From positions 1-53,262 of the forward strand of contig NZ_BLZO01000131.1 in the NCBI RefSeq assembly GCF_014132355.1: 53,262 bases of DNA. Reading direction: 5' to 3'. Position 1 is the first letter of the stretch. Every line of letters starts with the position of its first letter. Made by a program: the position numbers and the translations under genes. The notes beneath the pieces were generated by a model. It ran no database searches and was not told the origin of the DNA. It saw nothing but the letters and a program-made list of their open reading frames with translations. Positions 1 through 53,262 of the stretch are shown in pieces. This stretch comes from Okeania sp. KiyG1. Its GTDB lineage: Bacteria > Cyanobacteriota > Cyanobacteriia > Cyanobacteriales > Microcoleaceae.

Positions 1-43
1 GATAAAGTATGAAATTATTATCATTAGACTTCTTGCAGAAGTC

Positions 44-76
44 AGGGAATAGGGAATAGGGAATAGGGAATAGGGA
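44..76. repeat. heptamer array (AGGGAAT)n
   Basis: About 4.5 direct copies of AGGGAAT. It is one of many heptanucleotide arrays in the spacers of this window, like the short tandemly repeated repetitive sequences of filamentous cyanobacteria. No gene is seen from 1 to 1159. Confidence 0.85.
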
Positions 77-246
77 GATAAAATTGTTGGTTTCATATCT
101 TGAATTGATTCAACTAAAAGTTTTGGAAGAAATATATTATTCTTTCTTTTAACGCCCATTATTTGGTTAATTTTTGTTCCGCCAAAGTAAAAGTCACTGA
201 TTTCAAATTCCCAGATATTTTCTACATAAACAAAACAGAAGTGCTT

Positions 247-419
247 TAAGCATTAAGCCATCAGCTATTAGCTATCAGCTATTAATTTTGGGAAAGGTAA
301 AAGCAACCTTTGAAATTGAGAAAGAATAAAAGTTACTGCAAAAGTCCCCCGACTAAACCTTAAAAGTAATTATTCGTTACTAATTACTGTTTGCAAAGCA
401 TTTTGCTAGAAATGCTTAT
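247..419. mobile_element. family C small element, short copy
   Basis: Ends are TTAAGCATTAAGCC on the left and GAAATGCTTA on the right, degenerate forms of the family C ends GTAAGCATTCAGC / GCTGAATGCTTAC. The interior (AGCTATTAGCTATCAGC, then a segment with CCCCCGACTAAACC and AGTAATTATTCGTTAC) recurs at 528-790 and 10812-11219. It has no ORF and looks MITE-like. It also serves as the empty-site reference for the F element nested in the copy at 10812. Confidence 0.55.
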
Positions 420-527
420 GAAGTTCTATAGGCATAAATTTTGCTAACTTTAGCAATTCTATTATCGGTTTAGTCTCTTAAAAAAATCAATTATATAAAT
501 TTTTTGATAATTTTTGCGGTCTAATTG

Positions 528-790
528 TAAGCATCCAGACGTCAGCTATTAGCTATCAGCTATTAATTTTGGGGAAGGTAATTTCAGTTATCAGTACCTC
601 TGTAATAAGGAGGCTTGACATCAGGAATATTATCTTTTTTATCTCCTTAAAAGGGGAGGCTTTACACCATAATTTTTCGGTAAAAGCAACCTTTGAAATT
701 GAGAAAGAATAAAAGTTATTGCTAAAGTCCCCCGACTAAACCTTAAAAGTAATTATTCGTTACTAATTACTGTTAACGTAGTTCCTCCGC
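528..790. mobile_element. family C small element, 3'-truncated copy
   Basis: Starts GTAAGCATCCAGACGTCAGC and carries the same interior as the copies at 247 and 10812, but the GCTGAATGCTTAC end is missing. The sequence runs into AACGCAGTTCC-like GC-rich junk instead. From 791 to 1159 I see no gene and no other clear element, only heptamer-like CCTGTTG repeats near 960-982. Confidence 0.45.
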
Positions 791-1159
791 AGATTTTTAA
801 GTCTAAAAATATAGCGTTTACTGAGGTACAGTTGTTTTTATTCTTTTCTATTATGTACGGACGCCCTTATGCAACGTCCCTACCTATTCCATACTCCCTA
901 AAACAAAATATTTTTGGGTGCATCTCGTATTTGCAAAAATACTTTTTTCCTATCTATTCCCTGTTGCCTGTTGCCTGTTGCCTAAAAGCGATAATTTTTT
1001 GGCTTTATTCAAAATTGAGATGCACCCAGATTTGTGGTCAAACTTCATAGGGCGAAGTCTGCAAATTAAATAAACCTGCTATATATTATAAACTAGGGAT
1101 GAAAAAATCATCAATCTTCAGTATTCAAGCTAAAACCTCATAGTAATTAACAATTAATC

Positions 1160-2146
1160 ATGGCTCTAATCCGGATCAAAAAATCTTGGGAAATTCCTGA
1201 AACAAAAATAACTCCAGAAACTACTTATTTAAACCGTCGTCGGTTTATGAAAAATTTAATCGGTGTTGGTTTAAGTGCTACTACGTTATCTACTCTTACC
1301 AGTTGTGGACGGAACTCCAAAACATCTTTAACTTCAGAAGCAGTAACATTACCAATGACTGGTAAATTCACAATTAATCCTAACTTTTCTCAAGTTGACC
1401 GACCAATAACAAGCGAAGCTCTTGCTACAAAATATAATAATTTCTATGAATTTGGTGGTAATAAATCTATTTGGCAAGCTGCTCAAGCTTTACCCACTGA
1501 AAATTGGAAAGTTGAAGTTACAGGTTTAGTAAAAAATCCTCGTATTTATGACATAGATGAACTACAGAAAAAATTTCCTCTAGAAGAAAGAATATATCGA
1601 TTTCGGTGTGTTGAAGCATGGGCAATGGTAATACCTTGGTTAGGTTTTCCCATGAAATTATTAATGGCAGATGTGGAACCAACATCAAAAGCTAAATATG
1701 TTCGTTTTACCTCTTTTTACGATGCAGAAATTACTAAAGGTCCTGGTTTTTGGGCTAATGGTTATCCTTGGCCTTATACGGAAGGTTTAACAATAGATGA
1801 AATGGCTAACGAATTAGCTTTTTTTGCAGTAGGAATGTATGGTAAATCGTTACCTAAACAGAATGGAGCGCCATTAAGGCAAGTTATTCCTTGGAAGTAT
1901 GGTTTTAAAGGCGCAAAATCAATTGTAAAAATTGAATTTATAGAGTCAAGACCAGCAACATTTTGGAATACTTTGGTACCAAATGAATATGCTTTTGAAG
2001 CAAATGTTAATCCTAATGTGCCTCACCCTCGATGGTCACAAGCAACTGAGAAAGTATTAAGTGAAGGTGCTAGTTGGTCTTGGGAAAAAGTTCCAACTTT
2101 ACCTTATAACGGTTATGGAGAATATGTTGCTAGTCTTTATAGTTAA
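1160..2146 (+). CDS. msrP: MsrP, protein-methionine-sulfoxide reductase catalytic subunit
   Basis: 328 aa molybdopterin enzyme of the sulfite-oxidase fold (YedY/MsrP). In this family it repairs oxidised methionine in periplasmic proteins using electrons from the membrane haem protein MsrQ. The twin-arginine export signal NRRRFMKNLIG lies at residues 25-35. The expected molybdenum-ligating cysteine is C150 in YRFRCVEAWAM. The C-terminal half keeps family motifs such as GFWANGYPWPYTEGL and PWKYGFKGAKS. The signal region is followed by LTSC at 46-49, which fits a lipobox, so a Tat lipoprotein is possible (inference). No msrQ is adjacent. The ATG at 1160 is the first one giving a complete Tat signal. 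No clear terminator was seen downstream. Confidence 0.93.
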   Translation: MALIRIKKSWEIPETKITPETTYLNRRRFMKNLIGVGLSATTLSTLTSCGRNSKTSLTSEAVTLPMTGKFTINPNFSQVDRPITSEALATKYNNFYEFGGNKSIWQAAQALPTENWKVEVTGLVKNPRIYDIDELQKKFPLEERIYRFRCVEAWAMVIPWLGFPMKLLMADVEPTSKAKYVRFTSFYDAEITKGPGFWANGYPWPYTEGLTIDEMANELAFFAVGMYGKSLPKQNGAPLRQVIPWKYGFKGAKSIVKIEFIESRPATFWNTLVPNEYAFEANVNPNVPHPRWSQATEKVLSEGASWSWEKVPTLPYNGYGEYVASLYS

Positions 2147-2228
2147 TAGCAGAATTTTTTGTAGGGGAAAGATGAAAATATAGTTGATAAAAATATAGTT
2201 TTATCGCTCATCTGAAATTTGGAAACTC

Positions 2229-2371
2229 GGTGTTGCACAGTGACGAATGATTTGACATTTTTGATGAACAGAATTTTGGATTTGAGAATTGCCATAATGA
2301 TGAATATTAGGTTTTTTCGAGTCAAATTCTCAACTAATTTTTGGCAATATCATTCTATAATGTGCAACCCC
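2229..2371. mobile_element. family I small element (TIR GGTGTTGCACA / TGTGCAACCCC)
   Basis: 143 bp bounded by GGTGTTGCACAGTGACGAAT and, inverted, ATTCTATAATGTGCAACCCC. The whole interior reappears in reverse orientation at 19442-19701, where a family A element has inserted into it. No transposase; no clear target duplication at this copy. Confidence 0.7.
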
Positions 2372-2541
2372 GAGCGAGGAGGTAGGAGCAACAATTGTAA
2401 GAATGATTTTTCTGCCCAAGTCTTGCCTAAAATACGCTCTATTTATGAGCATGAATATCTGAAAAGTTTACACTTTTTAAAGGCCCCAAAAAGGCATTTA
2501 CCTTTATATGTCAATGCTTTTAGATTTAATCAGCAAGTCCT
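2372..2541. mobile_element. family B small element, right part
   Basis: Shares with 26048-26344 and 41298-41585 the order GGAGGTAGGAG, GTAAGAAT, TGCCTAAAATAC, a ...GGCCCC/AAAAAGGC block and the end TTTAATCAGCAAGTCCT (family end GCAARCCCT). The left end is missing, probably replaced by the adjoining family I element. From 2542 to 2840 there is only repeat debris. Confidence 0.6.
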
Positions 2542-2713
2542 ACTTAATTATCCATGGAAACGTGACATATAGCACTACAAGAATTGCTTAAGACATTTTT
2601 CAATAATCCTGAAAATCTTTTACCGAATAATTAAGGTAAAAATCCTCTCCTTTAAAGAAGAAACAATGAATTAATGTTCCTTTTCTTCAATCCTCTTCCT
2701 TGTTAGGGAGAGG

Positions 2714-2749
2714 TAATTATCAATTATCAATTATCAATTATCAATTATT
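2714..2749. repeat. heptamer array (AATTATC)n
   Basis: About five direct copies of AATTATC, followed by fragments of the TATTCCC heptamer type at 2760-2790. Confidence 0.85.
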
Positions 2750-2840
2750 GAAAGCTAGCTATTCCCTATTCCCTGTTCCCTATTCCCTAGCGCGGAGCGC
2801 TATACTAATTAAAAATTTGTCAACCTAACTAATTTTTAAT

Positions 2841-3035
2841 ATGGCAATACAACTAAAAGTTCCATCTATTGTTTGTGGTGGATGTGCAGATACTATTACG
2901 AAAGCAATCAAAACTCAGGAATCGGAAGCTGATGTCCAAGTGGACCTGGAGCAAAAGATTGTGACTGTGGAAACCAAAGCATCTGAGGAGTCCATTAAGC
3001 AAGCGATCGTTGCTGCTGGCCATACGGTTGAATAG
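2841..3035 (+). CDS. heavy-metal-associated (HMA) domain protein, copper-chaperone-like
   Basis: 64 aa, one complete HMA (ferredoxin-like) domain and nothing else, the usual size of Atx1/CopZ-type chaperones. The metal site is CGGC at residues 12-15, after a beta strand (IQLKVPSIV). The second half (VQVDLEQKIVTVETKA, then SEESIKQAIVAAGHTVE) matches the family's strand-strand-helix end. By family it would bind Cu(I) or another soft metal and hand it to a P-type ATPase, but no ATPase is nearby. The ATG at 2841 directly precedes the first strand. A good hairpin terminator follows. Confidence 0.88.
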   Translation: MAIQLKVPSIVCGGCADTITKAIKTQESEADVQVDLEQKIVTVETKASEESIKQAIVAAGHTVE

Positions 3036-3064
3036 AACAAATTTTGTTATAACCAAACTGATAA

Positions 3065-3103
3065 CCTGGGGGACTTTTTTTGAAAAGACTCCCAGGATTT
3101 TTA
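3065..3103 (+). terminator. rho-independent terminator after the HMA gene
   Basis: CCTGGGGGACTTTT pairs with AAAAGACTCCCAGG (one internal mismatch), followed by a short T tract (ATTTTTAATTT). It starts 30 bp past the HMA stop codon. Confidence 0.75.
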
Positions 3104-3141
3104 ATTTGACTTTGCTGCACTTGTCGCCTAATAACAAGCGT

Positions 3142-3253
3142 GATAAATGTTTGCTACAAATGACTATGGTCTTTATTAGGAGTCAGGATGAATGGTTTCA
3201 ATACCAGTTTTGAGGTAGGAAATACTCTTTTTTTGTCAAAGGGATATCTCCTG
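3142..3253. repeat. family E repeat, partial copy
   Basis: Begins GATAAATGTTTGCTACAAAT and ends TCAAAGGGATATCTCCTG. Both blocks recur in the same order in the complete element at 16396-16672, but the terminal inverted repeats seen there are not evident here. The rest of 3254-3797 contains no gene. Confidence 0.55.
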
Positions 3254-3567
3254 CACCTGCCTTTGAATCACACTTATTATTCTTAACATTCTTTCTATGA
3301 ATTAAGATATTTGGGCGAACCGTAATCAAGATATGAATTATAAATACCCCTTTCACTAATTGCTCCCGAACAACCCATGAACGAACTAATATGTACGGAT
3401 GTTGTATGCAACGTCCCTATCTATTCCCTATTCCCTAAGCTCGAAAATCATAGCTAAATTCACCAACACCGATTTTTACCTAATAATTAAGGTTTAAAAC
3501 TTCTGTTTTAAAGGAGAAACAATGAATTAATTTTCCTTTGAGTCTTACCTCTTATTTTCAAGGAGAA

Positions 3568-3611
3568 GTAATAATTAATAATTAATAATTAATAATTAAT
3601 AATTAATAATT
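3568..3611. repeat. heptamer array (AATTAAT)n
   Basis: Six direct copies of a 7-bp AT unit, followed by TTCCCTAT-type heptamers. Confidence 0.85.
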
Positions 3612-3821
3612 TCTCCCTATTCCCTGTTCCCTCTTTTCTGGAGGTATCTAAATATCCTTACATATTTGGGACTACCTTAACTTTTACCGAAGGAACAGAG
3701 ATTAGTAAATATCACATTCAATCGCAATATTCTGTATACCTGATCGCTTTCAACTTATACTTTTTTTACAGTGGTATAAGAATAGATTTGTGAAGTTGTG
3801 TTAAAAATGAGGCAAGTATCT

Positions 3822-5060
3822 ATGAAAATAATGGTTTATTCCCATGATACCTATGGTTTGGGAAACCTTCGTAGGATGTTAGCAATTTGTCGATATTTAC
3901 TGGAGGCAATACCTAAACTATCAATATTGCTTGTATGTAGTTCGCCAGTTGTACATAGTTTTCGGATGCCAAAAGGACTTGATTATATTAAGCTTCCATG
4001 TATTGGTAGGAATGAGTGCGGTCAACTTGCAGCTAAATATCTAGAAACTGAAACAGAGGAAATTTTTAAACTACGTTCTGAGTTAATTAAAGTAACGACA
4101 ATAAATTTTAAACCAGACATTATTTTGGTAGATAAAAAACCTTATGGGTTGCAAGAAGAATTGAAAGCTACCTTAGAACAGATCAAAAATTATGATTACC
4201 CTCCAAAAGTCGTACTATTGCTTAGAGATATACTGGATACCTCTGAAAAAACAACCACAGAATGGAAAGCAAAGGGATACTATACAGGAATTGAAATGTT
4301 TTATGACCAAGTTTGGGTCGTGGGTATGAAAGAAGTTTTTGATATTACAAAAGAATATAAATTTCCTGCTTCAATTTCAGATAAAGTCAAATATTGTGGT
4401 TATATTCGTCGCACAGCAGAACGAAAAAATCGTTATGAAATACGACAAGAATTAAATTTTAATCCTGATGAACAATTTGTGTTAGTAACTACAGGGGGTG
4501 GTGCTGATGGTTATCATTTAATTGATAATTATATTTCAGGATTAAATCATCTCCCAAAAGCACACAAAATAAAGAGTTTAATTATTTGTGGTCCAGAAAT
4601 GCCACAGGAAAAACAGCAAGCACTACATCGAAAGGTAAAACAGTATTCTCACGTTAAAATTATTGAATTTACCAATGAATTAACAAGCTATATGAATGCT
4701 GCTGATACGATTGTTTCTATGGGTGGATATAATACTGTTTGTGAAATTTTATCCTTTGGCAAACCAGCAGTTATTGTACCTCGAATTCAGCCAGTTAAAG
4801 AGCAATTAATTCGTGCTGAATATATGGATAAAGTTGGTCTAATCAAAGCAATTCATCCAGACTTATTAAACCCAGAAAATTTGAGTCAAGCAGTGTTAGA
4901 AAATTTAAGTACTATCAGAAAGGAAAAGCCTAATATGTTTAAGTTAGACTTGAATGCCCTACCTAGAATTCTTGACTTAAGTTACAGTTTATTGTCTGAT
5001 AAAAATCTAGTAATTACAATTTCGTTGCTTATAATTCTCCTGATGCAAAATGGCTATTAA
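3822..5060 (+). CDS. MurG-like glycosyltransferase A
   Basis: 412 aa from the ATG at 3822, a GT-B fold protein resembling GT28/MurG. The N-terminus (MKIMVYSHDTYGLGNLRR) is typical of a group of bacterial glycosyltransferases annotated only as family proteins. The nucleotide-sugar half shows VTTGGGADGYH and VSMGGYNTVCEILSFGKPAV, the glycine-rich loop and the GGxNT-type donor site of GT28. Donor and acceptor are unknown. A GTG at 3798 and an ATG at 3807 are in frame upstream, but 3822 has GAGG at a workable distance and starts the first strand. The last 11 bp overlap the start of a decayed GT4 gene, so the two were once translationally coupled. The related gene at 6156 is probably a paralogue acting on the same glycan. 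Confidence 0.85.
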   Translation: MKIMVYSHDTYGLGNLRRMLAICRYLLEAIPKLSILLVCSSPVVHSFRMPKGLDYIKLPCIGRNECGQLAAKYLETETEEIFKLRSELIKVTTINFKPDIILVDKKPYGLQEELKATLEQIKNYDYPPKVVLLLRDILDTSEKTTTEWKAKGYYTGIEMFYDQVWVVGMKEVFDITKEYKFPASISDKVKYCGYIRRTAERKNRYEIRQELNFNPDEQFVLVTTGGGADGYHLIDNYISGLNHLPKAHKIKSLIICGPEMPQEKQQALHRKVKQYSHVKIIEFTNELTSYMNAADTIVSMGGYNTVCEILSFGKPAVIVPRIQPVKEQLIRAEYMDKVGLIKAIHPDLLNPENLSQAVLENLSTIRKEKPNMFKLDLNALPRILDLSYSLLSDKNLVITISLLIILLMQNGY

Positions 5061-5191
5061 CAAGCAAAAAATAGGTTATCTATTGAAAGTTTATCCGCGA
5101 CTTTCTGAGACTTTTATCCTTTCTAGAAGCAATGGCAATGGAAATTCCTATTGTTTCTACTAATATTTCTGGAATTGTTGAACTTATATGT
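5050..5191 (+). pseudogene. remnant of a GT4 glycosyltransferase, interior deleted
   Basis: The ATG at 5050 opens MAINKQKIGYLLKVYPRLSE, a GT4-like N-terminus overlapping the upstream gene by 11 bp. After about 24 codons the reading frame jumps near 5120 to LEAMAMEIPIVSTNISGIVE, which is a GT4 C-terminal donor-site segment (normally some 250-300 residues later). The remnant then ends at the left edge of a family C element at 5190. A large internal deletion plus an element insertion is the simplest reading. No functional product is expected. Confidence 0.8.
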
Positions 5192-5589
5192 AAGCATTCA
5201 GCAGTCAGCTATTAGCTATCAGCTATTGATGATCGGAGGAGGTAAAAGTAATTGAGAAATTTGGATAGAATTAAAACTTACTGTAAAATTACGCTTCTTT
5301 AAGCTTATAAGAAATTATTCATTATTTGCTGAATGCGAACGCATCCCGCAGGGAAGTGCTGACTGCTAAGAGCTGTCAGCTAGCCTCCTCCGGAGGAACT
5401 GCGGACTTCAGCAACAAGAATGTCTCCTTAAGGACAGTGTTTAAATTAACAACTGACTTTAAGGCTAAAGGAGGCAACTTTTGTAGTAAGACAATTAAAT
5501 ATTGCTTTTAGTCTAGGATAAAAGCAATAGCTGATAGCTGAAGTCCGCAGTTCCGACCATAGGAGGCTGGCTGACGGCTGAATGCTTAC
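5190..5589. mobile_element. family C small element, full copy (400 bp)
   Basis: Perfect 13-bp terminal inverted repeat GTAAGCATTCAGC / GCTGAATGCTTAC. The subterminal zones are CAGCTATTAGC-type repeats. The interior contains the GC-rich AGCCTCCTCCGGAGGAACTG segment also found at 7554-7765. Short ORFs inside are not credible genes. Confidence 0.8.
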
Positions 5590-5626
5590 TAAAGAATTAA
5601 AGGTATTGATTTAATTGTTGATTAAA

Positions 5627-5740
5627 TTACAGCACTTTTAGGATAATGAGGTACAGTTTTAAAATTAATCTTTTTTTCCCTACTCCCTACTGCCTAAAGT
5701 CCTAAAATTTTGTACCTCATAAACTCCAAAACTGCTGTAA
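5627..5740. mobile_element. family K palindromic element
   Basis: 114 bp with inverted ends TTACAGCA / TGCTGTAA and a longer imperfect arm (AATGAGGTACAGTTTTAAAAT against ATTTTGTACCTCATAAAC). It could fold into one long hairpin. It sits between two family C copies. Confidence 0.6.
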
Positions 5741-5742
5741 GT

Positions 5743-6041
5743 GTAAGCATTTCCTGCGGAATGCGGAGCTAACAGCTATTAGCAGTCAGCTATCAGCTAT
5801 CATGATGAGGTTTTAATGAATATAGACTGTTGAGCGCCAGCTTTTATAGTTAGTAGTCGTGTAAAAATAACTTGAACAGTTTTTTTAATGGAAGCTATAT
5901 TTCACAATTTATCCCAGATAAAATTTGTACAACTTATTCAATCATGGCTCCTTAAGTATAAATTCTGCCTAAATTAGTAAAGCTTTTATCTAAAACTAAA
6001 AGCAATAGCTGATGGCTAATAGCTGACAGCTGAATGCTTAC
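5743..6041. mobile_element. family C small element (299 bp)
   Basis: Starts GTAAGCATTTCCTGCGGAAT and ends CAGCTGAATGCTTAC. The CTATTAGC/GCTAATAG subterminal repeats match the copy at 5190. From 6042 to 6155 there is only leader sequence for the next gene. Confidence 0.7.
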
Positions 6042-6155
6042 CTGTAAGTTTGTTCTAATTTTTAAGAGGAAAGTAATTTATCTGCTGGTTTCTTTCCTGG
6101 CAAAACTAAATCTCGTGATTGATTATAGTAGGATTCTACAGCAACTATTTATAAG

Positions 6156-7328
6156 ATGAAAAAAATTATGTTTTACTGCCAACACCTTTTAGGTATTGGG
6201 CATCTAATTCGGAGCATGGAAATTGTCAAAGGTCTACAAAAAGATTTTGAGATTTGTTTTATTAATGGTGGTGAAGTTATCGAAAATTTTCCAGTACCGC
6301 CTACTGTAGAGATGATAAATATTCCTCCAATTAAAACAGATCCAGAATTTGAGAAACTTTTGATTCCTGAACAATTTGAAAATGTAGAAGAAGTGCTAGA
6401 AACTCGTAAAAATCAGTTACTTGAAATCTTAGAACGTCTACAAGCAGATATCTTAATGATTGAGTTATTTCCTTTTGGCAGAAGAAGATTTTCTCCAGAA
6501 TTAATTCCTCTGATAGAGCAAGCAAATAAAGCAGGAATAAAAGTAGTAAGTAGTCTACGAGATATTGTAGTACCAAAGCAAAATCAGGCACGCCATGAAG
6601 AAAAAGTGTGTAAATTAATCAATAAATATTTTGATATGTTGCTAGTTCATAGTGACCCAAATTTTATTCGCCTAGAAGAAACTTTTTCTCGTGTCAATGA
6701 CTTAAAATCTCAGGTATATTACACTGGATATGTTGCTCAAAAAGTTCCAGAAATTGATGTTGAAACTATGGCTAAAATTAATGATAAAAAGCCATTGATT
6801 TTAGTTAGTGTTGGTGGGGGTAGATTCGGACATAAATTGCTAGAATGTGTAGTTAAAACTGCTCCGATTTTAAAACAGACTTTACCTCATAAAATTCAGA
6901 TGTTTACAGGACCTTTTATTCCCGAAGAAATTTGGGTAAAACTGCAAGATTTAGCAGCAGGTCAAAGTAATATTAATATTGAGCGTTATACACCAAACTT
7001 ACTTAATTATATGGAGAATGCTGATTTATCAATAAGTATGTCAGGGTATAACACAACAATGAATATTTTAATGACTGGTGTCCGAGCAATGATGATGGCT
7101 TTTACCGGAAATGGAGACCAGGAACAAACTATGCGGGTGCAGAAATTGGAACAAATGGAAATTGTAAAAATGATTCACTCCGAAGATTTGGAACCAGAGA
7201 AATTTGCTGCCAAAATTGTTAATTATCTTCAATTTCAACCAGCTATTAGTAAGTTAGATTTTAATGGTGTGGAAAAAACAGCAGAATATCTACAAAATTT
7301 ATGTATAAAAACAGAATATGTTGCTTAA
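6156..7328 (+). CDS. MurG-like glycosyltransferase B
   Basis: 390 aa, same GT-B type as the gene at 3822: N-terminal FYCQHLLGIGHLIRSMEIVK (acceptor-side GxGHxxR loop), then SVGGGRFGHKLLE and SMSGYNTTMNILMTGVRA in the donor half. The SGYNT motif matches the GGYNT motif of the first gene, which supports paralogy. Substrates unknown; polysaccharide or glycolipid assembly is inferred from the neighbouring GT4, GT2 and ABC exporter. The ATG at 6156 directly starts the first strand (MKKIMFYCQ). Complete, no sign of damage. Confidence 0.85.
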   Translation: MKKIMFYCQHLLGIGHLIRSMEIVKGLQKDFEICFINGGEVIENFPVPPTVEMINIPPIKTDPEFEKLLIPEQFENVEEVLETRKNQLLEILERLQADILMIELFPFGRRRFSPELIPLIEQANKAGIKVVSSLRDIVVPKQNQARHEEKVCKLINKYFDMLLVHSDPNFIRLEETFSRVNDLKSQVYYTGYVAQKVPEIDVETMAKINDKKPLILVSVGGGRFGHKLLECVVKTAPILKQTLPHKIQMFTGPFIPEEIWVKLQDLAAGQSNINIERYTPNLLNYMENADLSISMSGYNTTMNILMTGVRAMMMAFTGNGDQEQTMRVQKLEQMEIVKMIHSEDLEPEKFAAKIVNYLQFQPAISKLDFNGVEKTAEYLQNLCIKTEYVA

Positions 7329-7378
7329 TTAGCTATCAGCTATTAGCTATTAGCTATCAGCTATCAGCTATCAGCTTA
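7329..7378. repeat. array of TAGCTATCAGC units
   Basis: Tandem 7-bp units AGCTATC/AGCTATT start at the stop codon of the preceding gene. The same unit makes up the subterminal zone of family C elements. Confidence 0.8.
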
Positions 7379-7553
7379 AAAATTTGTGCATAGAACTTAG
7401 ATATCTGTTTGCGGAGCATTCCATCAGGAAACGCTTTTTAAATAGCAGTTCAATATAATTAATAATTAAAGTTTTAAACTTCTTACTTAGTAATTATTAA
7501 TTAGGGTTTGCTGAAAAAGTCTTTTAGCAGGGGGAGTAGTCAGGAGTCAGGAG

Positions 7554-7765
7554 GTAAGCATTCAGCTATTAGCCGTCAGCTAGCCTCCTGCGGAGGAACT
7601 GCGGACTTCAGCAATAAGACCTTATGCTTAAGGACGGGGTTGAAATCAATACAGACTTTGGAGCTGATTTTTGTAGTAAGATTTTTCGTTTCTCAATTAA
7701 ATATTGCTTTTATCACTCACTAAAAGCAATAGCTGATAGCTGATAGCTGACCGCTGAATGCTTAC
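7554..7765. mobile_element. family C element nested in family B
   Basis: 212 bp, perfect GTAAGCATTCAGC / GCTGAATGCTTAC ends. Both flanks read GTCAGGAG, consistent with a target duplication, although the target itself is a GTCAGGA tandem, so its length cannot be fixed. Confidence 0.75.
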
Positions 7766-7814
7766 GTCAGGAGTCAGGAGAAATGGAAATTTAGAGGAAG
7801 TAGGAGTAAGAATT

Positions 7815-7966
7815 TTCGGCGTTGCTGAATTGAAGTATGAATGTGCGATTGTTTGGTTCTGGTCAAGCCCCCTAAATCCCCCAAGTTTGGGGGACTTTTA
7901 GAGTTTTATTCCCCCCAAAATTGGGGGGCTAGGGGGGCAAAATCATACCCAGAATCAGCAACGCCG
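7815..7966. mobile_element. family J element nested in family B
   Basis: Ends TTCGGCGTTGCTGA and TCAGCAACGCCG, flanked by AATT on both sides (7811-7814, 7967-7970). The uninterrupted family B sequence GTAAGAATTGTCTC at 26188-26201 is the empty site. The centre holds a G/C-rich inverted pair (CCAAGTTTGGGGGA and CCCCCCAAAATTGGGGGG). Confidence 0.75.
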
Positions 7967-8173
7967 AATTGTCTCTTGATTCTTCTGCCATAGTCAGCTC
8001 AAAATACTAGCTTTTTGAGCGTTTTCAACTGAAACAGGCGCACTTTTTTCGTCCCTAAAAATGCTCAAGTCTTTATGTATCAAGACTTTGATAGTTAATC
8101 AGCAAACCCTAATTATTAATTATTAATTATTAATTATTAATTATTTAAACCTCCTCTGAATTAAATAAAAATC

Positions 8174-9445
8174 ATGAAACAAAAAGTTTGCCTAACCACC
8201 TTAGAATTTCCCCCCGATGTGGGAGGAGTAGGTGAGTCAGTATATCGAATTGCTCGAATGTTATTAGAGTTGAATTATGAAGTTCATGTGGCCGTTTTTC
8301 ATTTCAGTAAAAGAAAGAAAACTATCCAACGAGCTAAACGTAAAACAATAGAACAAGATGGAATTTTAGTACATCGTCTCAGAGCAGCAGTTCGGACAAC
8401 TGAACAATATACACCTGGTATAATGATTATGGATTATCGGAGTGAAATATACTTTCAACTCCAGCTCCTCCATAAACAATTTGATTTTGATTTATTTCAT
8501 TCCTTTTTTATTAAAGAAACAGGCTTTTTAACAACATTATTAGCTCTAGAAAATCAACGACCTGTAATTAATAGTATTCGTGGTAGTGACCTGCACAAAC
8601 ATATTTTTGACCCCCAACAACACGCCCAATTATGTTGGACTTTAGAAAAGGCATCTTGGCTAACTTTTGTGAGTCACGATCTATTCAAACGTGCAACAGT
8701 TTTACTACCTAATTTAGAAGCAAAATCTTCCGTTTTTTGGAACTCAATTCAACCAGTAGACTTTGATAATTTACCTACTCCAGAACTGGAAAAAAATTGC
8801 CAAGGAATAGTTATCGGTTCCGTAGGCAGATTTCGGGATAAAAAAGGATTAGAATATCTCCTGGATGCTTGTGCCCAACTTAGTGCAGAAAATATTGAAT
8901 TAACATTACTATTAGTAGGTCATTTCGTAGCGCGAGAACAAGAATATTGGGAAGAAGAACTCAAAAATAGTGGCATTGCCGATCGCATAATTATAACTGG
9001 GACACTTAGTCGTGCTGAGGCAATGGCATATTTACCCCAGATGGATGTTTTTATGATTCCTTCCCTCAATGATGGTTGTCCCAATGCTTTGTTAGAAGCA
9101 ATGTTAGCTAGTCGAGCTATAGTAGGAACAAATGTTGATGCCATTGGTGAAATTTTGACAGATGGTGTTGATGGTTTAGTTGTTAACCCAGGTTCAAGTG
9201 AAGAATTAGCAGTAGCTTTGCGAAAATTGTCGCGATCGCCTGAGTTAATCAAGGAATTAGGAAAAGCTGCAAAGAAAAAAGTGCTAGAACAACTTGCTCC
9301 TGCTGTGGAACAAGAAAATTGGGCAAAAGTTTATCAGCAAGTTTTGCCACAACCAAATTTACAGCAGTTTTCGAGTCTTGGAGGTACAAAGTTTTATTGC
9401 TCTAGGGAACAGGGAACAGGGAACAGGGAACAGAAGACAAATTAA
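8174..9445 (+). CDS. GT4-family glycosyltransferase
   Basis: 423 aa retaining GT-B enzyme. The N-terminal FPPDVGGVGESVYRIAR is the glycine-rich acceptor-side loop of GT4. GSVGRFRDKKGLEYLLDA starts the donor domain. PSLNDGCPNALLEAM carries the E-x7-E-type donor motif, followed by IVGTNVDAIGEIL. It probably adds a sugar from a nucleotide donor during assembly of the locus glycan. The last 14 residues (SREQGTGNREQKTN) are encoded by a GGGAACA heptamer array, so the original stop codon has been lost and the C-terminus runs into repeat DNA. The core fold ends before this tail, so the enzyme should still work. The ATG at 8174 is supported by the immediate first strand. Confidence 0.9.
   Translation: MKQKVCLTTLEFPPDVGGVGESVYRIARMLLELNYEVHVAVFHFSKRKKTIQRAKRKTIEQDGILVHRLRAAVRTTEQYTPGIMIMDYRSEIYFQLQLLHKQFDFDLFHSFFIKETGFLTTLLALENQRPVINSIRGSDLHKHIFDPQQHAQLCWTLEKASWLTFVSHDLFKRATVLLPNLEAKSSVFWNSIQPVDFDNLPTPELEKNCQGIVIGSVGRFRDKKGLEYLLDACAQLSAENIELTLLLVGHFVAREQEYWEEELKNSGIADRIIITGTLSRAEAMAYLPQMDVFMIPSLNDGCPNALLEAMLASRAIVGTNVDAIGEILTDGVDGLVVNPGSSEELAVALRKLSRSPELIKELGKAAKKKVLEQLAPAVEQENWAKVYQQVLPQPNLQQFSSLGGTKFYCSREQGTGNREQKTN
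9404..9432. repeat. heptamer array (GGGAACA)n overlapping the GT4 C-terminus
   Basis: About four GGGAACA copies, translated in frame as the tail of the upstream gene. Confidence 0.85.
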
Positions 9446-9463
9446 AGATGGCTGTACCTCATT

Positions 9464-9629
9464 AGACATCTCCAGAAAAGAGGGAGTAGGGACCCACCCC
9501 TAACCCCTCCCAGGAGGGGAAAAAGGGAGTAGGGAGTAGGGAACCCACCCCTAACCCCTCCGGTGGAGGGGAAATAATTGATGATTTATGCTGGATAATT
9601 GATTTTATTTTTTATTATTGGAGATGTCT
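9464..9629. mobile_element. family A element, copy 1 (166 bp)
   Basis: Perfect 10-bp ends AGACATCTCC / GGAGATGTCT and target duplication ATT (9461-9463, 9630-9632). Subterminal AGAAAAGAGG and TTGATTTTATTTTT are shared by the other copies. The interior contains two CCCACCCCTAACCCCTCC blocks, a common spacer repeat here. From 9633 to 9775 only a partial family C end (TTAATGCTTACC) is seen. Confidence 0.85.
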
Positions 9630-9775
9630 ATTAGACTGAGAAACCCTATAAAGTAGTGGGCAATTCTATTACTCATACTTTTAATTCTATAAAGCTGATG
9701 GCTGACTGCTTAATGCTTACCTTTAAATTACTCTTTTTGAACACTTTATCCACATTTTTTTGTTAATAAATAGCC

Positions 9776-10837
9776 ATGACAAAACCAGAAGTTACTATTG
9801 TTGTTTCTCCCAGAGAACGTTTTAGTTATACTCGCCAATCTTTAGAAAGCATTTATGAAAATACTAAGTATCCTTTTTCTCTGGTTTATGTAGATGGCGG
9901 TTCTCCTAAAAACATCAAAAAATATCTTGAAACACAATCTACCGAAAAAGGATTTCAGTTAATAATAACCGAGCATTACTTATCTCCCAACCAAGCCAGA
10001 AATATTGGTTTAAAAGAGGTAAAAACTAAATATATAGTATTTATAGATAATGACGTAAATGTGGCTCCAGGTTGGTTAGAAAAAATAATTAAATGTGCCG
10101 CAGAAACAGAAGCTACTGTTGTTTGTCCTCTAGTTTGTATTGGCAAAAATTTACACCAAAAAATACACTTAGCGGGTGGAGAAGCCAGAATAGAATTACA
10201 AATCAAAGGCGATAAACTCCTGCACAAAGTCCATGAAAAACATTATTTTGTGAATCGTTTAGTTGCCGATGTACAGGATAAACTGCAACGACAAAAATGT
10301 GAATTTGCCGAATTTCATTGTATGTTAGTCAAAACTTCAATATTTGATGAAATTGGCTGTATAGATGAAGGTTTACTAAATACACGAGAACATATTGATT
10401 TTTGCCTGACCGTAACAAAAGCAGGAGGAACGATATATTGCGAACCAAATTCAGTTGTAACTTACGTTCCCGGACCACCATTTGTATTCTCAGATATTCC
10501 CTTTTTTATGCTGCGCTGGAGTGATGAATGGGAATTAGCAAGCTTAGAATATTTTGTTGATAAATGGGATTTAGGTCGCGATTTAAATACAGGCAAAAAA
10601 CAACAAAAATATCTATTAAAAGATAAATACTTTAAAAAGCGGTACGACCGCCTTGGTCATCGACGACACCAAGCATTTCTTAAACCTTTAATTCGTAACT
10701 TTTTCTTTGGGCAATCTAATCCTTGGTTAGAAAAAAATCTACTGCCATTAGAACGAAAATTAAATCGTTTTATTACCAGTCGCTATTCTCAAAGTAAAAA
10801 AAATAATTCAAGTAAGCATTCAGCAGTCAGTTATTAA
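9776..10837 (+). CDS. GT2-family glycosyltransferase
   Basis: 353 aa, GT-A fold. TIVVSPRERFSYTRQSLESI is the GT2 N-terminal strand-helix. The metal-binding DxD is in FIDNDVNVAPGWLEK. DEIGCIDEGLLNTREHIDFC corresponds to the acceptor/catalytic ED-type region. Soluble, without membrane segments, so it probably acts on a lipid-linked or nucleotide substrate at the inner face. The last eight residues (SKHSAVSY) and the stop codon come from the left end of a family C element that begins at 10812, so the natural C-terminus has been replaced. Part of the glycosyltransferase locus. Confidence 0.88.
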   Translation: MTKPEVTIVVSPRERFSYTRQSLESIYENTKYPFSLVYVDGGSPKNIKKYLETQSTEKGFQLIITEHYLSPNQARNIGLKEVKTKYIVFIDNDVNVAPGWLEKIIKCAAETEATVVCPLVCIGKNLHQKIHLAGGEARIELQIKGDKLLHKVHEKHYFVNRLVADVQDKLQRQKCEFAEFHCMLVKTSIFDEIGCIDEGLLNTREHIDFCLTVTKAGGTIYCEPNSVVTYVPGPPFVFSDIPFFMLRWSDEWELASLEYFVDKWDLGRDLNTGKKQQKYLLKDKYFKKRYDRLGHRRHQAFLKPLIRNFFFGQSNPWLEKNLLPLERKLNRFITSRYSQSKKNNSSKHSAVSY

Positions 10838-11219
10838 CTATCAGCTATTAAGCTATTAATTTTGGGGAAGGTCATTTCAGTTATCAGTTATCAGTTATCA
10901 GTTATCAGTACCTCTGCAATAAGGAGGCTTGAAGTACGGAATTCTCTTTTTTTTTATCCTCCTAAAAGGGGAAGCGCATACCCACGATTTTTCGGTAAAA
11001 GCAATTTAGAAATTGAGAAAGAATAAAAAGTTAAGTACCTTCCTACACCTTATAAGTACAGGACTTACGCAAAGACACTATGTATAGAGTCCAGTAACTA
11101 TTGTCCAATAGTTACAAGTACTATATATAGCGTATCTGCGTAAGCCCTAAAGTAATTATTCATTACTAATAGCTCACTGCTAATAGCTGTTTGCGCAGCA
11201 TTCCGCAGGAAATGCTTAC
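10812..11219. mobile_element. family C element with nested family F (408 bp)
   Basis: Starts GTAAGCATTCAGCAGTCAG inside the 3' end of the GT2 gene and ends GGAAATGCTTAC. The interior matches the copies at 247 and 528 apart from an inserted family F element at 11059-11149. Confidence 0.75.
11059..11149. mobile_element. family F element, copy 1 (91 bp)
   Basis: Ends CAGGACTTACGCA and TGCGTAAGCCCTA, flanked by AAGTA on both sides. The family C copies at 247 and 528 have the uninterrupted CCTTAAAAGTAATTATT, which gives the empty site and a 5-bp duplication. CAGGACTTACGCA-type ends are widespread in cyanobacterial spacers. Confidence 0.75.
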
Positions 11220-11308
11220 TAATTCTCAGCTAATAATTAGTAATTGAACTACTCAAATATAAAGCCGAAAAACTTTTTTGCTAATTAGCATCCCAGCTAA
11301 TATTAATT

Positions 11309-11654
11309 AGGGTTTGCTGAAAAAATTGGTTGGTGGGGGTAGGAAACGGAGACGCACCAGACGCGGGGACGCGGAGATGGCGGGAACAGACAACGGTTTC
11401 GGTCATTTTATGTGAATAAATTTTCTTGAATTTCAGCAAAAAATTTCAGTAAATTGATGCCAATATAGCAGAAGAAAGAAGGAAGAAGGAAGAAGGAAGA
11501 AGGAAAAGTATTACGTTGTCTGAGTTTTAAGCTTTTGACCTGTCCTAACCTTTACTTCGACTGCTATAAGAGCTAATAACTAGGAGATAAATTGAATATA
11601 AAAAACTCTTAAGCATTAGCTATCCTGACCTTTAGCTTTATGAGCGCAAACCCT
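11309..11654. mobile_element. family B-type element with divergent interior
   Basis: Ends AGGGTTTGCTGAAAAA and GCAAACCCT, target duplication AATT (11305-11308, 11655-11658). The interior is largely unlike other family B copies and contains an (AGAAGGA) heptamer run at about 11470-11505. It could be a different insert carried between family B ends. Confidence 0.65.
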
Positions 11655-11674
11655 AATTATTCTATATGTTTACT

Positions 11675-11782
11675 TCTCCCCACTCCCCCACTCCCCCACT
11701 CCCCCACTCCCCCACTCCCCCACTCCCTAACTCCCCCACTCCCCTACTCCCCACTCCCCCACTCCCCTACTCCCCCACTCCC
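11675..11782. repeat. (CTCCCCCA)n array directly upstream of the ABC exporter
   Basis: About 14 units of 7-8 bp (CTCCCCCA with CTCCCCTA variants), ending 11 bp before the ATG of the next gene. It takes the place where a promoter and ribosome-binding site would be expected. Confidence 0.85.
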
Positions 11783-11793
11783 TCTTTTCCCTT

Positions 11794-13626
11794 ATGAGTA
11801 AGACTGTAAAAAACCAGAAAAAAATAATGTCTGGTAGCTGGAAAATTATTAGAAAATTTTGGCCACAAATTCGCAAACAAAAATCGACCATTGCTACTTC
11901 TTTATTCGCACTAATAGCTGAAACTTGCTTCCGCTTACTAGAACCTTGGCCACTCAAATTCATCTTTGATAAAATCATCTTGACTGACTTCAATGTCGAA
12001 CCCGTAGGAATCAAAATTATTGATGACTTTGGTGCGATGGGTCTACTCACTGTTTTAGCTCTAGCAATAGTAGCGATCGCCAGTTTGCGAGCATTAGCAG
12101 CTTACTATAGTGCAATTAATAGCGCCCTAGCTGCTACTAATATAATGACCGAAGTCCGTAACCAACTCTACCATCATTTACAAAGTCTCTCCCTATCATT
12201 TCACAGTAAAGCCAAAAGTGGAGACCTAATAGCCCGTGTTACTTATGATATAGAACGGTTGCGCGAAGTAACAGTCATCGCAATTGTACCACTGCTGACA
12301 AACCTACTTACCTTAGTTGGAATGTTAGGAGTAATGTTCTGGATAAGTTGGCAAAAATCTTTCATTGCTACTTTAGCTTTGCCCATATTTATGATATCCA
12401 CCTTATATTTGGGTAAGCGCATCGAAAACTCGGCAAGAGTACAACGTAAAAGAGAAGGTGCGATGGCTGCCACTGCAGCTGAAGCAATAGGAGCTATTAA
12501 AGTAGTACAAGCTTTATCACTTCAGGAAATGTTGGGGAGCAATTTTTCCAGTCATAACAAGAAAAGTCTAAATGAAGGAGTTCAAACTCAAAAACTGAAA
12601 GCTGCTCAAGAGCGCATCGTTGAAATATTATTGGCATTGACAACAGCTCTGGTGTTGTGGCGTGGAGTGCAACTAATTCAGAAAGGAGAGATGACACCAG
12701 GAGACTTATTAGTTTTCATCACTTATTTGAAGATGGCTTTTAAGCCAATGCGTCAACTTGCTAAATATACAGGACAAATTGCTAAAGCGACTGCCTCTGG
12801 CGAACGTATTGTCGATCTATTAGAAATAGAGCCAAAAATTCAAGATGCGCGGGGTGCCATTTCTGCTCCACCATTCCAAGGTGCAGTTAGGTTTGATAAT
12901 GTCAGTTTTGCTTATGAGGATGAAAATTTAATTCTCAAAAATGTCAACTTTGAAGTTAAACCAGGGCAAAAAGTTGCTCTAGTTGGTACTTCTGGTGGTG
13001 GTAAGTCCACCTTGGTCAGTTTACTATTACGACTATACGACCCATTAGAAGGCAGAATTTTAATTGACGACCGCGACTTGCGAGAATATAAAGTAGATTC
13101 CTTACGACAACAAATTAGTATAGTTTTGCAAGATAGTGTATTATTTGCTGTTAGTGTGGGCGATAATATTGCTTATGGTTGTTTGGAAGCTACAGAGGCA
13201 GATATTATTACTGCTGCTAAGTTGGCAAATGCCCATGATTTTATTATGGAATTACCCAATGGCTACGATACAGTTGTAGGGGAACGTGGTGCAACCTTAT
13301 CTGGAGGACAACGTCAAAGAATAGCGATCGCCAGAGCGATCGTGCGACAAGCACCAATAGTTATATTAGATGAGCCAACAGTAGGTTTAGACAATGAAAA
13401 TGAGCGGGAAGTAAGTGAAGCTTTGGCACGACTAACTGAAAATTGCACCACTTTTTTAATTACCCATGATTTGAGAGCTGCCAAACCTGCTGGTCTGATT
13501 TTGTATATTGAGTCAGGTACAATTGTGGAAAAAGGTACTCATCAACAATTAATAGAGCTTGGGGAAAAGTATGCAGGTTTATATAAATTGCAAACTAGCA
13601 TTAATGTTATCCCAAATCTAGTTTAA
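11794..13626 (+). CDS. ABC exporter, fused permease and ATPase
   Basis: 610 aa half-transporter of the MsbA/HlyB type. The N-terminal ~340 residues form the six-helix transmembrane domain. The C-terminal ATPase shows Walker A (GTSGGGKST), Q-loop (ISIVLQDS), signature (LSGGQRQR), Walker B (IVILDEPT) and H-loop (LITHD). It would work as a homodimer in the plasma membrane. Its place after four glycosyltransferases suggests that it flips or exports their glycolipid or oligosaccharide (inference). No peptidase C39 domain, so it is not a typical bacteriocin exporter. There is no convincing Shine-Dalgarno before the ATG at 11794, because the array at 11675-11782 comes almost up to it. An in-frame ATG at 11827 is an alternative start. 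Confidence 0.92.
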   Translation: MSKTVKNQKKIMSGSWKIIRKFWPQIRKQKSTIATSLFALIAETCFRLLEPWPLKFIFDKIILTDFNVEPVGIKIIDDFGAMGLLTVLALAIVAIASLRALAAYYSAINSALAATNIMTEVRNQLYHHLQSLSLSFHSKAKSGDLIARVTYDIERLREVTVIAIVPLLTNLLTLVGMLGVMFWISWQKSFIATLALPIFMISTLYLGKRIENSARVQRKREGAMAATAAEAIGAIKVVQALSLQEMLGSNFSSHNKKSLNEGVQTQKLKAAQERIVEILLALTTALVLWRGVQLIQKGEMTPGDLLVFITYLKMAFKPMRQLAKYTGQIAKATASGERIVDLLEIEPKIQDARGAISAPPFQGAVRFDNVSFAYEDENLILKNVNFEVKPGQKVALVGTSGGGKSTLVSLLLRLYDPLEGRILIDDRDLREYKVDSLRQQISIVLQDSVLFAVSVGDNIAYGCLEATEADIITAAKLANAHDFIMELPNGYDTVVGERGATLSGGQRQRIAIARAIVRQAPIVILDEPTVGLDNENEREVSEALARLTENCTTFLITHDLRAAKPAGLILYIESGTIVEKGTHQQLIELGEKYAGLYKLQTSINVIPNLV

Positions 13627-13686
13627 TTTGAAGAATGCAGAAGGCAGAAGGAAAAGAAAGATTTAAAGGGAGAAGGTTTTTTATCA

Positions 13687-14051
13687 CTAATTATTGCTCT
13701 GCTGATTAAATAGCAAAGCATTGACTTATATTGGTTTTAGGCTTTTTACGTCTTTAAAAAGTATGAGCTTTTCGGTAGCTTAGGTTAAAAAAGTGAGGAT
13801 TTTCGGGAAGCAAAAGCTGAAAAATCACGATCAACAATTTTTATATTATGTCCGGTAGCATCGTTTGTGTATAAAATTAAGGTGATAATAGTAGAAAACC
13901 TTCTGCCTCCTGCCTCCTGCCTTCTGCCTTCCTTCCACCAAAGTCTAATTATTCAACCGGACATGATATTACTCCTACCTCCTCGCTCATTCCCCGTTCT
14001 TCCTGTCTCCTGTCTCCTACCCAAGCAAAAAGATTTTATTCAGCAAACCCT
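13687..14051. mobile_element. family B element, degenerate, with nested family L
   Basis: The right end GCAAACCCT (14043-14051) and the AAAGCATTGACTTATAT and GGCTTTTTACGTCTTTAAAAAG blocks match the family B copy at 41298. The left end is degenerate (GCTCTGCTGATTAAAT). A family A element has inserted immediately beyond the right end. Confidence 0.55.
13845..13969. mobile_element. family L inverted-repeat element
   Basis: Ends TATTATGTCCGGT and ACCGGACATGATA. A third copy of the same end, TCCGGACATAATA, lies at 14154-14168 beyond the family A element, which suggests further rearrangement. The interior is CCTCCTG-type heptamers. Confidence 0.5.
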
Positions 14052-14054
14052 AAT

Positions 14055-14149
14055 AGACATCTCCAGAAAAGAGGCAGTAGGTAGTAAAGAGAAAGAATTG
14101 ATATATCTAGTGTGAGAATTGATTTTATTTTTGATTTTTGGAGATGTCT
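14055..14149. mobile_element. family A element, copy 2 (95 bp)
   Basis: Perfect AGACATCTCC / GGAGATGTCT ends, target duplication AAT (14052-14054, 14150-14152). The shortest copy, close to a minimal MITE. Confidence 0.85.
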
Positions 14150-14167
14150 AATTATCCGGACATAATA

Positions 14168-14998
14168 TTAGTCACTTTCCAATGTAATTACTGTAACTTC
14201 TGGTGGGCAAAATAATCTGCCTGGAAAATAAGTTCCTAAACCACGGTTCACATATAAATAGTTATTTCCAATTTGATGCAACCCCTGAGACCATTCCCAA
14301 TACTCAACTATTCTGTGACACTTATCCATAAATGGTACAAAAGGTCGTAAAAATTTAGGTATTAGTCTGCGAACAGGTTCCCGGTATTGAGGGATAGGTC
14401 CGATAAATGGCAACCTAATCTGCCCCCCGTGAGTATGACCAGAAAGTTGTAGATCAATACGCCACTTTTGTAAAACTTTAGCGGTATCGGGATTATGGGA
14501 TAAGACGATCCGGGGGACCGCTTCATCTATAGATTCCATGACTCCAGTAGGTTTGAAGTTACTAGACCAATAGTCCTCTAACCCTACTAAAGCTAAACCT
14601 GAACCCAGAGGATAGACGACTTGGTTAAGCAGAATAGGAATGTCTATACGAGTAAAAGCATCAATGACTTTATCCCTGGCGCCCGGATATTCTTCATCGT
14701 GGTTGCCGAGTACAGCATAAACTCCAGCGCGACTTTCGAGATATTTCAATCGCAATACTAAATCATATATAGGTGCAGGTTCATCTGTAATAAAGTCACC
14801 TGTGAGTAAAATTAAATCTGGTTCAACTTCATTGGTAATAGCGATCGCTTCAGAAAGCAACCATTCGGATAGTCGCAGTCCGTCATAATGGAAGTCGGTC
14901 AAGTGTACGAGTTTTGTCCCTTGTAAATGGTTAGGCAACCCAGTAATTTTCAGGGTCAAGTAATCTACCTGCAATTGGCCTGTCAATATCCTGTGCAT
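14168..14998 (-). CDS. metallophosphoesterase (YkuE-like)
   Basis: 276 aa calcineurin-like phosphoesterase. The metal-binding motifs appear in order: DFHYDG (the D-x-H motif), GDFITDE, GNHDE, SHNPD and SGHTHGGQ. There is no N-terminal membrane anchor, unlike many YkuE relatives, so it is probably cytoplasmic. The physiological substrate is unknown; relatives cleave phosphodiesters, including UDP-sugar lipid intermediates. The ATG at 14998 is preceded by spacer and a GGGGGAG array. Its 3' end abuts the family L/A cluster. Confidence 0.88.
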   Translation of the reverse strand: MHRILTGQLQVDYLTLKITGLPNHLQGTKLVHLTDFHYDGLRLSEWLLSEAIAITNEVEPDLILLTGDFITDEPAPIYDLVLRLKYLESRAGVYAVLGNHDEEYPGARDKVIDAFTRIDIPILLNQVVYPLGSGLALVGLEDYWSSNFKPTGVMESIDEAVPRIVLSHNPDTAKVLQKWRIDLQLSGHTHGGQIRLPFIGPIPQYREPVRRLIPKFLRPFVPFMDKCHRIVEYWEWSQGLHQIGNNYLYVNRGLGTYFPGRLFCPPEVTVITLESD

Positions 14999-15044
14999 GG
15001 TACATAAACTATTACTACACTGAGGCGCTTATAGCATAGCAAAA

Positions 15045-15152
15045 GGGAGTGGGGAGTGGGAGAGTGGGGGAGTGGGGGAGTGGGGGAGTGGGGGAGTAGG
15101 GGAGTAGTGGAGGAGTGGGGGAGTGGTGGAGTAGGGGAGTGGGGGAGATGGG
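15045..15152. repeat. (AGTGGGGG)n array
   Basis: About 13 units of 7-9 bp, complementary in type to the CTCCCCCA array at 11675. It lies about 50 bp upstream of the metallophosphoesterase start. Confidence 0.85.
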
Positions 15153-15275
15153 AGAATTTTTCGGTGGCAGTGCATTTTTATTGGTCGTGCATTGTCATGA
15201 TTTTTGTTAGGTATGGCAGTGGGAGCATCTTGCTCCCGTTCTACGAAATTTCAAAGGATACAATTTTTCTCTAGT

Positions 15276-15513
15276 AGACATCTCCTCCACGCATAGGGAG
15301 TAGGTAGGGACGTTGCATAAGGGCGTCCCTACAGTAAAGTGAGTGGGAGGAAAAAATTTATAATTTCTGTGAAATAATTGATTTGATTTTTATTATTAGA
15401 CATCTGGTGAAAAAGAATAGACTTTTTGCAGAAGTAGGCAACAAGCAACAGGGAAGAAGATTTATGAAAAAAACACAAAAAATGATCTATATGTTTAATT
15501 TCCGGAGATGTCT
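15276..15513. mobile_element. family A element, copy 3 (238 bp)
   Basis: AGACATCTCC / GGAGATGTCT ends with target duplication AGT (15273-15275, 15514-15516). The interior contains another family A-like end (TTAGACATCTGG at about 15402), suggesting one copy inside another. It also has a GGGACGTTGCATAAGGGCG block common in these spacers. Confidence 0.75.
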
Positions 15514-15707
15514 AGTGATAATAAATTGACTGACTCTACACCGTCAACAGGGGTACTTAAAATTGTTTGGAGTTTGAATCAATAAGTAATTTTCCCTTCT
15601 GTCTTCTTCAATTACCGAAATATTGTGGTTTAAAGCCTCCCCTTTTAAGGGAATAATAAATAAAAATTTTCCTGTTCGTCAATCCTATCCGTTTTCAAGG
15701 AGAGGTA

Positions 15708-15781
15708 ATTCTAAATTCTAAATTATAAATTCTAAATTATAAATTCTAAATTATAAATTCTAAATTATAAATTCTAAATTC
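15708..15781. repeat. heptamer array (TAAATTC/TAAATTA)n
   Basis: About ten 7-bp units alternating AAATTCT and AAATTAT, ending just before the stop codon of the DoxX-like gene. Confidence 0.85.
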
Positions 15782-15795
15782 TTGAATTCTATTTT

Positions 15796-16233
15796 TTAGG
15801 AATTTCTATTATGAATAAGTTGATCGATAGAGATTGTATTCAGACTACAACCTGCTAAAAGTATGAAGAAAACTAGGCAATAAATAAGTTGAGATGATGC
15901 TGTATCCCACTGTTGTAGTAAACAAACTCCAAACATTAATGGCATCATTAATAGAAAACCTGCAATAATTGCGTTCCTTGTTTGCAAACCAATTATCATT
16001 AGGAACCCAGAAATTAATTCTACAGGAGTAATTATTGCAGCAAATGGTATAATCACAAAACTTGGTACTAATTCTTGAAATCTATCTGCCATTGATTGGA
16101 TAAATCCTCCCATATTTCCAATTCGGACTAAACCATGTACAAAGAAGTTGATTCCAAATACTATTCTTAATAATGTATAGGCTAAAGTTACATCTTTGCG
16201 TTTAAGAAAAATTGGAGTTTCAATGTTATTCAT
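15796..16233 (-). CDS. DoxX-like membrane protein
   Basis: 145 aa with about four predicted transmembrane helices (LLRIVFGINFFVHG, FVIIPFAAIITPVELISGFL, IAGFLLMMPLMFGVC, IYCLVFFILLAG). The start of helix 1 with FVHGLVRIG and the PVELISGFLMIIG stretch fit the DoxX/DoxD family, thought to work in membrane redox or thiosulfate-quinone chemistry. The exact role is unknown. The ATG at 16233 is followed by a short charged N-terminus. It stands alone. Confidence 0.75.
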   Translation of the reverse strand: MNNIETPIFLKRKDVTLAYTLLRIVFGINFFVHGLVRIGNMGGFIQSMADRFQELVPSFVIIPFAAIITPVELISGFLMIIGLQTRNAIIAGFLLMMPLMFGVCLLQQWDTASSQLIYCLVFFILLAGCSLNTISIDQLIHNRNS

Positions 16234-16395
16234 TCTGTTATTCCTGTGAGATTTGTCTCTACAAATATTGGCATTAGGCTCTTATATATAATTCTAAATT
16301 TATCATCATTTTGAAGAAGGAAGAAGAAAAAAGGAAGAAGTTGATGGGGTTTGAATTTCCAACTAATTGTAGATAGTGTAGAAAGTGGGGTATTA

Positions 16396-16672
16396 ATACC
16401 AAATTGATAAATGTTTGCTACAAATAGCTAGGGTATTTATTAGGAGTCAACCCACCCCTAACCCCTCCTGGGAGGGCAAGTCAGGAATCAGGAGTCGTAT
16501 GGGAATTGCTTTAATACCTTTTTTAGGGTATAAATTATCTTTTTCTCTTGGTGCGCGTTCCGCAAGCGAGCTGGCGTCGTCGCGGGGTCGCACCGCTTTG
16601 TCAAAGGGATATCTCCTGTAAAGTTTTTTTATCGCTCTTACTATTCGTAACATTATTTTTTCAAATTGGTAT
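16396..16672. mobile_element. family E element, complete copy
   Basis: Inverted ends ATACCAAATTG and CAAATTGGTAT (277 bp). The interior shares GATAAATGTTTGCTACAAAT and GGGATATCTCCTG with 3142-3253. It also has GC-rich islands (GCGTTCCGCAAGCGAGC) foreign to the local composition. Confidence 0.65.
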
Positions 16673-16800
16673 AAACCCATAAAGAAAAAGATAACATTAT
16701 ATCCGCTTAATTCGGGTTATCAAAACTTTCTTTTCCTAATCCCCGCTTTTCCTTTTTTTACCCCTAATTCTCTATTACCGCTTAATAATTAACAATTAAT

Positions 16801-17055
16801 CCCACATTCCGCACTTCAAGAGCGTATCATTAAAAGCAGTATATAAATCTGTAGCTTGGTAGGTATTTATCATAAGCAAATCATCTCAATACTTTTTTCG
16901 TTCATCAAATTCCTAGTAAAAAATTTACGCATAAATACTTGCTCTGATTATGACTCAATCACGGCAGCTATAATTTTCTTCTAAAATTCTGTCTCCAGTA
17001 TAGCTGTCTCCTGACTCCTTCTTCGGTTGCTACATTTTGTGGTGCGGAATGTGGG
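16801..17055. mobile_element. family D element, single-unit copy (255 bp)
   Basis: Perfect 14-bp ends CCCACATTCCGCAC / GTGCGGAATGTGGG with 5-bp target duplication TTAAT. The interior has one diverged copy of the unit (CATAAATACTTGC, CTATAATTTTCTTCT) that is tandemly amplified 13-fold in the copy at 26407-28868. The remainder of 16234-17475 has no gene. Confidence 0.85.
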
Positions 17056-17396
17056 TTAATAATTACCTCATTGTTCTATCGCCTCTTTTGTATTATTCCT
17101 AACTTTGACATTTATCCTTGAAAAAAATCTCTCTCCCTTCTAATTTACTTCTCATACCAAATTCAAAAAAGGTAGTTATATTAAATCCGTTTATACAGTT
17201 GTCACACTCTATACTTTCACTCAATGTAGAGATAAAATGCCAGAATATTTCTAGATAATTCCCACTCTCCTGACCGAAAAACTTTGGTCTCAAGTCTCCC
17301 CTTTTAAGGGGATAAAAGGGGATAAAAAAAGATAATATTTTATGTCAAGCCTCCTTATTGCAAAGGTACTGTTAACGCAGTTCCTCCGGAGGAGGC

Positions 17397-17438
17397 TAAC
17401 TGATAACTGATAACTGATAACTGATAACTGATAACTGA
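17397..17438. repeat. heptamer array (CTGATAA)n
   Basis: Six units of 7 bp. Flanking ATGTCAAGCCTCCTTATTG and AACGCAGTTCCTCCGG segments recur in family C interiors. Confidence 0.85.
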
Positions 17439-17475
17439 AATGACTTCTGACTTCTGACTTCTAATTTCCTTTCCT

Positions 17476-18918
17476 TTAAAAAAAAGAACGTCGCCAATGA
17501 AATAAATTTTCTAGGAAATCTTTAACTATTTGATTACCCTCTCTTTTTTGCCTTAACCATGCTGCTGCTGTTTGAGCATTAATTTCTGATACAGTAGGCC
17601 AAATATGAGGTAATTCAGCGATCGCTTCCATTTTTATCCCTTGACGAATAGCTAATGCCATAATGTGAACTATTTCACTTGCTTCTATTCCCACTACAGA
17701 AACACCTAAAATTTTGCCATTGCGATGACCAATAATTTTACAAAATCCTGTTGTTTTATCTAAAATTTGAGTCCGGTCAATACTTTTAAAATATTGCCGA
17801 CAAACTAATATATTTTCTCCATAACGTCGTCTCGCTTGAGCTTCGGTTAAACCAACTCTTGCTAATTGTGGATCGGAAAATATTGCCCAAGGAATCCCAT
17901 AATAATTGACCTTAAAAATCGGGAAATAAAGAATATTTTTCAAGGCAATTTTAGCCTCATAATTAGCAATTTGAGAAAATGAATAACCACCCACTAAATC
18001 TCCACAAGCATAAATGCGAGAATTAGTAGTTTGTAACTTTTGATTTAACAATAAATTACTATTATTAAACCTCACACCTACCGCTTCTAAATTCAAACTT
18101 TTAAATTCTGGTTTATTCCCTGCTGCTAATATAATCTCATCTGTTTCTATACCTTCATTCCCAACTAAAATCCATTTTTTATCATCAATTTCTCTAGCTT
18201 GAGATACTTCAGTTTTAGTTAAAATTCTGATACCTTCTGCTTCTAACTGAGCTTGAACTAAAAATGCTGCTTCTGAATCTTCCTTACCTAAAATATGAGA
18301 ACTTTTCACTACCATAGTAACTTTAGTTCCCAACCGAGAAAAACTCTGCGCTATTTCTACTCCACTAGGGTCTCCACCAATAACTACTAAACTTTGAGGA
18401 AGTTTTGAGAGTTGTTTAATTTCTTGAGGAGTAATAAACTTGGTAGTAGCTAATCCTGGAATAGTTGGTATTATAGGTTGGGATGCTGTAGCTAATAAAT
18501 ATGTGCGAGAGCGCAAATGTCGTCCTTTCACCACAAAAGCTAAATTAGGGCGATCGACAAACTTACCCTCACCAAAAATTACATCTATTCCTAATGCTGC
18601 TAAAACGGCAGGTTCATATTTTGATAATTGATTAGAAACCACATAATCAGCATACTTTTTTGCCTCTTCAAACTTAACCCAAATATCCCCAGAATCATCA
18701 TTACCTTGATAAATTCCAAACAATTGTTTGCGGTCTATCTGCTCAACAAAATTTCCTATTTGACCAATAATTTTGTTGTGATGAAATCCTTGGGTACTAC
18801 TAAAATCTGAAGAGGAAGGTTGTACAAGTGCCACACGACCTTGCAGTTGTGCTGCGGTAATAGCTGCATAAATTCCTGTTATTGTCCCACCTATGATTAC
18901 CACATCGTAGTCAAGCAT
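17476..18918 (-). CDS. FAD-dependent pyridine nucleotide oxidoreductase lacking the redox disulfide
   Basis: 480 aa with the architecture of the lipoamide dehydrogenase/mercuric reductase family. The FAD dinucleotide-binding motif is VVIIGGTITGIYAA at the N-terminus, the NAD(P)-binding one is VVIGGDPSGVEIAQ, the second FAD motif is IYACGDLVGG, and a C-terminal dimerisation domain ends at WPTVSEINAQ. The CxxxxC disulfide expected around residues 40-50 is absent (STQGFHHNKIIG there), and the HPT catalytic histidine is replaced by W in PHIWPTVSE. It cannot be a disulfide reductase of the standard kind. An NAD(P)H:quinone or other electron-acceptor activity is possible. It stands alone, between repeat regions. 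Confidence 0.82.
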   Translation of the reverse strand: MLDYDVVIIGGTITGIYAAITAAQLQGRVALVQPSSSDFSSTQGFHHNKIIGQIGNFVEQIDRKQLFGIYQGNDDSGDIWVKFEEAKKYADYVVSNQLSKYEPAVLAALGIDVIFGEGKFVDRPNLAFVVKGRHLRSRTYLLATASQPIIPTIPGLATTKFITPQEIKQLSKLPQSLVVIGGDPSGVEIAQSFSRLGTKVTMVVKSSHILGKEDSEAAFLVQAQLEAEGIRILTKTEVSQAREIDDKKWILVGNEGIETDEIILAAGNKPEFKSLNLEAVGVRFNNSNLLLNQKLQTTNSRIYACGDLVGGYSFSQIANYEAKIALKNILYFPIFKVNYYGIPWAIFSDPQLARVGLTEAQARRRYGENILVCRQYFKSIDRTQILDKTTGFCKIIGHRNGKILGVSVVGIEASEIVHIMALAIRQGIKMEAIAELPHIWPTVSEINAQTAAAWLRQKREGNQIVKDFLENLFHWRRSFF

Positions 18919-19033
18919 ATTTATTATTAGTCAGTAGTCAGTAGCCATTAGAGCAGTATTTTTAAAATTACCACTCTTATTATTTCAAGTTATTAGTGTG
19001 TATTGGTCAACTAGCTATTGCCATTAGCTTTTC

Positions 19034-19195
19034 CAGCGTTGCTGAATAAATGTATGATTTTATAGGAGTCAGGAGTCAGAAAAGAGTTTTTCTGTGACTT
19101 TAGAGTCAGAAATAGGTCTAATTTTTACTAATGTTTTTGCTGAAAATTTACCCAAAGTTAAATTTCATACCTCAAATCAGCAACCCCACTTTTCC
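19034..19195. mobile_element. family J element, degenerate copy
   Basis: Left CAGCGTTGCTGAATAAATG and right CAAATCAGCAACCCC resemble the ends of the copy at 7815-7966. Both also have CATAC-type subterminal sequence. No target duplication visible. Confidence 0.5.
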
Positions 19196-19441
19196 TACGG
19201 AATGCTCTGTAGACAAAACTTAGATTTCCTGAATTATCAATAAATCATACACTTTATCTCCGCCAGTCCCAGATACCGATTCAATTTTTTATCTTTTTCT
19301 TTTGGGTTTAATACCCCTCTGTCTACCTATGCTTTATAAACATCTTTCTTAACATAAAACGCGGACATTAGTGAGAAGTTATGTGTAAGTTGTTTGAGAG
19401 GCTTTTTCCTCAGAAAAGTGTATTGAATTAGACGTTTTTTT

Positions 19442-19701
19442 GGGGGTTGCACATTATGGAATGATATTAGACATCTCCAGAAAAGAGGCAACAGCTCCGA
19501 AAGGCAACAGGCAACAGGGAGAAATAATTGATAATTTATGGATAATAATTGATTTTATTTTTGATTTTTACGCCTATGTCTATTGCCAAAAATTAGTCGA
19601 TAATTTGACTCGAAAAAACCTAATATTAATCATTCTAGCAATTCTCAAATCCAAAATTATGTTCATCAAAAATGTCAAATCATTCGTCACTATGCAACGC
19701 C
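19442..19701. mobile_element. family I element nested in H
   Basis: Reverse orientation relative to 2229-2371: GGGGGTTGCACATTATGGAA to CACTATGCAACGCC, bordered by seven T on each side. The family H copy at 34197 keeps the uninterrupted AGATTTTTTGATAAAT at this spot. Confidence 0.75.
19469..19581. mobile_element. family A element, copy 4, nested in I
   Basis: Left end AGACATCTCC; right end degenerate (CGCCTATGTCT). Target duplication ATT. The empty site is AATGATATTGCC, seen inverted in the family I copy at 2229-2371, which confirms a 3-bp duplication. Confidence 0.85.
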
Positions 19702-19881
19702 TTTTTTTGAATATTCTTACGGACCACACTCCCCACACCTCCCCATCCTACCCACCCTCCCATCAAGGTTTCAGGAGTTCCTGATCAGGGATAGCTGTCT
19801 ACAGGGTATTGACAATTGGTTGGTGTTTGAGTCCCCATCCACTTTTTCCTTCTTCCTTCTTTCTTCTTCCTTCTTCCTTCT

Positions 19882-20946
19882 TCAACAATTCAAAATTTCT
19901 GCTAAAGCATCAAGTAACATTTGATTCTCTTCTTTGGTACGGACAGCCACTCGAAAATAGCGATCGCCCAATTCTGGAAAACTTAAACAATCTCTAATCA
20001 AAATTTTATGCCGTTTCAGTAATATTGTCTGTAACCAGTCAACAGACTTTTGTGAATGAACTAATAAAAAATTGGCTGCACCGGGATATGGCTCTAACCC
20101 CGGTAACTCCGCCAATCCTTGGAATAACTGGGAACGAGCATCTGCCAACCAATCCCAAGTTAGCCGTTGAAATGCTTGGTCTTGTAAAACTGCTTGAGCC
20201 GCGGCAATAGCTAAAGTATTTACAGGCCAGGGGTCTCGCCACTGTTGCCATTTCCGAAGGCGTTCAGGATGAGAAATTGCATAACCAAGGCGTAGTCCAG
20301 GTAAACTGTAAAATTTAGTCAAAGAGCGTAAAATGACCAAATTATCAAATTCTGTCACCAATGACACCAAGCTTTCTAGTTGAGGCGGTGGTAAGAAGTC
20401 CATAAATGCTTCATCTACCACTACCAAACCGAACTTTTCTAAATAAGGGACAATTGCTTCAGGCTTCATCAACATTCCCGTAGGATTATGAGGATTATTG
20501 AGAAGTAGTCCTTTATTAGTATCAGCTCCTATTTCCAACTGAGGTAATTGCGATCGCCCGATGATTAAGGGACATTCAACTACATTAGCGGTAAAAGTTT
20601 GCAGGGCCCGTCGATAATCACCAAAAGCTGGCGTTACCAAATAAGTTGTCTCCAGCTTTGACAAATCTAGAGCTGCCCAAGTTAATAATTCGGCCGCACC
20701 ATTGCCAGGTAAAACCCACTCTGGAGTCAGAGGAGGATGTGCTAGACTCAGCGCTCTCTTTAACTCCTGATAACTAGGGTCTGGATAAGCTCTGAGTTTG
20801 CCGATCTGACTTTGAATGGCATGGATAGCCGAATCTGGTGGCCCTAGAGGATTAATACTGGCAGAAAAATCAAGAATAGCAGATATTGGACAACCTGCTA
20901 TTGTGGCTGCCCAAGCTAAATTTCCTCCGTGTACTGGTTTAGTCAA
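19882..20946 (-). CDS. cobD: CobD-like threonine-phosphate decarboxylase / class I aminotransferase
   Basis: 354 aa PLP enzyme of the CobD/HisC group. HGGNLAWAATIAG and LDFSASINPLGPP near the N-terminus are typical of CobD, which makes the aminopropanol-phosphate arm of the cobalamin nucleotide loop. The PLP lysine is in LRSLTKFYSLPGLRLGY. NNPHNPTG and the substrate-binding arginine region (RDCLSFPELGDRYFRVAV) are conserved. HisC activity cannot be excluded from sequence alone. The first possible start is the TTG at 20946, because an in-frame stop lies 12 bp upstream, and that stop is the hup stop codon. No other cobalamin gene is nearby. Confidence 0.8.
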   Translation of the reverse strand: MTKPVHGGNLAWAATIAGCPISAILDFSASINPLGPPDSAIHAIQSQIGKLRAYPDPSYQELKRALSLAHPPLTPEWVLPGNGAAELLTWAALDLSKLETTYLVTPAFGDYRRALQTFTANVVECPLIIGRSQLPQLEIGADTNKGLLLNNPHNPTGMLMKPEAIVPYLEKFGLVVVDEAFMDFLPPPQLESLVSLVTEFDNLVILRSLTKFYSLPGLRLGYAISHPERLRKWQQWRDPWPVNTLAIAAAQAVLQDQAFQRLTWDWLADARSQLFQGLAELPGLEPYPGAANFLLVHSQKSVDWLQTILLKRHKILIRDCLSFPELGDRYFRVAVRTKEENQMLLDALAEILNC

Positions 20947-20958
20947 AGCTGGATATGA

Positions 20959-21246
20959 TTATTTACCGTTTTTGTCTGCTACTAACTCTTTGAAAGATTT
21001 ACCCGCAGAAAAAGCAGGCACTGTAGTTTCAGGTATTTCCATTTTGTCACCTGTTTTGGGATTACGACCTTCCCTGGCTTTGCGTTCTCTTGATTCAAAT
21101 GAACCAAAGCCCACGAGGGTAACTTTATCTCCACTGGCCACAGCCTCCATAATAGCTTCTAGGGCTGCACTAAGTACAGCATCGGCTTGCTTTTTAGTGA
21201 CATCAGCTTTTTTTGCAATTTCGTCAACTAATTCGCCTTTGTTCAT
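20959..21246 (-). CDS. hup: HU-family DNA-binding protein
   Basis: 95 aa histone-like protein. MNKGELVDEIAKKADVTKKQ is the classic HU N-terminus, GFGSFESRERKAREGRNPKT covers the start of the DNA-binding beta arm, and the C-terminal helix includes AGKSFKELV. A nucleoid protein acting as a homodimer. Transcribed toward cobD, 12 bp away and in the same frame, so low-level readthrough would fuse the two. The ATG at 21246 has AGGAG close upstream (CAAAAAGGAGTATTTCAATG). Confidence 0.96.
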   Translation of the reverse strand: MNKGELVDEIAKKADVTKKQADAVLSAALEAIMEAVASGDKVTLVGFGSFESRERKAREGRNPKTGDKMEIPETTVPAFSAGKSFKELVADKNGK

Positions 21247-21886
21247 TGAAATACTCCTTTTTGATTTGGACAGAATGTTCTAGCGGGGTTTAGTTTGCAG
21301 CAAGTAAATCTAAAGTTCAGGTAAGCAAGGTCTTGGGATACCATAGATAGGTTTTTAACTATCAGGCTTTTTGTGATTAACTTCAACCTTTTGTTTCTTC
21401 TACCAAAACCTCAGACCTGTTGACTGGTAATGCTTTCCTCTCTTCTCTTGCCTATCATAAGCATGAGTTTTTGGGATAACATCAGGATCTTTTTGCTGAA
21501 AACCCCATACAATCTAGCTTTCACTGGTTTATTCTAATCTGTGCTTGGGCGATCTGGAACGGTGAAACCTTTAATTTATGTGGATTTCTAGACTTCTTTA
21601 GTTTTTAATTATATTTTGGGCCAAAAAAACTGTTGTAGATTGCTTAAAGGACTTTTTTTCCAGATTTTCTTATTTTTGTGGTGCCTCAAATTCATTCTGG
21701 AAAGCACTCTGGGTGAAAAGGTTTTTGCCTCTAACTATCTGCCGATCTAGGATGAAAAATTTCCATTGGTGGAGCTGATTGCTAGTATCAATATCTATGG
21801 CAATTTCCGGCAAGAACTGAAAAAAAAAGGGGATTTTTTTTACTTAGCCAAAAAAATAGTTGACAATAAGCTTGGAGGTGATTTGA

Positions 21887-23122
21887 TTGTACGCCAAAAA
21901 ATTTGAATTAAAACTCAATAACCAAGAGCGCTCACTTATGGCTCAGTGTGCTGGTTATGCCCGTTTTGTTTACAACTATGGCCTCAATATGGTTAATGGA
22001 ACTTCTGCCATGACCAAAGTTAACAAACGTGGTCAGAAAGTTAGCTTGAGTTACACATTACGCATTTTAGAAGCTAAAAAAGTCTTTACTAACTATGTAA
22101 AAAAGCAACCAGAATATGCCTGGACAAATGATTATTCCTCTCGCATTTATCAAAGCGCTTTTCAACATCTAGGTGAAGCATTTAAACGGTATAAAGAAGG
22201 AATAAGTAAATATCCTAAATTGAAAAGGAAAAAAGACAGACAATCTTTTACGGTTTATGACAGTAATGGAAAAGTAACTATTAGTCCTGGTAAAAAAATT
22301 AAAATACCAACATTAGGAACTTTTAGATTATGGGAATCAATACCTTACTCCACAGCAAGTCAGACTTTTACTATTAGTAGAACAGGGGGAAAATGGTTTG
22401 TTAGTTTTAGTATTGAAGCCGAGCAGTTGCCAGTTCATCCTCTATTAGATGAGCGACAATACGAAACTTTTGGTATAGATGTTGGGGTCAAACAATTTGC
22501 CAGTATAGCAAACCAAGAAAAGAGGGACTCCGAAGTTGTAAGTCTCCCAGACTCTATTAAACTAGAGCAATTAAAAATTGCTAAGTTTCAATGGCGCAAT
22601 AGGAATAAACAACTAGGAGGTAAAGGTAAACCACCTTCAAAAAATGCCATTAAATATTACAAAAAACTCGCGAAGTACCATTGTCATATTGCTAACGTGC
22701 GTAGGGATTTCATAGAGAAAACTACTACACTCTTAGTGGGTAAAGTTAAGCACGTCTGCTTAGAGAGTTTAAATGTTAAAGGTATGATGAAAAATGGTAA
22801 ATTGGCAGCGTCTATAGCCCGCCAAGGATTTTATCAATTTAGGGAACGATTGACAACCAAAATCGTTGCTTCTGGTGGAACTATAGTGCTAGCTGACCAG
22901 TGGTTTCCATCTTCTAAAACTTGTCATAGTTGCGGTAAAATTCATCAAGAATTAAAGTTAAAGGACCGTACTTTTAACTGTCCTCACTGTGGAATGAGAA
23001 TAGACCGGGACTTGAATGCGGCATTGGTGTTATCTCAGTATGGGGAAGTTAATCAAAAAAATAGGGTAGGCTGTACCCAAATTTACGCTTGTGAACTGGA
23101 AGAGGGCGGCCTCCCAGGTTGA
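21887..23122 (+). CDS. tnpB: TnpB, IS200/IS605-type RNA-guided nuclease
   Basis: 411 aa, full length. An N-terminal helix-turn-helix/WED region (KKFELKLNNQERSLMAQ) is followed by the RuvC catalytic aspartate in FGIDVGVKQFAS, the glutamate in HVCLESLNVKGM, the zinc finger CHSCG...CPHCG and the last catalytic aspartate in RIDRDLNAALV. All three RuvC residues are intact. Start is a TTG at 21887 with an excellent ribosome-binding site (GGAGGTG, 6 bp upstream) and a TTGACA box just ahead. No tnpA is present, so this is a solo tnpB copy that could only move with a TnpA in trans. From 21247 to 21886 I see only the hup upstream region and the element left side, with no ORF. Confidence 0.92.
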   Translation: MYAKKFELKLNNQERSLMAQCAGYARFVYNYGLNMVNGTSAMTKVNKRGQKVSLSYTLRILEAKKVFTNYVKKQPEYAWTNDYSSRIYQSAFQHLGEAFKRYKEGISKYPKLKRKKDRQSFTVYDSNGKVTISPGKKIKIPTLGTFRLWESIPYSTASQTFTISRTGGKWFVSFSIEAEQLPVHPLLDERQYETFGIDVGVKQFASIANQEKRDSEVVSLPDSIKLEQLKIAKFQWRNRNKQLGGKGKPPSKNAIKYYKKLAKYHCHIANVRRDFIEKTTTLLVGKVKHVCLESLNVKGMMKNGKLAASIARQGFYQFRERLTTKIVASGGTIVLADQWFPSSKTCHSCGKIHQELKLKDRTFNCPHCGMRIDRDLNAALVLSQYGEVNQKNRVGCTQIYACELEEGGLPG

Positions 23123-23190
23123 AGCAAGAAGCAAACATCTTTGACTGGCATTACCAGGTTTTACCTAGTGAGTGCCGGAATTATGTAGGT
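23003..23190 (+). ncRNA. candidate omega RNA / right end of the tnpB element
   Basis: In this family the guide RNA overlaps the 3' end of tnpB and runs to the right end of the element. After the tnpB stop the sequence has a small hairpin CTGG-CATTA-CCAG (23145-23157) typical of IS605-type right ends, then TTTTACCTAGTGAGTGCCGG. Exact boundaries and the guide start cannot be fixed by eye. Confidence 0.4.
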
Positions 23191-23272
23191 ATTGTACAGC
23201 AGATGAGTGGAGTCTGGTTTGGTGAGATAGTAGTTAAAACTAAGACGTTGTAGTTTTTTAATCAACCAAAGT

Positions 23273-23311
23273 GGGATGGTTCAAATTAAATCAATCAATA
23301 TAGACCATCCC
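23273..23311. terminator. inverted repeat between tnpB and pilQ
   Basis: GGGATGGT and ACCATCCC, 23-nt loop, 13 bp beyond the pilQ stop (convergent with tnpB). No strong T tract, so a terminator role is tentative. Confidence 0.35.
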
Positions 23312-23323
23312 TGAAATTTAACC

Positions 23324-25726
23324 TTAACGCGTTCTTGGCTGACCCCTTTCCATCATTTGCAAAGCATCTGGACTAGGATTAAATCGATAACCCCAAGAAG
23401 AGCGATCGCCATCATCCAGTATTTGAGGTGTTAGTAAGACAATTGTCTCTGCTCGTTGATTGTCATTTTGACTACTGCGGAAGAGAGGACCAATTATTGG
23501 TAAATCTCCTAAAATAGGTACTTTGCTGATTGTCGTTCTTTCTTGCTCTTGAATAATGCCAGAAATAATCAGAGTTTGTCCATCCCGTAGGCGAATTCTG
23601 CCAGATTCTACCCGACGCCTGGCTATTTCTGTACCAAATTCACTTGCATTATCAGCATCTGTTGGTATCCTCTGGGAAATAAAACTCACTTCTGGATTAA
23701 CAGTTACAGTTACAAAGCCATTATCGTCTATTCTCTCTACTTGTATAGCTAGGGTTAGACCTACATCTTCAAATCTAACAGTTCTAGTTTCTCGAGTTGT
23801 ACCTCCATCATCTGTAAAATTACTGTCAATACTTCTGACAATATTTTCTACAAGTCTGACACTAGCTATTTCTCCTTCCTGAACCACTAAAGTTGGGTCG
23901 GTGAGAATTTTAGCATTACCGCTGGTAACAGTAGCCCTTAGTTGACCAAGAAATCGCCTTGGATACAAAATCTGGGGAAATAAGCCAAATTCTGCCTCTC
24001 CTAGTTCTACCTCCAATATTCCATCGTCAGTAATTTCTACCTCTGATGGTTCATAATCTGTAATCCCAACTCTTGTAGGTTCGCTTGTTGTGGGAGCTAT
24101 TGGTCTGAGGAAAGTACCTCTACCTTGATTGACGTTAGGGATACCTGTAAATGGAACGTCAAATGTACGTTGGCTATCAAAGAATGGGTCGTTTCCAGCA
24201 AGTGGGTTACCAGTGACAGGACGAGAAAGAGGACTAGCATTTTGTTGTGTAATAGTAGCAGGTTGGAGACTGCCAAAATTCAGAGATGCTGCCCCATTAT
24301 CGTTAATAAAGAAACTGTCGTTAACTCCGAAGGAGAAACTACTATTAAAGTTTTCGTCTGCTGCTAAATTAATATCTATAACCTTGACGTTTACAGCTAC
24401 TTGCCTCTGTCGTAAATCTAGCTGTACCAGTTGGGCAGCAGCAATCTCTACTTGTTGTGGTGGTCCTACTAAAGTCACACTATTAAGTCGGCTATCAGTT
24501 ACTACTTGTAAACCTTTTAACAATGGGGGAGCATCTTGGGGGTCGTAACGTAGAGGCTGAATAACTGTTCTTTCAATTGTTTCTGTATTTGTAATTGCCT
24601 GATTAGTTCCTGGAATATTAACTGTATTCACCTGAGTTACTGGCTGACTTGTCACAATTGCACTTTCAGCTCCCATACTAACTAAGAAACCTGCAGCAGC
24701 TTGGGCTGTAACCTGGTTTAAGCGGAAAGAACGAACTACAACATTTCTGGCTTCTGTTGGTAACTCTTGCCCCACAAATACTGTATTCCCTACTCGGTTG
24801 GCCTGCAACCCACTTAGACGTAGAACATAGTTAAAAACATCTTGAACAGACTCATTTTCAATATCCAGAGAGATGCTAGGTCCAGTTTCTTCTTCCCCAC
24901 CTGAACTGAAGGCTACATTCAACCCGGCAGCCCTAGCTAATAAAGCTAAAACATCTCTGACTGGAGCATCTCGCAATACTAAACGAGGTATTCTTTCTTG
25001 TGTGCCTAAATCTATAACTTCTACTGAGGGATTAATATTGGATATTGCGATGTCACCTACTGGTGGTGCTACTGCTCGTGGTTGAAAAGGGGGGACTTCA
25101 CTGGGGGATGGTTGTCCTGGTAAGGTGGGGAAACCATCTCCTGTTAGTTCAGAATCTGGTAATAATACGTTTGGTTCTTGGGCTGTAGTGGTTTCTCTTG
25201 GAGGTACTACAGTAGGTTCCGGTTGTACAGGTGGGGGTGCAGGTTCAGATGCTTCTGAGGGTGGGGGAAAGCTATTAGGTTTAGGTGTAGATGCTTGAGC
25301 TACTTCTCCTGAACCTGCAGCAGCGCTCAGAATAATTCCTTGGCCACCTCCTTGAATTATTCTGCCTCTGGGAGGGCCTTCTATACCTTGGATGACTACC
25401 CGCACGCTGTTGGCATCTACCTGCATTACTTCTACATATTTTATGCCTGGTGCTGGACTATCTTTCCGAAATTTGTTGCCTTCGGGAATGCTTAGTTGGG
25501 CATTTATTATGTCTGCAACGAAAGAGTTATCTCTATTTACTGAGAAAACTTCGGGGCGATCGCCATTGTTTGTCATTAGGACGATGTTCACGCCGCCTTC
25601 TACTGAACTTAACTGAACTTGGGTGATTTGTGTGACTGCAAAAGCTGGTGTCTGGGCGATGATTACTGCAGCTACCCCACTTAACAGTCCACTACTAAAT
25701 TGAATTTGCTGTTTCACTGTCCTCAC
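23324..25726 (-). CDS. pilQ: PilQ, type IV pilus secretin
   Basis: 800 aa outer-membrane secretin through which the pilus passes. It has a signal-like N-terminus (LLSGVAAVIIAQTPAFA), an AMIN domain at about 32-115 that binds peptidoglycan, a proline-rich linker (150-220), an STN domain at about 250-320, an N1/KH-like domain at about 325-435 and the secretin barrel domain at about 570-785 with VPILGDLPIIGPLFRS. The start is GTG: 25726 or, four codons in, 25717 (VKQQIQFSSG); both have GAGTGAGG upstream. In cyanobacteria pilQ normally follows pilMNO directly. Here it is separated by 3.1 kb of mobile and tandem repeats, so it may need its own promoter. Confidence 0.95.
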   Translation of the reverse strand: MRTVKQQIQFSSGLLSGVAAVIIAQTPAFAVTQITQVQLSSVEGGVNIVLMTNNGDRPEVFSVNRDNSFVADIINAQLSIPEGNKFRKDSPAPGIKYVEVMQVDANSVRVVIQGIEGPPRGRIIQGGGQGIILSAAAGSGEVAQASTPKPNSFPPPSEASEPAPPPVQPEPTVVPPRETTTAQEPNVLLPDSELTGDGFPTLPGQPSPSEVPPFQPRAVAPPVGDIAISNINPSVEVIDLGTQERIPRLVLRDAPVRDVLALLARAAGLNVAFSSGGEEETGPSISLDIENESVQDVFNYVLRLSGLQANRVGNTVFVGQELPTEARNVVVRSFRLNQVTAQAAAGFLVSMGAESAIVTSQPVTQVNTVNIPGTNQAITNTETIERTVIQPLRYDPQDAPPLLKGLQVVTDSRLNSVTLVGPPQQVEIAAAQLVQLDLRQRQVAVNVKVIDINLAADENFNSSFSFGVNDSFFINDNGAASLNFGSLQPATITQQNASPLSRPVTGNPLAGNDPFFDSQRTFDVPFTGIPNVNQGRGTFLRPIAPTTSEPTRVGITDYEPSEVEITDDGILEVELGEAEFGLFPQILYPRRFLGQLRATVTSGNAKILTDPTLVVQEGEIASVRLVENIVRSIDSNFTDDGGTTRETRTVRFEDVGLTLAIQVERIDDNGFVTVTVNPEVSFISQRIPTDADNASEFGTEIARRRVESGRIRLRDGQTLIISGIIQEQERTTISKVPILGDLPIIGPLFRSSQNDNQRAETIVLLTPQILDDGDRSSWGYRFNPSPDALQMMERGQPRTR

Positions 25727-25756
25727 TCCACGCTAGGTGATGATTAGGAAATTTTT

Positions 25757-26020
25757 GGTGTTTGGCTAGAGTATAATAAAAATTCAACAGAAATATAATA
25801 TATAGTTAAATATAGTTTCTTGTCTCTAGAAATTTGGGCGAATATTTAAGATAATCTAACTTTGTCGGCGATCGATCATAGAAAATCAAATAGCCTCTAG
25901 AGTCAAATATCTGAGTTCAATAGGGTGAAATTCCACCGACTGACACGCTACCTCTAGACACATAAGAACCTACATCCAAGCCTCTGTATTATGACCAAGC
26001 AGAAATTGAATCAGGGAGTT
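25757..26020 (+). repeat. family N conserved non-coding block, copy 1
   Basis: About 260 bp sharing with the reverse strand of 40981-41230 the order ATATATAGTTAAATATAGT, TGTCTC..GAAATTTGGG, AGAAAATCAAATAGCC, AATAGGGTGAAATTCCACCG, CTGACACGCTACCTCTAGA, AAGCAGAAATTGAATCAGGG. The right half is nearly identical and rich in short complementary pairs (GGTG/CACC), so it may be a structured RNA or part of a larger element. No ORF. Function not recognised. Confidence 0.6.
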
Positions 26021-26047
26021 CGTCCAGAAAGAGTAAAATGCATAAGT

Positions 26048-26344
26048 AGGGTTTGCGTATGGAAAGTCTTTTGGTAGGGATAGGAGACAGGAGACAGGAG
26101 ACAACCCACCCCTAACCTCTCCCAACCCACCTCTAACCCCTCCCTGGAGGGGAGGGGAAGACAGGATAAAAGGGAATTTAGAGGAGGTAGGAGTAAGAAT
26201 TGTCTCAAGATTGTTCTGCCCAACTATGCACCTAAAATACTAACTTTTTGAGCGTGAAGAGCTGAAAACCAGGCACTACAATTCGACCCCAAAAAGGCTA
26301 AAACCTTTATCTGTAAATACTTTTAGATTTAATAAGCAAGCCCT
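26048..26344. mobile_element. family B element, intact copy
   Basis: Ends AGGGTTTGC / GCAAGCCCT with target duplication AAGT. The interior is uninterrupted and is the reference for the nested copy at 7503. It contains CCACCCCTAACCTCTCCC-type blocks. Confidence 0.8.
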
Positions 26345-26406
26345 AAGTATTTTTAAGAACAAAGAGTACCGTAGTTTTTAGCAAATTACGTTAACTTTTA
26401 TTTTAT

Positions 26407-28868
26407 CCCACATTCTGCACTTCAATTTGTAACATGAAAATCAGTATAAAATCCGCAGCTTGCTTAAGTATTTATACTATATAAATTATCTTCATTTACC
26501 TCGATCAGGAGTCAAATTCTCAGATTACTTATGGCAGCATAAATACTTGCTGAATCCTTGACTCCTATTGACCACTATAATTTTCTTCTTACTCCTTACT
26601 TCTTAATTATTTCTGACTTTTGAGTTTTGAGTTTTGAGTTTTGACTTATATTTTTCTGCTACGTTCTGTCGTTCAGGAGTCAAATTCTCAGATTACTTAT
26701 GGCAGCATAAATACTTACTGAATCCTTGACTCCTATTGACCACTATAATTTTCTTCTTACTTCTTACTTCTTAATTATTTCTGAGTTTTGAGTTTTGAGT
26801 TTTGACTTATATTTTGCTGCTACGTTCTGTCGTTCAGGAGTCAAATTCTCAGATTACTTATGGCAGCATAAATACTTGCTAAATCCTTGACTCCTATTGA
26901 CCACTATAATTTTCTTCTTACTTCTTACTTCTTAATTATTTCTGAGTTTTGAGTTTTGAGTTTTGAGTTTTGAGTTTTGAGTTTTGACTTATATTTTGCT
27001 GCTACGTTCTGTCGTTCAGGAGTCAAATTCTCAGATTACTTATGGCAGCATAAATACTTGCTAAATCCTTGACTCCTATTGACCACTATAATTTTCTTCT
27101 TACTTCTTACTTCTTATTATTTCTGACTTTTGACTTTTGAATTTTGACTTATATTTTTCTGCTACGTTCTGTCGTTCAGGAGTCAAATTCTCAGATTACT
27201 TATGGCAGCATAAATACTTACTAAATCCTTGACTCCTATTGACCACTATAATTTTCTTCTTACTTCTTACTTCTTAATTATTTCTGAGTTTTGAGTTTTG
27301 AGTTTTGAGTTTTGAGTTTTGAGTTTTGACTTATATTTTGCTGCTACGTTCTGTAGTTCAGGAGTCAAATTCCCAGATTACTTATGGCAGCATAAATACT
27401 TGCTAAATCCTTGACTCCTATTGACCACTATAATTTTCTTCTTACTTCTTACTTCTTAATTATTTCTGAGTTTTGAGTTTTGAGTTTTGAGTTTTGAGTT
27501 TTGAGTTTTGAGTTTTGAGTTTTGACTTATATTTTGCTGCTACGTTCTGTCGTTCAGGAGTCAAATTCTCAGATTACTTATGGCAGCATAAATACTTGCT
27601 AAATCCTTGACTCCTATTGACCACTATAATTTTCTTCTTACTTCTTACTTCTTATTATTTCTGACTTTTGACTTTTGAATTTTGACTTATATTTTTCTGC
27701 TACGTTCTGTCGTTCAGGAGTCAAATTCTCAGATTACTTATGGCAGCATAAATACTTGCTAAATCCTTGACTCCTATTGACCACTATAATTTTCTTCTTA
27801 CTTCTTACTTCTTATTATTTCTGACTTTTGACTTTTGAATTTTGACTTATATTTTTTTGACTGTTGACTTTTGACTGTTGACTTATCTTTTTCTGTTACG
27901 TTCTGTAGTTCAGGAGTCAAATTCCCAGATTACTTATGGCAGCATAAATACTTACTGAATCCTTGACTCCTATTGACCACTATAATTTTCTTCTTACTTC
28001 TTACTTCTTATTATTTCTGACTTTTGACTTTTGAATTTTGACTTATATTTTTTGACTGTTGACTTTTGACTGTTGACTTATCTTTTTCTGTTACGTTCTG
28101 TAGTTCAGGAGTCAAATTCCCAGATTACTTATGGCAGCATAAATACTTACTGAATCCTTGACTCCTATTGACCACTATAATTTTCTTCTTACTTCTTACT
28201 TCTTATTATTTCTGACTTTTGACTTTTGACTTTTGACTTATATTTTTTTGACTGTTGACTTTTGACTGTTTACTTATCTTTTTCTGTTACGTTCTGTAGT
28301 TCAGGAGTCAAATTCCCAGATTACTTATGGCAGCATAAATACTTACTGAATCCTTGACTCCTATTGACCACTATAATTTTCTTCTTACTTCTTACTTCTT
28401 ATTATTTCTGACTTTTAACTTTTGACTTTTGACTTATATTTTTTGACTGTTGACTTTTGACTGTTTACTTATCTTTTTCTGTTACGTTCTGTAGTTCAGG
28501 AGTCAAATTCCCAGATTACTTATGGCAGCATAAATACTTACTGAATCCTTGACTCCTATTGACCACTATAATTTTCTTCTTACTTCTTACTTCTTATTAT
28601 TTCTGACTTTTAACTTTTGACTTTTGACTTATATTTTTTGACTGTTGACTTTTGACTGTTTACTTATCTTTTTCTGTTACGTTCTGTAGTTCAGGAGTCA
28701 AATTCCAGATTACTTATGGCAGCATAAATACTTACTGAATCCTTGACTCCTATTGACCACTATAATTTTCTTCTTACTTCTTACTTCTTATTATTTCTGA
28801 CTTTTAACTTTTGAATTTTGACTTTTGACTTATATTTTGCTGCTACGTTTTGTCGTGCAGAATGTAGG
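26407..28868. mobile_element. family D element with internal 13-fold amplification (2462 bp)
   Basis: Ends CCCACATTCTGCAC and GTGCAGAATGTAGG with 5-bp target duplication TTTAT (28869-28873 on the right). The right duplication contains the pilO stop codon. The single-unit relative is at 16801-17055. No ORF of note lies inside. Confidence 0.85.
26506..28850. repeat. tandem array, 13 units of 160-196 bp
   Basis: Unit starts (CAGGAGTCAAATTC) fall at 26506, 26674, 26835, 27017, 27177, 27359, 27555, 27715, 27911, 28106, 28302, 28497 and 28692. Each unit has an inverted pair AGGAGTCAA / TTGACTCCT about 50 bp apart, then TATAATTTTCTTCTTAC, then a variable run of GAGTTTT/GACTTTT heptamers that explains the length differences. 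The last five units share an extra GACTGTTGACTTTTGACTG segment, so amplification happened in stages. Confidence 0.95.
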
Positions 28869-28869
28869 T

Positions 28870-29655
28870 TTATTGCTCTTCTGGTTTGGCCGATTCTGGT
28901 TTAGCCAATGATTCTTGTTCGCTTAAAGCCAACAGAGCGTGCATATCAAAGGATGTTCTGAGTCTACTTTCTGGTTGACTGACTGGTACAAATCTATTTT
29001 GTCTCCATTCAACTTCGATAATTTGATTTCCTTGCTGTAGTTTAGTTCTTAAGTTTTTTACTACCAGTAATGTTTGCATTCGCTCCAAAGCAATCATAAA
29101 GGCTCTTGTTTGGGCATAAGTTCCTTCAAATTCTACTTTGAATTCTCGTCGCTTTAATTTACCATTTACCAGTGGTCCTAATGAATTATCGTTAACTATA
29201 TAGTTGCCATCTTTTGACTCTACTGGTTGAAATTTAATCATTTTTGCCTGTCGGTCTTCATCCCTAATACCTGTATTAATTTGATCGATCAGCTTATTCA
29301 TATCGTACAGCAGAGTTTTCATGGTTTTTTCACTGGCAAATAAGCTGGTTACGTCTTCTCTTTGTTTCTCAGCTTCTACCATTTCTGCTTCTGCTTTTGG
29401 TCGTTCTTTTATTTGTTTTTTCTGTTCTTTTATAGTATTTTCTGCTGTCTGTATTTCTGTTCTTAATGCAGCACTTTTTTCAATGGCAGGTTTGAGCTGA
29501 CTATATGCTAAAAATCCTGCTGCTCCTAACCCGACAACGCCAATAACTGCTCCGAGAAATCTGGGGTCTTTGAGTGAGATGCCGAATATTTTCGGACCCC
29601 CTAATTCTCCTTCTTGTTCTTCTAGTTCTGGATTCCATTCATTTGCTACTACCAT
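28870..29655 (-). CDS. pilO: PilO, type IV pilus alignment protein
   Basis: 261 aa. A cytoplasmic N-terminus is followed by one membrane helix (FLGAVIGVVGLGAAGFLAY, about 34-52), a coiled coil (about 60-105, EKSAALRTEIQTAENTIKEQ) and a periplasmic ferredoxin-like domain. This is PilO topology; with PilN it links the inner-membrane PilM platform to the PilQ secretin. The stop codon lies inside the target duplication of the family D element. Start ATG 29655, 2 bp after the pilN stop, in a tight operon. Confidence 0.88.
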   Translation of the reverse strand: MVVANEWNPELEEQEGELGGPKIFGISLKDPRFLGAVIGVVGLGAAGFLAYSQLKPAIEKSAALRTEIQTAENTIKEQKKQIKERPKAEAEMVEAEKQREDVTSLFASEKTMKTLLYDMNKLIDQINTGIRDEDRQAKMIKFQPVESKDGNYIVNDNSLGPLVNGKLKRREFKVEFEGTYAQTRAFMIALERMQTLLVVKNLRTKLQQGNQIIEVEWRQNRFVPVSQPESRLRTSFDMHALLALSEQESLAKPESAKPEEQ

Positions 29656-29657
29656 TT

Positions 29658-30468
29658 TTAAAATACTCCTTTTTCTGTTAATGTTTCTATTCTATCTACT
29701 AATCCAATTGCTCCTTGACTTTTTAATTGAGGCAATAATTCTGATGCGCCTAAAGGGCTGAGATTTGTTTCTATTTTATATTCAACTACTTGTGGTAATT
29801 CTGGTATATCTGGGGCTAAAGTTGACCTAGATTCTTGTAATTCTAGTCTGGTTGGATTGGCTTTTTTCGTAGCACTAATTAGTTTTGTTTTTTCTCCTTG
29901 GAAAAAGGGAGAATTTTGCAGTAGCAATAAAAAGTCATTGACTTGGCCATAAGAATCTGCAGTTCCCGAAAATGATACAGTTGCTGTTGGTTTTGGTGGC
30001 GCTGCTGCCTGTTCTTTTATCCCCTTTTGGATCTTTTGATGCTGCTGGAGCAACTATTTTTGGTTCTTTTTGTTCGATACTAGCTATTTTGACCCCACTA
30101 GGTATTAGGGTGCCAAATTCTCCCAATAAAGCTGACCATGGTTTAATTTGGTCAAAAACTGTTGCTAAGGCTTTTGCTTCTGCTTTAAATGTTTTAGTCT
30201 TTTCTTTGATTGCTTCTATATCTTTAATTTGGGCGTTTAGTTTGCTCAATTCGCCATTTAATTTGTCTAGGTCTGCCTGTAATTTGGTGTTTACTCGATT
30301 GAGATAGAACCATCCACCAGCAACTAGACCATTAACTGCTACTGCTACTGCAGCCCCAATTAGAATTGGTTTGGGGTCTTCTAGTGATGGTCCATCACGA
30401 TCGGGTTTGGGAATATCTTTTTTATATTCTGGGCGGTCGTTGAGAAAATTTATATCTAAGCCATACAT
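29658..30468 (-). pseudogene. pilN: PilN, type IV pilus assembly protein, one frameshift
   Basis: The reading frame from the ATG at 30468 gives PilN up to about residue 148: a YGLDINFLNDRPEY start, one membrane helix PILIGAAVAVAVNGLVAGGW, a coiled coil, then IPSGVKIASIEQ. It then goes out of frame. The next frame continues with EQAAAPPKPTATVSFSGTA and the rest of the periplasmic domain to 29658. Removing one base in the 30015-30028 homopolymer stretch (T4, C4, T4 on the plus strand) restores 269 aa, a normal PilN length. Either a sequencing error or a recent mutation. Between pilM (7 bp) and pilO (2 bp) in an operon. Confidence 0.85.
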
Positions 30469-30475
30469 AATTAAT

Positions 30476-31569
30476 TTAAACCTCTCTTAATCCTAAACCT
30501 AATACCACTCCTAGACTAGAACGTTGTTCTGGTGGAATTTCTTGTTCTATTTCTAGGGCTAAAGTTTCTATTGGATCGACTTTAGATGCAGGTAAACTTA
30601 AACGTTGCATAAAAAAGTCATCTATTTGTCCTATTGCTGCACCCGACCCTGTTAATAATAATTGTGCCACCTCCAAATCTTCAAATTGATTGAGATAAAA
30701 ATCTATTGAGCGTCGTAGCTCATCCCCTAATTCTGCTAATACTTTTAGTAAGGCATTAGTTCCGGGGTTTGGTTCGTTTCCTGTGACTCCCATTGTATCT
30801 AATACTGGAACGGTCATTCCCAGTAGTTCGCTGGTATCTCTGGTTGGAGGTAAGTTCATTGCTTCGTTTAAGGAAGATTGCATTTGATAAGTACCAATGG
30901 GAATTGTCCGGTTAAATTGAGGTACTCCATCTACTACGATAGCAAGTTCAGTACTGTCAAATTCTAAATCTGCTATTACTGTTGCTTCTTGGGGTCCATA
31001 CTGTTGAAGTATATCTTTTACTGTTCGGATTAAGGCAAAGTTACTTACTTCTAAAACATCTATTGCTAATCCTGCTTGGGTGAATACTTCTATGTAGCTA
31101 TCTGTTACTTCTTTTCTAGTTGCTACTAAGGCTACTTGTACTTTTTCTAAATCATCATTTGGATCTACTATTATTCCTAATTTTTGGTAGTCTACATCTG
31201 CTTCTTCTCTGGGAAATGGTAAGTATAAACCTGCTTCTTGATTCATATAATCTTGCAATTCTTGGTCGTTTAATTCTGCTGGTACAGGTATTACACGAGT
31301 TACTGCTTCTCTGCCGGGAATTGCTGTTGCTACTCTTCTGGTCTTGATATTATTTTCTTCTATAATTGACTCTATTAGCTCTGATACTGTAGGAGCATCA
31401 ACTATTTGACCTTCTAAAAATACATCTTCTGGTACTTCTACTGTGGCAAGGGTTACTAACTTTAGTTTGTCTCCTTGTTTACGAATTTCAGCAATATTTA
31501 TTCTTTCTGGGCCTATCTCTACTCCTATTCCTGGTTGCTTTTTTAATAAGTTTTTAAGTAATTAACCAT
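30476..31569 (-). pseudogene. pilM: PilM, actin-like type IV pilus ATPase, one frameshift at the start
   Basis: From about 31561 downward the frame encodes an intact PilM: KQPGIGVEIGPERINIAEIR (first phosphate-binding strand), REAVTRVIPVPAEL, NQEAGLYLPFPREEADVDYQ, then VIADLEFDSTELAIVVDGVP and LLTGSGAAIGQIDDF. No start codon exists in that frame before a stop at 31562-31564. An ATG with a good ribosome-binding site (CAGGAAAACC) is at 31569 but reads MVNYLKTY and stops. Adding one base to the five-base T run at 31551-31555 (plus strand) joins them into MVNYLKNLLKKQPGIG and 364 aa, the normal length. The TTG at 31258 would delete about 100 residues and is unlikely to be used. Confidence 0.85.
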
Positions 31570-31942
31570 GGTTTTCCTGATTTTAATTTAATACAAATGT
31601 GTTTTTTTAATTTGCCATAATTAGAGCTATGAATTATGGCTGTTTTGAATCAATTAAATGGTCTATCTATATTTACATCTCATTTGAAAACACTATAGAC
31701 AGTTAAGTGATTTTAAATATCATCATGTTACAGCTTAAATTTAATCTAATTTTTTTGACGAGCAAATCATCTAGATAGGGTAATAAAGCTGACTGGTGAA
31801 TCCTGAATGCTTACAAATAGACAAACAGATAGTAATCAAAAATTATATAATAATTTGATTGTTACCTAGTTATTCAAAGTGTACAATCTCTCACAGTTTC
31901 AATAAAATAACTATATTTCAGATACTTTTTAAATTTTATAAA

Positions 31943-33231
31943 ATGTTTTACATCGTTAAAGGGAAACGGTTTAGGTTATTTGCTACATTCGGACTAATTT
32001 TAACATTTTTGATTAGTTGCACCACTCTCTCTCCTAGTAACTTCAATACTCAAGAAATTAAGTTTTGGACGATACAGCTTCAACCTCAATTTACGAATTA
32101 TTTTAATCAATTGATTACTGATTTTGAAACTGATAATCCAGATTTATCAGTACGATGGGTTGATATACCTTGGTCAGTTATGGAAAAGAAAACTCAGAGT
32201 GCTATTTTGGCAAAAAATCTTCCAGATGTGGTTAATCTTAACTCAAGTTTTGGATATCTATTGACTGAAACTAATGCTTGGTTAAATTTGGATACTATAT
32301 TATCAGATTCGGTAAAAATCAATATTTATCTAACCTTTGGCAGGCTAGTCAAATTAATGGTAAAAGTTTTGGTATCCCCTGGTATGCTACAACAAATATA
32401 ACTATTTATAATTCTCAGCTATTTCAACAAGCAGGACTAGAGCAACCTCCCAAAAATTATTCAGAGTTAGCAGAGGTGGCTAAACAGATTAAAGAAAAAA
32501 CTGATAAGTACGCATTTTTTATTTCTTTTCTACCAGAAGAATTGTCAGAGGTACTAGAATCTTTTGGCAAGATGGGAGTAAAACTATTAGATGTTGATGG
32601 AAAGGCTGCTTTTAATACTCCAACTGGTCGGGCAGTATTTAAGTATTGGGTCGATCTATATCAAGATGGGCTATTACCAAAGGAAGTATTGACAAAAGGA
32701 AGTCAGGCTGGTATAGATTTATATCTATCTGGAGAAATAGCTATGTTGTTTTCTGGGTCGGAAGCGATCGAGGCAATATCTGAAAATGCACCAGAGATTG
32801 GACAAGTCTCAAAACCTGTATCTCAAATTACAGGTGAAACTGGTAAAAATAGTATTATGCTAATGAATTTAGCTATTTCTGGTAATACTAAACTACCAGA
32901 CCGAGCGCTGAAATTTGCTTTGTTTATCACTAACAATCAAAATCAAACGGCTTTTACTCAAGAGGCTAATGTTCTACCTTCTATAACTCAGACTTTAGAG
33001 AATAATTATTTTCAAAATCTTCCTTCTGATGCTTCTACTCAAGATAAGGCTCGAATTATTAGTGCTAATCAAATGCTTAAAGCAGAAGTTTTACTTCCAC
33101 CAGTTAAAAATGTGAATAAGTTGAAACAGATTATTTCTCAAAATTTACAGGCAGCTATGTTGGCAGAAAAAACTGTTGAAGAGGCGATCGCTGATGCAGC
33201 ATTTGAATGGGATAATTTATCGGGAATATAG
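31943..33231 (+). pseudogene. ABC sugar-type substrate-binding lipoprotein, one frameshift
   Basis: Family 1 extracellular solute-binding protein. From the ATG at 31943 a basic N-terminus and hydrophobic segment lead to the lipobox LISC, then VRWVDIPWSVMEKK and LPDVVNLNSSFGYLL. The frame breaks at the A5 run 32314-32318. The next frame continues QYLSNLWQASQINGKSFGIP, TTNITIYNSQLFQQAGLEQP and so on to 33231. One extra A restores 429 aa, normal for the UgpB/MalE type. It would deliver a sugar or polyol to a permease, but no permease gene is adjacent. From 31570 to 31942 is the divergent spacer between pilM and this gene, with a single family C end (GAATGCTTAC) at about 31806. Confidence 0.85.
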
Positions 33232-33700
33232 GGAAGAAGATATAAAGAGAAAAGTTTTTTAAGAGGCTTGATTTCTCATTATTAATATAACAGGTAAGTC
33301 TAGAGTTTAACTTCAAATCAACCATTGAAATATTTCGGTTGTTTAAGGGATAAGTATATGGTGAGTCAAAACCGATATTTAAAGGAAAAAGAATAGTCAG
33401 AGGATTGTATAAAACAGGAGATAATAAGTTATTAAATACTGATGTGAATGAGCATTTAATATTATTAGAAAAGTAATTCCCGATGTTTTTGGGGAATAAA
33501 GGGTTTGCCGTTTAACCCTGTAGTGCTTGACCCACTACGAGCAACTAAGCTTTCAGACCTTTGAGTAAGTTTGAGTAAGTTTAGTTGAGCGGTTCATGGA
33601 CCATTTATTTTTTTGATGAAAAGTTAGATAATAAATTATTTATCGAAAAAAAATTATAATATTCAAGAAAAAATTAAGCAGCTCTAGTTCTGTTTTCTAA
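33232..33700. other. spacer without recognised gene
   Basis: No ORF or known element is seen. There is a short inverted pair GTAGTG/CACTAC around 33519-33538 and a GTAAGTTTGA direct repeat at about 33565-33580. Possibly debris. Confidence 0.4.
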
Positions 33701-33705
33701 TTTGT

Positions 33706-34131
33706 AGTAGTGGACTGTTTCATCTAAAATGGTGCAATTGATTTTTTGTTTGTAGATGTCTTTTTCTCCCCACCCTTCCCACACTTCCCACCCTCCCCAC
33801 ACTCCCCATATAATGCACCATTTAAGGTGTGTCGGTCCAGTAGTGGACTGTTTCATCTAAAATGGTGCACTCTTATTTTTATTTCTAGGTGTCTTTTTCT
33901 CCCCACCCTTCCGAGACTCCACACCCTCCCCACACTTCCCACCCTTCCCATCTAATGCACAGTTTTAGCTGAAACGCGCTAATAGTGGACTGTTTCATCT
34001 TAAATGTTGCATTAGAAAATGGGGTGATGGGAACCCACCCTAACCCCTCCCAGGAGGGGAATTTGGGGGTGATGGGGGGATGGGGTGACGAAAAAAGCTA
34101 ATGCACTATTTTAGGTGAAACAGTCCAGTAG
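33706..34131. mobile_element. three head-to-tail family G elements
   Basis: Units of about 138, 145 and 147 bp (33706-33843, 33841-33985, 33984-34131). Each is bounded by TAGTGGACTGTTTCATCT.AAATGGTGCA and an inverted AATGCACYATTTTAGGTGAAACAGTCCAGTA-type end, with different T/C-rich or G-rich fillers. A fourth copy lies at 51647-51785. The touching TAGTAG junctions suggest tandem insertion into each other's ends or slippage. Confidence 0.7.
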
Positions 34132-34196
34132 TAGCTCGTCTAGCTTGAAAATGTGGGTAAATTTTAGAAAATATAGACCTTTCCCCCCTTTCCAAG

Positions 34197-34426
34197 CTAT
34201 GCTTTATAAACATCTTTCTTAACATAAAACGTAGACATTATAGACAATTTATGTACTAGCATTTCAAAGATTTTGCCAGAGAAAAAGTGTATTAAAAAGT
34301 AGATTTTTTGATAAATTAAGTAGTTTTTCCTTTTCTTTATTGATTCTTTCTCCCTTCTCCCCTACTCCCTACTCCCCTACTCCCCTGCTGCACACAAGGT
34401 TTTCAGGAGTTCCTTATCAGGGATAG
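34197..34426. mobile_element. family H element, copy 2 (230 bp)
   Basis: Inverted ends CTATGCTTTATAA / CCTTATCAGGGATAG with a perfect 9-bp target duplication CTTTCCAAG. It lacks the nested insert of the copy at 19327. A third, right-end-only copy is at about 35195-35270. The rest of 34427-35596 has no gene; a family A left end (AGACATCTCCAGAAAA) stands alone at 35083, and (TTATCCA) heptamers at 35282-35310. Confidence 0.8.
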
Positions 34427-35596
34427 CTTTCCAAGGGAGGTTAGAGCAGGGCTAATTCTTTGTCGTCAGAGAATATTTGCAACCCTATTTTTTATGAGGT
34501 CCTGTCCTTCCCACACTTCCCACATCTCCCACACTCCCCACTCCCTCCTCCTTTTTTCTCTGACGACAATAAATTGACCCTGCTGGGGGTTAGGGGGGAT
34601 TATAGCGTTGGGTTTTACCCACAAATTTAGCCTAGACACGCTAGTAGTGCGCCCTGGTATATTTAAAAATTACAAAAACTACCTAATGCTACTTAGGCAT
34701 TTTATGGTGTTTGCGCAGTATTCTGTAGGAAAACCCTTGACAATTAAGGAATTATACCTTTTGGAGGTGAAACCCTCTGCCTATATATATTTGAGACTGT
34801 TTTATGACTCGGTTTTTTTTAAGTCCTACTAATATAATAGCTAAAAGTCTTTATCAAATTCGGTTGAATACTTATTACATAGTTGGAAGTAGGTAGATGG
34901 GGAGTAGGGGAGATTGAATATTAAAGTAATTATAGAATTATAAAGATATATTATGTGACCGAATTCTATATTAGATTATCAGCTTTTGATTTCCCCTCTT
35001 ATACCAATTTTCAAAATGGCTGCTATGGAAAAATCAATACCTGGCAAAAATTTCCACTTACTCATTTGTAACATTTTTTATTAGACATCTCCAGAAAATC
35101 AACTTGCCCTTTATTTGCTATAAACTAGAGTGTAATAACTCAAAAAATCATTTTTCGTGTTTTTCCTAAAAATATCTTCCCTATTTTTGCCCCCCAAACT
35201 CCCCAAACTCGCCACCCTTCCCACTCTCTCCACAAAGTTTTCAGGAGTTCCTTATCAGGGATAGCTTTTAGGGAGAGGTAATTATCCATTATCCATTATC
35301 CATTATCCATTAATTAAAGCACTTTTGAGGAAGCGTGAAGTAAAAAGTCCGGCCAACCTTGAGACCAAGAGAAAGAGAATATTCCTAACCTCAAGCCTTC
35401 TTATTGCAAGAGGTACTGAAGTCCGAAGTTACGACCTTATGGGGCTAACTGATAACTGATAACTGATAACTGATAACTGAAATGACCTGTTGCCTAAAAG
35501 CAACCATGTTTTTGAAGCAACTCAAATGAAATTATTATAAAATTCAGAAGAATCAAGAATACAGAACTCAGGACTGCATTGATGGAGTATTGAAGA

Positions 35597-36850
35597 ATGA
35601 TTATGACAACAAAACCAACTACAGCTAGATTTTTTAAACATTTAATCCGTTTAATACCTAAACAATTTAGTGGTAAGGTAGAACTCCAAAATACGGATGG
35701 ACAAGTATGGCAATTATATTTTTATAGGGGTTGTATAACTTGGGCGACAGGTGGTAGTAATTCCTGGCGAAGATGGCGCAGAAATTGCACTAAATGTTGC
35801 CCCCGCATTTCTCTGGAAACTCTTAGTTTATACACATACGATGTTTGTGAAAGCTGGCAATATTACATAGTTAATAATCTACTTAAACAAGAAAAAATAT
35901 CACTTTCACGAGCTATATGTATAATTAAAAACACCCTGATAGAAGTATTGTTTGATTTAATTCAGCAAGATCATTTAGATACTTTAAAAATCACCTCTCT
36001 CACTTGTCATCTACAAGCGGAAATGAAACAACCAATTTTTCGCTTGAGTATCTATGAAGCTTTTGAAAAAGTTAAGCCAATATGGCAAGCTTGGTGCGAG
36101 GCAAATTTACAAAAGTATTCTCCCAATTTATCTCCTGTATTGAGTAAACCCGAACTCTTAGAACAATATACATCAGCTTTGACATACCAAAAATTGCAGA
36201 TATTAATTAGTAAAAAACTAACACTGCGAGATTTAGCTTTTTACTTAGACCGGGATTTATTAAAGCTAACTAAAATATTTATGAATTATGTGCATCAAGA
36301 TATAATTCAGTTGACTGATGTACCAGATTTACCTGCATTATCTGTAGTGAAAATTGAGGCACTAAACAGACAAACAAAAGAGATTCAAACAAAAAATTCA
36401 CAACTGCCAGAAACTATTATCAAGAGCCAGAAAAAATTAGTAGTTTGTATAGATGATTGCTCCATAGTTAATCAAGTTATGGAAAAAATTGTTACAAAAA
36501 AAGGCTATCAATTTATAGGCATTCAAAAGTCTGCATTGGCTGTGTCTACTCTCATAAAAATACAGCCAGATTTAATATTTTTAGACATAGAAATGCCTAT
36601 TGCTAATGGCTATGAAATTTGCAGCCAACTTCGTAGAATACCTCATTTAAAAAATATTCCTATAATAATTCTCACTGGAAGAGGTAGTGTAGTCGATCGA
36701 GTTCGCGCTCAGTTTGTAGGGTGTTCTGAATTTATAAATAAACCAGTAAACTTAGAAAAAATTGAGGCAATTATTCATAAATACCTGTATTTAGCAAACA
36801 CAAAAACAGACATTTCAGTAGTAGGGTCTTTAGTTCCTGCTAGTTGCTAG
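35597..36850 (+). CDS. PatA-like response regulator
   Basis: 417 aa. The N-terminal ~250 residues match the PATAN-type region of PatA/PixG/TaxP1 proteins (FSGKVELQNTDGQVWQLYFY and the following GCITWATGG). The receiver domain runs from about 285 to 400 with VVCIDDCS (acidic pocket), FLDIEMPIANG (phospho-acceptor aspartate), ILTGRG and FINKPVN (lysine). There is no DNA-binding output domain. Relatives control type IV pilus phototaxis or heterocyst pattern by protein contacts, so a link with the pil genes 4-5 kb away is reasonable inference. A Cys-rich patch (NCTKCCPR) around residue 70 is unusual. Two in-frame ATGs (35597, 35603) are possible starts. The 3' end overlaps folC by 21 bp, convergent. 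Confidence 0.88.
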   Translation: MIMTTKPTTARFFKHLIRLIPKQFSGKVELQNTDGQVWQLYFYRGCITWATGGSNSWRRWRRNCTKCCPRISLETLSLYTYDVCESWQYYIVNNLLKQEKISLSRAICIIKNTLIEVLFDLIQQDHLDTLKITSLTCHLQAEMKQPIFRLSIYEAFEKVKPIWQAWCEANLQKYSPNLSPVLSKPELLEQYTSALTYQKLQILISKKLTLRDLAFYLDRDLLKLTKIFMNYVHQDIIQLTDVPDLPALSVVKIEALNRQTKEIQTKNSQLPETIIKSQKKLVVCIDDCSIVNQVMEKIVTKKGYQFIGIQKSALAVSTLIKIQPDLIFLDIEMPIANGYEICSQLRRIPHLKNIPIIILTGRGSVVDRVRAQFVGCSEFINKPVNLEKIEAIIHKYLYLANTKTDISVVGSLVPASC

Positions 36851-38092
36851 AAAATGTCCTAATAAATATAGAGAACCACATAAAACGATCGGATTTTTAC
36901 TTTCAGCCACAGCCTCTTCCATCGCGGTCGTTAAATTGGGATAAGCTTGACAAGATGCTAATTTTGTGCAAATATTCTTAGCTATAGTAGTAAGCTGGCC
37001 CGTATCAGCCGAACTATGGTCTGGGACAGGAACTAAGTACAAGCGATCGCCCGGTCTAATCAAAGCGCGAAAAATTTCTGAATGTTCCTTAGTTGAAAGC
37101 ATACCCATAACCCAACTGATGGATGGGTAATTAAGTGTCCTGACATATCTCCCCAATACTTGGGCAGCAGCAGTATTATGAGCGCCATCAATTAATAATT
37201 TACGGTTTTGCCATTTCGCCCATTGCAAACGCCCTGGCCATTTAGTATTAGCTATCCCTTGTTTAATTGCTGTGGGAAAAATCTGCCAACCTTGTTTTTC
37301 CAGAATATGAATTGTCTCAATAGCGATCGCTGAATTGATTAACTGTACATCTCCAAGTAATGGGAGTGGATATTCAATACCTTGATAATGAGCCATTGGC
37401 AGATAATCTTTTCCTCTACTCCCCTCTAATAATTCAGCAGATTTTACCCAAACTGCGGGACATCCCAAGTCATTAATCCGCTTTTGTACTACTTTTTCCG
37501 CTTCTGGCGGTAATTTCCCAATTATTGCAGGACATCCTGGTTTAAGAATACCCGCTTTTTCACCAGCAATATCAGCCAAAGTAGGACCCAACCTTTGCCA
37601 ATGTTCCCAACTAATTGAAGTAATAACAGTTACCATTGGTTGTTGACAGACATTTGTGGCATCTAGTCTTCCTCCCAACCCTACTTCTACAACTGCTACA
37701 TCTACCTCTTGTTGAGCAAAATATAACCAAGCTGCCGCAGTAATAACTTCAAACAGAGTGGGTGAAGGTTTTTCTGGATTAATAGCTGCTTCTACTTCTT
37801 TTAATAACTCTTCTAGTTGAGTAGTAGAAATTTGTTGTTCATTAAGGCAAATACGCTCTGTCCAGTCTACAAGATGGGGTGAAATGTAACGTCCAACTTT
37901 ATATCCTGCTGCTGTGAGGATCGAGGATAAGTAAGCACAGACAGAACCTTTACCATTTGTCCCGGCGACATGAATAATGGGTATCTGTTGATGAGGGTTT
38001 CCTAAGTTATCTAAGAGTTGGTAGATGCGTTCCAGACCAAGCTCAACGCCAAAGTGTTCAAAGCGTTTTAAGAAAGATTCTATTGAGTTCAC
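36830..38092 (-). CDS. folC: FolC, folylpolyglutamate / dihydrofolate synthase
   Basis: 420 aa Mur-ligase-type enzyme that adds glutamate to dihydropteroate and folates. The P-loop is VAGTNGKGSVCAYL. ISPHLVDWTERICL and VEVGLGGRLDATNV are family signatures. WPGRLQWAKW with LLIDGAHNTAAA marks the C-terminal domain. Complete, single gene, with the ATG at 38092. The coding end overlaps the PatA-like gene on the other strand. HIP1 sites lie within. Confidence 0.95.
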   Translation of the reverse strand: MNSIESFLKRFEHFGVELGLERIYQLLDNLGNPHQQIPIIHVAGTNGKGSVCAYLSSILTAAGYKVGRYISPHLVDWTERICLNEQQISTTQLEELLKEVEAAINPEKPSPTLFEVITAAAWLYFAQQEVDVAVVEVGLGGRLDATNVCQQPMVTVITSISWEHWQRLGPTLADIAGEKAGILKPGCPAIIGKLPPEAEKVVQKRINDLGCPAVWVKSAELLEGSRGKDYLPMAHYQGIEYPLPLLGDVQLINSAIAIETIHILEKQGWQIFPTAIKQGIANTKWPGRLQWAKWQNRKLLIDGAHNTAAAQVLGRYVRTLNYPSISWVMGMLSTKEHSEIFRALIRPGDRLYLVPVPDHSSADTGQLTTIAKNICTKLASCQAYPNLTTAMEEAVAESKNPIVLCGSLYLLGHFLATSRN

Positions 38093-38555
38093 AGTTTTTT
38101 ATAGCAATTAGCTATCAGCTATCAGCCGTCAGCTTTTTTTTGTTTACCTAAATCTTAACTTGTTTATAGGGTTTGAAAACCTTTTCTGGAGATTTTTAAT
38201 GAAAACCGTTCTTAGAAACCTACGATAATCTATAGAAATCTATGATTATCTGTTCTATTCCTGCTTCAACCTGGCAACGTCGGCGTTCTCCAGTCCGGAA
38301 GCTGTCACGGTCAGTTCGCGCTAGCGTTGCGGAGCAAACTGACCGCCATATAATTAGATATTCTTATAGATTATACCAGATTATTGACAACAGTTACCGA
38401 ATTATTAATTATTAATTATTAAATAATTCTGGTTTAAAGCCTCCCCTTTTAAGGGGAAAGAAAAAAATAATATCTCCTTATATTCAATTCCGTTTCTGTT
38501 AAAACCCGAGGTAATTATCAATTATCCATTATCAATTATCAATTAATGAATAGCC
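38093..38555. other. spacer with hairpin and heptamer arrays
   Basis: Contains a GC-rich inverted repeat GGTCAGTT...AACTGACC at about 38308-38343, an (ATTATTA) run at about 38400-38425, the CCTCCCCTTTTAAGGGG block seen in several spacers, and an (AATTATC) array at 38515-38545 just beyond the ligase stop codon. No gene. Confidence 0.5.
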
Positions 38556-39449
38556 CTATCCGACCAAAGTCTGAATCATTGCTTCACATAAGGACCCCTT
38601 GACCATTTGATCGAACCTAACAAACATAGGTGAACTATTCAGTTCTAAAAATACAAGTTGCTTCGTTTTTGGATCTGTTTTGAAGTCAGCGGCCCCAAAA
38701 TCCATCTTTAAACTTGCCATTAATTTTCGTAATAACTCCACTTCATCTGGCAGTGTTGCGAGAGGAATAACTTCAGCATCTGGTTGAACCCGATAATCTA
38801 GATGCTGACTACGAATTTCAAAAGCAAAGGCATAATTTCCTACTATATATATCCGAATTTCTGGCGCGACTAATTTATTTTGGACAATAGCTGGCATTGC
38901 TGCACAACCATTCCGAAACTGGATAGAGGAATGCAATTTTTCTAGGGAATAACAAAAATCACCCCCTGCAACTGGCTTGGCAATTGCACTCCCCGCAGAA
39001 TATTTGCCCAATTCATCAGCTTCATTTGTAATCAAAGTATCAGGGATGAGCAACCCTAACTTTTGGGCTAAAATCAGCATTGCTGGCTTATTGCCAACCG
39101 CAGGTAAATGGTTACGATTGAACAAACGGATCTTAGGTTGTGAGAGTAACCAACCATAGAGAGTTTGATACCAACCAGAGGCCCGTTGTGATGCTCCAGA
39201 TTTGGGAGCGCTCAAATTACCAAAAACATCATACCGAATAAACGCTCCAGTTGCCGATATAACTCGGTCTTTTATTCTCGGTTGTCCCTGAGTAAGATGC
39301 CATGAAAACTCTGGACTCTCTTCTTGCCCATGGAATACTTCGCAAACAGAAACCTCTTGACTTTTAGCAATTTCAATTAGTCGAGTTAGATTCGGATCTA
39401 ACCTCCCACCTGCAACTAGCAAACATCCACCATCTCCTGATTTAATCAT
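38556..39449 (-). CDS. ATP-grasp ligase, graspetide macrocyclase
   Basis: 297 aa RimK/MvdD-like ATP-grasp enzyme. NKPAMLILAQKLGLLIPDTL precedes the ATP-grasp fold, SAIAKPVAGGDF holds an ATP-binding lysine, VAPEIRIYIVGNYAFAFEIR is the central strand pair, and DFKTDPKTKQ with FLELNSSPMFVRFD gives the D...E-x-N metal-binding set. In graspetide clusters such ligases phosphorylate Asp/Glu side chains of the precursor and join them to Thr/Ser (esters) or Lys (amides). The ATG at 39449 is preferred over an upstream one at 39509: the latter would add 20 residues encoded by a mobile element, while 39449 has GGAGAGG at ideal spacing, supplied by that element's end. Downstream of the precursor gene on the same strand. 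Confidence 0.85.
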   Translation of the reverse strand: MIKSGDGGCLLVAGGRLDPNLTRLIEIAKSQEVSVCEVFHGQEESPEFSWHLTQGQPRIKDRVISATGAFIRYDVFGNLSAPKSGASQRASGWYQTLYGWLLSQPKIRLFNRNHLPAVGNKPAMLILAQKLGLLIPDTLITNEADELGKYSAGSAIAKPVAGGDFCYSLEKLHSSIQFRNGCAAMPAIVQNKLVAPEIRIYIVGNYAFAFEIRSQHLDYRVQPDAEVIPLATLPDEVELLRKLMASLKMDFGAADFKTDPKTKQLVFLELNSSPMFVRFDQMVKGSLCEAMIQTLVG

Positions 39450-39450
39450 T

Positions 39451-39800
39451 AGACCTCTCCGAAAAAGAGGGAATAGGTCGTAGGGACGTTGTATGCAAAG
39501 CCCGTACAAAGTAGGGGGAAATAATTGATGATTTATGCACGATAATTGATTTTATTTTTGACGATCAAAATAATGTGCGTCGCGCAACCCTGCCTTTTTA
39601 AGGTGCAATATTTTTGGAGAGTTGCTCGTGCATCCCCTAGTGCAGAATGGCGGAAATAACTGACCAGTTACAAAATCCTAAGAGCCTTGCCAATCAATAC
39701 TTCTGACTTCTGACTTCCGCGTAGCGGCACTAGTTCCCCTCGAGGGAGGGGTTAGGGGTGGGTTAACTTCTAAATTCTGACTTCGTTAACGGAGATATCT
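39451..39800. mobile_element. family A element, copy 5, between precursor and ligase (350 bp)
   Basis: Ends AGACCTCTCC / GGAGATATCT, target duplication ATT on both sides (39448-39450, 39801-39803). It fills the whole gap between the two genes. Read on the minus strand, the empty site is TACTAATGATT, where the precursor stop TAA and ligase start ATG overlap (TAATG). The 3-bp AAT duplication recreated both codons. The interior holds the usual TTGATTTTATTTTT plus GGGAGGGGTTAGGGGTGGG filler. Confidence 0.85.
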
Positions 39801-39801
39801 A

Positions 39802-40725
39802 TTAGTACCGACCAAAAGGACCACCCTCTTCACCAACTACCATTGTGGTAGGTCCCTCTTCCCCTACTGCCTTTGTTGTCGGTTGAGGTTGTTCTTCTCC
39901 TACTGCCAATGTAGTTGCTTGAGGAGGTTGTTCCTCTCCTACTGCCAATGTTGTGCCTTGAGATTCTTCTTCTCCATAGGCCAATGTAGTTGCTTGAGGA
40001 GGTTGTTCCTCTCCTACTGCCAATGTCGTGGCTTGAGATTCTTCTTCTCCATAGGCCAATGTAGTTGCTTGAGGAGGTTGTTCCTCTCCTACTGCCAATG
40101 TTGTAGCTTGAGATTCTTCTTCTCCATATGCCAATGTAGTTGGTTGAGGGCTTTCCTCTCCTACTGCATATGTAGTTGGTTGAGGGCCTTCCTCTCCTAC
40201 TGCCAATGTCGTAGCTTGAGGTTCTTCCTCTCCTAGTGCATATGTAGTTGGTTGAGGGCCTTCCTCTCCTAGTGCATATGTAGTTGGTTGAGGGCCTTCC
40301 TCTCCTAATGCTCGTGTACTTGGTTCTTCCTCCCCTAATGCCAATGTAGTAAATTGAGGCTCTTCTTCTCCTACTGCCAATGTTGTCGGTTGAGAGCTTG
40401 CCTGGCCTGGTGTGATAAACTCACCAGCATGAACAGTAATGGAATTAATGCGGGCCGAAACAATTACCGCATCTGCACCATTGGTCGGTGTAAAATCCAC
40501 AGTAGCCATAATTGGCGTTAAGCGTGGAAGACTAATATCTGATGGTTTATCAGCGTCAAAACTAAATTCTAGGACTGAATCATCTGGATTAGGATCGGCT
40601 GAGTTATCTAAACGAGGATTTGTCCATCCGGAAGTTGCAGTCAGTCCCTCTGCTTGAATACTGAGCTTCAGTGGAGACTCGGTAATCTTAATTACAGAAA
40701 CCTGCAGTACCTTGAAAACTTTCAT
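39802..40725 (-). CDS. graspetide precursor with 16 plesiocin-type cores
   Basis: 307 aa. Residues 1-113 form an unusually long leader without signal peptide (MKVFKVLQVSVIKITESP, then AEGLTATSGWTNPRL and an acidic, beta-rich stretch ending GEFITPGQ). Residues 114-300 are sixteen repeats of the form T-T-x-A-x-G-E-E: fifteen TTxxxxEE and one STRALGEE (136-143), linked by 2-5 residue P/Q/E-rich spacers. One repeat reads TTMVVGEE. The tail is GGPFGRY. TTxxxxEE is the core motif of plesiocin, where Thr and Glu side chains are joined as two esters per hairpin by an ATP-grasp ligase; such a ligase is the next gene. The first motif residue varies (L, Y, R, K, M). Family assignment rests on motif plus neighbour; processing and product are inferred. 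The ATG at 40725 is the only good start. Confidence 0.85.
   Translation of the reverse strand: MKVFKVLQVSVIKITESPLKLSIQAEGLTATSGWTNPRLDNSADPNPDDSVLEFSFDADKPSDISLPRLTPIMATVDFTPTNGADAVIVSARINSITVHAGEFITPGQASSQPTTLAVGEEEPQFTTLALGEEEPSTRALGEEGPQPTTYALGEEGPQPTTYALGEEEPQATTLAVGEEGPQPTTYAVGEESPQPTTLAYGEEESQATTLAVGEEQPPQATTLAYGEEESQATTLAVGEEQPPQATTLAYGEEESQGTTLAVGEEQPPQATTLAVGEEQPQPTTKAVGEEGPTTMVVGEEGGPFGRY
39826..40386 (-). repeat. core-encoding repeat tract of the graspetide precursor
   Basis: DNA encoding residues 114-300. A 66-bp higher-order unit (encoding the pair TTLAYGEEESQ.-TTLAVGEEQPPQA) occurs three times in a row in the 3' half with few base changes. The 5' half is more diverged with 11-13 residue units. 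This shows growth by tandem duplication. Confidence 0.9.
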
Positions 40726-40980
40726 GTTTGAGTGTATTTTTTTTAGGTAAATTTGAGGTTGAACTCAAGTTATAGTTCATAAAAATATAGTCACATAAGA
40801 CATATCCTTATTTTGCAGGTATTACCCTGACGCTCGTGTTAGCGCAGCTCCTCCGGAGGAGGCACTAAAACACAACGCCTGTTGCGTGACTGTCGGGGAA
40901 CCCGCCCAACGCACTGGCTTCTCTATCTCATAGTCAAAGACATAACAGAGCTGCTTTTCTTTACCTCTTTGCATGATTAT
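40726..40980. promoter_or_regulatory. upstream region of the graspetide operon
   Basis: 255 bp between the precursor start and the family N block. Contains a GC-rich segment around 40830-40920 (GCGCAGCTCCTCCGGAGGAG) common to repeats here and an AT-rich stretch at 40735-40800 where a promoter could lie. A 50-codon minus-strand ORF starting at about 40974 (MQRGKEKQLCYV) has an AGGGAG box but no recognised relatives. Confidence 0.3.
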
Positions 40981-41230
40981 CTCCCTGATTCAATTTCTGC
41001 TTGGTCATAAAACAGAGGCTTGGACATAGGTTCTTATGTATCTAGAGGTAGCGTGTCAGTCGGTGGAATTTCACCCTATTGAAGTCAGATCATTAGACTA
41101 TGCGTGGCTATTTGATTTTCTATAATCACAGACATTATTAAATTATCTCAACAGTCACCCAAATTTCAGGAGACAAAAGACTATATTTAACTATATATGA
41201 CTATATTTATGTACAACGTTTATTATAGAA
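40981..41230 (-). repeat. family N conserved non-coding block, copy 2
   Basis: Reverse-strand homologue of 25757-26020, nearly identical from GAAATTCCACCG to ATTGAATCAGGGAG. It points toward the graspetide precursor. Not a gene; possibly a structured RNA or part of an older element. Confidence 0.6.
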
Positions 41231-41297
41231 TATAACCTTGGTGTCGATAATGACTTCCTATTTTTTTTGATATTCTTAATATTTAATGCTGATAACT

Positions 41298-41585
41298 AGG
41301 GCTTGCCGATCTAATCTAAAAGCATTGACATATAAAGACAAGTGCCTTTTTGGGGCCTTTAAAAAGTGCCTGGTATCACGTCTAAAACGCTCAAAAAGTT
41401 AATATTTTAGGCAAAGTTGGGCATAAAAATCATTCTTACAATTCTTACTCCTGCCTCCTCTAAATTCCTATTTCTCCTGTCTTCCCCTCCTGGGAGGGGT
41501 TGAGGGTGGGTTTTCTTCCCCTCCTGGGAGGGTTAGGGTGGGTTGTCTCCTACCCCTACTAAAAGACTAGTGAAGTGCAAACCCT
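41298..41585. mobile_element. family B element at the rsmI 3' end
   Basis: Ends AGGGCTTGC / GCAAACCCT, target duplication AACT; the right duplication (41586-41589) overlaps the rsmI stop codon. The interior matches 26048-26344 in reverse orientation. Confidence 0.8.
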
Positions 41586-41587
41586 AA

Positions 41588-42426
41588 CTATATTTTTAGA
41601 GCTATTTGATAAATTTGGCGACGGGATAGGTTGGTTTGATGGGCAAGTTGGCGACTTGCTTGCGATCGCGAAATTCCTTGTTCTAAAAGTTTTTGTAATT
41701 CTACTTTAATAGTATCTTCTGATATTACTGGTGTATCTGGTTCTGCTCCTGCAATAATCAGGGTAAATTCTCCCCTTGGTTGATTAGTTTGATAATGAAT
41801 AATTGCTTGTCCAACTGTACCACGCCAAAATTCTTCATAGAGTTTTGTTAATTCTCTAGCTAAGACTATTTTTCTCTGTTTACCTAATACTTTTGCTAAA
41901 TCTTCCAAGGTTTGTTTGAGTTTATGAGGAGATTCATATAAAATTATGGTTTCTTGTAAGTTGGGTAAAGCTTCTAAGTCTTGTTGACGTTGTTTACTTT
42001 TGCTTGGTAAAAACCGATAAATATAAATTTATCAGTAGGTAGTCCAGAAGCACTTAATGCTGTGATACTTGCACTTACTCCTGGTATTGGTACTACGGAA
42101 ATATTTGCTGCAATGCAAGCTTTTACTATTTCATATCCTGGGTCGGATATTCCTGGCATTCCTGCATCAGTTACTAGAGCTATTGTTTTTCCTTGATGTA
42201 ATTTTTCGATTAATTCAGGTATACGACTTTGTTGGTTATGTTGATGGTAACTTAATTGTGGAGTTTGGATATCAAAATGTTGTAATAATTTGCTGGTGTG
42301 GCGAGTGTCTTCTGCTGCTATTAAGTCTACTGTTTGTAGGGTTTTAATTGCTCGAAATGTGATGTCTTCTAGATTGCCTATTGGTGTGCCAACAATGTAA
42401 AGAGTCCCTAAATTTATTTCATTCAT
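41588..42426 (-). pseudogene. rsmI: RsmI, 16S rRNA 2'-O-methyltransferase, one frameshift
   Basis: The SAM-dependent enzyme of the tetrapyrrole-methylase fold that methylates C1402 of 16S rRNA. The N-terminal part is clear: LYIVGTPIGNLEDITFRA, AAEDTRHTSKLL, LVTDAGMPGISDPGY and VPIPGVSA. At the A5 run 42009-42013 (plus strand) the frame changes from GFYQAK to GFLPSKSKQRQQDLEA and continues through RELTKLYEEFWRGT and GEFTLIIAG to the stop. One added base restores 279 aa, the normal length. The protein would be truncated after about 143 residues if the indel is real. The stop codon overlaps a family B target duplication. Confidence 0.88.
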
Positions 42427-42440
42427 ATAGCGCTCCCCGC

Positions 42441-42478
42441 AAGGGAAAAGTCAAAAGTCAAAAGTCAAAAGTCAAAAG
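42441..42478. repeat. heptamer array (AAAAGTC)n
   Basis: Five copies upstream of rsmI. Confidence 0.85.
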
Positions 42479-42613
42479 TAATCCCTGACGCTCGTTTGAG
42501 CCTTTATAAATGTCTTAACCTTTGTTTGACTACTATAACTTGACTATTCTACTTCCTCCATCTTTTAAATTGAGGAGTAAAATTTTGATTCTAATAAACT
42601 TATTACTTTTCTC

Positions 42614-42893
42614 GTCAGGGAGAATGCTGTTTAGTGAGGGCGAATGCCATTTAGTGAGGGCGAATGCCATTTAGTGAGGGCGAATGCCATTTAGTGAGGG
42701 CGAATGCCATTTAGTGAGGGCGAATGCCATTTAGTGAGGGCGAATGCCATTTAGTGAGGGCGAATGCCATTTAGTGAGGGCGAATGCCATTTAGTGAGGG
42801 CGAATGCCATTTAGTGAGGGCGAATGCCATTTAGTGAGGGCGAATGCCATTTAGTGAGGGCGAATGCCATTTAGTGAGGGCGAATGCCATTCG
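42614..42893. repeat. 20-bp tandem array, about 14 units
   Basis: Unit GGGCGAATGCCATTTAGTGA, 13 near-perfect copies plus a first variant copy (AGAATGCTGT). The last copy turns into the palindrome CGAATGCCATTCGCCCC seen in the family F arrays at 48.9 and 50.3 kb. No spacer variation, so not CRISPR. Confidence 0.95.
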
Positions 42894-42899
42894 CCCCTA

Positions 42900-43325
42900 C
42901 TAGTTCAAATTACTGTTATCTGATTCCCAGTCTGGACAACTTTCTCCCTCTACACCATAAGGGTGCATTCCACAAACTAATAAATTTCCGCCATAAACTT
43001 GACCATGATAATTGCTACATCCTCTACAAGCTGGATGTTTTTCTAGTGTTGGTTCTACACGATCCACAAAATAGTCTATATTTTCCTCTCCCACATCAAA
43101 ATCTAAGTCTAGGTATACTTCGATAATAGGGTTGATTAAATCATTCAGATACTCATCTATCTCTACAATAAAGTTACTACGTATTTCTTCAGTAATCTCC
43201 TCCGAAAACTTTCCCCACTCATCAAGCACTTCAGAAACTTCTTCTGCCATTTCATTGAAGAAACTTTCTACTTCTAAAGCAGCAGTTTCAATTACTTCAA
43301 ACAAATTTTTTGACCAGTCTTCCAT
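42900..43325 (-). CDS. conserved hypothetical protein with C-terminal cysteine cluster
   Basis: 141 aa. The first 90 residues are acidic and helical (MAEEVSEVLDEWGKFSEEI), the rest has CRGCSNYHG, LLVCGMHPYG and ESCPDW: four cysteines and two histidines that could bind zinc or an iron-sulfur cluster. Function not recognised; similar proteins occur in cyanobacteria. The 20-bp array starts 7 bp beyond its stop codon. The ATG at 43325 is the first codon of the helical region. Confidence 0.6.
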   Translation of the reverse strand: MEDWSKNLFEVIETAALEVESFFNEMAEEVSEVLDEWGKFSEEITEEIRSNFIVEIDEYLNDLINPIIEVYLDLDFDVGEENIDYFVDRVEPTLEKHPACRGCSNYHGQVYGGNLLVCGMHPYGVEGESCPDWESDNSNLN

Positions 43326-43402
43326 TATTATATGTTTGAACTTTTCCCTTTAACTTAGAGTACCTAAATTCTTAGAGCCGAGCTTAATTTTTGGCCTTAG
43401 AT

Positions 43403-43771
43403 TTAATCTTTTTGCAGCCGACGCAATTCATCCTGTAGCTTATGCACTTCTTGGCGCATTCGGTCTACTTCTTGGTCTGACTCTGATGAGTTGTCATCCT
43501 CAGAAAGAATTTCTATACGACGTGGTTCCCTAGGTTTTGTTTCTGGAGATGATTCTACCGATGGCTTTTGCATAGCTTTATTCATCATATCTTCGACAAA
43601 TTTACGACCCTCTTCGGTAGTCATTTCACCACGCTTGACCATCTCATCTGCCAGTTTTTGGGTCTCTGTTCTTAGTTCTGCTAATTTCTCGTTAGCTTTC
43701 TCTCCTGCATAAGAGGCTAATCCCACTCCTAGATAAACTGCCCTTTGAATAATTCCTCCCAAATTATCCAT
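43403..43771 (-). CDS. phasin-like coiled-coil protein
   Basis: 122 aa. A short amphipathic/hydrophobic start (IIQRAVYLGVGLASYAGEKA) is followed by helices (KLAELRTETQKLADEMVKRG, TTEEGRKFVEDMMNKAM), a disordered basic/acidic linker and a C-terminal coiled coil (EVDRMRQEVHKLQDELRRLQ). The first 70 residues fit the phasin/PHA-granule-associated family found in many cyanobacteria, though here the role need not involve PHA. Located right after the SRP RNA gene on the same strand. Confidence 0.65.
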   Translation of the reverse strand: MDNLGGIIQRAVYLGVGLASYAGEKANEKLAELRTETQKLADEMVKRGEMTTEEGRKFVEDMMNKAMQKPSVESSPETKPREPRRIEILSEDDNSSESDQEVDRMRQEVHKLQDELRRLQKD

Positions 43772-43796
43772 AATATATTCTGGCTCCTTTTAATAG

Positions 43797-43892
43797 GGTG
43801 ACCCGGAGTCAACGCCTACCATAAGCATCCCGTGTTGCTGCTACCTTCCGGTCCTGACAAGGTTTAGGCGTTATAGTCGCGCTGGTCCGAAT
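43797..43892 (-). ncRNA. ffs: small signal recognition particle RNA (4.5S type)
   Basis: The minus strand contains the invariant SRP domain IV core: TTGTCAGGACCGGAAGGTAG followed by CAGCAACACGGGA, including the GGAAG-type tetraloop stem and the AGCAGC internal loop. Flanking AACGCCTA pairs with TAGGCGTT to extend the stem. Length of about 96 nt fits the bacterial short form. It binds Ffh and targets membrane proteins. The 5' and 3' ends are estimated. Confidence 0.93.
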
Positions 43893-43916
43893 CATTTATT
43901 ACTATAACACAATTTT

Positions 43917-44183
43917 TTATTCTGCAACTATGCACCACTGATAAATTTCATAACTGACACAATTATTTTTGATCAGGGGGTCTTCGGCTACTATTTTTTG
44001 GGCTTCTGCCATAGATTTGGCCTCGAATAGTAACATTCCTCCTTGATGGTTTTTCCAGTAACCACTCTTAGCTTTATGTCCTTTGGCAATTAATTCTTGG
44101 ACATAAGTTTTATGAGCTGGTACATATTGGTCAAATATGGTTTTTTCGACTATACCTTTTTCTATTTTGGCAAACCAAGGCAT
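43917..44183 (-). CDS. YciI-like protein
   Basis: 88 aa from the ATG at 44183. MPWFAKIEKGIVEKTIFDQY, then HKTYVQELIAKGHKAKSGYW, GGMLLFEAKSMAEAQKIVAE and DPLIKNNCVSYEIYQW fit the small YciI dimeric alpha-beta barrel family, usually with H/D residues in a cleft and mostly unknown function. An in-frame start 33 bp upstream falls in ATTTTGAATTTT repeat sequence and is rejected. Divergent from thpR with only 24 bp between start codons. Confidence 0.75.
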   Translation of the reverse strand: MPWFAKIEKGIVEKTIFDQYVPAHKTYVQELIAKGHKAKSGYWKNHQGGMLLFEAKSMAEAQKIVAEDPLIKNNCVSYEIYQWCIVAE

Positions 44184-44207
44184 TTTATTTTTTGAATTTT
44201 GAATTTT

Positions 44208-44774
44208 ATGGGTCAATCAAAACGTTTATTATTTGTGGCTCTTGTGCCACCTGAAAATATTCAAAACCAAGTTACGGAAATTAAGGAATATTTTGCTAAT
44301 AAATATAATAGCAGTCATGCTTTAAGGTCGGTGCCTCATATTACTTTACAGCCTCCTTTTAAATGGCCGACGGAAAATTTGGCAGTTTTGCAGGAGTCTT
44401 TAGAGACTTTTGCTCAAAATTGCTCTGCTTTTCCCATTACTTTGTCTGGGTTTGCTGCTTTCCCACCTCGTGTTATCTATGTTAATGTTGTTAAAACTCC
44501 AGAACTATTAAAAATACAAAAAGAGTTAATTGGATTTACAGAAACTAATTTAGGAATTGTGCATCCCCCTTCTAAAATTCGCCCTTTTTCTCCTCATGTT
44601 ACTGTAGCTTTTCGAGACTTAACTAAAACAAATTTTCGAGCAGCTTGGTTAGAATTTCGAGAGCGATCGCTTGAGTTTGAATTTAAGGCTTCTCAGTTAA
44701 CTTTATTAATTCATAATGGCAAGCGATGGGATATTTGTAATGAGTTTCCTTTTAAAGGATTTCAAAAATACTAA
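44208..44774 (+). CDS. thpR: ThpR, RNA 2',3'-cyclic phosphodiesterase (2H superfamily)
   Basis: 188 aa from the ATG at 44208 (MGQSKRLLFVALVPP). It has the two HxT/S motifs of 2H phosphoesterases, HITLQPPF in the first half and HVTVAF in the second, spaced as in 2'-5' RNA ligase-like/ThpR proteins that hydrolyse 2',3'-cyclic phosphates at RNA ends. Full length. No RNA-repair partner gene nearby. From 44775 to 45008 is a short spacer with a direct repeat CCACAATTTTGGCA (three forms). Confidence 0.88.
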   Translation: MGQSKRLLFVALVPPENIQNQVTEIKEYFANKYNSSHALRSVPHITLQPPFKWPTENLAVLQESLETFAQNCSAFPITLSGFAAFPPRVIYVNVVKTPELLKIQKELIGFTETNLGIVHPPSKIRPFSPHVTVAFRDLTKTNFRAAWLEFRERSLEFEFKASQLTLLIHNGKRWDICNEFPFKGFQKY

Positions 44775-45008
44775 ATACACAATTTTGGCATATACATAAT
44801 ATTGAGATAATTCACGAATATTAAATCCACAATTTTGGCAGATATACAGTGAATTCCACCTTGGTGAGGTACACTCATGCGGGCAAGATGCCCGCACTGG
44901 AAATATTTAATTTAATTATTAATATCTGTACTTCTTATGTGATGAATCTATAGAATTAGGCTATTTAATTGGGTTATAAACTATATTTTTCCATCCTAAT
45001 ATAAATTT

Positions 45009-47701
45009 CTATACTGCACCTTGACGAATCATTTCAAAACCATACACATATATATCAGCAAATTTATAGCGTTCTTCTTTTTCCCGAAATTCAATAATTC
45101 CTATTTCCCTCATCAAAGAAACAAACTCTTCAAAATTTTCTAGAACTTTCTCTGGTAAATTCTGCCATATTTCTTGTAATTCTTCTTTTATTAAAAGCTG
45201 ATTTTCCCTTAAGGGAATCAAAAAAATTAATTAGATAGGGATATTCCTCTTTAATTTCTTCACATCGCTTTTCTGATGCTTTTCTTAATCCAGATTCTAG
45301 AGATTTTCCTTGAAGTAAACGTTCTGTACGGATTTTAGTTGATGATTTTCCTTGATCAGTTAGTTCTTGTTCTTTTGCTCCTTTAAGTAATATACTTAAA
45401 CTCCTAGGAAAAGTCGTGCCACTTGAGTCTGTTAATCGTTCATAAACCCATCGAGATACTTTTTTCGCTCTATTTCCTCCTCTGCGACGACTTCCCCAAA
45501 GTAATTCTAATGCTTTATCAAGCTCTTCTTCATTCGCTATATCTATACTTTCAACAGCAACAGGAGAAACTTGATCGACTAAATTCTTGAAATTTTGAGA
45601 TTGTATTGCTTGACGAAGCGCTAAACGTAAAAAGTCTATTTGATTCCACTGTAAAATAATATCCCTTCCAGTAAAATGACTTTTATTATCAAAACTTAAA
45701 CGATTCCAAATATCTTCTCTCAAGAAAATTTTAAATCTAATTTCCGTTAGTCTACTTGCATCACAAGACTGAACTAATTGAAATAATCCAGTTAATGCTT
45801 GTTGTCTTAATTCTCCTGCTTCCGAAAAATCTTCATCTAAATCATCGTAAAGAAACCATAATTTTTGAGACCTTTCTTTTGCCTCTTGATTAAGAATAAT
45901 ATTTACTGCATCTTTGACTGTAAGTATGAGTTGAGAGTTAGTAGATAATTCTAATAAAGCTTGAGTTGATTCAGACTGCCATATATCTTTTGGTAAATTA
46001 TTAATTATTTTTTTCAACTCACTAAACTTTTCTCCTTTTACCTCTGGGAAATTTAAGTAATTTTTCCTGATAACATCTAAATAGTAAATAAGCTCTCCAA
46101 AAAGCTTCCCATGTTCCATTCTTTTTCTGCAAATTTTGATGAATAATTTGAAATTCATCACGAGTTGGTCTACTTTCCTGAAATCTACCATGTCCTGATA
46201 AAAACACAGTATTATATAACCGTCTGTGAGCTAATTTTTGAGCCAGTTCTTGATGTTTTAAAAATAACCAATATAGGGCAGTTTTACCTGTTCCTTTTTT
46301 TCCTCGAATTAGGCAAGTTGTATCATCTAAAAATTTTTCAAAATCAGTAGTGCGCTGAAACAATAAGCTTAAATCTTGTTTCTGATCGGCGGCATTTACT
46401 TCAGGAAACTCTAGACTTTCAATAATTTGCCATCTTTGTTCAACAATATTTAAAACACTACTGCGTTGAATTTCATCATTTTTTTCATCAATTAGATTAG
46501 CAATTTTACTATAGTAATCTTGTATTTCTGGTATCGGATAGTTATCAGCAGAAGCAATTGGTTCAAGGTAAGGTACTACTAATGGCTCATCATTTTCTGG
46601 TTGATATTTACTTGTATTTGAATCATTTTCATCTGTATCATAGTTTTCATCTGTTCCATTTTTTATCCTTTCGAGCAAGAAATTAGAAATTTTTTTAACT
46701 TTATCTAAACCACTCTTTTTCGCATCAGGTACAGGAGAAAAAACAAAATTAATGGATAAATTTTTCAGACTTTGAAGAGATTCTAGTAGTAGCTCTATTC
46801 CCTGTTTATTTTGTTCGTTAGGAAAAAGAAAAATAATTGCTTCATCAGCAGCTTGAATTAATGATAAAGCGCCCCATTGATTAATCCCAGTTCTTGAGTC
46901 AATTAAGATAATATCTGGTTTTAATTGTTCTTGAATTTCCTGCTTAAAAATAGACCAAAGATTTTTATCTCCATCTATAACAGTTGTGGCATGAAGATCG
47001 TCAACTTTAGACACATAATCAAGACTAAGATATCCAGCAGGAACAACAAATAATCTCCCTTTAGCGTTAGGTATTCTTACTTCACTAAATATGTCTGTAA
47101 TTAAAATACTGGGTTCTATTCCTTCTGGTAAGTAAGAACGTTCGTAAAAATAATCAACAATTCCATATTTTGACTGTTCCTTAAGGTTAAATGCTGTACT
47201 TAACCCAGGTGCTTCTAAATCTAAATCTATAGCTACAACTTTACGGCCTCGCATTGCTAAAATTGAGGCTACATGAGTTAATGCAGTAGTCCGACCTACT
47301 CCTCCTTTAAAAGAATAAAATGTTACTGTTCTGGGTATACTGGGTTCTTTCTGGGGTAGTTGAGGTTGATTTTGTGGGTTTGCCGCTTGAATAGCTAAGT
47401 CTTGCCAAGTGCTTGGTGAGAATGTCTCAGAAATTTGTGGAGGTAAAATATTTAATGATTCAGCTTCTTGAGGTGTATATAAGGAAAGAAACCCAGGAGA
47501 TAAATGAGGCACCTGAGATTTTAGTAAGCTGGAAATTTGTTCTTTCCGCTGAGGGATAGATACACGAAAAAAGCTGTTACTAACTAAAGTTAAATTGAGC
47601 AAACCTGATGTGGAAATATTTACATCTATCCACTCTTGAGAGTTTTGAACGAATTGGTTTTTGATATTTTGCTTTAATAATACTTGCCAGTTTTCTTGCA
47701 T
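45009..47701 (-). pseudogene. dual P-loop ATPase (KGGVGR MinD-like plus second P-loop domain), two frameshifts
   Basis: Three overlapping frames form one gene of 896 aa once one base is removed near 46046-46050 and another in 45206-45215. Residues 1-120 are an unassigned N-terminal domain (EWIDVNISTSGLLNLTL). A deviant Walker A FKGGVGRTTALTHVASILA starts at 131, followed by VAIDLDLEAPGLS and DIILIDSRTGINQWG, as in ParA/MinD-like ATPases of multi-domain bacterial proteins. A second Walker A (GKKGTGKTALYW, about 467) starts a STAND/AAA-like ATPase with LWFLYDDLDEDFSEAG as a Walker B-like motif and a long helical tail. Such double ATPases occur in predicted signalling or conflict systems. It forms an operon with the small gene at 47721 (19 bp apart). 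Both indels lie in short runs (C3, G3/A2). Confidence 0.75.
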
Positions 47702-47720
47702 TTTTAATTCCTTTAATTTC

Positions 47721-48158
47721 TTAAAGTGTAGTAGCTTGTTTTTGTAGCCATCCTATAAGCTTTTGATATGTGTTGAACCAGCTTTTATAATTTACATTAT
47801 TAGCTTCAATAGCAAAATAACGTATATCTATAAAATGTTGACCCATCGGGTTCTCAACTTCATCCAGCCATTTTCGTACTTGAGGAAACTTATCAATTCT
47901 AGATTTAAGTTTATTATGTCGTTTTAATGCTTCTGTGTAGCTATGTCCTGGATTAGTAAAAGTATGTCCTGGATTATTGTTATCTGTTTTCCATTCTCTA
48001 GTTGCACTGTTTGGTAAAGTAGCAAAAATCATTGCTTTTAATAAACACTCAATAGTGACACCTCCAAAGTGCATAGCTCCAATTTTTCTTCCTGATTTAT
48101 CTAATATTTCTGTATCAGAATGGCGCTCTAAAAAAGCTGCTTGGTAATCTTCCATCAA
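47721..48158 (-). CDS. small HEPN-like protein upstream of the dual ATPase
   Basis: 145 aa, helical. MHFGGVTIECLLKAMIFATL resembles the AGxxxECxLKA helix of HEPN-type proteins, and FDIRYFAIEANN and the C-terminal YKSWFNTYQKLIGWLQ are similar to the second half of such domains. The classic RxxxxH ribonuclease motif is not evident (closest region TREWKTDNNNPGH). So it may be a non-catalytic HEPN or another helical fold. Transcribed first in the two-gene operon with the ATPase. Start ATG 48158 (48155 is equally possible). Confidence 0.5.
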   Translation of the reverse strand: MMEDYQAAFLERHSDTEILDKSGRKIGAMHFGGVTIECLLKAMIFATLPNSATREWKTDNNNPGHTFTNPGHSYTEALKRHNKLKSRIDKFPQVRKWLDEVENPMGQHFIDIRYFAIEANNVNYKSWFNTYQKLIGWLQKQATTL

Positions 48159-48208
48159 TAAAAAAATATGGCTTTGATCGTAACAATTATAATGATTTTA
48201 ACATTATA

Positions 48209-48310
48209 CAGGACTTACGCAAATTCACCTTGAAAACGCCATATTTAGGGGCAAATGGCATTTGCTAACGCAGAGCTGCCGCTTTATATGTTGCGGAGCA
48301 AAACGCCCTC
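48209..48310. mobile_element. family F element, partial
   Basis: Left end CAGGACTTACGCA followed by GCAAATGGCATTTGC (palindromic) and a GC-rich block AACGCAGAGCTGCCGC. The right end is not recognised. Lies in the short divergent spacer between the HEPN-like gene and a Uma2 gene. Confidence 0.5.
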
Positions 48311-48360
48311 ACTCGTTATTACTAATGATACAATGATATAATTCTTCTATCTCCCAAACC

Positions 48361-48936
48361 ATGATCGTTAACCAAAACACAAATTATATTCCTCCTGAAG
48401 AATATCTAACAGGAGAAGAACTCAGCTCTATCAAACACGAATATATTGATGGACAAGTATATGCAATGGCAGGTGCTAGTGATGCTCATGTGACTATTTC
48501 CCTCAACCTAGCTTCAGCATTAAGAAATTATCTGCGAGGCAGTGGTTGTCGCGTCTATATGTCGGATATGAAAGCTCTGATAGAAACTACTAATACATTC
48601 TTCTATCCTGATGTGATGGTAACTTGCGACACCAGAGATAAAGCTTTGCCAAATCATAAAAAATATCCTTGTTTAATAGTAGAAGTTTTATCCGAAAGCA
48701 CTGAAGCATTCGATCGCGGTGACAAATTTGCTAACTATCAGCAATTACCAACTTTGCAAGAATACGTTTTGATTAACCAAAAACGCCAGCGTTTAGAATG
48801 TTTCCGTCGCAATGTTGAAGGTCTGTGGGTATTGCACACTTATACTCAAGGTAGTGAAGTTCACCTGGCAAGTATTGACTTTCGGACTAGCATTGATAGT
48901 TTGTATGAGGATGTCATTTTTGGAGAAACTCTGTAG
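48361..48936 (+). CDS. Uma2 family endonuclease-fold protein
   Basis: 191 aa, one complete Uma2 domain (PD-(D/E)xK-like fold, expanded in cyanobacteria, function unknown). The start NYIPPEEYLTGEELSSIKHE and YIDGQVYAMAGAS are the domain hallmark; the putative catalytic set is in FFYPDVMVTC and CLIVEVLSESTE, followed by DRGDKFANYQQLPTLQEYVL. The ATG at 48361 is unambiguous. Related to the gene at 50845. Confidence 0.9.
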   Translation: MIVNQNTNYIPPEEYLTGEELSSIKHEYIDGQVYAMAGASDAHVTISLNLASALRNYLRGSGCRVYMSDMKALIETTNTFFYPDVMVTCDTRDKALPNHKKYPCLIVEVLSESTEAFDRGDKFANYQQLPTLQEYVLINQKRQRLECFRRNVEGLWVLHTYTQGSEVHLASIDFRTSIDSLYEDVIFGETL

Positions 48937-48947
48937 TGCATTATCAA

Positions 48948-49038
48948 CAGGAATTACGGAGGGATTCTACATATAGAAAGGGCGAATGCCATTCGCCCCT
49001 ACAGATGGTGGTTTGACAATCAATTTGCGTAAGTTATG
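48948..49038. mobile_element. family F element, single-unit copy (91 bp)
   Basis: Ends CAGGAATTACGGA and TTGCGTAAGTTATG. The interior holds one GATTCTACATATAGAAAGGG unit with the palindrome GGGCGAATGCCATTCGCCC, and AGATGGTGGTTTGACAATC. It is the unamplified form of 50329-50779. Confidence 0.75.
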
Positions 49039-49046
49039 ATTATATT

Positions 49047-50225
49047 TTACTGCAACACAAAATCGGACTCAGTAATATTTGGCGCTCCTTGTAAAGTTGC
49101 AAATTTGCCACCACCTCCAAAACCAGAGAAGGCGCTATTGGGGTTATAGTATAAATCTCCTGTGGAGCGGTCGTAAACGATATCTGCTACTGACCTGGTA
49201 GCGGCAGTTCTGTTGGTAACGATATCAAATTCCCGGTTGATACTAAAACCATTGCCTGCACGACTATTCAAGCTGATAAAGGTGTCTTTGTCGAGGATAA
49301 TATCATCCACTCCGGGTGTAAAGTCGGTAATTGTATCTGTACCGATATCTCTGGAACGATACAACCTGTTGGTGTTGTAGATGAATTTGTCTCTGCCATC
49401 ACCACCTGTAAAAATGTCGTTGCCAGCGCCACCCTCAAAGCGGTCGTTTCCATTACCACCATTAAGAGTGTCCCTACCATTGCCACCTAAGAGGCGATCG
49501 TTACCGCCGCCTCCAATTAACCTATCGTTATCAGCGCCACCATTAAGAGTGTCTCTACCATTACCACCATTAAGAGTGTCTCTACCATTACCACCTATGA
49601 GGTTATCGTTACCGCCGCCTCCGATTAAGTTATCGTTGCCACCGCGACCGTTTAGTACATCGTTGCCGTTTCTGCCGTTAATTGTTTCGTTGCCGCCAGT
49701 GCCGTCAAGTGTGTTGTTTCTGTTGTTGCCGTTGATGGTTGTGATGATGTCTCGGAGGCTGGAGTCTGGTACTTCTACATTTAGTAAGTCGAAGCCTCGC
49801 GATCTACCACCATTACTACTAATGAAAAAATCTGTACTATCTAACCCGACAATTTGTATTGCTCTTACAGGTTGAGTAAATCCAATGTTTGACAAGTCGA
49901 AAGCGCTAGAACCTGCTCCAGCGGTTCCTAGAAAGCTAAAATTTTCCAAGTCAGAACTTACGAAGACATTCGCAAATTCACTACTGCTGCCTAATTCGTT
50001 AATAACAATGTCGTTTCCAGGACCGTCAACAATTGTTTTGTTTGCAAAACCAACGGTTATAAATGAATCTCTCGGCAAGGATACAAAAGCCTGTTGATTA
50101 CCAAACAATACTACATCGGTAACAATAGGTATAGGAGAACTGCTCGCTGTTCCTCCATAAGGTCCCTCCTCAATTGATCCTGTCCCGCTATTGAAAAAGT
50201 CAAAAACTCTATCTACAAATGCCAT
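49047..50225 (-). CDS. RTX-type calcium-binding repeat protein
   Basis: 392 aa. The N-terminal ~160 residues are a beta-rich domain without a signal peptide. About residues 165-290 carry at least ten glycine/aspartate nonapeptides (GGNGRDTLN, GGGGNDRLI, GGAGNDIFTGGDGRDKFI) that form a Ca2+-binding beta-roll. The C-terminal end (TITDFTPGVDDIIL, then IVYDRSTGDLYYN and FATLQGAPNITESDFVL) is typical of proteins secreted by type I systems with an uncleaved C-terminal signal. Probably extracellular. No type I exporter is adjacent. Runs of GGNGRDTLN are near-identical at the DNA level. Confidence 0.9.
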   Translation of the reverse strand: MAFVDRVFDFFNSGTGSIEEGPYGGTASSSPIPIVTDVVLFGNQQAFVSLPRDSFITVGFANKTIVDGPGNDIVINELGSSSEFANVFVSSDLENFSFLGTAGAGSSAFDLSNIGFTQPVRAIQIVGLDSTDFFISSNGGRSRGFDLLNVEVPDSSLRDIITTINGNNRNNTLDGTGGNETINGRNGNDVLNGRGGNDNLIGGGGNDNLIGGNGRDTLNGGNGRDTLNGGADNDRLIGGGGNDRLLGGNGRDTLNGGNGNDRFEGGAGNDIFTGGDGRDKFIYNTNRLYRSRDIGTDTITDFTPGVDDIILDKDTFISLNSRAGNGFSINREFDIVTNRTAATRSVADIVYDRSTGDLYYNPNSAFSGFGGGGKFATLQGAPNITESDFVLQ

Positions 50226-50328
50226 ATTTACTCCTTGATTACTAATTATGAGCCAAGTTATTTTTACTAATAACTGCTCTGAGAAATTTTAACTCAGCAA
50301 TGCATTCTGAGCAACTAACAAATATTAA

Positions 50329-50779
50329 CAGGAATTACGCAGAGATTCTACATATAGGGAGGGCGAATGCCATTCGCCCCTACGCAGAGATTCTACATAT
50401 AGAGAGGGCGAATACCATTTGCCCCTACGCAGAGATTCTACATATAGAGAGGGCGAATACCATTCGCCCCTACGCAGAGATTCTACATATAGGGAGGGCG
50501 AATACCATTCGCCCCTACGCAGAGATTCTACATATAGAGAGGGCGAATACCATTCGCCCCTACGCAGAGATTCTACATATAGGGAGGGCGAATACCATTC
50601 GCCCCTACGCTGAGATTCTACATATAGAGAGGGCGAATACCATTTGCCCCTACGCTGAGATTCTACATATAGAGAGGGCGAATACCATTCGCCCCTACGC
50701 AGAGATTCTACATATAGAGAGGGCGAATACCATTCGCCCCTACAGATGGTGGTTTAACAGTCAATTTGTGTAAGTCCTG
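50329..50779. mobile_element. family F element with 9-fold internal amplification (451 bp)
   Basis: Ends CAGGAATTACGCA and TGTGTAAGTCCTG. Between them are nine tandem 45-bp units (GCAGAGATTCTACATATAG + GAGGGCGAATACCATTCGCC + CCTAC), each with the GGGCGAAT...ATTCGCCC palindrome. Because 45 is a multiple of three, several frames stay open, but no gene is inferred. From 50226 to 50328 is the RTX upstream region. Confidence 0.85.
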
Positions 50780-50844
50780 ATAAAATTCACACTTTTTTGA
50801 GAATATGAGGTAATTATCCATTATCCATTACCCATTAATGAAGT

Positions 50845-51618
50845 TTATTCTGGCTCGACTGTATCAGTTTCAAAATTAACTCCTTCGTATAAAACTTCAA
50901 TAGCAAAAGTAAATTCAATACTCTCTAATGTAATTGATTCACCTTCTGTATATCCACAATAATGCCACATTTTTCCCTCCCCACGTTGAAAAATTTCTAC
51001 AGATATTGATTCTGAATCTACTAAAATATATTCTTGCAAACTAGGAAATTGACGATAATATTTAAACTTATTGCCGCGATCGTATTTTTCTGTACTGGGG
51101 GAAAGAACTTCAATAATTACTGTAGGATGTTCTATAAACTTACGGGATTTTAAATCATCAGGATTGCAACTAATAACTAAATCTGGATAGAAATAACGAC
51201 TATTTTTAGCATCTTGAACTTTAGCATCAGACATATTAACTCGAAAACTTCTTTGGCGAAGATGAGGTTTTAGGGCTATACAAAAGTTAATAGCAATATC
51301 ATTATGAGGAAGACTTCTTTCAGTCATAGCTATAATTTTGCCGTCTACATATTCATGGCGAAATTCCTGTTTAGCTTCCCATTCTAGATATTCTTCAGGG
51401 GGAATTTTTTGGTAATCTTGGGGTTGAGCAATCATTAGTTTTTTTCTTTTCCAATGTTTTGTTATACTTGGCTTTCGAGATAAATTCACAACTTCTCTGC
51501 CACTTTCCGCTTGGTGCTTTTGTAAATCAGTAAATATAGCTTTCAAATTATGATTAAATGAACGAGAGTATTCTTCACGAATTTTGTGAATTTCTTCGAC
51601 AATCTCATCCTGATACAT
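50845..51618 (-). CDS. Uma2 protein fused to a small helical N-terminal module
   Basis: 257 aa. Residues 1-50 ([20 protein letters not shown], then [20 protein letters not shown]) look like a separate small protein common in cyanobacteria, in which the HKIREEY..FNHDL pattern is conserved. Residues 62-257 are a complete Uma2 domain ([56 protein letters not shown]). M62 (51435) has GGAAAAG upstream and could start an independent Uma2. The open frame across the junction may be a genuine fusion or two overlapping genes placed in frame by a small indel. Confidence 0.8.
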
Positions 51619-51646
51619 AATTAATCTTCAAGTCTAGTAGTCCATT

Positions 51647-51785
51647 AGTAGACTGTTTCAGCCAAAATGGTGCATCGGGTAGGGGCGGGTTCCGCGTTAA
51701 GTTAATGGTGTCACCCACAACTGAATAAACCCGCCCCCGCCCCAATAATCTAATACATAAAATTTAGATGTGTCAGTCCACTACT
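51647..51785. mobile_element. family G element, copy 4
   Basis: AGTAGACTGTTTCAGCCAAA and, inverted, AATTTAGATGTGTCAGTCCA ends. Interior GGGTAGGGGCGGGTTCCGCG shares sequence with the arrays downstream. Confidence 0.65.
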
Positions 51786-51900
51786 GGATCTGGGTTCCTT
51801 TCACATTCTGAATTTCAGAACATAATGAAAGAGGCGGTGCGTTACGAGGGATTGCTAAATCTCTTTCTAGAGGTGCGGGGGGCGGGTTTACCATGTCCTG

Positions 51901-52157
51901 GGTAAAACCGGGGCGGGTTCACTAGGCTGTTGGTAAAACCGGGGCGGGTTCACTAGGCTGTTGGTAAAACCGGGGCGGGTTCACTAGGCTGTTGGTAAAA
52001 CCGGGGCGGGTTCACTAGGCTGTTGGTAAAACCGGGGCGGGTTCACTAGGCTGTTGGTAAAACCGGGGCGGGTTCACTAGGCTGTTGGTAAAACCGGGGC
52101 GGGTTCACTAGGCTGTTGGTAAAACCGGGGCGGGTTCACTAGGCTGTTGGTAAAACC
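51901..52157. repeat. 31-bp tandem array, 8 units
   Basis: Unit GGTAAAACCGGGGCGGGTTC + ACTAGGCTGTT, eight identical copies from 51901 to 52148, then a partial ninth. GC-rich in an AT-rich spacer. Perfect identity points to recent amplification or active homogenisation. Confidence 0.95.
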
Positions 52158-52167
52158 ATTAACTTAA

Positions 52168-52257
52168 CGCGGAACCCGCCCCTACCGCGGAACCCGCCCC
52201 TACCGCGGAACCCGCCCCTACCGCGGAACCCGCCCCTACCGCGGAACCCGCCCCTAC
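52168..52257. repeat. 18-bp tandem array, 5 units
   Basis: Five identical CGCGGAACCCGCCCCTAC units. The GGAACCCGCCCC core is the complement of the GGGGCGGGTTC in the 31-bp array, so transcripts of the two arrays could pair. Confidence 0.95.
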
Positions 52258-52263
52258 TATATC

Positions 52264-52302
52264 AATTATCCATTATCCATTATCCATTATCCATTATCCA
52301 TT
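52264..52302. repeat. heptamer array (TTATCCA)n overlapping the gcvP stop
   Basis: Five TTATCCA units. The last one supplies the final glycine and stop codon of gcvP. Confidence 0.85.
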
Positions 52303-53262
52303 ATTACTGTATGCTTCTATCGGCAAACAAGAACACACAAAATTACGATCGCCAAAAGCATTATCAACTCTTCCCACAGCAGGCCAAAACTTATGCTCCC
52401 GCGTCCAAGGTGCGGGATAAGCAGCACGTTGTCGAGAATAACCATGTTTCCACTCATCCACCATCAAACTCTCTGCGGTATGAGGCGCATTTTTCAATAA
52501 ATTATCCTCTTTATCTGCTTTCCCAGTTTCAATTTCTTCTATTTCCTGGCGAATCAAAATCATTGCTTCACAAAAACGGTCTAATTCTTCCTTAGACTCA
52601 CTTTCTGTTGGCTCCACCATAATTGTACCCGCTACAGGCCAAGAAACTGTCGGCGCGTGAAAACCATAATCCATCAAACGTTTGGCAATATCTTCTACTT
52701 CAATACCAGCCAACTTTTTCAACGGACGCAAATCCAAAATGCACTCGTGAGCAATAAACCCATGCTTACCTTTATACAAAACTGGATAATAACTCTCCAA
52801 CCGTTGAGCAATATAATTAGCATTCAAAATTGCTACTTTAGTCGCTTCAGTCAAACCATCTGCACCCATCATGGCAATATACATCCAGGAAATTGGCAGA
52901 ATACTTGCACTACCCCAAGGTGCAGCAGATACCGCTCCACTAGAATTTTCTCCACCAATATTAATCACAGAGTGACCTGGTAAAAACTTTGCTAAATGAG
53001 ATTGAACTCCGATTGGACCCATTCCCGGACCGCCGCCACCGTGAGGAATACAAAAAGTCTTGTGCAAATTCAAATGACAAACATCTGCTCCTATTTCTGC
53101 GGGGCGACATAAACCTACCTGAGCATTCATATTCGCTCCATCCATATAAACTTGCCCCCCGTTACTGTGGATAATTTCGCATATTTCAGTAATTTCTTCC
53201 TCAAATACACCGTGGGTTGAGGGATAAGTAACCATAATGGCAGCTAAGTTATCTTTGTGTTT
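52294..53262 (-). CDS. gcvP: GcvP, glycine dehydrogenase (P-protein), 3' part
   Basis: C-terminal ~322 residues of the PLP-dependent decarboxylating subunit of the glycine cleavage system, central in photorespiration. The frame is open to the window edge, so the gene continues outside. The PLP lysine lies in [29 protein letters not shown] and [12 protein letters not shown] are conserved, and [19 protein letters not shown] precedes the end. The last residues (NNG) and the stop are encoded by the TTATCCA array, replacing the usual terminus just after EAYS. Confidence 0.95.

Follow-up and report, generated by a model that had tools for sequence, protein, structure and literature searches.

The analysed window is the whole stretch of 53,262 nucleotides from Okeania sp. 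KiyG1, and on its reverse strand two genes form a cassette whose probable product is a protein with sixteen small loops, predicted to be locked by esters. The features of the cassette are the following:

39802..40725, reverse strand: precursor gene, an open reading frame (ORF) for 307 aa with a calculated unmodified mass of 32,149.6 Da
40402..40725, reverse strand: N-terminal leader domain (residues 1–108), 84–97% identical to nine relatives and aligned by hhalign with six core-less sequences
39826..40386, reverse strand: array of 16 cores of the type TTxAxGEE (15 TT, 1 ST) joined by Pro-, Gln- and Glu-rich linkers, located with the pattern [TS]T....EE
39805..39825, reverse strand: C-terminal tail GGPFGRY; PFG[RW]Y also ends nine of nine complete relatives
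39448..39805, reverse strand: insertion between the precursor and ligase genes, bounded by CTAAT and made up of repeats dispersed in the genome
38556..39449, reverse strand: ATP-grasp ligase of graspetide type, 297 aa from its probable start, assigned by family scores, tree and approximately unbiased (AU) test

A sequence-only reading of this DNA had described a 307-aa precursor with sixteen units (15 TT, 1 ST) and, downstream on the same strand, an ATP-grasp protein with AKPVAGG and ELN motifs. Both are recovered here, the former as ORF 39802–40725 (−) with the same pattern count and the latter as ORF 38556–39509 (−). The linkers between the cores are short. A chance origin of the repeats was rejected: when the residues of this protein were shuffled 2000 times, the [TS]T....EE units averaged 0.127 and never exceeded two, against the 16 observed. 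The whole precursor had no match in Pfam or NCBIfam, phmmer against the solved structures returned nothing up to E 10, and neither a GG nor another conserved cleavage site was seen by eye between the domain and the cores.

The ligase probably starts at 39449 (MIKS...) and not at the opening of its ORF at 39509, because in all nine complete relatives it starts at this position, where the precursor stop and the ligase start overlap as TAATG. Such an overlap suggests that translation of the ligase is coupled to that of the precursor. In the KiyG1 copy this junction is split by about 350 bp with copies of CTAAT at 39801–39805 and 39448–39452. Since parts of the insert recur across the same genome (at least 55 matches including the locus itself and thus at least 54 further ones, with 40 of 1402 candidates scored), we regard it as the probable result of a recent insertion of repeat DNA that duplicated its target. 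The insertion abolishes the gene overlap and leaves both reading frames intact. The insert itself carries a GGAGAGG just upstream of the ligase ATG, so that the ligase may still be translated.

Relatives were collected by a pattern-based scan of a species genome collection with the ligase as query, which detects close relatives only. From the resulting 11 loci nine (L004–L012) carry a complete precursor–ligase pair, namely two Okeania records (L005 being Okeania hirsuta), one Oscillatoria, four Symploca and two Moorena records. In the Okeania locus L013 the pair is broken, with a core array ending after GF and a ligase match from residue 159 only, and in a Trichodesmium MAG (L014) ligase residues 277–317 are found without a core array. 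The ligase is 78–94% identical to those of the nine relatives, which is below the identity of the leader domain. The window precursor and its nine complete relatives have 10–17 cores each, and the impression of the sequence-only reading that sixteen is unusually high does not hold within its own family. A profile search with the ligase in 388 sampled genomes of the class at E 1e-25, a threshold too strict for other graspetide ligases, matched one genome, the one analysed here. In viral contigs profile A4 gave no locus. With the leader profile A1 two viral candidates (L034, L035) were obtained as single 25-residue matches at E 3e-5 and were taken as chance.

Both genes stay paired in nine further contigs while most of their neighbours differ. 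In the sequence available around the loci, the pair is flanked by rsmI- and folC-like genes in the window, in L004 and in L005, as are the remnants in L014 and L033; a folC-like gene is also present in L013. Outside the Okeania/Trichodesmium group the only neighbours found in at least three loci are pilM- and pilN-like genes. They adjoin the precursor in the Symploca locus L012, lie about 4 kb from the L014 remnant, and in the window they are found at a distance of about 7 kb from the ligase (near 30479–31561). The gene context is otherwise varied, with the two Moorena records being alike. According to Pfam the six nearest ORFs in the window encode a response regulator, a Mur-ligase-type protein that we take to be FolC and an RsmI-type methylase (two ORFs), and the remaining two are one ORF without a match and one with weak matches only. 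Among these six ORFs there is neither a peptidase nor an exporter next to the pair, as had been noted from the sequence before. Pfam analysis of six neighbours in the window and 14 in the relatives, which are a subset of the ORFs present, detected no transporter family, the NHLM type included. No neighbour, peptidase or exporter included, is common to all complete relatives. Close to the Moorena pair L008, a peptidase S49 is encoded on the other strand. The surroundings of the L006 and L007 pairs contain genes for two different alpha/beta hydrolases that additionally hit Hydrolase_4, a family annotated as serine aminopeptidase S33.

The ten precursors contain 143 cores in total. Gly6 is present in all of them and Ala4 in 141, and neither position is set by the search pattern. 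Thr/Ser1, Thr2, Glu7 and Glu8 are fixed by this pattern, and their constancy is therefore by construction and no evidence. The codons of Thr1, Thr2, Glu7 and Glu8 vary synonymously, with four codons each for Thr1 and Thr2 and both codons for Glu7 (46 to 97), showing that the DNA varies beneath a fixed protein motif. At residue 3, L occurs in 45 cores, Q in 35, R in 20, M in 18, Y in 16, K in eight and E in one; at residue 5, L occurs in 57, V in 45, Y in 33 and I in eight. With one loose pattern four near-miss units were found in three of the ten precursors, and further decayed units were recognised by eye as LISQAQ in L004 and L005 and as TIQAQ in L008.

The leader region (residues 1–108) had no match among the NCBIfam models. 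Profile A1, made from ten rows, matches 11 of 291 genomes of the order: seven, including the genome of KiyG1, have a full-length close copy, one has a 45-residue match, one a short remnant with a stop, and two encode distant core-less proteins (L031 and L032; E 6.7e-8 and 4.0e-7). The latter are about 190 aa long, lack cores and end in a DUF5818 domain. A tblastn search with L032 gave seven plasmid records (best E 4e-16), six of which aligned in the leader-like part and the seventh in the DUF5818 part; four of the records were examined further. The alignment of the leader with the core-less proteins shows the shared patterns GW.NP, DGI.DFDF and GV.VHA.N, and hhalign of the domain from the ten precursors with six core-less sequences, some of them within larger ORFs, resulted in a probability of 97.7% and E 1.7e-12. 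A joint profile matched six of the 291 genomes searched in the class, among them the own one; four core-less matches, spread over three other genomes, were strong, and two matches were weak. The core-less family (L031, L032, L036, L042, L043 and L047) shares with the window precursor a domain of about 100 aa with the signature GW.NP...DGI.DFDF...GVRVHAS.N. It differs in having no cores and also no ligase that could be found by tblastn with the ligases of L005 and of contig C97 (see below) in the 3.3–8.4 kb around ten loci. The leader-type domain of the core-less proteins has no name among the Pfam and NCBIfam models tested.

From these similarities the leader region looks as if it has been recruited from an existing core-less protein family. 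We suggest this direction of transfer because the core-less form is more widespread. Such a recruitment is not mentioned in those parts of the graspetide literature that we consulted and appears to be new here. From its length and conservation the leader domain would be folded. AlphaFold reached a pLDDT of 36.4 for the domain and 36.8 for the ligase (10 rows each), and neither docking nor fold is supported by these models. Conserved residues of graspetide leaders are typically found within the N-terminal 30 positions (PMC8939145). The usual leader motif (PFFARFL or Phhx(1,2)h) is not clearly present in the window family: by eye the PLVLSI of the Moorena rows and Symploca L010–L012 is a possible Phhx(1,2)h, in contrast to the PLKLSI that the window shares with both Okeania rows, L006 and L007, and the whole stretch is part of the domain family.

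The same core is also found on other leaders. A ligase-family search in the class revealed precursors with six (L051), ten (L052) and two (L056) TT cores. In the own genome, contig C97 (L097) carries a 361-aa ORF with seven TTxAxGEE cores and a different leader; its ligase follows about 700 bases after the core ORF and matches PsnB at 1.1e-30 over nearly the full length. These four precursors resemble that of the window in having several near-identical cores and an ATP-grasp ligase nearby. Their leaders are short, or long and by eye probably helical, and unlike the window domain; their cores mostly read GEEGG whereas GEE is followed by varied linkers in the window family; and their ligases belong to another clade. 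In L097 the ORF also has a C-terminal region some 180 aa in length, which recurs in part at seven other sites of the genome. Therefore neither a high core number nor the TTxAxGEE core is unique to the window family. As far as our searches reach, the domain leader and the separate ligase group are.

In NCBIfam the ligase matches TIGR04187 (E 1.6e-21), MvdD (4.3e-15), MvdC (1.4e-11), grasp-with-spasm (5.5e-6) and RimK (3.5e-4), with all scores below the curated cut-offs (76.9 bits against 350 for TIGR04187), and it has no match in Pfam. Among solved structures 7drm scores best, with E 5.7e-11 for the sequence and 5.4e-14 for the profile; this structure is PsnB, the plesiocin ligase (PMC10452190). 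The alignment with PsnB begins at residue 109 of 297 and includes the conserved KPVAGG and LELN.S.MF, with the first third of the ligase being unaligned. We reconstructed a tree of 30 ligases including seven of the ten window-group members, six RimK rows and another six to which we gave the label GshB on the basis of match pattern, not of a family test; PsnB itself is absent from it. The window group is found on the graspetide side, separated by a 100/100 split from the RimK and GshB-labelled rows. It joins the microviridin-type ligases together with L049 and L050 at 91/87 by a very long stem, which makes this join unsure. The remaining TTxAxGEE ligases are grouped elsewhere in one clade (99/98). 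Thus the window ligases appear as an own long-branched clade apart from the other cyanobacterial TTxAxGEE ligases, and a union with these was not rejected by the AU test (p-AU 0.096, for a hypothesis named after the tree had been seen).

A RimK-like ligase, which would make amides or extend Glu-rich tails by amino acids and leave the TT..EE repeats uncrosslinked, would be compatible with the Glu-rich cores, with RimK-type ligases being ATP-grasp enzymes and with the weak RimK score. We regard it as highly improbable: the clade of window group and RimK is rejected (p-AU 0.003), the graspetide models score far better, and Thr and Glu are paired and in register. A grouping with RimK or glutathione synthetase was the outcome that the sequence-only reading had named as speaking against a graspetide ligase, and for the latter the GshB-labelled rows are likewise placed beyond the 100/100 split. 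Its assignment as a two-gene graspetide cluster is supported by family scores, tree and AU test, and by the gene pair in nine further contigs. The core motif of plesiocin is TTxxxxEE, which is found in 15 of the 16 window cores with the remaining one being STxxxxEE. In addition, both systems have tandem cores and a single ATP-grasp ligase with alignable KPVAGG and LELN motifs. One could therefore think of an ordinary plesiocin-type (group 2) cluster with merely more cores and a diverged leader, for which the best structural match to PsnB and the tolerated union with the other TTxAxGEE ligases also speak. We nevertheless consider this unlikely. In the free tree the two groups of ligases are apart, even if the join of the window group to the microviridin-type ligases is unsure, and the leader is the domain of another family. 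Plesiocin is tetravalent (PMC12291112), compared with the 10–17 cores of the window family, which in addition has the 108-aa domain at the precursor N-terminus and a ligase whose N-terminal third does not align with PsnB. Group 2 also shows a high co-occurrence with NHLM-type transporters (PMC13097080), and no transporter gene was found beside the window pair. The earlier term 'plesiocin-type' fits the core motif and in part the rest of the system: the match to PsnB covers the C-terminal two thirds of the ligase, the ligase stands, although not significantly, outside the clade serving TTxAxGEE elsewhere, and the leader belongs to another protein family. The leader domain, the relatives, the second locus in the own genome and the insertion had escaped the sequence-only reading.

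Microviridin precursor AMdnA, which is processed by AMdnC/AMdnB, is another multi-core cyanobacterial precursor with ATP-grasp ligases (PMC5934393) but differs in having three cores with a TxKYPSD-type motif, a short leader binding motif and two ligases. A recent survey described 19 new graspetide groups, with groups 34 and 35 often showing long repeat-motif precursors and group 35 consisting of ligase and precursor only (PMC13097080). That the window family belongs to one of these two groups of the 2026 RODEO survey is conceivable though rather doubtful, and it would be compatible with the other explanations. The survey describes such an architecture in words, and the parts of it consulted here list neither sequences nor taxa for the two groups, so that the comparison is by description only. 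In the openly accessible literature, with subscription-journal graspetide surveys being outside this scope, neither the core strings searched for nor graspetide and TTxxxxEE together were found. A serious possibility, which we place somewhat below an even chance, is that the chain is never cut and the product is the whole ester-stapled protein with a folded head, a multi-hairpin arm and a conserved tail, having an intracellular, scaffold or sheath role and not inhibiting proteases. It would be compatible with the same ligase chemistry. It fits the missing conserved cleavage site as judged by eye, the six nearest ORFs without peptidase or exporter and the lack of such a gene common to all relatives. 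The existence of the head family without cores and the conserved tail also agree with it, as does corallotide, a graspetide with five repeats and collagen-like physical properties (PMC13097080). On the other hand, graspetide peptidases are often unlinked to their locus (PMC8939145), and the variation at residues 3 and 5 is more easily understood as display to varied targets.

Taken together, we think it likely that the two genes represent a distinct cyanobacterial type of graspetide cassette, with two nested predicted esters per core, a ligase docked by a domain and, less certainly, loops binding several proteases. In this model the N-terminal domain would dock the ligase, which would phosphorylate the Glu side chains and link each of them with a Thr, so that every core would contain two nested esters. 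The window precursor could thereby carry up to 32 esters, which would lower its mass by up to 576.5 Da, and become a string of rigid eight-residue hairpins. In the normal gene arrangement the overlap would tie synthesis of the ligase to that of the precursor. The residues at positions 3 (L, Q, R, M, Y, K) and 5 (L, V, Y, I) might be displayed on the loops and set their specificity, and one molecule might then offer binding sites for several serine proteases. Our best guess for the function is protease inhibition by cores of mixed specificity, with serine proteases as targets by analogy with plesiocin, which inhibits such proteases multivalently and gains potency as units are added (PMC13097080). 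More tentatively, and rather against our expectation, the TTxAxGEE hairpin could be a portable ester-stapled module on different carriers. Here a domain from a core-less family would serve as leader and as permanent head of a full-size protein with up to 32 esters and many protease-facing loops, from which no peptide is released.

If the leader is indeed derived from such a domain, it would show how graspetide pathways acquire new substrates through gene fusion, and it would provide a soluble domain for docking that could be transferred to other cargo. The window family would also offer a natural range of core numbers for testing how potency depends on the number of units, as described for plesiocin (PMC13097080), and the natural arrays of 10–17 cores with mixed loop residues might serve as ready-made designs with multiple specificities.

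In the window the precursor and ligase genes of the cassette no longer overlap, as this arrangement, which is kept in all nine complete relatives, is interrupted by an insert, and pieces of this insert have at least 54 further matches elsewhere in the genome of Okeania sp. KiyG1. Among the neighbouring genes rsmI is split in the window, whereas it is whole in the relatives L004 and L005.

Window 39448-39805: insert of roughly 350 bp between the precursor and ligase genes, flanked by a CTAAT duplication
Window 41588-42426: rsmI as two ORFs, a TP_methylase part and an RsmI_C part (by Pfam)

The same genome carries a second TTxAxGEE locus (L097) on contig C97.

L097:3552-4634: second TTxAxGEE precursor with seven TT cores
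L097:5347-6267: ligase beside it, strongly similar to the plesiocin ligase PsnB

The C-terminal region of this precursor spans about 180 aa, and parts of it occur again at seven further genomic positions; a Pfam search with the region gave no match, and we take it to resemble RTX-type secreted proteins. A third graspetide-like ATP-grasp ligase is encoded on contig C59 (L003/L098; TIGR04187, E 1.2e-46). It sits on a long branch of the ligase tree, and within the 11 kb examined at its locus no ORF with TTxxxxEE was found.

Homologues of the leader domain were also observed in plasmid-encoded proteins. On a Mesorhizobium plasmid (L036:4001-6022) such a protein is flanked in the annotation by genes for an M4 metallopeptidase and for an inhibitor of the emfourin type. 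In the Serratia plasmid pSF001 (L039:1821-3314) an unannotated ORF near transposases has the domain fused N-terminally to a further protein, presumably an amidohydrolase.

In our neighbour comparison pilM- and pilN-like genes were the only neighbours common to Symploca, Trichodesmium and the Okeania of the window, and their vicinity is possibly an old common site of the cassette.

Window about 30001-31561: pilM- and pilN-like genes near the cassette
L012:4819-6733: the same genes near the cassette of Symploca SIO2E6
L014:11456-13420: the same genes near the cassette remnant of Trichodesmium MAG_R04

Cassette remnants lie at the same place in L014 and L033, adjoining folC, while L030 retains only the first 45 residues of the leader and the Okeania locus L013 holds a broken copy with a deletion. 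Judging from these remnants and broken copies, the cassette seems to have been lost repeatedly.
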